From a virus: DNA of 28,691 nucleotides. Shown here piece by piece: positions 1 to 28,691 of this stretch. The translations under genes were made by a program, and so were the position numbers. Under the pieces are notes generated by a model. It was not told where the DNA came from. It did no database searches and saw only the letters and a program-made list of their open reading frames with translations. The DNA lies in the IMG/VR virus record IMGVR_UViG_3300025711_000026, positions 1 to 28,691 of that record, one strand, 5' to 3'. The first letter of the stretch is position 1; each line of letters starts with the position of its first letter.

Positions 1-1
1 T

Positions 2-115
2 CGTTTCGGTATGAGCGCATGGTATCAGGCCGCTGGGTCCCTTGTAACCACGGCAGGGCGATGGCAATTGTGGGTGTGTGGCGTCGCAAGGGTGAATCAC
101 TATGCGCGAGCTTAA
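2..115 (+). CDS. C-terminal end of an unidentified small phage protein (partial)
   Basis: A reading frame is open from the window edge to a TAA at 113-115 and overlaps the start of the DUF4222 gene by 14 bases, the packing usual for phage early operons. An internal ATG at 11 would give 34 residues rich in Trp, Ala and Val, so it is unclear whether this is a complete micro-protein or the tail of a longer one. I do not recognise it. The case for coding rests on the frame and the overlap only. Confidence 0.3.
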   Translation, partial: RFGMSAWYQAAGSLVTTAGRWQLWVCGVARVNHYARA

Positions 116-314
116 CAGGTGGTTCCGCGACCACTACGGGGTCCCTGTTCAAGTCATTCGATGGGAGCCAGAGACTCGACGCGTTATATACCTTCGCGAA
201 GGGTACGATCATGAGTGCTTCAGCCCTCTTGAGCAATTCCAGCGTAAATTTACAGAGTTAAAGGACGACCATGAGCCTGTTGATGCCATCCCGGCCAATA
301 GTGATAAACCCTGA
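102..314 (+). CDS. DUF4222 family early phage protein
   Basis: This 70-residue protein has the pattern I associate with DUF4222 in lambdoid phages: an N-terminal R-E-L-N-R stretch, a central V-I-R-W-E-P-E-T segment, then Y-L-R-E-G-Y-D-H-E-C and a Phe-rich end. The family is small, probably cytoplasmic and of unknown function, and usually lies in early operons just before replication genes. It does so here: its last 44 bases overlap the replication gene in another frame, which suggests translational coupling. The longer frame starting at 19 covers the same bases but has no family resemblance, so this frame was chosen. Confidence 0.75.
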   Translation: MRELNRWFRDHYGVPVQVIRWEPETRRVIYLREGYDHECFSPLEQFQRKFTELKDDHEPVDAIPANSDKP

Positions 315-1188
315 CCTTGCATACAGCATTGGCCTGAATGAGGCGATTGCGTTGCAGCAGGTGAACTACTGGCTGAAAGAAACCACCTCCGGACTGGAGC
401 GTGACGGCGTGCGCTGGATTTACAACACGAATGAGCAATGGCTGGAGCAGTTCCCGTTCTGGTCTGAGTCCACTCTGAAGCGCACCTTCACCCGTCTGAA
501 GACGCTCGGCGTGCTCAAAATTGAGCAGCTGAATAAGTCTCAGCGCGACATGACGAACTACTACACGATCAACTACGAAAGCGAGCTTTTAGATGAGGTC
601 AAAGTGACCAAATCGAAGAGTTCAAAATGCACTCGTCCATCAGGTCAAAATGAACCGATGGAAGAGGTCAAAGTGGAACGCTCCATCAGGTCAAAACGAA
701 CCGCTGTCATCAGGTCAAAATGCACTGATGTTCTTACAGAGAATACAACAGAGAATACTACAGATATAAAAAACACTATTTGTCCGGTTGCGTCGCAACC
801 AGACCGTGAAGTGTTGATCACCGATCAGGCCAAAGTGGTTTTAAATCACCTGAACAAAGTGACGAACTCCCGCTACCAGGTTTCAACGACTTCTCTGCAA
901 AACATCCGCGCCCGAATCGGTGAAGGTTTTACCGTTGATGAGCTGGTTCTGGTGGTGGACTACAGCAACGCCAAGTGGGGCGATGACCTGAAGATGTCCG
1001 AATACCTTCGCCCACAAACGCTTTTCCAACCTTCCAAATTCCCTGGCTACCTGAAGTCGGCGAACAACTGGAACAAAGCGAACCGCCCGGAACGAGTGAA
1101 CGGAGAGTGGGCTCGTCAGGATGGTGTGTTCAAGTCCAGCTTCCAGAATACCGACTACGGCGGAATTCCTGACGGATTTAGGGGGTAA
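271..1188 (+). CDS. O-like phage replication initiator (winged helix plus Phg_2220_C-type C-terminus)
   Basis: The 305-residue protein should bind the phage origin and start replication. Residues about 15-105 look like a winged-helix DNA-binding region (an N-E-A-I-A-L-Q-Q-V-N-Y-W helix, then a wing-like segment near W-S-E-S-T-L-K-R). Residues about 185-280 match the conserved phage C-terminal domain (Phg_2220_C) with V-L-N-H-L-N, Y-L-R-P-Q-T-L-F and F-P-G-Y-L motifs. The middle, about 108-170, is basic, low in complexity and encoded by the iteron array, so it is probably a linker, as in lambda O. The ATG at 271 follows an AAGGACGACC ribosome site. No P-like or DnaC-like helicase loader is visible nearby, so the partner loader lies outside the window or comes from the host. 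Confidence 0.85.
   Translation: MSLLMPSRPIVINPDLAYSIGLNEAIALQQVNYWLKETTSGLERDGVRWIYNTNEQWLEQFPFWSESTLKRTFTRLKTLGVLKIEQLNKSQRDMTNYYTINYESELLDEVKVTKSKSSKCTRPSGQNEPMEEVKVERSIRSKRTAVIRSKCTDVLTENTTENTTDIKNTICPVASQPDREVLITDQAKVVLNHLNKVTNSRYQVSTTSLQNIRARIGEGFTVDELVLVVDYSNAKWGDDLKMSEYLRPQTLFQPSKFPGYLKSANNWNKANRPERVNGEWARQDGVFKSSFQNTDYGGIPDGFRG
596..725 (+). repeat. Six-copy iteron array inside the replication gene (candidate origin)
   Basis: Six direct copies of a 14-base core close to AGGTCAAAATGAAC begin at 596, 619, 642, 665, 688 and 712. Spacings are 23, 23, 23, 23 and 24 bases. The third is AGGTCAAAATGAAC; variants are AGGTCAAAGTGACC, AGTTCAAAATGCAC, AGGTCAAAGTGGAA, AGGTCAAAACGAAC and AGGTCAAAATGCAC. 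Because 23 is not a multiple of three, successive copies fall in different reading frames, so the repeat is conserved as DNA and not as protein. Lambda and its relatives carry origin iterons inside gene O; the layout here is the same. Confidence 0.85.
736..771 (+). repeat. Three 12-bp AT-rich repeats next to the iterons (candidate DNA-unwinding element)
   Basis: Three units begin at 736, 748 and 760: ACAGAGAATACA, ACAGAGAATACT and ACAGATATAAAA. They start 10 bases after the last iteron and have a strong purine bias on this strand. Iterons followed by short AT-rich direct repeats is the usual origin architecture, with the repeats as the site of first melting. They encode a T-E-N-T-T-E-N-T-T peptide, plausible as a flexible linker. 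Confidence 0.7.
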
Positions 1189-1191
1189 CTG

Positions 1192-1344
1192 ATGAGCAGC
1201 CTGATGAAAACCCTTGAGATGTTCATTGCTGACAATCCTGGCTTAACCAGCCGTGAGATTGCCGAAGCGTTTGCTGATTACTCCGTTGACGCTGTGCAGC
1301 GCGCGGTAAGGGGCATATGGCGTGAAAGCTTTACTCACACCTGA
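1192..1344 (+). CDS. Small helix-turn-helix protein
   Basis: A 50-residue frame begins 3 bases after the replication gene stop and overlaps the following DUF968 gene by 23 bases. Residues about 5-40 read like a short winged-helix half (L-M-K-T-L-E-M-F-I, then L-T-S-R-E-I-A-E-A-F as the likely turn and recognition helix). Proteins of this type lie at this position in many lambdoid phages and are presumed DNA-binding. It may be a truncated version of a longer relative, since the frame ends soon after the helix-turn-helix. Function unknown. Confidence 0.5.
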   Translation: MSSLMKTLEMFIADNPGLTSREIAEAFADYSVDAVQRAVRGIWRESFTHT

Positions 1345-2311
1345 AATCGCTCCTATTGCCGGGGTGGTAATTCTTCGCCCTGGCAGTGAGCTGTTGTGGC
1401 TTTTCCGACAGGGCCGCGTTGTCGTGGAAACGCCTACCGAAGCCATGAGCGATTTGCCATCTGGCGTTATCCCTGAGGCTTACCAGACACTGACAGATGA
1501 TGTCAGTATGCAGCCAATTTTTGAGAATGAGCGAGTGATTCAGCGCGCTGGTGGTCTGGCTGGTCTGGATGCATGGTTAGAACGCAAATATGAATGTCAG
1601 TGGCCTCACAACGACTGGCACGCGAGCAGCTATACAATCATGCGCCACCAGCCGGGTAGCATCCGTCTTTGCTGGGGATGTGATAATCAAATTCGTGATC
1701 ATTCCACTGAAAGACTCGCGGGAATTGCCCGTCAAAACCTGGTATCCTGGCTGCTGAAGATGGTGAATGGTCAATTAGGCTTCAGAGATGACCACACACT
1801 AACTTTACCGGAGTTCTGCTGGTGGATGGTCAGGAACGACTTAGCCGATCTCATACCTGAAGCAGTGGCCAGTAAGGCGCTGCGGATTAAGCCGGAAATT
1901 ATCAATCCGGTGATGAGGGAAAGCGACATTATCCCCTCAGTACCGGCGACGGAACTCCTCCAGGAGAAGGTCAAAAAGATAGTTGCGGTGAAGGTAGATC
2001 CGGAGTCACCGGAATCCTTCCTGCTGAGGCCAAAGCGTCACCGCTGGGTGAACGAGAAGTACACGCGCTGGGTGAAGACTCAGACGTGTGTTTGCTGCAA
2101 TAAGCCAGCAGACGACCCCCATCACCTGATAGGCCACGGGCAGGGTGGAATGGGTACCAAGGCGCACGACCTGTTTGTGATACCTCTGTGCAGGGGGCAT
2201 CACGACGAGTTGCACGCTGATCCTGTGGCATTTGAAGCGAAGCACGGCGACCAGTTAGCGCTGTTGGTTCGGTTTTTAGATCGTGCGCTGGCAATTGGCG
2301 TACTGGCGTAA
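1322..2311 (+). CDS. DUF968 family protein with HNH-like zinc-binding C-terminus
   Basis: 329 residues starting at GTG with an AAGGGG ribosome site eight bases upstream. The C-terminal third contains C-V-C-C-N-K-P near residue 259, then D-D-P-H-H-L-I, and later L-C-R-G-H-H-D-E-L-H. This Cys/His layout is typical of DUF968, a family in the nin-like region of lambdoid phages (YbcN-like), and resembles an HNH or zinc-finger nuclease core. The first 230 residues are the less conserved part of the family. It may bind or cut recombination intermediates, but that is inference. Neighbours place it in the early region between replication and the late regulator. Confidence 0.75.
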   Translation: MKALLTPEIAPIAGVVILRPGSELLWLFRQGRVVVETPTEAMSDLPSGVIPEAYQTLTDDVSMQPIFENERVIQRAGGLAGLDAWLERKYECQWPHNDWHASSYTIMRHQPGSIRLCWGCDNQIRDHSTERLAGIARQNLVSWLLKMVNGQLGFRDDHTLTLPEFCWWMVRNDLADLIPEAVASKALRIKPEIINPVMRESDIIPSVPATELLQEKVKKIVAVKVDPESPESFLLRPKRHRWVNEKYTRWVKTQTCVCCNKPADDPHHLIGHGQGGMGTKAHDLFVIPLCRGHHDELHADPVAFEAKHGDQLALLVRFLDRALAIGVLA

Positions 2312-2324
2312 GTGGAGACGCAAA

Positions 2325-2903
2325 ATGATTAACCCTTCCGAAGTTGGCAAATCTGGCGAAATGGTTCGCCTTCATACCCTCGAAAGCATCTGGATTCAGG
2401 GAAAGCTCCGCATGTGGGGCCGCTGGTCTTACATCGGCGGCGGTTCGGGCGGCAATATGTTCAACCAGCTGCTGGCATCCGGAAAAATCACCAAGACCGC
2501 TATCAATGACGCACTGCGCCGTATGAAGAAATCAGGCATCACTAAACCTGAACTGGAAGCGTACCTGAGAGAGATTCTCGACAGTAAAAACAAAAGCGGC
2601 CTGGCGTTCTGCTCGGACGAAGAGGGGCTGAAGGTTGATGGTGTAATCGCTTCGGTACTAATGAACGACGATTACCGCTCACTCTATGGTGTGATCGTTG
2701 ATCGTCATCGCCTGCGTAAGAGCAAGCTACAGATGGCCAATGAGCTGAATGAAAAACATCCCGACTGGACCCTGATAACCTGCCGCCGCCGCATTGATAC
2801 TTGGGTAAGTTTGGCAGAATCGATCCTGTACGCACCACTTTGTGATGCATTCGGCACAAATAGCGACAGATTTAAGTTGCAAAGTGAGCAACGAAGTGCT
2901 TAA
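2325..2903 (+). CDS. DUF1133 family protein, putative late antiterminator (Q position)
   Basis: 192 residues from ATG 2325, preceded by GGAG; an upstream in-frame start at 2283 would overlap the DUF968 gene and lacks a ribosome site. The segment R-L-H-T-L-E-S-I-W-I-Q-G-K-L-R-M-W-G-R-W and the helix A-I-N-D-A-L-R-R-M-K-K are hallmarks of DUF1133. A second helix-turn-helix-like stretch, L-R-K-S-K-L-Q-M-A-N-E-L, lies near residue 135. The family occupies the Q position between early and late genes, and proteins there let RNA polymerase pass late terminators. Direct evidence for antitermination by DUF1133 is limited as far as I recall. Position and the terminator-rich late operon downstream support the role. 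Confidence 0.7.
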   Translation: MINPSEVGKSGEMVRLHTLESIWIQGKLRMWGRWSYIGGGSGGNMFNQLLASGKITKTAINDALRRMKKSGITKPELEAYLREILDSKNKSGLAFCSDEEGLKVDGVIASVLMNDDYRSLYGVIVDRHRLRKSKLQMANELNEKHPDWTLITCRRRIDTWVSLAESILYAPLCDAFGTNSDRFKLQSEQRSA

Positions 2904-2906
2904 ATT
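2877..2906 (+). promoter_or_regulatory. Candidate late promoter (pR'-like) at the end of the antiterminator gene
   Basis: TTGCAA at 2877-2882 and TAAATT at 2901-2906 are 18 bases apart. Nested inverted repeats cover the same stretch: TTTAAG at 2871-2876 with CTTAAA at 2899-2904, and TTGC at 2877-2880 with GCAA at 2888-2891. A Q-type factor recognises DNA at its own promoter, so these repeats are candidate binding elements. The position, just before a strong terminator, matches lambda pR' and tR'. Confidence 0.4.
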
Positions 2907-2951
2907 GTGGTAGGCTCAGGACGTTAAAGCGAACTGAGCAACAGAAAAAAG

Positions 2952-3002
2952 AAACCCGCCCCGCCCCGCCCCGCCCCGCCCCGCCTCGGAGCGGGTTTTT
3001 TT
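2952..3002. terminator. Strong bidirectional terminator after the Q-like gene (tR'-like)
   Basis: The arms AACCCGC (2953-2959) and GCGGGTT (2991-2997) enclose the CCGCC repeat and are followed by a T run at 2996-3002. On the other strand the same arms precede a CTTTTTT stretch, so the hairpin can also end the reversed membrane-protein gene. If the promoter at 2877-2906 is real, the RNA made before antitermination would be about 90 bases, comparable to the lambda late leader RNA. Confidence 0.75.
2956..2985 (+). repeat. CCGCC pentanucleotide microsatellite (six perfect copies)
   Basis: Six uninterrupted CCGCC units run from 2956 to 2985 within the left side of the terminator. Each unit can pair with the single GCGGG on the right side, so several hairpin registers are possible. 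Copy number should be prone to slippage. Confidence 0.95.
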
Positions 3003-3663
3003 ACGAATAAATTAAAGTTACTTTCTCTTTAAATTTTTCAGATGAGTTTCCTGTCATCGGAAAATAAACGAATGCAATGACAGCAAAGACGAGAACAATA
3101 ATTGCAGCAAATGTTACATACCTAGACGAAGATATTGTTGCTCTGTATCGCCGTGATGCCTCATTAGTAATAAATTCTTTGAGAGATTCAACCTCCTCGC
3201 AGATTTTATTTAATTTAAAAATATAAGACCTTACTTCATAAGTAGTGTACAACAGTGTCTCTGGAACGGGTTTTTCACCAGGTGATCGAATATAACCATA
3301 GATTTTAGGTATCAAGTCACCCTGGGCCTTAGTGACTGCTTCGTATCGCTGATGACAGTCCTTATCAAAGAATTTCAACCTCACCTTTAGCTCTCTTATT
3401 TCATCGATATTTAGAGGTTGCTGTTTGCCAGCAGCTATCAAGTCTCTCCGGTTTAAATTTGCACGATGAACAAATGTAAGTCTATGCCAATCAGTATGTG
3501 AATATAGACTTTCCAATATAGCGTGTGCATCTAATCCTAGTTTTTCAAAAGCACTCAACTTTATTTCCTTTTCCTTTGTAGAAAGGGAAGATGAGTAAGC
3601 GAGTAGGCCGCTGATTATTGCGACTATAAATGTACCCATTACAGTCAATGTGTTCGAATCCAT
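3001..3663 (-). CDS. Two-pass membrane protein of unknown function (moron)
   Basis: 220 residues from an ATG at 3663 with a GAGGAAAT ribosome site; an upstream TTG at 3684 was rejected for lack of one. It has a hydrophobic segment at about residues 9-26, a hydrophilic, probably helical middle of roughly 150 residues, and a second membrane segment at about 185-205 followed by a short charged tail. This is a hairpin topology with a large soluble domain. The gene opposes the late operon, has its own promoter and terminator, and is more AT-rich than its neighbours, all marks of a moron expressed in the lysogen. Superinfection exclusion or host defence is a reasonable guess, but I see no diagnostic motif. 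Confidence 0.75.
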   Translation of the reverse strand: MDSNTLTVMGTFIVAIISGLLAYSSSLSTKEKEIKLSAFEKLGLDAHAILESLYSHTDWHRLTFVHRANLNRRDLIAAGKQQPLNIDEIRELKVRLKFFDKDCHQRYEAVTKAQGDLIPKIYGYIRSPGEKPVPETLLYTTYEVRSYIFKLNKICEEVESLKEFITNEASRRYRATISSSRYVTFAAIIVLVFAVIAFVYFPMTGNSSEKFKEKVTLIYS

Positions 3664-3695
3664 GATTTCCTCAACGTAAAACAACTAATGCGGTC

Positions 3696-3724
3696 AATAT
3701 CTTTGAAATAGTTACAAAATGCAA
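3696..3724 (-). promoter_or_regulatory. Promoter for the reversed membrane-protein gene
   Basis: Read on the minus strand, TTGCAT (3719-3724) and GATATT (3696-3701) are 17 bases apart, good matches to a sigma-70 promoter. Transcription would start about 25 bases before the ATG at 3663, leaving room for the GAGGAAAT ribosome site. The remaining bases 3725-3851, ahead of the holin genes, show no supported gene. Confidence 0.6.
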
Positions 3725-3851
3725 TTCTCGGCTATAGATGACTGACTTACGGAGAAAAACAAGCCGAGCCTTTAGAGCACTTCCACTCACCCACCACAGG
3801 TTGGATTGTCAAGGCCTCGATCAGCCTGGTTTTTGTGCACACAGGATATGT

Positions 3852-4229
3852 ATGTCTGAACCTCTTTCCGGCAGCGCCACAGCGCATGCTGCGGTTACGA
3901 CTGCCACGTTCGCCGGATTTTGGGCTAATACGGAGGCTGGCGTAATTCTCGGAGCGCTGGCCGGGGCGCTCATCTACGTTCTCACGTCTCACAATCTCAG
4001 CGTTCTTGAACGATGCCTTTACGGTGTGGCTGCCTTTATTTCTGGAATTCTCGGAGCAGCAACCGTAACGCGGGTCATCAACACTATTGGCGGACAGTAT
4101 TTGCCCGGTACTGAGGGAGCTGGCATTCCGGAATCCCTTGGCGCTATGGTTTCTGCTGCATCGATGATCACCATCGTTCTCGCCCTTAAGAAGCGCGCTG
4201 AGAAAAAGGCGGCTGAGGAGGGGCAATGA
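3852..4229 (+). CDS. Phage holin (three-segment, class I type)
   Basis: 125 residues starting M-S-E-P-L at ATG 3852, preceded by AGGATAT. The in-frame start at 3738 would add 38 residues without membrane or family character, so it was rejected. Hydrophobic segments lie at about residues 25-45, 57-76 and 100-118, with a charged Lys/Glu tail. This matches enterobacterial phage holins that begin M-S-E-P-L and contain G-F-W-A. It should form inner-membrane lesions that release or activate the endolysin. It is first in a tight lysis cassette and overlaps the next gene as ATGA. Confidence 0.8.
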   Translation: MSEPLSGSATAHAAVTTATFAGFWANTEAGVILGALAGALIYVLTSHNLSVLERCLYGVAAFISGILGAATVTRVINTIGGQYLPGTEGAGIPESLGAMVSAASMITIVLALKKRAEKKAAEEGQ

Positions 4230-4492
4230 CTCCATTCGTAATGCTTCAGCTTCATGCGGTTATCGCGCTGACAACAGGGCTTGTTATCGCCGGGTTCAGT
4301 CGTGGTGGCCGCACGCACAAATGGTACTTCTCGGTGTTGGCCTATGTGCTGGCGCTTTCGTTCTTCTCGATCCCCATTCGAATCTGGGTTGGTGACTATC
4401 CGGTCATCGACCGTTCCGAGCTGGTGGTCAATCTCGGTTTTCTCGTAGTGATGATCCTCTCTCGGGGGAATATCACAGGCAAAAGGAGTTAG
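4226..4492 (+). CDS. Second holin-like three-segment membrane protein
   Basis: 88 residues with hydrophobic segments at about 5-23, 31-52 and 65-82 and a basic G-R-T-H-K loop. The pattern resembles the putative 3TM holin family (Phage_holin_3_7, formerly DUF754). It overlaps the first holin as ATGA, and its last codons hold the ribosome site of the endolysin. Paired membrane proteins in one lysis cassette usually act as holin and antiholin or as two cooperating holins; which is which cannot be told from sequence. Confidence 0.7.
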   Translation: MTPFVMLQLHAVIALTTGLVIAGFSRGGRTHKWYFSVLAYVLALSFFSIPIRIWVGDYPVIDRSELVVNLGFLVVMILSRGNITGKRS

Positions 4493-4493
4493 C

Positions 4494-5036
4494 GTGAACA
4501 AAGACGACATCTTCAGTGCCATTCTCGGCAAAGAGGGCGGCTACGTTAATCACCCGAGCGACAAAGGCGGCCCTACGAACTGGGGAATCACCCTGGCAAC
4601 AGCGCGCGCCCATGGTTATAGCGGCGATATGCGTAATCTGACACGTCAGCAGGCTCTGGAAATCCTTGAGGCTGATTATTGGTACGGCCCTCGTTTTGAC
4701 CTGGTGGCAGTTGTATCCCCGGCCATTGCCGCCGAACTCTGCGACACCGGCGTGAACATGGGGCCATCGGTACAGGTGAAGTGGTTCCAGCGCTGGCTGA
4801 ACGCATTCAACAACCAACAGCAGTTCTATCCCGATCTGATCGCCGACGGCCAGATTGGCCCGCGAAGCATCAGCGCCCTTAAATCCTTCCTGACGAAACG
4901 CGATAGTGAAGGGGAAGCCGTATTGCTCCGCGCACTGAACTGCAGTCAGGGTCAGCGTTATCTTGAGCTAGCAGAGCAGCGCCCGTCTAACGAGTCATTC
5001 GTGTATGGCTGGGTACGGGAGCGCGTGAACCTATGA
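4494..5036 (+). CDS. Endolysin, GH108 N-acetylmuramidase
   Basis: 180 residues from GTG 4494 with a strong AAAGGAGTT site. The N-terminus has the GH108 catalytic motif K-E-G-G-Y with Glu14 as the expected acid, followed by G-G-P-T-N-W-G-I-T near residues 25-33. The C-terminal part (about 95-175) is the peptidoglycan-binding type 3 region with D-G-Q-I-G-P-R-S. It hydrolyses the glycan strands of murein at lysis. There is no signal peptide or signal anchor, so export through holin lesions is expected. It overlaps the spanin gene as ATGA. Confidence 0.92.
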   Translation: MNKDDIFSAILGKEGGYVNHPSDKGGPTNWGITLATARAHGYSGDMRNLTRQQALEILEADYWYGPRFDLVAVVSPAIAAELCDTGVNMGPSVQVKWFQRWLNAFNNQQQFYPDLIADGQIGPRSISALKSFLTKRDSEGEAVLLRALNCSQGQRYLELAEQRPSNESFVYGWVRERVNL

Positions 5037-5311
5037 CGAAACTGAAAACCATGCTGGCGGCAATTGGATTCGCAATCCTGATGGTGCTCGGCGCCTTCGG
5101 TCTGGGTAGCATGCGTGGACGCGAGAAGGCAGAAGCCAAAGCGGATAAGCAGCGTACCGATGATGACGCAGCTGCGGTAAAAGCAGTCGCTGAACGCCGC
5201 ATCGAAGTAACCCAAGAGGCCAGCAATGTACAGCAAACTGTTAACCGCATGCCTGATGACGATGTTGATCGCGAGCTGCGTGACACGTGGAAGCGTCCCG
5301 GTGGTGGTTGA
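5033..5311 (+). CDS. Rz: Rz-like inner-membrane spanin
   Basis: 92 residues with one N-terminal membrane segment at about 8-27, then a charged, helical periplasmic region with many Ala, Glu, Lys and Arg. That is the type II topology of i-spanins. It is short compared with lambda Rz (153 residues). It starts inside the endolysin stop, and a lipoprotein gene begins within it in another frame. With Rz1 it would bridge the periplasm and fuse inner and outer membranes at the end of lysis. Confidence 0.8.
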   Translation: MTKLKTMLAAIGFAILMVLGAFGLGSMRGREKAEAKADKQRTDDDAAAVKAVAERRIEVTQEASNVQQTVNRMPDDDVDRELRDTWKRPGGG

Positions 5312-5441
5312 TACCGCCTGTGACTGGGTTAAGCCAATCTACCTGACTGATCAAGACATTAACGTTATGGACCGTAAGACGAAGAAAGACATCCTAGTGC
5401 ACAACAAAGCGTGGTTGAAAAATTGTGATGCAGGTCTGTAA
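5226..5441 (+). CDS. Rz1: Rz1-like outer-membrane spanin lipoprotein
   Basis: 71 residues in the +1 frame relative to Rz, overlapping its last 86 bases and continuing 130 bases beyond. The signal sequence ends in a lipobox, L-I-A-S-C, with Cys18 as the lipidated residue. The mature part is short with two further Cys. Unlike lambda Rz1 it is not strikingly proline-rich. A GAGG site precedes the ATG. Overlap architecture plus lipobox make the assignment strong. Confidence 0.8.
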   Translation: MYSKLLTACLMTMLIASCVTRGSVPVVVDTACDWVKPIYLTDQDINVMDRKTKKDILVHNKAWLKNCDAGL

Positions 5442-5569
5442 TATTATTGTTAATCCGTATTACATCACAAAATTCTATATTCGAGCTTGTGACGATTGCG
5501 AGCGCGGTTTATATGGGCGAGCCTTGAAAAGGCAGTAACGCACCCCCACTAATATATATATATTTCAGT

Positions 5570-5585
5570 TGGTTATTGTTAACCA
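5570..5585. promoter_or_regulatory. Perfect palindrome in the gap after the lysis genes (possible operator)
   Basis: TGGTTATTGTTAACCA has 6-base arms and a 4-base centre. It lies in the 221-base gap 5442-5662, which is AT-rich (an alternating AT run at 5550-5561) and also has a short GCCTT/AAGGC hairpin at 5521-5533 without a T run. The palindrome is 14 bases upstream of the proposed -35 of the next gene, a place where a regulator could act. No gene is visible in the gap. Confidence 0.35.
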
Positions 5586-5598
5586 TCCATTAATCTTC

Positions 5599-5626
5599 TT
5601 GATAAAAGGAAGTTAAATGATACTTT
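5599..5626 (+). promoter_or_regulatory. Candidate promoter for the 79-residue gene
   Basis: TTGATA (5599-5604) and TACTTT (5621-5626) are 16 bases apart. The start point would lie about 30 bases before the ATG at 5663. The -10 match is moderate, so this is tentative. Confidence 0.4.
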
Positions 5627-5662
5627 AGATTTTGTCTGAATTATCGTTACAAGGAGAGTTTA

Positions 5663-5902
5663 ATGTCGCAATTTAATCAAGAATGTCGAGAAAAGGCACT
5701 GGAATCAATCGAACAGCTTAAAGCTACAGGGGTAGAGCCGACTGGTTTGGAGATTAGTGAAAACATCTGGACATTTATCCAGATGGGAGGATTTAACATG
5801 TTCCCAGGTAAAAAGATTTTTGCCGGATTACATGTTAGGGTCATTACCGAATGTGAGGATCGTATCGAAGCTGTTGGATATCCGTTCGAAGAATGGATGT
5901 AA
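5663..5902 (+). CDS. Small protein of unknown function
   Basis: 79 residues after a strong AAGGAG site at ATG 5663. The N-terminal third is helical and charged (C-R-E-K-A-L-E-S-I-E-Q-L-K), followed by a more hydrophobic middle with G-G-F-N-M-F-P-G-K-K and an acidic end. No membrane segment or signal is present, so it should be cytoplasmic. I do not recognise the family. It has its own candidate promoter and an AT-rich surrounding, which suggests an accessory gene expressed apart from the late operon. Confidence 0.6.
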   Translation: MSQFNQECREKALESIEQLKATGVEPTGLEISENIWTFIQMGGFNMFPGKKIFAGLHVRVITECEDRIEAVGYPFEEWM

Positions 5903-5959
5903 GCTCTTGTTGAAACTAGGCTAAGGTTTTTGCTGTCACTAAGCTCATCAGCTGTTGGT

Positions 5960-5996
5960 CTTGATAATGGATCAAGAATCATGGGCGTCATATAAT
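5960..5996 (+). promoter_or_regulatory. Promoter with a palindrome over its -35 region
   Basis: A perfect TATAAT lies at 5991-5996. Seventeen bases upstream, where a -35 should be (5968-5973), the sequence is a poor match, but the palindrome CTTGAT-AATGG-ATCAAG (5960-5976) covers it. A weak -35 overlapped by a dyad is typical of a promoter that needs an activator or is blocked by a repressor. The expected start near 6003 leads the zinc-ribbon gene at 6028. Confidence 0.5.
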
Positions 5997-6027
5997 GCGC
6001 GTAGGCTCAACTGACGAAGGTGTGAGG

Positions 6028-6174
6028 ATGTTTGCAGAATACGGGGATGACATTGAAGACGACGAGGATGATGATTTTGACCGTGTGCCAAATGGAAGGG
6101 AGTGCGACCACTGCTCCAGACCTGCCACGCGAGCGATAAATGACCACTACTTATGCGATCAATGTGATGATTAA
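6028..6174 (+). CDS. Small acidic zinc-ribbon protein
   Basis: 48 residues. After an acidic stretch (D-D-I-E-D-D-E-D-D-D-F-D) come two C-x-x-C knuckles, C-D-H-C and C-D-Q-C, 13 residues apart, enough to hold one zinc ion. An upstream in-frame ATG at 5995 overlaps the TATAAT box and has no ribosome site, whereas ATG 6028 follows GAAGGTGTGAGG, so 6028 was chosen. It is closed by its own terminator. Such small ribbons often bind nucleic acid or another protein; the acidic half argues for a protein partner. Family not recognised. Confidence 0.6.
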   Translation: MFAEYGDDIEDDEDDDFDRVPNGRECDHCSRPATRAINDHYLCDQCDD

Positions 6175-6176
6175 CC

Positions 6177-6198
6177 AAACCGCCTACGGGCGGTTTTT
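6177..6198 (+). terminator. Intrinsic terminator after the zinc-ribbon gene
   Basis: ACCGCC (6179-6184), loop TACG, GGCGGT (6189-6194), then T residues to 6198. A compact six-pair GC hairpin with a run of T. Confidence 0.85.
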
Positions 6199-6219
6199 AT
6201 TAGTTTAGAAAGACTGTGC

Positions 6220-6264
6220 TATCCCTTAGCAGGGATAAAACTTAAATATCCTCGCAAGGGGATA
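6220..6264. promoter_or_regulatory. Two operator-like dyads in tandem
   Basis: TATCCC-TTAGCA-GGGATA at 6220-6237 and TATCC-TCGCAAGG-GGATA at 6247-6264 are palindromes of the same family, each followed by AAAAC, with starts 27 bases apart. They occupy the otherwise empty space between the terminator at 6177-6198 and the membrane-protein gene at 6357. Tandem palindromes of shared sequence before a gene suggest binding sites of a dimeric regulator not identified in this window. Confidence 0.55.
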
Positions 6265-6356
6265 AAACATCGTCAGATAGCATTAGTAGGCATTCATTGA
6301 GTGCCCGCAATACTACTTTTGGTTACAATTACCTCAGTCAACATTGTGAGGTGGAA

Positions 6357-6908
6357 ATGGAAACTAATTACATTGCGTATGAAGCGCTTGCTGCGAGCAG
6401 AGAGGCAGCTGATTGGGCTTTTTGGTCAATGATTGGTACATGGTTCAGTGTTTCAATAACAGGTTTCGCGCTCATCTTCGCCTGGAAAGCACTATCGACT
6501 TGGAGGGATCAAGAAAAAAATAGAGTTAAAGCCGACTTTAAAAAAGCGATTCTTGCAATTCGCAACACTCTGCTATTTATGCCGCAAAAGTGGGACAGGG
6601 AACAATTGGCTCTGAGTATCAATTATGAAAGAATGAACACGGACGCTGCTGCTAACTTGACAGGGAAAATTGGAATCAATATTATTTTCCTCTCTCAAAA
6701 CTATAAAAACATGATTTTCTCATATAATAATGCAAATGATGCTTGGGTTATGTGCGAACATCTTTTCTTTGGTACGATTATTGAAGAAAAATGGCAAGCC
6801 CTCATGGTTTCATTTAATGAGTACATGCAGGGGGGACATCCTCATTCAGTTCTTTTTGAACCATTGAACGATTTATTCAACCAACCTTTCATATTCGAAG
6901 GTCGCTAA
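6357..6908 (+). CDS. Membrane-anchored protein of unknown function (moron)
   Basis: 183 residues from ATG 6357 with a GAGGTGG site; the in-frame TTG at 6297 would add 20 residues without one. One hydrophobic segment at about 24-46, preceded by A-S-R-E-A-A-D-W-A-F-W, anchors a soluble C-terminal part of about 135 residues rich in Asn, Phe and Met. The basic residues after the segment suggest that part is cytoplasmic. The region is AT-rich relative to the structural genes and sits behind its own operator-like dyads, so it is probably regulated independently. Single-anchor proteins of this kind in phages are often exclusion or defence proteins, but no motif proves it here. Confidence 0.7.
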   Translation: METNYIAYEALAASREAADWAFWSMIGTWFSVSITGFALIFAWKALSTWRDQEKNRVKADFKKAILAIRNTLLFMPQKWDREQLALSINYERMNTDAAANLTGKIGINIIFLSQNYKNMIFSYNNANDAWVMCEHLFFGTIIEEKWQALMVSFNEYMQGGHPHSVLFEPLNDLFNQPFIFEGR

Positions 6909-6948
6909 ATATTATAAATGAACCCCGATTTATATTAATTTATAAGTG

Positions 6949-6976
6949 AGCCGCTAGTATAAGCTGGTGGCTTTAT
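6949..6976 (+). terminator. Weak terminator-like hairpin before the glycosyltransferase
   Basis: AGCCGC (6949-6954) can pair with GTGGCT (6967-6972) with one G-T wobble, followed by TTAT. A second AT-rich inverted repeat, TATAAAT (6913-6919) with ATTTATA (6928-6934), lies just upstream. Both are weak. Confidence 0.3.
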
Positions 6977-6988
6977 ATTGGAGTTCCT

Positions 6989-8446
6989 ATGCAAGTTACA
7001 ATTGATGGTGTCCCGTTTGTGCCTGCCTGTACCTCAGCGCCACGGATTGGCATTTCAATCACCACACACAATCGAGTCGACGTTCTAAAGCGGGCACTTG
7101 AACAGCACCAGAAACATTTGCCAGCTGGAGCGCTGATGGTTGTTATAGATGACGGTTCAAATCCTGCAGCCACTGTGAGTGACGGCGTGCAGCTTATTCA
7201 CCATGAAAAATCACTCGGCATTGTTGCCTCAAAAAATTCCAGCTTACGCGCGCTTATTGAGGCGGGGTGCGAGCATCTTTTCCTGTGGGACGATGACGCT
7301 TGGCCGATTGCTGATAACTGGCATGTACCATACACCGAATCGCCAGAGCCACACCTTGCTTACCAGTTTCTCGATCTAGCAGGTCGTAACAAACTGAATG
7401 ATATGGCGGTGCTGTGCCGGGATGATAAGCATATCGCTTACACCGGGCAGCGTGGCGTGATGCTTTACTACCACCGAAGCGCCATCGAAAAGGTTGGCGG
7501 ATTCGATCCTGTTTACGGTCGCGGCATGTACGAGCATCCAGATCTTGCCCTTCGTATCTACAACGCTGGATTATCAACCTGGGCGTTCGCTGATGTCGTT
7601 GGTTCTGAAAAGCTTATTCATTCGATGGATGAACATGAAGAGGGCACACGCTCAATCCCACGACCTGACCGTGAAGCGCTGGTGAAGCGTAACGTTGGCA
7701 TCTACAACGCGCGGCGTGATAGCGGATATACCGGTTTCGCCTCCTACAGTAGTAATCAGAATCTGGTTTTGACATCATTACTGACAAGCCAGCCAGACCC
7801 ACAGCGCACCGGGAAGATGAAACCCGACCCGCAGGTTCTCGAGTTATGGGCAGACTCAATATCCGGCGCGCAGTTGATGGTGATAGCCGACGAACTGAAA
7901 GAGGTTCCTTGCGGTGCAGGGCTGCACGAAGTTCCCGCGTTGAACATGAGCCCTTACTTTGCTCGATGGCTGCACGTCTACCAGTACCTTCGTGCGCATC
8001 CTGAGTATCACCTTGTCTGGTGTACTGATGGTACCGATGTGGAAATGCTGAGAGAACCCTGGGCAGAAATGCAGCCGGGTAAAATTTACGTTGGCTCTGA
8101 GCATAAAACATATTCCGACGAATGGATGAAGGGCAATCATCACGGCAAAGCCTATAGCGATTTCATCGACCAGAATCGAGATGAACCACTGCTTAATGCT
8201 GGTCTGTTAGGTGGCAGCCGTGAAGACGTCATGGAGTTTGCTCACCGGATCATCAGGCAGCACTACCTGATTGAAAGCCACCGCTTCTGGAAGATGGAGA
8301 CGGCACCCACCACGCAGGTGGACATGGGCGCATTCGGTATGGCCGCCAAGTCTTTCGGAGATAGGATAGTTACGGGGCCTAAGGTACACACCATTTTCAA
8401 AACAGATGGTGTCGGCAAAGAGAATGCCTGGTGGAAGCATAAATAG
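6989..8446 (+). CDS. Two-domain glycosyltransferase (GT2-type N-terminus, second GT-A-like C-terminus)
   Basis: 485 residues from ATG 6989 with a GGAG site. Residues about 18-215 are a GT-A family 2 domain: I-S-I-T-T-H-N-R at the start, V-I-D-D-G-S at 52-57, the metal-binding W-D-D-D at 100-103, and G-G-F-D-P with Y-E-H-P-D-L-A-L-R as the acceptor-side motif. Residues about 285-485 look like a second transferase-like domain: V-W-C-T-D-G-T-D-V near 343-351 and L-L-N-A-G-L-L-G-G at 401-409, reminiscent of the PLOD/GT8-type fold. No membrane segments, so it is cytosolic. The acceptor could be protein, DNA base or a glycan; nothing in the window decides. It lies in the late direction with a GT25-like gene downstream. 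Confidence 0.8.
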   Translation: MQVTIDGVPFVPACTSAPRIGISITTHNRVDVLKRALEQHQKHLPAGALMVVIDDGSNPAATVSDGVQLIHHEKSLGIVASKNSSLRALIEAGCEHLFLWDDDAWPIADNWHVPYTESPEPHLAYQFLDLAGRNKLNDMAVLCRDDKHIAYTGQRGVMLYYHRSAIEKVGGFDPVYGRGMYEHPDLALRIYNAGLSTWAFADVVGSEKLIHSMDEHEEGTRSIPRPDREALVKRNVGIYNARRDSGYTGFASYSSNQNLVLTSLLTSQPDPQRTGKMKPDPQVLELWADSISGAQLMVIADELKEVPCGAGLHEVPALNMSPYFARWLHVYQYLRAHPEYHLVWCTDGTDVEMLREPWAEMQPGKIYVGSEHKTYSDEWMKGNHHGKAYSDFIDQNRDEPLLNAGLLGGSREDVMEFAHRIIRQHYLIESHRFWKMETAPTTQVDMGAFGMAAKSFGDRIVTGPKVHTIFKTDGVGKENAWWKHK

Positions 8447-8471
8447 AAGCTGGAGACTTAGCCCCAGCTTC
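8446..8471. terminator. Convergent hairpin between the glycosyltransferase and iraP-like genes
   Basis: GAAGCTGG (8446-8453) and CCAGCTTC (8464-8471) form a perfect 8-pair stem with a 10-base loop. It sits exactly between two converging stops. T residues follow only from 8481 on the plus strand, so it is a less typical terminator in that direction. Confidence 0.6.
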
Positions 8472-8483
8472 GAGAGCTAGTTT

Positions 8484-8819
8484 TTAGTCAGTGGCTGTTT
8501 CACCCGGAACTTCCTTTAACGACTCGATATCGATTTCTGAATCGTTGGTTTCCAGTAGCTGCGTTAATAAAATAAGGTTATTGAATTCATTCAATAATAT
8601 TTCAGCGTCAGACTTTAGTGGTGTGTCTGCCGCATCAAGAGCTGCGTTAATCGCTTTTCTGACATTCTCAAGCATTTCATTCATTCCACCACTTTTCCCA
8701 ATAGTCAGTAATAACGCACCTATCAGGAGAGACTGAGCTTCTACTTTGGCCGCAAGTTGTTTAGCTTCAGCGTCCATTTTGGAAATTTTTGCAATCACAC
8801 CGAGTATCAAGTTTTTCAT
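8484..8819 (-). CDS. iraP: IraP-like anti-adaptor (predicted RssB inhibitor)
   Basis: 111 residues opening M-K-N-L-I, then a helical heptad-like stretch with D-A-E-A-K-Q-L-A-A-K-V-E-A and a hydrophobic L-L-I-G-A-L-L-L-T-I segment. This lines up by eye with E. coli IraP (86 residues), which starts M-K-N-L-I and has K-E-L-C-A-Q-V-E-A-L at the same place. IraP binds RssB and stops delivery of sigma-S to ClpXP. The phage protein carries an extra acidic C-terminal tail of about 25 residues. ATG 8819 follows AGGGGGC. It opposes the late genes, as expected for expression in the lysogen. Similarity is from memory; the helical character alone could be coincidental, but the N-terminal match is good. 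Confidence 0.7.
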   Translation of the reverse strand: MKNLILGVIAKISKMDAEAKQLAAKVEAQSLLIGALLLTIGKSGGMNEMLENVRKAINAALDAADTPLKSDAEILLNEFNNLILLTQLLETNDSEIDIESLKEVPGETATD

Positions 8820-8880
8820 AATGCCCCCTGTTTTTTTTGCGAGATTACCTCCTTAATAAAATTGGGGCGAGGTTTATTTG

Positions 8881-9471
8881 ATGGATAAAGATATTGCCTT
8901 TGTTGTGATTGGTCATTACCTACGAATAAAACAGGCTCAGCATCTGGCTGACCAGCTTCAAGCTCATCTATTCATTGATGAAACAGGGCAGGGCGCAAAC
9001 TGGAATCATCGCCGCGCTATCCAATGGGCTGCAGAGCAAACCTGCCGGGTAGTGGTGTTGGAAGACGACGCGGTGCTGGTGCACGGTTTCATCGAGAAAG
9101 TTGCTGAGTGGCTGGCCCGTTTCCCTGATGACATGCTGAGCTTTTATCTCGGTACCGGACGCCCGCCTCAGTATCAGATGCAGATAGCCGAACGGCTGAT
9201 TGTCGCTGATAAGACTCGGGCAGACTTCATCACGTTGCCGCGCCTGATTCATGGAGTGTGCTACAGCGTACCGCCTCAACGCATCAGCCGTGTGCTATCC
9301 CAATGGGACAGCAGCAAGCCTGCGGATTATGCCGTGGGTGATGCCTTTGGCGGCGCAGTGGTATATCCGTATTACTCACTCGTAGAACATGCCGACGGAG
9401 AGCCTGTGGAGCGGCGAATAGATGGTATGCCGCGTACCGAGCGCCGCAAAGCGTGGAGGCTAGCAGGATGA
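8881..9471 (+). CDS. GT25-like glycosyltransferase
   Basis: 196 residues from ATG 8881 after GGGGCGAGG. The centre has V-V-V-L-E-D-D-A-V-L-V at about 57-67, the acidic metal motif of family 25 (LPS and collagen-type galactosyltransferases), preceded by W-N-H-R-R-A-I-Q-W-A. Family 25 domains are somewhat longer, so this is a compact version. No membrane segment is present. It overlaps the HNH gene as ATGA and is therefore made together with a packaging component, in the same direction as the larger glycosyltransferase, from which it is split by the reversed iraP-like gene. Sugar and acceptor are unknown. Confidence 0.7.
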   Translation: MDKDIAFVVIGHYLRIKQAQHLADQLQAHLFIDETGQGANWNHRRAIQWAAEQTCRVVVLEDDAVLVHGFIEKVAEWLARFPDDMLSFYLGTGRPPQYQMQIAERLIVADKTRADFITLPRLIHGVCYSVPPQRISRVLSQWDSSKPADYAVGDAFGGAVVYPYYSLVEHADGEPVERRIDGMPRTERRKAWRLAG

Positions 9472-9806
9472 GCAAAGAACCGCGTATCTATGGTAGCCGA
9501 TGGGATAAGGCCAGGCGTTCATTCTTGCGTAGCCACCCTCTATGCAGGATGTGTGAAGAGCAGGGCAGAACAATAGCCGCTACGGTAGTTGACCACATCG
9601 AGCCGCACAAGCTTAAGGACGCTATCAAGTCCGGTAATAAGACGTCGATAGCCAAAGCGCAGCTGTTGTTCTGGGACAAGTCGAACTGGCAGCCCCTGTG
9701 TAAGCAGCACCACGACTCAACAAAGCAGAGGATGGAGAAGAGCGGCACGATCATCGGCTGTGACGTCAATGGCTACCCGCTTGACCCGAACTCTCACTGG
9801 AAGTAA
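9468..9806 (+). CDS. HNH endonuclease of the packaging module
   Basis: 112 residues from ATG 9468, which overlaps the previous stop; the in-frame start at 9453 is less well placed. Zinc knuckles C26-x-x-C29 and C78-x-x-H81 surround the HNH core D42-H43, N73 and H82. In HK97-type cos phages a small HNH protein next to terminase works with the large subunit to cut at cos. The position just before the cos candidate and terS fits this exactly. Confidence 0.9.
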   Translation: MSKEPRIYGSRWDKARRSFLRSHPLCRMCEEQGRTIAATVVDHIEPHKLKDAIKSGNKTSIAKAQLLFWDKSNWQPLCKQHHDSTKQRMEKSGTIIGCDVNGYPLDPNSHWK

Positions 9807-9837
9807 ATGATAATTAATCGCATCAAAGCGGCATGGA

Positions 9838-9880
9838 AGGGGCTGGGGGGAGGGTAAAACTCTACCCCTCTTGGCCCAAA
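9838..9880 (+). other. Candidate cos site
   Basis: The 138-base gap between the HNH gene and terS has a very G-rich tract at 9838-9854 and the inverted repeat GGGTA (9852-9856) with TACCC (9863-9867), then a C-rich stretch and the TTGGCCCAAA palindrome around 9871-9880. In HK97-type phages cos lies here, next to the HNH and terminase genes. The exact nick positions cannot be read from sequence alone. The rest of the gap holds only the terS ribosome site. Confidence 0.5.
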
Positions 9881-9944
9881 TGACCGCGCCTGTCCCTCAA
9901 ATTAAACGCTAACCCGATTTTTTCAGTTTTATCAGGTGCTAAAA

Positions 9945-10430
9945 ATGGCAGACAAACGAACCCGCTCCGACAGTTCGGCGGCGGCGATTCAGGCCATGAA
10001 AAATGCAATAGAGGATACGATCAAACCTCCGGTGCATGCGGGTCTGGAGAAAAAAGCCGAACCTTTCTGGCATGACAATATCAGATCGAAAGCGCTGGAC
10101 AGCTGGACGCCAGCCGATCTGCTGGCCGCTGCCGAACTGGCAAATAATCAGCTCTATATCACCGTTTTACGCAAAGACTTGCGCAAAGAGGAACGCATCC
10201 GGGGTGAAGAGCGTAACGAACAGCTCATCAAAGATCTGCGTAAGCAGATTGTTGAATTGCAGCGAACTATTCTGGCGCAGCGCCGTGATTTGCAGATCCA
10301 CTCCCATGCAACCAATGGCGAAAGTCGCGACCAGAAGAATCGCAACGAAAACGACCGAAATGCTCGTGGGAAGGTTAATAACAATTCGGGAGAGGATGAC
10401 AACCTGATCGCCTTCCCTAAACACGGGTAA
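9945..10430 (+). CDS. terS: Terminase small subunit (HK97 gp1-like)
   Basis: 161 residues from ATG 9945, with AGGTG six bases upstream; the GTG at 9936 would add only three residues. Residues 30-75 contain W-H-D-N-I-R-S-K-A and W-T-P-A-D-L-L-A-A-A, the DNA-recognition helical part, followed by a long charged coiled coil (about 80-125) that should mediate ring assembly, and a hydrophilic tail. It recognises cos and hands DNA to the large subunit, which follows 7 bases later. Confidence 0.8.
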   Translation: MADKRTRSDSSAAAIQAMKNAIEDTIKPPVHAGLEKKAEPFWHDNIRSKALDSWTPADLLAAAELANNQLYITVLRKDLRKEERIRGEERNEQLIKDLRKQIVELQRTILAQRRDLQIHSHATNGESRDQKNRNENDRNARGKVNNNSGEDDNLIAFPKHG

Positions 10431-10437
10431 TAGTTCA

Positions 10438-11955
10438 ATGACGCGTGGTGAAAAGGTTATCGCGTTCATAGAGCGCTACTGCATCGTGCCGGAAGGCAAA
10501 CTTATCGGGAACCCGATGCGGCTGGATGAATTCCAGAAGGTATTTCTCCTGGCAATGTATGACAATCCGGTTGGCACAGATAAGGCCTATCTGAGTATTG
10601 CCCGTAAGAACGGCAAAACGGGCCTGATAGCCGGAATACTTCTGGCTCACTTGGTGGGACCAGAGGCCAAGCAGAACACCCAGATAGTCAGCGGTGCGAT
10701 GAGTCGGGAGCAGGCGGGGATCGTGTTTAGCCTGGCGGTCAAGATGATTAACCTGAACCCGGACCTGCAAGGCATCGTGCATATTATCCCAAGCGGCAAA
10801 AAGTTGATTGGACTTCCGATGAATGTGGAGTTTCGTGCGCTGGCCGCAGAGGGAAAAACAACCCACGGCCTTTCTCCTGTGCTGGCAATTCTCGATGAGG
10901 TTGGGCAGGTAGTCGGACCGCAAAGTGATTTTATCGACGCTATTATCACGGCACAGGGTGCGCATGAATCACCGTTGCTGATAGCCATCAGTACCCAGGC
11001 TGCAAATGATAATGATTTGCTGAGTATCTGGCTAGACGATGCCGAGCGCTCCGGGGATCCGCATATCGTCTCCCATGTTTATCAGGCACCCAAAGAGGCT
11101 GATGTGAGTGACCGGGAAGGCTGGGCAGCAGCTAACCCCGCGCTGGGTAGTTTCCGTTCACTCAAAGATTTAGAGCGCCAGGCTGAAATGGCCGGACGTA
11201 TGCCAAGTTTTGAAAATACCTTCCGCAACCTTTGTCTGAATCAGCGCGTTTCTACTGTCTCTCCATTTATCTCGAAAAACGTGTGGGAGAGTGGCAAAGC
11301 TCCAGCGATTAATACGCCGCGCAAGTGGTTTGCTGGTCTTGACCTCTCTGCCCGTAATGACCTTACTGCTCTGGTGATCGCCGGAGAGGACAGTAAGGGG
11401 GTATGGGACATTTTCCCGTTCTTCTGGACACCTGAAAAAACGCTGGCGGACCGCGCCAAAACCGATCGCGTTCCGTATGACGTATGGGTCAGACAGGGCT
11501 TCTTGCGAACAACACCGGGATCGTCCGTTGATTATGAATTCGTAGTTAAAGATATTGCTGAAATTCTCGGCGACTTTGATCTGCTGGCATCAATGGCGTT
11601 TGACCGCTGGCGTATAGACCTTTTTCGAAAAGAGCTGGAGAACATTGGTCTGACTCTGCCGCTGGTGGAGTTTGGGCAGGGCTTCAAAGACATGGGGCCT
11701 GCAGTGGATACGGTCGAATCTCTGCTGCTTAACGGCAGGATCCGACACGGTATGCACCCCGTACTAACAATGTGCGCTCAGAACGCAGTGGTAGTGAAAG
11801 ACGCCGCCGGCAACCGTAAGCTGGATAAATCGAAAGCCACCGGGCGCATTGACGGAATGGTTGCCATGACAATGGCTGCCGGGGCAGCAAATGGGGAGGT
11901 CGTTATCGCTGGTGGCGACTTTGAAGATTTCTTATTTAAACCGCTGAGCATGTGA
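10438..11955 (+). CDS. terL: Terminase large subunit (HK97 gp2-like)
   Basis: 505 residues. The ATPase half shows Walker A A-R-K-N-G-K-T-G at 55-62 and Walker B with D153-E154 in A-I-L-D-E, then the coupling segment A-I-S-T-Q at 183-187. The RNase H-like nuclease half starts at G-L-D-L-S-A-R-N-D with Asp302 and Asp308 as metal ligands. It drives DNA into the prohead and cuts at cos. Size and order match HK97. The stop overlaps the portal start as TGATG. Confidence 0.95.
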   Translation: MTRGEKVIAFIERYCIVPEGKLIGNPMRLDEFQKVFLLAMYDNPVGTDKAYLSIARKNGKTGLIAGILLAHLVGPEAKQNTQIVSGAMSREQAGIVFSLAVKMINLNPDLQGIVHIIPSGKKLIGLPMNVEFRALAAEGKTTHGLSPVLAILDEVGQVVGPQSDFIDAIITAQGAHESPLLIAISTQAANDNDLLSIWLDDAERSGDPHIVSHVYQAPKEADVSDREGWAAANPALGSFRSLKDLERQAEMAGRMPSFENTFRNLCLNQRVSTVSPFISKNVWESGKAPAINTPRKWFAGLDLSARNDLTALVIAGEDSKGVWDIFPFFWTPEKTLADRAKTDRVPYDVWVRQGFLRTTPGSSVDYEFVVKDIAEILGDFDLLASMAFDRWRIDLFRKELENIGLTLPLVEFGQGFKDMGPAVDTVESLLLNGRIRHGMHPVLTMCAQNAVVVKDAAGNRKLDKSKATGRIDGMVAMTMAAGAANGEVVIAGGDFEDFLFKPLSM

Positions 11956-13229
11956 TGGATGAACCTAAATACAGCATAGATTTACGCACAAATAACGGCA
12001 TGTGGGCGCGCCTGCAGTCGTGGTTTGTTGGTGGTCGGCTGGTGACGCCGGATCAGGGTTCACAGACTGGACCTGTTTCAGCCCACGGCGCACTGGGTGA
12101 TTCGCTGGTAACCGATGAACGCATCCTCCAGATCTCGACTGTGTGGCGCTGCGTTTCCTTAATATCCACGCTGACTGCCACATTACCGCTTGATGTTTTC
12201 GAGACGGACAGCCAGGACAATCGGCTTAAGGTGGGGATGGATAACTCGCTGGCACGCCTGCTGCGTTACTCACCTAACCAGTATATGACCGCCCAGGAAT
12301 TCCGTGAATCTATGACGATGCAGCTTTGCTTCTATGGCAATGCTTACGCGCTGATTGAACGTAACTCTGTAGGCGATGTAATAAATCTTTTGCCTCTGAT
12401 GTCCGCGAATATGGATGTCCGGCTGGAAGGCAAGAAAATCGTTTACCGCTATAAGCGAGACAGTGAATACGCGAATTTCAGCCAGAGAGAAATTTTCCAT
12501 CTTAAGGGTTTCGGTTTTAATGGGCTGGTTGGATTGTCGCCAATTGCACACGCATGTAAGTCTGCCGGTGTGGCGGTGGCGATGGAAGACCAGCAGCGCG
12601 ACTTCTATGCCAATGGCGCAAAGTCTCCGAAAATTCTTTCCGTTGGCGACCGCGTGATGACTAAAGAGCAGCGCGAGCAGGTGGAAGAAAACTTTAAGGA
12701 AATTGCTGGTGGCCCGGTGAAGAAACGCCTCTGGATCCTCGAAGCAAACTTTGCTGCCCACGATATTGGAGTCAGTCCGCAGGATGCTGAAACGATGGCA
12801 TCCCGAAAGTTTCAGGTCAGCGAGCTGGCGCGCTTCTTCGGCGTGCCGCCTCACCTGGTGGGTGACGTAGAAAAATCAACGAGCTGGGGCACCGGCATTG
12901 AGCAGCAGAATCTCGGGTTCCTCCAGTACACCCTGCAGCCTTTTATTTCCCGCTGGGAAAACTGCATCCAGCGTTGGCTGTTAAAGCCTGGTGAAGTTGG
13001 GAAATATCATGCTGAGCATAACCTTGATGGGCTGCTGCGAGGCGATTCTGCTTCCCGCGCTGCATTTATGAAAGCAATGGGAGAGGCGGGATTACGAACC
13101 ATTAACGAAATGCGACGGCTCGATAATATGCCTCCATTGCCGGGCGGCGATGTCGCCATGCGGCAGGCGCAATACGTACCAATAACCGATCTCGGATCAA
13201 ACAAAGAACCTCGCGAAAGCGGGGTTTAG
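11955..13229 (+). CDS. Portal protein (HK97 gp3-like)
   Basis: 424 residues from ATG 11955, overlapping the terminase stop; a GTG three bases earlier is also possible. Motifs of the HK97 portal family are visible: V-W-R-C-V-S-L-I-S near 55, L-L-R-Y-S-P-N-Q-Y-M-T-A-Q-E-F-R, and F-F-G-V-P-P-H-L-V-G-D near 295. Twelve copies form the DNA channel at one head vertex. The end of the gene is folded into a terminator-like hairpin that includes its stop codon. Confidence 0.92.
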   Translation: MDEPKYSIDLRTNNGMWARLQSWFVGGRLVTPDQGSQTGPVSAHGALGDSLVTDERILQISTVWRCVSLISTLTATLPLDVFETDSQDNRLKVGMDNSLARLLRYSPNQYMTAQEFRESMTMQLCFYGNAYALIERNSVGDVINLLPLMSANMDVRLEGKKIVYRYKRDSEYANFSQREIFHLKGFGFNGLVGLSPIAHACKSAGVAVAMEDQQRDFYANGAKSPKILSVGDRVMTKEQREQVEENFKEIAGGPVKKRLWILEANFAAHDIGVSPQDAETMASRKFQVSELARFFGVPPHLVGDVEKSTSWGTGIEQQNLGFLQYTLQPFISRWENCIQRWLLKPGEVGKYHAEHNLDGLLRGDSASRAAFMKAMGEAGLRTINEMRRLDNMPPLPGGDVAMRQAQYVPITDLGSNKEPRESGV

Positions 13230-13235
13230 TTTTTT
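13207..13235 (+). terminator. Intrinsic terminator at the portal stop codon
   Basis: AACCTCGC (13207-13214), GAAA loop, GCGGGGTT (13219-13226) with one T-G pair, then a TAG stop and six T (13230-13235). It lies 11 bases before the protease ATG in the middle of the head operon. Confidence 0.7.
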
Positions 13236-13246
13236 ATGGGGGCAGC

Positions 13247-13927
13247 ATGCCAGACATTAAGAAAACGCTCTCTTTCGAAGAGACGGAAATCAAATTCACC
13301 GGCGACGGTACGCAGGGCATTTTTGAAGGTTATGCCTCGGTATTCGGCAACGTTGATTCTGATGGCGACATCATCCTGTCCGGGGCTTTTAAAAATGCCA
13401 TTCAGCAGCAGACCCGCAAGGTGGCGATGTTTTTCAATCATCGCGCATGGGAGCTGCCGGTGGGCAAATGGGAAGCGCTGGCTGAGGACACCAAAGGGCT
13501 TTTTGTCCGTGGGCAACTTACGCCAGGCCACAGTGGTGCCAGCGATCTGAAAGCCGCTATGCAGCACGGTACCGTGGAGGGTATGTCGGTCGGTTTTTCC
13601 GTTACCAAAGATGATTACTCACTTGCGACAGGTGGCGGGCGCATTTTCAAAAACATTACTGCGTTACGCGAAATCAGCGTCTGCACCTTCCCGGCGAACG
13701 AGCTGGCGGGTGTGTCCGCGATGAAAAGTATCGACGGTATCGCAACTATTCGTGATGTTGAGAACTGGCTGAGGGATTCAGTGGGTTTAAGCAAATCACA
13801 GGCAGTGGGGCTTATTGCCCGGTTTAAGTCAGCCGTCCGGAGTGAGTCCGAACCTGATGAAACCAAATCAGATATTTCCGCGCTAATAGCGAGTATCAGT
13901 TCATTCCCTCAATCATTAGGAAAATAA
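13247..13927 (+). CDS. Prohead maturation protease (HK97 gp4-like)
   Basis: 226 residues after a GGGGG site. The serine protease core of the HK97 family is clear: F-F-N-H-R with catalytic His65 and V-E-G-M-S-V-G-F with Ser114, plus the G-Y-A-S-V-F-G-N-V-D-S-D-G-D opening. It is packed in the prohead, removes the capsid delta domain and then itself. It lies directly before the capsid gene, with one base between the stop and the capsid ATG. Confidence 0.93.
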   Translation: MPDIKKTLSFEETEIKFTGDGTQGIFEGYASVFGNVDSDGDIILSGAFKNAIQQQTRKVAMFFNHRAWELPVGKWEALAEDTKGLFVRGQLTPGHSGASDLKAAMQHGTVEGMSVGFSVTKDDYSLATGGGRIFKNITALREISVCTFPANELAGVSAMKSIDGIATIRDVENWLRDSVGLSKSQAVGLIARFKSAVRSESEPDETKSDISALIASISSFPQSLGK

Positions 13928-13928
13928 T

Positions 13929-15089
13929 ATGTCCGAATTAGCACAAATTCAGAAGGCGATCGAAGATTCTCAGAAAAACATGCAGCAGCTGTTTGATGCT
14001 CAGAAAACTGAGATTGAAACCACCGGTAAGGTATCGAAGCAACTGCAGGACGATCTGGCGAAAGTTCAGGAAGAACTGAAGGCAGCCGGTACCCGTCTGT
14101 TCGATATGGAGCAAAAGTTTGCTTCCGGTGCAGAAAACCCAGGCGAGAAGAAATCTTTCTCCGAGCGAGCCGCTGAAGGCCTGACTAAATCCTGGAACGG
14201 CAGCAAAGGCCACTTTGACGCACAGACCTTCAACAAATCGCTGGGCAGTGATCAGGCTTCTGCCGGAAGCTTGATCCAGCCGATGCAGGTGCCGGGTATC
14301 ATCATGCCGGGTCTGCGTCGCCTGACTATCCGTGATTTGCTTGCCCAGGGTCGTATTTCCAGTAATTCACTTGAATATGTCCGTGAAGAGCTGTTTACCA
14401 ACAATGCTGCCAGCGTGGAAGAGAAGGCTCTCAAGCCTGAATCTGAACTCACTTTCAGCAAACAAACTGCAAACGTGAAAACCGTCGCTCACTGGATCCA
14501 GGCATCGCGTCAGGTCATGGACGATGCGCCGATGCTTCAGTCCTACGTCAATAACCGCCTGATGTACGGTCTGGCGCTGGAGGAAGAGCGCCAGTTGCTC
14601 AACGGTGACGGCAGTGGCGACGATCTGGAAGGCATCAACCATGTGGCCACCGCCTACGATGCTGGTCTGAATGTCTCCGGCGACACCCGCGCAGATATTA
14701 TTGCCCACGCGATCTTCCAGGTGACTGAATCCGAGTTCAGCGCCTCGGGCATTGTGCTGAATCCGCGTGACTGGCACTCCATTGCGCTACTAAAAGATAA
14801 CGAAGGGCGCTATATCTTCGGCGGCCCGCAGGCGTTTACCCAAAACATCATGTGGGGCCTGCCGGTGGTTCCAACTCGCGCCCAGAGCCAGGGCACCTTC
14901 ACCGTCGGCGGCTTTGATATGGCCTCTCAGGTCTGGGATCGCATGGATGCCACCATTGAGGTTAGCCGCGAAGACCGGGATAACTTCGTTAAAAACATGC
15001 TCACCATTCTGTGCGAAGAACGTCTGGCGCTGGCGCACTACCGTCCGAAGGCGCTCATCAAAGGTACTTTCACCGAACAAACCAGCTGA
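13929..15089 (+). CDS. Major capsid protein (HK97 gp5-like, chainmail type)
   Basis: 386 residues, against 385 in HK97 gp5, and by eye very similar throughout. The N-terminal delta domain (1-103) is coiled-coil rich and ends in F-N-K-S-L-G-S-D, so cleavage is expected after Lys103 as in HK97. Lys169 (E-K-A-L-K-P) and Asn356 (F-V-K-N) are at the HK97 cross-link positions, and Glu363 (L-C-E-E), which promotes the reaction, is also kept. The shell should therefore form covalent chainmail rings. Ribosome site AGGAAAAT. Confidence 0.97.
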   Translation: MSELAQIQKAIEDSQKNMQQLFDAQKTEIETTGKVSKQLQDDLAKVQEELKAAGTRLFDMEQKFASGAENPGEKKSFSERAAEGLTKSWNGSKGHFDAQTFNKSLGSDQASAGSLIQPMQVPGIIMPGLRRLTIRDLLAQGRISSNSLEYVREELFTNNAASVEEKALKPESELTFSKQTANVKTVAHWIQASRQVMDDAPMLQSYVNNRLMYGLALEEERQLLNGDGSGDDLEGINHVATAYDAGLNVSGDTRADIIAHAIFQVTESEFSASGIVLNPRDWHSIALLKDNEGRYIFGGPQAFTQNIMWGLPVVPTRAQSQGTFTVGGFDMASQVWDRMDATIEVSREDRDNFVKNMLTILCEERLALAHYRPKALIKGTFTEQTS

Positions 15090-15094
15090 TGAGG

Positions 15095-15116
15095 CAGGGC
15101 GGTGAACTCCGCCCTG
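15095..15116 (+). other. Stem-loop between capsid and connector genes
   Basis: CAGGGCGG (15095-15102) and CCGCCCTG (15109-15116) form a perfect 8-pair stem with a 6-base loop and no T run. It may protect the capsid message or limit downstream translation. It hides the GTG at 15102, supporting ATG 15123 for the next gene. Confidence 0.65.
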
Positions 15117-15122
15117 AAGCTT

Positions 15123-15446
15123 ATGGCAATAAACGTTCTCGACGTGGTGCCTATTGAGGAGCTGCGCCAGCATATTGAATTCGACAGCGATGACCGCGAT
15201 GCGGTGATCAAACGCTATGCGCAGGCTGCACTTGATTATTGTTTGCGCTGGTGTGATGAGCCGCGATGGAAGGTGGCGGGAGACGTACCGTCGCCAGTTA
15301 TTTCCGCGATGTTGCTGGTGTTTGGCGATCTGTTCGAACACCGGACTAGTCAAACGGAAGTGCAGCTTTATACAAATGCAGCAGCTGAAAACCTGATGTT
15401 TTCATGCCGGAACTGGCGGGGTAGCAGTGAAGAGGAGGCATCCTGA
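15123..15446 (+). CDS. Head-tail connector (HK97 gp6-like)
   Basis: 107 residues from ATG 15123, close to the 108 of HK97 gp6; the upstream GTG at 15102 lies in a hairpin. The pattern I-E-E-L-R-Q-H-I-E-F-D-S-D-D-R-D followed by helices with A-A-L-D-Y-C-L-R and A-M-L-L-V-F-G-D-L-F-E-H-R is characteristic of the all-helical connector family. It forms a ring under the portal. Overlaps the next gene by one base (TGATG). Confidence 0.85.
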   Translation: MAINVLDVVPIEELRQHIEFDSDDRDAVIKRYAQAALDYCLRWCDEPRWKVAGDVPSPVISAMLLVFGDLFEHRTSQTEVQLYTNAAAENLMFSCRNWRGSSEEEAS

Positions 15447-15787
15447 TGGAGCCAGGTCGCCTCCGGCATCGTATCCGGATTGAAGTCAAAACTGACGAAC
15501 GCGACGACCACGGGCAGCCGCTGGGATGGGTAAGTTTGGGCGTTGTCGCAGCAGATATTCGGTCCGTCACAGGGAAGGAGTTCATCAGCGGAAATGCGGA
15601 GCGATCATCCGTTACCACTAAAATTTTCATGCGTTATCGCGATGATATCAGGGCAACAACGACGCGCTTTGTCGAGATCACCGCGCGTGGTAATGGACGT
15701 GTTTACAGCGTTACAGCGCCATTACCAACACGTGACCGACGAAATATGGAAGTGCTGTGTACGGAGGATTTTACCCGTGTTTACTGA
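15446..15787 (+). CDS. Head closure / head-tail adaptor protein
   Basis: 113 residues with a GGAGG site. The start G-R-L-R-H-R-I-R-I-E and later D-D-H-G-Q-P-L-G-W-V and A-D-I-R-S-V-T-G-K-E are typical of the Phage_H_T_join (SPP1 gp16-like) family. A beta-barrel protein that closes the channel after packaging and receives the tail. The following gene starts inside its end. Confidence 0.85.
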   Translation: MEPGRLRHRIRIEVKTDERDDHGQPLGWVSLGVVAADIRSVTGKEFISGNAERSSVTTKIFMRYRDDIRATTTRFVEITARGNGRVYSVTAPLPTRDRRNMEVLCTEDFTRVY

Positions 15788-16154
15788 CCTGAAGACCGAA
15801 ATTGAAGCATTGCTTCAAGTCAATGTTTACCCGCTGGTGGGGCCTCAAACCGAAAGTGATTTTGTTACGTTGCAGTTGGTTAGCGATCCTCCTGTTGAGT
15901 CGGGAACCATTCGTACAAAACTGGTGGCCGGACGCTGGCAAATTAGTTTCGTCTCTTCCCTGCATTCCCGCACTGAAGAGATGGACGGTACGCTTTGGCA
16001 GGTCTGGGTCGATCTTATCCACGGGCACATAGGCCGCTACCCTGTGCAGTATGTCCAGCGCGCAGGAGTCTCTGAAATTTATGATCCCAGCGACGGGGGG
16101 AAATACCGCCGAAGCCGGGATTACATTTTTTACTATCCAGAGGGGGCGTCATGA
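15777..16154 (+). CDS. Tail terminator / tail completion protein (DUF3168-like)
   Basis: 125 residues from GTG 15777 with ACGGAGG nine bases upstream; the longer frame back to 15543 overlaps the previous gene in full and was rejected. V-Y-P-L-V-G-P near residue 18, a beta-rich middle, and G-G-K-Y-R-R-S-R-D-Y-I-F-Y at the end resemble the DUF3168/gpU-like group that caps the tail tube. In many phages the gp10-like gene comes first; here the order is reversed. Assignment is by pattern and position. Confidence 0.6.
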   Translation: MFTDLKTEIEALLQVNVYPLVGPQTESDFVTLQLVSDPPVESGTIRTKLVAGRWQISFVSSLHSRTEEMDGTLWQVWVDLIHGHIGRYPVQYVQRAGVSEIYDPSDGGKYRRSRDYIFYYPEGAS

Positions 16155-16561
16155 TCCGTATGGAAGTTCAGGGTCTGAAAGAGCTGGAACAGCAACTGCT
16201 CAGTGTAGGCGAGAAGGTTGCGGTAAAAGTGCTCGGCGCCGCAGGTAAAGAAGCGATGGAAATTGTCCGTGAGGATATGGAACAGCACGCCGGGTACGAC
16301 GACAACAGCACCGGTTCCCACATGCGGGACAATATTAAAACTACCTACCAGAGCCGTATGAAAGACGAGCGCTGGCTGACGGTGGTTACCATTCGCGTAG
16401 GTCCATCCAAAGAACACACTATGAAAGCGCTGGCGCAGGAGTTTGGCACTGTGAAACAGGTTGCCAATCCGTTCATGCGCCAGGCACTTGATTTCAACCG
16501 AGCAAAAGTCCTGCGTATTCTCGCCGTGAGTATTCGCGAGGGGATTGAAAATAATCGTTAA
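16151..16561 (+). CDS. HK97 gp10 family neck/tail protein
   Basis: 136 residues starting as ATGA over the previous stop. V-Q-G-L-K-E-L-E-Q-Q-L opens the protein, and the centre has Y-D-D-N-S-T-G-S-H-M-R-D-N-I, with an A-Q-E-F-G-T segment before N-P-F-M-R-Q-A-L. This is the HK97 gp10-like family pattern. It acts at the neck or tail-completion stage; the exact role is not firmly settled. Confidence 0.85.
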   Translation: MIRMEVQGLKELEQQLLSVGEKVAVKVLGAAGKEAMEIVREDMEQHAGYDDNSTGSHMRDNIKTTYQSRMKDERWLTVVTIRVGPSKEHTMKALAQEFGTVKQVANPFMRQALDFNRAKVLRILAVSIREGIENNR

Positions 16562-16574
16562 CTGAGGAAAAAAC

Positions 16575-17030
16575 ATGGCTGATAAAAGCTCACCGGAATA
16601 CGCAATGCTGCCCGCCGGGACAATCGTCAAATGGGGTGCAACAGGTGAAGACGTGGCTGATTTCCAGTCACTGGTGAACTGTAAAGCCCTCGGCGCAACC
16701 GGCGCAACGGGTTCGTTCGTCGACTGCACCACGCTTATCGACACTCAGAAACAGTTCCTTTCTGATATGCCCGAGGGACCAGAAAAATCCCTTGGCTTTG
16801 TCGATGATCCGTCAAATACCAGCTTTATGGCATTTCTGAATGCCGCTCAGGCGCGCCAGACGGTCCAGTTTTATATCAAATTACCTAACGGGCGCACGGC
16901 GACAATGATCATGGCGCTGTCGGGCTGGCAGCTGAATGAAATCACGGCACCGGCGGGTGAGGTTATCCAGATCACCGTCAACGGAAAGCAGAACAATATC
17001 GACTGGGGCTATGACGAACCCGGCAGCTGA
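16575..17030 (+). CDS. Major tail tube protein
   Basis: 151 residues with an upstream GAGG. Size, position and beta-rich sequence (T-I-V-K-W-G-A-T, F-Y-I-K-L-P-N-G-R-T, V-I-Q-I-T-V-N-G-K) fit the siphophage tail tube family (lambda gpV fold, HK97 gp12-like). Stacked hexamers form the DNA conduit. It is followed by a terminator, which fits a need for much more tube than chaperone. Confidence 0.8.
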   Translation: MADKSSPEYAMLPAGTIVKWGATGEDVADFQSLVNCKALGATGATGSFVDCTTLIDTQKQFLSDMPEGPEKSLGFVDDPSNTSFMAFLNAAQARQTVQFYIKLPNGRTATMIMALSGWQLNEITAPAGEVIQITVNGKQNNIDWGYDEPGS

Positions 17031-17058
17031 TCGCTGAATTGCTCATCCTGATTATGAT

Positions 17059-17081
17059 GCCGCCACCGCGCGGCTTTTTTT
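17059..17081 (+). terminator. Intrinsic terminator between tail tube and chaperone genes
   Basis: GCCGC (17059-17063), loop CACCGC, GCGGC (17070-17074), then seven T (17075-17081). The next bases, ATGGAG, give the ribosome site of the chaperone gene. Confidence 0.85.
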
Positions 17082-17093
17082 ATGGAGAATTTT

Positions 17094-17435
17094 ATGCAAG
17101 ACCTGAAATCCCGCCTGTTGGCACCCGTGTGTGTCGCGCATCCGATAAATCTGCTCGGTACCGATCTCTATATTCGCCGCCTTTCGGCTTATGAGCTGTC
17201 CGAGTTCGAAGATAAGGCATCTGAGCTGAATGGCCCCGGCAATACCCGTCCGCTGATGCTGACAGCGGCATCGCTGGTGCTAAATGCTCTGGTGGACGAG
17301 AACGGCCTGCCGGCGCAGGATTTGCCAACGCCGGATGAGCTGATGAAGTCTCACTCCTACGCAACCATTACCGAAGCCATGACGACGGTCCAGCGCCACA
17401 GTTACGGCACGCTTGAGGAAGCGAAAAAAAACTAA
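17094..17435 (+). CDS. Tail assembly chaperone, gpG-like
   Basis: 113 residues from ATG 17094, served by GGAG at 17084-17087; the ATG at 17082 overlaps that site and was rejected. L-L-G-T-D-L-Y-I-R-R-L-S-A-Y-E-L opens the family fold. Like lambda gpG it should coat the tape measure during tail assembly and not remain in the virion. It ends at a slippery A run where part of the ribosomes shift to make the longer G-T protein. Confidence 0.85.
   Translation: MQDLKSRLLAPVCVAHPINLLGTDLYIRRLSAYELSEFEDKASELNGPGNTRPLMLTAASLVLNALVDENGLPAQDLPTPDELMKSHSYATITEAMTTVQRHSYGTLEEAKKN
17426..17432 (+). promoter_or_regulatory. Programmed -1 frameshift site
   Basis: A AAA AAC at 17426-17432, in the proper phase, three bases before the TAA of the gpG-like gene (17433-17435). 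Slipping back one base continues at CTA 17432 into a 76-codon frame. The run of eight A begins at 17424. This is the conserved siphophage mechanism; the heptamer class is a classical strong one. Confidence 0.9.
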
Positions 17436-17662
17436 CCAGCTCCGGGTGGTTGTCACTGGTTTACTCGATTGCCGACCACTTTAAGGAGCCTGATCCCCGC
17501 AAAATCGCCAGCCTGCCAGCAGACATCATTTTGCACTGGCAGGCGTGGTTCGCGCTGACGGGAAATGTGGCAGACCTGTCGCCGTCCGAGCCACCCGCGC
17601 TTACCCCCGCCCCCATCATTAACCAACAGTGTGCTGACGTAATGAGGATCCTCAATGAGTGA
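17432..17662 (+). CDS. T extension of the G-T tail assembly chaperone
   Basis: No good independent start exists; this frame is reached by -1 slippage from the gpG-like gene. It adds 76 residues, beginning L-T-S-S-G-W-L-S and containing I-A-D-H-F-K-E-P-D-P and L-H-W-Q-A-W-F-A-L, typical for the T domain, which recruits tail tube subunits. The full fusion would be 189 residues. An ATG at 17450 exists inside the frame but lacks a ribosome site. The frame overlaps the tape measure start by 8 bases. Confidence 0.85.
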   Translation, partial: LTSSGWLSLVYSIADHFKEPDPRKIASLPADIILHWQAWFALTGNVADLSPSEPPALTPAPIINQQCADVMRILNE

Positions 17663-20630
17663 CGTTGCGAGCTTGTCGGTTGCCCTGCACCTCAATTCTG
17701 CGGCGTTTAAATCCCAGATCACTGATGCGTATCAGAATGCGGGGCAGGCGAGTAAGAAATTTAATCAACAGGCGACTACCCAGGCGAATGAACTGGCAAA
17801 CGCCATTTCCAAAACCGTGGATGCGGCTAAGAAAATTGGCGTGTCGGGTGCCGAGGCAGATCAGTTCGCTGGTGTAACCCGTGGCGCTGGCCAGCTTAAT
17901 TACGTACTGCATGAAGTGGCTGCCGGGAGCAACGTAGCCAGCAGCAGTATCATTAACGCGTTAATCCCGGCGGTGCATTCCCTCAAAAGTCAGCTGGATG
18001 GCTCTGCGGGGGGATGGAAAACGCAGCAGGAAGCAGCGCGCAACGCTGCTGCTGAACTGGCTACGGCTGCACAGAATCAGATTGCCGCTGCACAGGCAGA
18101 AAAGGAGGCTGCGCTTGGCAAAGCGGCGATTGCCGAGAAAACTATTATTGCCGCGCAGGCGCAGCGTGATCAGGCCATTGCACTTGATGAGTATTACGCG
18201 AAACAGGCTGCCGTGAACAAGCAATATGGGCTGACGGTCAACTATCAGGATGAGCACCTGAAAAATGAACGCGCCATTATTGAAGCGAATCGTCTGGAAG
18301 CGGGCGCGCTTGAAAAACTGAAAGCAGCAAAAGCAGCCGTCACTACTGCGGAGCTGGCTGAGAGTGGTGGCAAAGCCGCACTGGTGGCCTCTACGGAAGC
18401 CGCCGCCGCTGCCAATACTCAGCTATCAATAAGCCAGCGCATTGCAGCGACCAGCAGTCGGGCGCTGAGCTCTGCTTTAAGCTTGCTGGGTGGACCAGTT
18501 GGTATTGGTCTGACGGTTCTGGCCGCTGGTGGCACGATGCTTTACAGCGAGTTTAAAAAGGCAGAAGACCAGACCAAAAAGCTCAACTCCGCGATCCTTG
18601 ATCTCAAAACCTCTTCTCTGGTGACCGCATCAGAGCTGAAGCATCTAAACGGTGAACTGGGCAGCACAGAAACGTCTGTGGATGCGGTGGCCGCGACGGC
18701 TAAAGCCGGGTTTAGTGGGCAGTTACTCACGGATGTTGCGACTCTGGCTAACGCCTATGCGAAGGCAGGGGGAAGTGCTCAGGATCTGGTGAATAATCTA
18801 GCGTCACTTCGCGGTGACCCTGTCGCTGCGATGCAAAAACTCACAGCCTCTGGTGTCACGCTCAGTGATTCAATCATCAGTCAGGTTGTCGCGCTCAATC
18901 AGCGCGGTGAGGCTGCGCAGGCGAACCAAATCCTGATTGATACCGCCATTCAGGCTGAAAAAGCCAGACTGTCGGAACTGGGGATCGAGGTGGATAGCAC
19001 CTCAGAAACGGTGAAAAACCTCGGCAATACCTGGGGAACAGCGGGCGAGCAGGCGGTGATCGCGCTTGGCGGGGCTATTGATAAAACGCAGGAGGTGAAT
19101 AAAAAACTGGGCAATATGGCCAGTCAGCTCGCCGCAGACATCGCTGCGGCCAGTGCCGCTGCTCAGAATGAGCGTATTAAAAACAGTGCCGGTCTCAAAA
19201 GCTATATGGATGCAGGCACGACCGCTGCGGAGAAACGCGCTGAGGCGATTAAAAAACTTAACAACAGCATCTATAAAACGGACTCTCAGGAATATCAGCG
19301 GATCCTGAAAGGCATCAATGATGAGTACGATAAGGCGACTAAAAGAGACCAGCCGAAAAAACCAAAGAATGAAGGTGAGAGCGAGGGGCAGAGAGCTCTT
19401 GAACAGGCTCAGCAACGTAATGCCGTTCTGCTCGAAGAATCGAAAACGACGGAAGGACTCACGCAGTCAGCGCAGCAACTGGTGGTATTCAACGAAAAGA
19501 TTGCCAGCCTCAAGGACCAGCATTTAACCAAAGGGCAGCAAAGCCTGGTCAATATGCAGGATCAAATAAGAGCGCAGCTACAGTCCAACGTTCAGCTGGA
19601 GAAAGAGGCTGCACTTCGGAAAACCTCCCTGAAATATCAGGAAGAAAGTAAAAAGTGGGTTGAGGAGGCAGCCGCAATGCAGCGTGAAGCGGCAATTAGC
19701 CTTGATAAATATAGTCAGTCAGATCGCGAGTCAACAGATGCCGAAGCGCGCAACGCCATCCTCAATCGCTTTAATCAGCGCCGTATCGCACTGGAGAAAG
19801 ATTTCACTGATACGACATCAGCGGAATATCAGGCAAGGCTCGCCGATCTTGAAGCCGCACAGCAGCAGGAATTGCAGATAGTTCAGCAATCCCAGCAGGA
19901 TAAGCTCGCTGCTGAACGTGACTATAGCGCGGGTTTTCGTCGCGGTACCCAAAACTGGATAGACAGCGCACGTGATGCGAACAGTCAGATGGCGAGCTTT
20001 TCATCCAGTCTTTTCGATGGGATGACTGATTCACTGGCCACGTTCGCAATAACCGGGAAAGGCAGCTTCAGAACTTTCACAACATCAGTTCTCTCTGATC
20101 TGGCAAAAATTGCCTCCAGAATTGCATTGTCTTCTGCCCTCCAGAGTATCTTCGGTGTAGCGAGCTCAGCGTTTACTGGTGGTGCCACGGGCGGAAGCAC
20201 ACCGTCCGGGGCGTACAATAACGCAGCTGGTGACGTAAAATTTAACGCCAAGGGTGGGGTGTACGATTCACCTTCGCTGAGTTCATTCAGTAATGGCGTG
20301 TATGACTCGCCGCAGCTCTTTGCTTTCGCGCAGGGTGCTGGCGTATTCGGTGAGGCAGGGCCGGAAGCCATTATGCCTTTAACCCGGGCGTCAGATGGTT
20401 CTTTGGGAGTTCGATCAGTCGGCGGTGGTGGTTCCCAGTCTTCCGGAGCTGCACCTGTTGTCTATATCACCATTGAGGGAGACGGGAATACCGGCACGCA
20501 GACTACTGCCGGGTGGGAGCAGTTTGGTAAGGAGATCGGCAGTTTTGTGGATCAGCGGTATCGCAAAATGATTCAGTCTGATCTGCGTCCCGGCGGCGCA
20601 ATCTGGAACAGTACAAAAGGAACCCGATAA
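17655..20630 (+). CDS. Tail tape measure protein
   Basis: 991 residues. The N-terminus (S-V-A-L-H-L-N-S-A-A-F) is of the TMP_2/lambda-like type. Ala/Gln/Lys-rich helices occupy about 110-260, a Gly-rich hydrophobic segment 270-295, and a conserved lambda gpH-type region follows near 780 (F-S-S-S-L-F-D-G-M-T-D-S-L), with G-V-F-G-E-A-G-P-E-A-I-M-P-L near 894. At the usual 0.15 nm per residue the tail would be about 150 nm. It overlaps the T frame at its start and the M gene at its stop. Confidence 0.95.
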   Translation: MSDVASLSVALHLNSAAFKSQITDAYQNAGQASKKFNQQATTQANELANAISKTVDAAKKIGVSGAEADQFAGVTRGAGQLNYVLHEVAAGSNVASSSIINALIPAVHSLKSQLDGSAGGWKTQQEAARNAAAELATAAQNQIAAAQAEKEAALGKAAIAEKTIIAAQAQRDQAIALDEYYAKQAAVNKQYGLTVNYQDEHLKNERAIIEANRLEAGALEKLKAAKAAVTTAELAESGGKAALVASTEAAAAANTQLSISQRIAATSSRALSSALSLLGGPVGIGLTVLAAGGTMLYSEFKKAEDQTKKLNSAILDLKTSSLVTASELKHLNGELGSTETSVDAVAATAKAGFSGQLLTDVATLANAYAKAGGSAQDLVNNLASLRGDPVAAMQKLTASGVTLSDSIISQVVALNQRGEAAQANQILIDTAIQAEKARLSELGIEVDSTSETVKNLGNTWGTAGEQAVIALGGAIDKTQEVNKKLGNMASQLAADIAAASAAAQNERIKNSAGLKSYMDAGTTAAEKRAEAIKKLNNSIYKTDSQEYQRILKGINDEYDKATKRDQPKKPKNEGESEGQRALEQAQQRNAVLLEESKTTEGLTQSAQQLVVFNEKIASLKDQHLTKGQQSLVNMQDQIRAQLQSNVQLEKEAALRKTSLKYQEESKKWVEEAAAMQREAAISLDKYSQSDRESTDAEARNAILNRFNQRRIALEKDFTDTTSAEYQARLADLEAAQQQELQIVQQSQQDKLAAERDYSAGFRRGTQNWIDSARDANSQMASFSSSLFDGMTDSLATFAITGKGSFRTFTTSVLSDLAKIASRIALSSALQSIFGVASSAFTGGATGGSTPSGAYNNAAGDVKFNAKGGVYDSPSLSSFSNGVYDSPQLFAFAQGAGVFGEAGPEAIMPLTRASDGSLGVRSVGGGGSQSSGAAPVVYITIEGDGNTGTQTTAGWEQFGKEIGSFVDQRYRKMIQSDLRPGGAIWNSTKGTR

Positions 20631-20968
20631 TGGCGCTTGAAACCTTTACCTGGAGTCCGCGTGTCAGCCCCAGCCAGACTGTCTCCATGCGAACACGCAA
20701 AGCGCAGTTTGGCGATGGATATACCCAGGTGTCCGGCGACGGTATCAACCCTCGATCTCAGGAATGGGATTTAAACTTCGTCGGTACCGAGGCTTATATT
20801 CAGGCTATCAAAGCCTTTCTGGACAGGCATGAAGGGCGAAAATCATTCCAGTGGAAACCTCCGCTGGAGCCGCTGGGTCTTTATCGCTGCGAGCAGTACA
20901 AACCCACCCCGATGGGTGCCGGGAATTTCTCACTGACGGCAACATTCACGCAGGCATATAAACCATGA
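20630..20968 (+). CDS. Minor tail protein, gpM-like
   Basis: 112 residues, start fused to the tape measure stop (TAATG). T-F-T-W-S-P-R, a central F-G-D-G-Y-T-Q-V-S-G-D-G-I-N and a C-terminal beta-rich half ending in L-T-A-T-F-T-Q match the lambda gpM family (Phage_min_tail), a distal tail protein at the tube-tip junction. Confidence 0.9.
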   Translation: MALETFTWSPRVSPSQTVSMRTRKAQFGDGYTQVSGDGINPRSQEWDLNFVGTEAYIQAIKAFLDRHEGRKSFQWKPPLEPLGLYRCEQYKPTPMGAGNFSLTATFTQAYKP

Positions 20969-21720
20969 GTCTTAATGCTGATTATCAAAAACTTGAGCCG
21001 GGCAATGATGTCCGGCTTTTTTCTGTAGACGGTACAACATTTGGCCTGACCGACGTGATGTACTTTCACTCATACAACATCCCTCATACCGAAGCCGAAA
21101 TACTTAGCGCGGGCGGGGATGAGTCTAAACTTCCGGCAAAATCGATCTGGTGGCAGGGGAATGAATACCGGGCGTGGCCGTGCCAGATTGAGGATATCGA
21201 GACGTCCACGGACGGAAGCTCAGCGCAACCTCGCCTTTCGGTCGGTAATATCGACAGTTCAATAACCGCGTTGTGCCTGGCCTATGATGATTTACTCCAG
21301 GCAAAAGTCACTATCCACGACACGCTGGCGCAGTATCTCGATGCTGAGAATTTTGCAGCCGGGAACACCACGGCAGACCCGACGCAGGAGAAGCTGAAGG
21401 TTTATTACATCGATGCAAAAAGCGGCGAAGACAATGAAGTCGTAGAATTTACGCTTTCCAGCCCGATGGACCTGCAGGGGTTAATGATCCCCACTCGCCA
21501 GCTGCATTCCCTGTGTACCTGGTGCATTCGCAATAAATACCGGACCGGCGACAGCTGCGACTATGCCGGGACGCGTTACTTCGACAAGAACAACAACCCG
21601 GTAAGCGATCCCTCTCTCGATGAATGCAACGGGACACTATCGGCCTGCAAACTTCGGTTCGGCGAAAATAACGAACTCTCGTTTGGTGGCTTCCCGGGCA
21701 CGTCTTTGATCAGGAGCTGA
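20965..21720 (+). CDS. Minor tail protein, gpL-like, with predicted iron-sulphur cysteines
   Basis: 251 residues overlapping the M gene (ATGA). The C-terminal part has C184, C187, C198, C221 and C228 in the Cys-rich domain that in lambda gpL holds an iron-sulphur cluster. Two more Cys (73, 104) lie in the N-terminal part. It is a tail-tip component joining M and the J/I/K complex. Confidence 0.9.
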   Translation: MSLNADYQKLEPGNDVRLFSVDGTTFGLTDVMYFHSYNIPHTEAEILSAGGDESKLPAKSIWWQGNEYRAWPCQIEDIETSTDGSSAQPRLSVGNIDSSITALCLAYDDLLQAKVTIHDTLAQYLDAENFAAGNTTADPTQEKLKVYYIDAKSGEDNEVVEFTLSSPMDLQGLMIPTRQLHSLCTWCIRNKYRTGDSCDYAGTRYFDKNNNPVSDPSLDECNGTLSACKLRFGENNELSFGGFPGTSLIRS

Positions 21721-21721
21721 T

Positions 21722-22432
21722 ATGCATCAGAAAACCATTGATACCATCATGGCGCACGCCGCTGCGGAATACCCGCGCGAGTGTTGCGGTGTGGTGGCGC
21801 AGAAAAGCCGGGTTGAGCGTTACTTTCCGTGCCGAAATCTTGCAGCGGAACCGACAGAGCATTTTCACCTCTCACCAGAGGATTACGCCGCTGCTGAAGA
21901 CTGGGGTACGGTGATCGCCATCGTTCATAGCCATCCTGACGCGACGACGCAGCCGAGTGAACTGGACAAAGCGCAGTGTGACGCAACGCTGCTGCCCTGG
22001 CACATAGTCAGCTGGCCGGAGGGTGATTTACGCACCATTCAGCCGCGCGGCGAGCTGCCTCTGCTGGAACGTCCATTTGTTCTCGGTCACTTTGACTGCT
22101 GGGGGCTGGTGATGAGTTATTTCCGGCAGACGCATAGTATCGAGCTCCATGATTACCGGGTGGATTATCCCTGGTGGGAAAACGACTATCCGGATAACTT
22201 CTATCAGGATTGCTGGTATGAATGCGGATTCCGGGAGTTTGACGGGCCGCCGCTACCGGGTGATATGGTAATCATGCAGGTCCAGGCCAATAAGTGGAAT
22301 CACGCTGGCATCTTGCTGGAAGGCAGCATGCTGCTGCACCACTTGTATGGCCACCTGAGCCAGCGTGTGCCATATGGAGGGTATTGGCAGGAACGGACAA
22401 TGAAGGTACTCCGTCACAAATCTCTGTGCTAA
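21722..22432 (+). CDS. Tail tip protein, gpK-like (JAMM plus NlpC/P60 domains)
   Basis: 236 residues. N-terminal JAMM metalloprotease-type domain: Glu20 in R-E-C-C-G, and H69-S-H71 with Ser79 and Asp82 in the H-x-H-x7-S-x2-D pattern, all intact. C-terminal NlpC/P60 domain: Cys126 in H-F-D-C-W-G and His194 in W-N-H-A-G as the catalytic pair. In lambda gpK is needed for tip assembly; the NlpC/P60 part is thought to open peptidoglycan at DNA entry. Both active sites look complete. Confidence 0.9.
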   Translation: MHQKTIDTIMAHAAAEYPRECCGVVAQKSRVERYFPCRNLAAEPTEHFHLSPEDYAAAEDWGTVIAIVHSHPDATTQPSELDKAQCDATLLPWHIVSWPEGDLRTIQPRGELPLLERPFVLGHFDCWGLVMSYFRQTHSIELHDYRVDYPWWENDYPDNFYQDCWYECGFREFDGPPLPGDMVIMQVQANKWNHAGILLEGSMLLHHLYGHLSQRVPYGGYWQERTMKVLRHKSLC

Positions 22433-22461
22433 CCTTTTGCAAAACCAAAGGGGATAGGGAT

Positions 22462-22872
22462 ATGAAAAAAAGTCTGGTGGTTATTTCATTGTTAATCTTG
22501 GCTGGTTGTTCAACTGAGCCAGTGCTTCCTCAACATGCAAAAGAGGTTCTTGCTTCAAAGGATTTTCGGCAAAAGCCCAATACAACGTCAGTAACTATTA
22601 TTCGTGACAAAGGTTTTGTTTCTGGTGCATGTGCCATCACATCTTATGTGAACGGGAAACCTGTGGCTGAGCTTGAAACAGGAGAAAAAGTCACCGCGTA
22701 TTTGCCTGCTGGGGAAGTAGTTGTAGGCGCTGGGTTTGCAGGTAAGGGGCTATGTAGCGGGGCACCCAAAAAAGAGCGTGAATTTGTAATTAAAGAGAAT
22801 ACCCCAAGAGTTCTAAGAATATTTATTGATCAGAGTGGTAATGTAGACATACTGCCAATGACAATAAATTAG
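22462..22872 (+). CDS. Lipoprotein moron between gpK and gpI
   Basis: 136 residues from ATG 22462 after GGGGATAGGG. Signal peptide with lipobox L-A-G-C, lipidated Cys16; Ser17 next to it favours the outer membrane. The mature part has two Cys (57 and 98) that could form a disulphide, and the layout V-T-I-I-R-D ... V-N-G-K-P-V-A-E-L ... Y-L-P-A-G-E resembles DUF2846-type lipoproteins. Phages such as N15 carry receptor-blocking lipoproteins near the tip genes, so superinfection exclusion is a fair hypothesis. The gene is more AT-rich than gpK and has its own terminator. Confidence 0.75.
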   Translation: MKKSLVVISLLILAGCSTEPVLPQHAKEVLASKDFRQKPNTTSVTIIRDKGFVSGACAITSYVNGKPVAELETGEKVTAYLPAGEVVVGAGFAGKGLCSGAPKKEREFVIKENTPRVLRIFIDQSGNVDILPMTIN

Positions 22873-22891
22873 AAGTTATTAAACCAAAATA

Positions 22892-22913
22892 AGCCACCTT
22901 CGGGTGGTTTTTT
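22892..22913 (+). terminator. Intrinsic terminator after the lipoprotein gene
   Basis: CCACC (22894-22898), TTCG loop, GGTGG (22903-22907), then six T (22908-22913). It is followed at once by ATTGGAG, the ribosome site of the gpI-like gene. Confidence 0.85.
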
Positions 22914-22926
22914 ATTGGAGACAGAT

Positions 22927-23535
22927 ATGCAAGAGGTTATGACCCAAATTGAACTTGGTGGAATATTAGGAAAGACTTTTGGGAAAACACATCAGCGACT
23001 AGTAACCACTACACATGAAGCATGCAGGGCTCTAGCGGCAACAATTAAAGGCTTTGAGCAGTTCATGAATACAAGTAAACAGCGTGGTTTAACTTTTGCT
23101 GTGTTCAAAGGAAAGAAAAATATTGGGAAAGACGATCTCGGCTTCCCTGTTACAGGAGAAGTTGTTCGTATTGTCCCTGTAGTTATAGGAAGTAAAAAGG
23201 CTGGTTTATTACAGACAGTACTCGGAGCTGTTCTTGTTGTCGTTGGTGCCATTGGAATGTTTACCCCATGGGGCCAGGCACTTGGTGGTGCAACTTGGGG
23301 TGGTTACGCAATGCAGGCTGGTATCGGTCTAATGGCTGGTGGCGTAATCCAAATGCTTTCTCCACAGGCCGCAGGGCTTGCCAGTAAACAAAGTGCCGAT
23401 AACCAGGCAAGCTATGCCTTTGGCGGTGTGACCAACACGGCGGCGCAAGGCTATCCAGTACCGCTCCTATATGGCCGCCGGCGGATAGGCGGAGCGATTA
23501 TTTCTGCCGGAATTTATGTCGAAGATCAGCAGTAG
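22927..23535 (+). CDS. Tail assembly protein, gpI-like
   Basis: 202 residues from ATG 22927; a TTG at 22915 overlaps the GGAG site and was rejected. The protein has a hydrophobic Gly-rich middle (V-L-G-A-V-L-V-V-V-G and G-G-A-T-W-G-G-Y), then Y-P-V-P-L-L-Y-G-R-R-R-I-G-G near the end, typical of lambda gpI. It is a tip assembly factor. The first two thirds are visibly AT-rich and like the lipoprotein gene, while the end is GC-richer, suggesting a recombination joint inside the gene. Confidence 0.85.
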   Translation: MQEVMTQIELGGILGKTFGKTHQRLVTTTHEACRALAATIKGFEQFMNTSKQRGLTFAVFKGKKNIGKDDLGFPVTGEVVRIVPVVIGSKKAGLLQTVLGAVLVVVGAIGMFTPWGQALGGATWGGYAMQAGIGLMAGGVIQMLSPQAAGLASKQSADNQASYAFGGVTNTAAQGYPVPLLYGRRRIGGAIISAGIYVEDQQ

Positions 23536-23554
23536 ATAACTAACCTTTTTTCTG

Positions 23555-23577
23555 GCCACCTTCGGGTGGCTTTTTTT
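23555..23577 (+). terminator. Intrinsic terminator between gpI and gpJ genes
   Basis: GCCACC (23555-23560), TTCG loop, GGTGGC (23565-23570), seven T (23571-23577). Nearly the same stem and loop as the one at 22892-22913. Confidence 0.9.
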
Positions 23578-23588
23578 ATGGGCGCAAT

Positions 23589-26500
23589 ATGGCTACAGAT
23601 AAAGTGTTAAAGGGCCGCAAGGGCGGCAGCTCCAGTTCACGAACCCCTACCGAACAGCCTGATGATCTGCAATCTGTAGCGAAGGCAAAAATCCTCGTTG
23701 CGCTTGGGGAAGGGGAGTTTGCAGGGCAGCTAACCGGCAAAGATATCTATCTGGACGGAACGGCGCTGGAGAATGCCGATGGTTCCCAAAACTTTAGCGG
23801 CGTGACGTGGGAGTTTCGCGCGGGAACGCAGGCGCAAAAATATATTCAGGGTATTCCCGGTACCGAAAACGAAATCAGCGTGGGAACTGAGGTATCAAGC
23901 GCTACAGCCTGGACGCGCACGTTTACCAATACGCAGCTTTCAGCAGTTCGCCTACGCCTGAAATGGCCCTCGCTTTTCAAACAGGAGGACGACGGCGATC
24001 TGGTGGGTTACTCGGTCAATTATGCGATTGACCTGCAGACGGACGGCGGCGCATGGCAGACGGTACTCAATACCAGCGTGACCGGAAAAACGACGTCTGG
24101 TTATGAGCGCAGCCACCGTATCGATTTACCGCAGGCTGGCAGCACCTGGACAATACGCCTGCGTAAGATTACCTCTGACGCCAACAGCGCGAAGATCGGC
24201 GACACGATGACGTTGCAGAGCTTCACCGAGGTGATTGACGCCAAACTGCGCTACCCGAACACCGCGCTGCTCTACATCGAATTCGACTCCAGCCAGTTCA
24301 ATGGCTCTATCCCACAGATTTCCTGTGAGCCGCGCGGGCGTGTCATTCGCGTTCCTGATACTTATGATCCGGAAACACGTACCTACAGCGGGACCTGGAC
24401 AGGGGTGTTTAAGTGGGCGTGGACTGATAACCCGGCGTGGATTTTTTATGATCTGGTGGTTACCGACCGCTTCGGGCTGGGTAATCGCCTCACTGCGGCA
24501 AATATCGATAAATGGGGGCTGTACCAGGTTGCGCAGTATTGCGATCAGATGGTACCGGATGGGAAGGGCGGCAGCGGTACTGAGCCGCGTTATATATGCA
24601 ATGTGTACGTGCAGAGCAGAAACGAGGCCTATACGGTGCTTCGTGATTTCGCTGCAATATTTCGAGGAATGACGTACTGGGGTGGTGATCAGATTGTCAG
24701 CCAGGCAGATATGCCGCGCGATATCGATTACAGCTACACGCGCGCCAATGTCATTGACGGCAAATTTGCGTACTCCAGCAGCACAACCAAAACACGCTAT
24801 ACCACTGCGCTTGTTTCCTGGTCTGATCCGGCTAATGCCTACGCAGATGCAATGGAGCCAGTTTTCGAGCAGTCGCTTGTCGCCCGCTACGGGTATAACC
24901 AGCTCGAGCTGACTGCTATCGGCTGCACCCGGCAATCAGAAGCCAACCGTAAAGGTCGCTGGGGGATACTGACCAATAACAAAGACAGGATAGTCTCTTT
25001 CTCGGTCGGGCTGGATGGGAACATCCCACAGCCAGGCTACATCATCGCGGTCGCAGACGAGCTGCTCTCAGGTAAAGTGACTGGTGGACGGATCAGCGCA
25101 GTGAATGGCAGGGTCATTACGCTGGATCGTGTGGCTGATGTTGTAGCTGGCAATCGGTTGATAGTGAACCTGCCCTCCGGCGCGTCACAGAGTCGCACGG
25201 TGCAAAGCGTGAATGGCAAAGCCATCACTGTCACCACAGCCTTCGGCGAAACGCCACAAATAGAAGCTGTCTGGGTGGTTGAATCTGACGATCTTTATGC
25301 GCAGCAGTATCGGGTGGTAAGTGTCTCAGATAACAACGATGGGACCTTCACTATCACGGGGGCATATCACGATCCTGATAAGTATGCCCGTATCGATACG
25401 GGGGCGATCATCGACCAGCGCCCGATAAGCGTTATTCCTCCAGGTAATCAGTCACCGCCAGCCAACATAGTGATCAGTTCCTTCTCGGTGGTTCAGCAGA
25501 ATATCAGCGTTGAAACCATGCGCGTGAGCTGGGACCAGGCGCAGAACGCTATCGCCTATGAAGCGCAGTGGCGCCGCAACGACGGGAACTGGGTTAACGT
25601 GCCGCGCAGCTCCACCACGTCATTCGACGTCCCGGGGATTTATGCCGGGCGCTATCTTGTGCGCGTGCGCGCAATCAATGCCGCAGAGATTTCATCCGGA
25701 TGGGGCTATTCAGAAGAGAAAGCGCTGACGGGTAAAGTGGGTAATCCGCCGAAGCCTGTGGGCTTTATCGCTTCTGAAAACGTGGTGTTCGGTATCGAGC
25801 TGAACTGGGGATTCCCGGCGAATACCGACGACACACTGAAGACTGAAATTCAGTACAGTCTGACCGGGACCGGGACCGGAGGCGATGCGATGCTGCTGGC
25901 CGATGTGCCTTACCCGCAGCGGAAATATCAGCAGATGGGCCTCAAGGCAGGGCAGATATTCTGGTACCGCGCGCAGCTGGTGGACCGAACCGGCAACGAA
26001 TCTGGTTATACCGGCTGGGTGAGGGGGCAGGCCAGCACCGATGTATCCGATATTACAGACGTGATCCTCGATGAAATTAAAGACTCCGATACCTTTAAGG
26101 AACTGATAGAAAGTGCCGTAGACAGCAATGAAAAAATTGCAGATATGGCTAATGATATTAAACAGAACGCCGACGATCTGGAACAGCAGGCGCTGGCCAT
26201 TCAGGAGAATACCGACGGGCTGGCTAAGGCCGCTGTAAAGATCGAAGAGATATCTGTTTCTATGGACGGTATGACGGGCGGAGTCAAAAATTCCTCGATA
26301 GCCGTTATTCAGAACAGCCTTGCACAGGTGACCAGCCGAAGGTCGCAAACGGCAACGAACTCAGGAAACAGCGCCAGTATTGATCGCATCGATACCACTA
26401 TTGTTGATACCAGTGAGGCCGTTTCGCGAGCTCTGGTCACTCTGGATGCTTCTGCTGGCGGAAATCTTTCCAACTCCACAGACCTCACCGAAACGTTAGC

Positions 26501-27080
26501 GAACTTCACCCAGGCCTCGGCCATAAAGATAAATTCTCTGACGGTGACAGTGAACGCCCAGACGGCAGCGATCAGTCAGACCTCGAAAGCGGTCGCTGAT
26601 GTGAATGGTAACCTCAGTGCCATGTACAACATCAAGGTGGCAGTTGATGCCAACGGACGTCAGTACGCTGCGGGGATGGGCATCGGTGTTGAAAATACAC
26701 CTTCCGGGATGCAGTCACAGGTGCTGTTCGTGGCCGATCGCTTTGCTGTAATGGCGCAGGCCGGGGGAACAGTTACGTTACCCTTTGTTATTCAGAATGG
26801 GCAGACATTCATCAACGATGCTTTCTTCCGCGATGCCAGTATCCAGTTTGCGAAAATTACTGACTCTCTGAAATCAGCAAATTTCGTATCAGGTTCTACC
26901 GGGTGGAATATGCCAAAGAGCGGTAACGCCGAGTTAAACAACGTGACCGTCCGCGGGTCTGTTTATGCCACAAGCGGTAATTTTGGTTTCAGTGGCCCGA
27001 ATAAGGCGACGGTGATCGATAGCAATGGGGTCACTATCAATCTGACTGGTGGTGGCAGAATTGTTCTTGGGGAGTGGTAA
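23589..27080 (+). CDS. Tail tip host-specificity protein, gpJ-like
   Basis: 1163 residues. The N-terminus (L-Q-S-V-A-K-A-K-I-L-V-A-L-G-E-G-E) and the following hub region match lambda gpJ. Two fibronectin III-like domains lie at about 620-712 and 717-814, then an Asp/Glu-rich helical stretch (817-925) and a DUF1983-like region (about 985-1075) with V-L-F-V-A-D-R-F-A-V-M. The end, G-G-G-R-I-V-L-G-E-W, is a beta-type tip that probably meets the receptor or the next protein. It fixes adsorption specificity. Confidence 0.93.
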   Translation: MATDKVLKGRKGGSSSSRTPTEQPDDLQSVAKAKILVALGEGEFAGQLTGKDIYLDGTALENADGSQNFSGVTWEFRAGTQAQKYIQGIPGTENEISVGTEVSSATAWTRTFTNTQLSAVRLRLKWPSLFKQEDDGDLVGYSVNYAIDLQTDGGAWQTVLNTSVTGKTTSGYERSHRIDLPQAGSTWTIRLRKITSDANSAKIGDTMTLQSFTEVIDAKLRYPNTALLYIEFDSSQFNGSIPQISCEPRGRVIRVPDTYDPETRTYSGTWTGVFKWAWTDNPAWIFYDLVVTDRFGLGNRLTAANIDKWGLYQVAQYCDQMVPDGKGGSGTEPRYICNVYVQSRNEAYTVLRDFAAIFRGMTYWGGDQIVSQADMPRDIDYSYTRANVIDGKFAYSSSTTKTRYTTALVSWSDPANAYADAMEPVFEQSLVARYGYNQLELTAIGCTRQSEANRKGRWGILTNNKDRIVSFSVGLDGNIPQPGYIIAVADELLSGKVTGGRISAVNGRVITLDRVADVVAGNRLIVNLPSGASQSRTVQSVNGKAITVTTAFGETPQIEAVWVVESDDLYAQQYRVVSVSDNNDGTFTITGAYHDPDKYARIDTGAIIDQRPISVIPPGNQSPPANIVISSFSVVQQNISVETMRVSWDQAQNAIAYEAQWRRNDGNWVNVPRSSTTSFDVPGIYAGRYLVRVRAINAAEISSGWGYSEEKALTGKVGNPPKPVGFIASENVVFGIELNWGFPANTDDTLKTEIQYSLTGTGTGGDAMLLADVPYPQRKYQQMGLKAGQIFWYRAQLVDRTGNESGYTGWVRGQASTDVSDITDVILDEIKDSDTFKELIESAVDSNEKIADMANDIKQNADDLEQQALAIQENTDGLAKAAVKIEEISVSMDGMTGGVKNSSIAVIQNSLAQVTSRRSQTATNSGNSASIDRIDTTIVDTSEAVSRALVTLDASAGGNLSNSTDLTETLANFTQASAIKINSLTVTVNAQTAAISQTSKAVADVNGNLSAMYNIKVAVDANGRQYAAGMGIGVENTPSGMQSQVLFVADRFAVMAQAGGTVTLPFVIQNGQTFINDAFFRDASIQFAKITDSLKSANFVSGSTGWNMPKSGNAELNNVTVRGSVYATSGNFGFSGPNKATVIDSNGVTINLTGGGRIVLGEW

Positions 27081-27084
27081 TAGT

Positions 27085-28050
27085 ATGCCAAGAGGCCTTC
27101 TGATCGACCTTAATGACGGCGGAAAGCCGATGGAAATAACGGCGGGCCTGAGGTGCCCGTCTTTTGGGGTCAGTTTTGATAGTGGCTATCAGAAATCTAA
27201 GTTTGCTGATATCGCCGGTTATGTCTCCGGAGCCCAGGTTTTGTTCATTCCTTACGCCACGGCTTATCTGGATTCTGGCCTGCTTCATAAAATGAATTCA
27301 GTGACTATATCTGGCGGGCGCGTTACGCAAAATTCGACAATGAAAGCTCAGGATATCAGTGAACGCGATAGCACATACACTTTCCCGGGAAGCGTGTGGC
27401 AGATATTCCCGGCTGGCCAGAGGAATGGTGTGGGGCTTCTTATTAGCGACAGCACCGATTTTACATCCATCACTAATGCAACGCAGTCAGGACAATGTAT
27501 CTGGAAGGGAACAGTTAACGTTCCCTCAGGCGGATGGGCGGTGCCCAGTATCGCGGGGTATGACAAATCGAAATACATTGTATTTGGCCGCTGCAACAGC
27601 AGTAACACGGTTGATTTCGACGGCAACACGGTCAGGTTTTTCAGCCCGCCATCAACGAATGATGACGCTCCGGCAACCGGCACGATAGATATCGTTATCT
27701 TCGCCAGTGGCGTTGCGCCGCAGCCTGGAACAGGACTCAACATTTTCAACACGGCCGGGACCTGTACGTTTTCCACCACAAGAAGACCGTTTGTGTATTT
27801 GAATAAACTGTGGACCCCCTCGACTAACGCCGTGAGCACTGGCGGCGGTTATGTCCCGCTGGGTCGCTTTGGTCTAATGGTCCACATGGTGAATAATATC
27901 TACATCTACAGAATGTTCGGAATCAAGATGCAGAACGGCAACGCGTCAGTTCAGGGTGGGAAATATCTTGGGCGCAATCAGTACGCCATTTTCGGCAACA
28001 ATTCGATCACGCCTCTTACGCTTCCCGTTCTTCCTGATATGTACGTCTGA
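27085..28050 (+). CDS. DUF6453-like tail-associated protein
   Basis: 321 residues from ATG 27085 with GGGGAG ten bases upstream; the in-frame GTG at 27049 overlaps gene J. The protein is Ser, Thr, Gly and Asn rich, mostly beta, without membrane segments, as expected for a fibre-associated or decoration protein. The opening P-R-G-L-L-I-D-L-N-D-G recalls a family annotated as DUF6453 found right after gpJ in enterobacterial prophages. It probably sits at the tail tip. Function unknown. Confidence 0.6.
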   Translation: MPRGLLIDLNDGGKPMEITAGLRCPSFGVSFDSGYQKSKFADIAGYVSGAQVLFIPYATAYLDSGLLHKMNSVTISGGRVTQNSTMKAQDISERDSTYTFPGSVWQIFPAGQRNGVGLLISDSTDFTSITNATQSGQCIWKGTVNVPSGGWAVPSIAGYDKSKYIVFGRCNSSNTVDFDGNTVRFFSPPSTNDDAPATGTIDIVIFASGVAPQPGTGLNIFNTAGTCTFSTTRRPFVYLNKLWTPSTNAVSTGGGYVPLGRFGLMVHMVNNIYIYRMFGIKMQNGNASVQGGKYLGRNQYAIFGNNSITPLTLPVLPDMYV

Positions 28051-28074
28051 TTCACTTAAATAGCCTTTTCCCAG

Positions 28075-28096
28075 ACCCAGCTTCGGCTGGGTTTGT
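28075..28096 (+). terminator. Intrinsic terminator before the tail fibre gene
   Basis: ACCCAGC (28075-28081), TTCG loop, GCTGGGT (28086-28092), then TTGTT. The T run is interrupted by one G, so it may be leaky. Confidence 0.75.
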
Positions 28097-28112
28097 TATG
28101 CCTGGAGAACTT

Positions 28113-28691
28113 ATGATTTACAACACTGGAACTATCTCTGTTAACGGAAATACTGCGACGGGAGCCGGAACAAACTGGACCGCACCAGCCAGTCAGGTCC
28201 GCGCGGGACAGACTATTTTAGTTCTCTCAAACCCGGTTCAGATGTTTCAAATCACCACCGTTAATAGCGCGACATCACTCACCGTTACCCCTGCCGCATC
28301 TCTGGCGCTGAACGGCCAGAAATACGGCATCCTCGTCACGGATAACCTTTCCGTCGATGGGCTGGCGCAAAGCATCTCGCTGCTGATAAGCGAATACGAC
28401 GAGAATATTGGTGCGTGGGAGAGCTTTGCCAGCACGACAGCGAATCAAAACGTGACCGTCACGATTAATGGCGTCAGTTTAACGATCCCTGCTATCGGGA
28501 AACTTTTGCAAAAAGGGACTAATGGGGCACTTGCAGTTAACCAGGGCGGTACCGGCGCAACAACCAAGGAAGACGCTCGCACAAACCTCGGTTTAGGAGA
28601 CAGCGCGACGAAGACCGTCGGAACCGCAACTGGGAACGTCATGCAGGTGGGTGCTTTTGGGTTAGGAGTTCAAAATACTCCGTACATGGAT
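28113..28691 (+). CDS. Tail fibre protein, N-terminal part (runs off the window)
   Basis: 193 codons from ATG 28113, with CTGGAG upstream, and no stop before the window end. The first part (I-S-V-N-G-N-T-A-T-G-A-G-T-N-W) and the later N-Q-G-G-T-G-A-T-T-K-E-D-A-R-T-N-L-G motif are characteristic of side tail fibre proteins, where the G-G-T-G-A-T motif marks the shaft. Residues about 100-120 are helical. The receptor-binding end is outside the window. Confidence 0.85.
   Translation, partial: MIYNTGTISVNGNTATGAGTNWTAPASQVRAGQTILVLSNPVQMFQITTVNSATSLTVTPAASLALNGQKYGILVTDNLSVDGLAQSISLLISEYDENIGAWESFASTTANQNVTVTINGVSLTIPAIGKLLQKGTNGALAVNQGGTGATTKEDARTNLGLGDSATKTVGTATGNVMQVGAFGLGVQNTPYMD

What the first reader, a model, noticed from the sequence alone, without database searches (positions are those of the whole stretch)
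6989..9471. Three glycosyltransferase-like domains beside the packaging start
A GT2-type domain, a second GT-A-like domain in the same chain, and a GT25-like protein lie in the late direction just before HNH, cos and terS, and the GT25-like gene is coupled to the HNH gene. GT25 and PLOD/GT8-like folds are both known from hydroxylysine-type glycosylation, which hints at ordered addition of two or three sugars to one acceptor. Candidate acceptors are virion proteins or modified DNA; no base-hydroxylating enzyme is visible in the window.
Basis: partly seen in the sequence, partly recalled or inferred. Interest (0 to 1): 0.7.

Follow-up and report, generated by a model that had tools for sequence, protein, structure and literature searches.

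The report
Phage genes for sugar-coating the virion
Two phage genes next to the DNA-packaging start encode three sugar-transferring enzyme domains, and comparison with relatives indicates that they attach a sugar chain to the very last amino acid, a serine, of the proteins that build the phage's head and tail; so far such sugar coating had been reported mainly for phages of mycobacteria.

Summary
Window 6989-8446 encodes two fused GT-A domains (GT2-like, then GT6-like). 8878-9471 encodes a GT25-like enzyme that overlaps the HNH gene by ATGA. Both belong to known phage families (phrog_1579, phrog_854). The GT25-like protein is homologous to mycobacteriophage Che8 gp110, reported as essential for capsid glycosylation, and in Che8 the gene sits in the same GT-HNH-end-terS position.

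The acceptor can be inferred. In related enterobacterial phages carrying the GT genes, all three lineages of major capsid protein (MCP) end in serine (distinct proteins: 125/125 and 59/59). Relatives without GTs mostly do not (4/20 and 2/5). Three major tail protein (MTP) families end in -GS/-TS (90/95 against 6/18). In an unbiased screen of 54 protein families at GT loci, only five (two MCP clusters, three MTP families) have mostly [G/T]S C-termini. Che8, Ogopogo, a cluster-O phage, Sparky and three Gordonia phages also have serine-terminal MCP and MTP.

Best reading: O-glycosylation of the C-terminal serine of MCP and MTP. No mass spectrometry was possible, and few transitions are phylogenetically independent. 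DNA modification and the hydroxylysine analogy are not supported. The window also holds an IraP-type gene between the two GT genes.

The parts
6989..8446 (+). GT1: 485-aa protein of two fused GT-A domains (GT2-like about 20-245; GT6-like about 254-485), phrog_1579
8878..9471 (+). GT25-like glycosyltransferase, phrog_854, EDD motif at residues 62-64; homologue of Che8 gp110 (33.5% over 194 aa); likely start ATG 8881
9468..9806 (+). HNH endonuclease, start overlaps the GT25 stop (ATGA)
9870..9935 (.). cos region by alignment with the HK97 genome-end junction (about 9891)
9936..10430 (+). terminase small subunit (phrog_5601), context
13929..15089 (+). major capsid protein, ends ...FTEQTS: inferred acceptor (C-terminal Ser386)
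16575..17030 (+). major tail (tube) protein, ends ...YDEPGS: inferred acceptor (C-terminal Ser151)
8484..8819 (-). IraP-family anti-adaptor ORF inserted between the two GT genes (cargo, probably not part of the glycosylation system)

Best explanation
The two genes are a late-expressed virion glycosylation module. Inferred mechanism: the GT25-like enzyme attaches the first sugar to the hydroxyl of the C-terminal serine of the major capsid protein (...EQTS) and of the major tail protein (...EPGS), reading a short fold-independent C-terminal tag, small residue (G/T/N) + Ser-COOH. The two-domain GT2+GT6-like enzyme then extends the chain with one or two more sugars. Hundreds of exposed C-termini would thus give a glycan coat on head and tail. 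Shown here: enzyme families, synteny, homology to the Che8 gp110 family, and the C-terminal tag tracking the GT genes. Inferred: the chemistry, the order of the enzymes, the sugar identity, and that the serine itself is the linkage site.
For: Homology: the GT25-like protein matches Che8 gp110 (33.5% over 194 aa), a GT reported as essential for capsid glycosylation (with Corndog gp38) in PMC12363180 citing Freeman 2023; glycans at C-termini of capsid and tail tube are cited in PMC12619734. GT1 matches F1 mycobacteriophage Ogopogo gp105 (45% full length). Synteny: Che8 gp108-110/HNH/genome end/terS; in Phendrix, Sixama and Schuy the GTs lie among head/tail genes. Tag: MCP ends in Ser in 125/125 distinct GT+ proteins against 4/20 GT-, and 59/59 against 2/5 in a protease-MCP fusion lineage. 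MTP ends [GT]S in 90/95 against 6/18 distinct proteins. Unbiased: of 54 protein families at GT+ loci only 5 have >50% [GT]S ends, two MCP clusters and three MTP families; the next family is at 10%. Unrelated phages: Che8 KTGS/SDGS, Phendrix NSGS/VTGS plus two neighbours, GMA2 ATGS/VTGS, Sixama AVGS/SGS, Schuy VGS/GDS, Sparky GGGS/GGGS. GT-free Bxb1, Giles and TM4 lack it; lambda MCP lacks it and gpV ends TAS. GT25 is the constant partner and occurs without GT1 in HK633 and L359.
Against: No direct chemical evidence, and the key paper could not be read. Independent evolutionary pairs within the enterobacterial set are few (MCP 3 concordant, 0 discordant, 4 without difference; MTP about 2.5/0/2.5). 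HK97 and HK022 lack the GTs yet have MCP ...SSGS. Four other GT-free loci keep an MCP -GS end (L010, L083, L355, L357), and two GT-free loci in the third lineage end in Ser. A few GT+ phages have MTPs without the tag. Kp24's tube protein ends GVAI, though its MCP ends TPAS. Head and tail genes move as modules, so part of the association could be linkage.
Confidence: 0.8

Rival explanations
1. The enzymes glycosylate phage DNA at a hypermodified base, as T4 alpha/beta-GT or TET-linked GTs do.
For: Phage GTs with this job exist. One member of the GT1 alignment gives a weak match to Pfam TAGT (TET-associated GT, E 0.079).
Against: No thymidylate-synthase/hydroxymethylase-type gene in 39 GT-bearing relatives. 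The tag on MCP/MTP would be unexplained. The GT25 homologue Che8 gp110 is reported as essential for capsid glycosylation. The Tet_JBP search had no positive control and proves nothing.
Confidence: 0.05
2. The enzymes modify the host surface (LPS/O-antigen) for seroconversion or superinfection exclusion in the lysogen.
For: Pfam GT25 is named for LPS biosynthesis enzymes. Temperate phages often carry gtr clusters (established knowledge).
Against: Both proteins lack an obvious membrane segment (maximum 19-residue hydropathy 1.0 and 1.2). No PHROG or Pfam match to a GtrA flippase or GtrB bactoprenol GT was seen among the neighbouring ORFs scanned. The genes sit in the late region, and the C-terminal tag on virion proteins would be unexplained.
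Confidence: 0.07
3. The -GS tag is an assembly or stability feature of these head/tail modules that travels with the GT genes by linkage; the GTs act on another virion or host protein.
For: HK97/HK022 and four other loci keep MCP -GS without GT genes. Few independent transitions.
Against: Three MCP lineages and three MTP families with different sequences share the tag in enterobacterial phages, and it recurs in phages with unrelated MCP/MTP and other gene orders. No other family at the GT loci shows it.
Confidence: 0.12

Closest known systems
Mycobacteriophage virion glycosylation by phage GTs (Che8 gp110, Corndog gp38; Freeman et al. 2023 as cited in PMC12363180, PMC12619734, PMC11256854)
   Same: Homologous GT25-like enzyme; GTs at the same place as in Che8 (GT-HNH-genome end-terS); MCP and MTP both end in the [G/T]S tag; inferred acceptors are the same two proteins.
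   Different: Enterobacterial HK97-like phages; partner is a two-domain GT2+GT6-like protein instead of the Che8 gp108/gp109 set; glycosylation not demonstrated.
phrog_1579 / phrog_854 proteins of Hendrixvirinae and relatives (HK542, mEp390, ECP1, ENT39118, Fraca)
   Same: 62-75% identical GT1 and GT25 at the same genomic place.
   Different: Annotated only as glycosyltransferase or hypothetical protein; no acceptor named in the records seen. In the window the pair is split by an IraP-like gene.
Kp24-like Klebsiella jumbo phages
   Same: Adjacent GT1-GT25 pair (56%/47%); MCP ends ...TPAS and its C-terminal loop lines a hexamer pore (PMC9700779).
   Different: Large contractile-tailed phage; tube protein lacks the tag.
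Tandem GT-A enzymes (PmHS2, K4CP, COLGALT1) and GT6 transferases (ABO, alpha-1,3-GalT)
   Same: Fold and two-domain layout of GT1.
   Different: Only about 8-16% identity in the structural matches; different acceptors; fold only.

Membership tests
Phage virion glycosylation system (mycobacteriophage type) | Encodes a homologue of a GT required for capsid glycosylation (Che8 gp110) | tested here: met
   33.5% identity over 194 of 197 aa; window protein and Mycobacterium/Gordonia homologues in phrog_854
Phage virion glycosylation system (mycobacteriophage type) | MCP and MTP carry a modifiable C-terminus | tested here: met
   MCP ...EQTS, MTP ...EPGS; tag tracks the GT genes in relatives
Phage virion glycosylation system (mycobacteriophage type) | Glycans covalently attached to virion proteins | not testable with these tools
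   needs mass spectrometry of virions
Glycosyltransferase family 25 | Sequence match to the GT25 profile (PF01755) and EDD motif | tested here: inconclusive
   EDD at 62-64; PF01755 matches 3 of 7 family members (1.2e-7), not the window protein
GT2 + GT6-like tandem enzyme | Two GT-A domains in one chain | tested here: met
   AF2 model, Foldseek and VIA-align; N-terminal domain by Pfam GT2
   The 50 listed structural matches are GT6-type enzymes (Z 15-16); a family that is not listed is not excluded
Phage DNA glycosylation (T4-like) | Base-hydroxylating or hydroxymethylating enzyme in the same phages | tested here: inconclusive
   PF00303 in 0 of 39 GT+ records with working control; Tet_JBP 0 of 39 but no positive control
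IraP anti-adaptor (ORF 8484-8819) | Match above the Pfam gathering score of PF10796 | tested here: met
   83.4 bits against cut-off 23.2

The most novel reading that the evidence does not exclude
A fold-independent C-terminal tag, small residue + Ser-COOH, is a general acceptor signal for GT25-like phage enzymes. It has been acquired by unrelated head and tail proteins in phages of Enterobacteriaceae, Mycobacterium and Gordonia, so virion glycosylation is common in Gram-negative temperate phages too and can be predicted from sequence alone. In the 234/147-156-aa tail-protein family the glycan tag replaces the outward Ig-like domain.
Probability: 0.6. Interest if true: 0.8.

Novelty: new member of a known kind. 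Interest (0 to 1): 0.72.

Why it matters
If true, virion glycosylation extends from mycobacteriophages to well-known laboratory coliphages (mEp390, HK542 and relatives). It would have a simple sequence signature that lets anyone predict which phage particles are sugar-coated and on which proteins. It also turns the open question of what the 'glycosyltransferase' genes beside cos do into a short mass-spectrometry test. Virion glycans matter for adsorption, for stability and for recognition of phages by antibodies in therapy.

Tried and rejected
Freeman et al. 2023 (Cell Host Microbe) is not held; what it shows is taken from papers citing it. Corndog records were not found; cluster-O phage Schuy was used instead. 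PDB sequence searches gave no relative. Foldseek with the weak GT25 model gave nothing significant; LH3 and Mimivirus R655 appear only at Z about 7, so no structural subclass is claimed for GT25. Tet_JBP search: uninformative control. A capsid-family search in Kp24 used an unsuitable family. Bigswole's MCP lay outside the region fetched. A literature search for glycosylation in HK97-like coliphages found nothing in the held library. The raw Fisher p-values are not used as proof, because related phages are not independent.

Full report
What is there. The window is a 28.7-kb virus record, a distant relative of HK97-like Hendrixvirinae (about 78% DNA identity over roughly half of the 24.7 kb compared, to HK140, HK542, mEp390 and Fostie). 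The order is lysis genes, a phrog_6169 protein, GT1 (6989-8446), an opposite-strand IraP-like ORF (8484-8819), GT25 (8878-9471, probable ATG at 8881), HNH (ATG 9468, overlapping the GT25 stop as ATGA), the cos region (HK97 end junction aligns at about 9891), terS, terL, portal, protease, MCP (13929-15089), connectors, MTP (16575-17030), tape measure.

The enzymes. GT1 matches phrog_1579 over its full length (E 2e-224) and GT25 matches phrog_854 (E 2e-70). The AlphaFold2 model of GT1 contains two GT-A domains. The best PDB matches are tandem polymerases, and COLGALT1 is among the top 20; the second domain aligns with GT6 transferases of the ABO/alpha-1,3-GalT type at Z 15-16, rmsd about 3.2, about 205 residues. 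The N-terminal domain is GT2-like (Pfam PF00535 in 5 of 5 aligned members, best 3e-12) and less well modelled. GT25 belongs to a family in which 3 of 7 members hit Pfam GT25; it keeps an invariant acidic EDD-type motif, and its weak model (pLDDT 65.6) aligns mostly with GT-A enzymes.

Relatives and a functional anchor. The pair occurs in Hendrixvirinae and similar phages of Escherichia, Cronobacter, Salmonella and Aeromonas (62-75%), in Klebsiella jumbo phages (56/47%, adjacent), and homologues in over 500 mycobacteriophage records (GT1 45% to Ogopogo gp105; GT25 33% to Che8 gp110). Che8 gp110 and Corndog gp38 are reported as essential for capsid glycosylation (PMC12363180), and glycans have been seen at the C-termini of capsid and tail tube (PMC12619734), both citing Freeman et al. 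2023, which I could not read. Che8 carries gp108-gp110, gp111, HNH gp112, genome end, then terS: the same place as here.

A C-terminal tag on the acceptors. In the window, of 32 proteins listed, only MCP (...EQTS) and MTP (...EPGS) end in [G/T]S. I then compared loci fetched by MCP homology as well as by GT homology. GT+ means a GT25 or GT1 gene upstream of MCP; GT- means none with at least 7 kb upstream covered. For the window-type and L113-type MCP lineages (about 37% identical) all 162 GT+ loci (125 distinct proteins) have a terminal Ser (GS/TS/NS), against 4 of 25 GT- loci (4 of 20 distinct proteins), whose ends are mostly GG, GA or GQ. A protease-MCP fusion lineage gives 59/59 against 2/5 distinct proteins. 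MTPs end [G/T]S in 90 of 95 GT+ against 6 of 18 GT- distinct proteins; the signal comes from one family (62/65 against 2/13), and the other two had only 2 and 3 GT- members.

Unbiased screen. I clustered all ORFs of at least 120 aa at GT+ loci. Among 54 clusters with at least 15 distinct members, exactly five have more than half [G/T]S ends: two MCP clusters (the HK97-type cluster and the fusion) and three MTP families (92-100%). The sixth is at 10%. The identities are supported by PHROG and Pfam matches.

Other phages. In Che8, Ogopogo, Schuy, Sparky, Phendrix, GMA2 and Sixama, MCP and MTP both end in Ser: TGS/DGS, DES/DGS, VGS/GDS, GGS/GGS, SGS/TGS, TGS/TGS, VGS/SGS. In the Gordonia phages one or two neighbouring virion genes carry the tag too. 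Kp24 has a terminal Ser on MCP (TPAS) but not on the tube. Bxb1, Giles and TM4, which have no phrog_854 match, lack it on MCP and MTP; lambda lacks it on MCP, while gpV ends TAS. HK97 and HK022 lack the GTs and keep SSGS on MCP but no [G/T]S end on MTP.

Limits. Phage modules are shared by descent and recombination, so the p-values overstate independence: on the MCP tree only three supported independent pairs are informative, all concordant, and for MTP about two to three. The weight comes from repetition on sequence-unrelated acceptors in unrelated phages. That the serine itself carries the sugar, which sugars are used, and the order of the enzymes are inference. GT25 is proposed as the priming enzyme because it is the constant member, occurs without GT1 (HK633, L359) and is the Che8 gene reported as essential; GT1 would extend.

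Rivals. DNA modification: no base-hydroxymethylating synthase in 39 GT+ relatives, and the tag would be unexplained. LPS modification: no gtr partners among the neighbouring ORFs scanned and no obvious membrane segment. Linkage of an assembly feature remains possible (confidence 0.12).

Verdict. It is a new member of a known kind, because virion glycosylation is known from mycobacteriophages, but it extends it with good evidence to enterobacterial HK97-like phages and gives a sequence signature that can be tested in standard laboratory phages.

Noticed in passing
window 8484-8819 (-): IraP-family anti-adaptor (RpoS-stabilising; PF10796 E 1.9e-23) inserted between the two GT genes. Identical or 93% copies lie at the same place in L229, L230, L015/L190/L089 and L104; the only phage in the collection that matches is Erwinia phage vB_EhrS_49 (44%). 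A phage that may raise host RpoS.
   Followed up: partly
gap between GT1 and GT25 in related loci (e.g. L013, L243, L290, L350, L104): In 173 loci the two GT genes overlap or nearly touch; in 147 the same point holds 300-2000 nt of cargo: HNH_3 homing endonucleases and many small unknown proteins on either strand. A moron slot worth mining for counter-defence or host-control genes.
   Followed up: partly
HK97 L166 6733-7437 and MTPs of GT- loci compared with 147/156-aa MTPs of GT+ loci: In one MTP family, GT-free phages mostly have a 234-255-aa form with a C-terminal extension (Ig-like domain in HK97, Pfam Ig_3 154-215), whereas GT+ phages mostly have a short form ending -GS about where the extension would start. 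Two alternative tail decorations.
   Followed up: partly
L180, L424, L425 (Gordonia phages Phendrix, GMA2, Sixama): One or two genes next to MCP/MTP, including the head-tail adaptor in two of the phages, also end -GS, suggesting further glycosylated virion proteins.
   Followed up: no
window 6297-6908 (+): 203-aa protein of phrog_6169 (unknown function) with an N-terminal hydrophobic stretch, between the spanin genes and GT1.
   Followed up: no
L010, L083, L355, L357: GT-free loci that keep an MCP -GS end; in L010 the GT place is occupied by other ORFs (80 and 309 aa). Possibly recent losses or exchanges of the GT module.
   Followed up: partly
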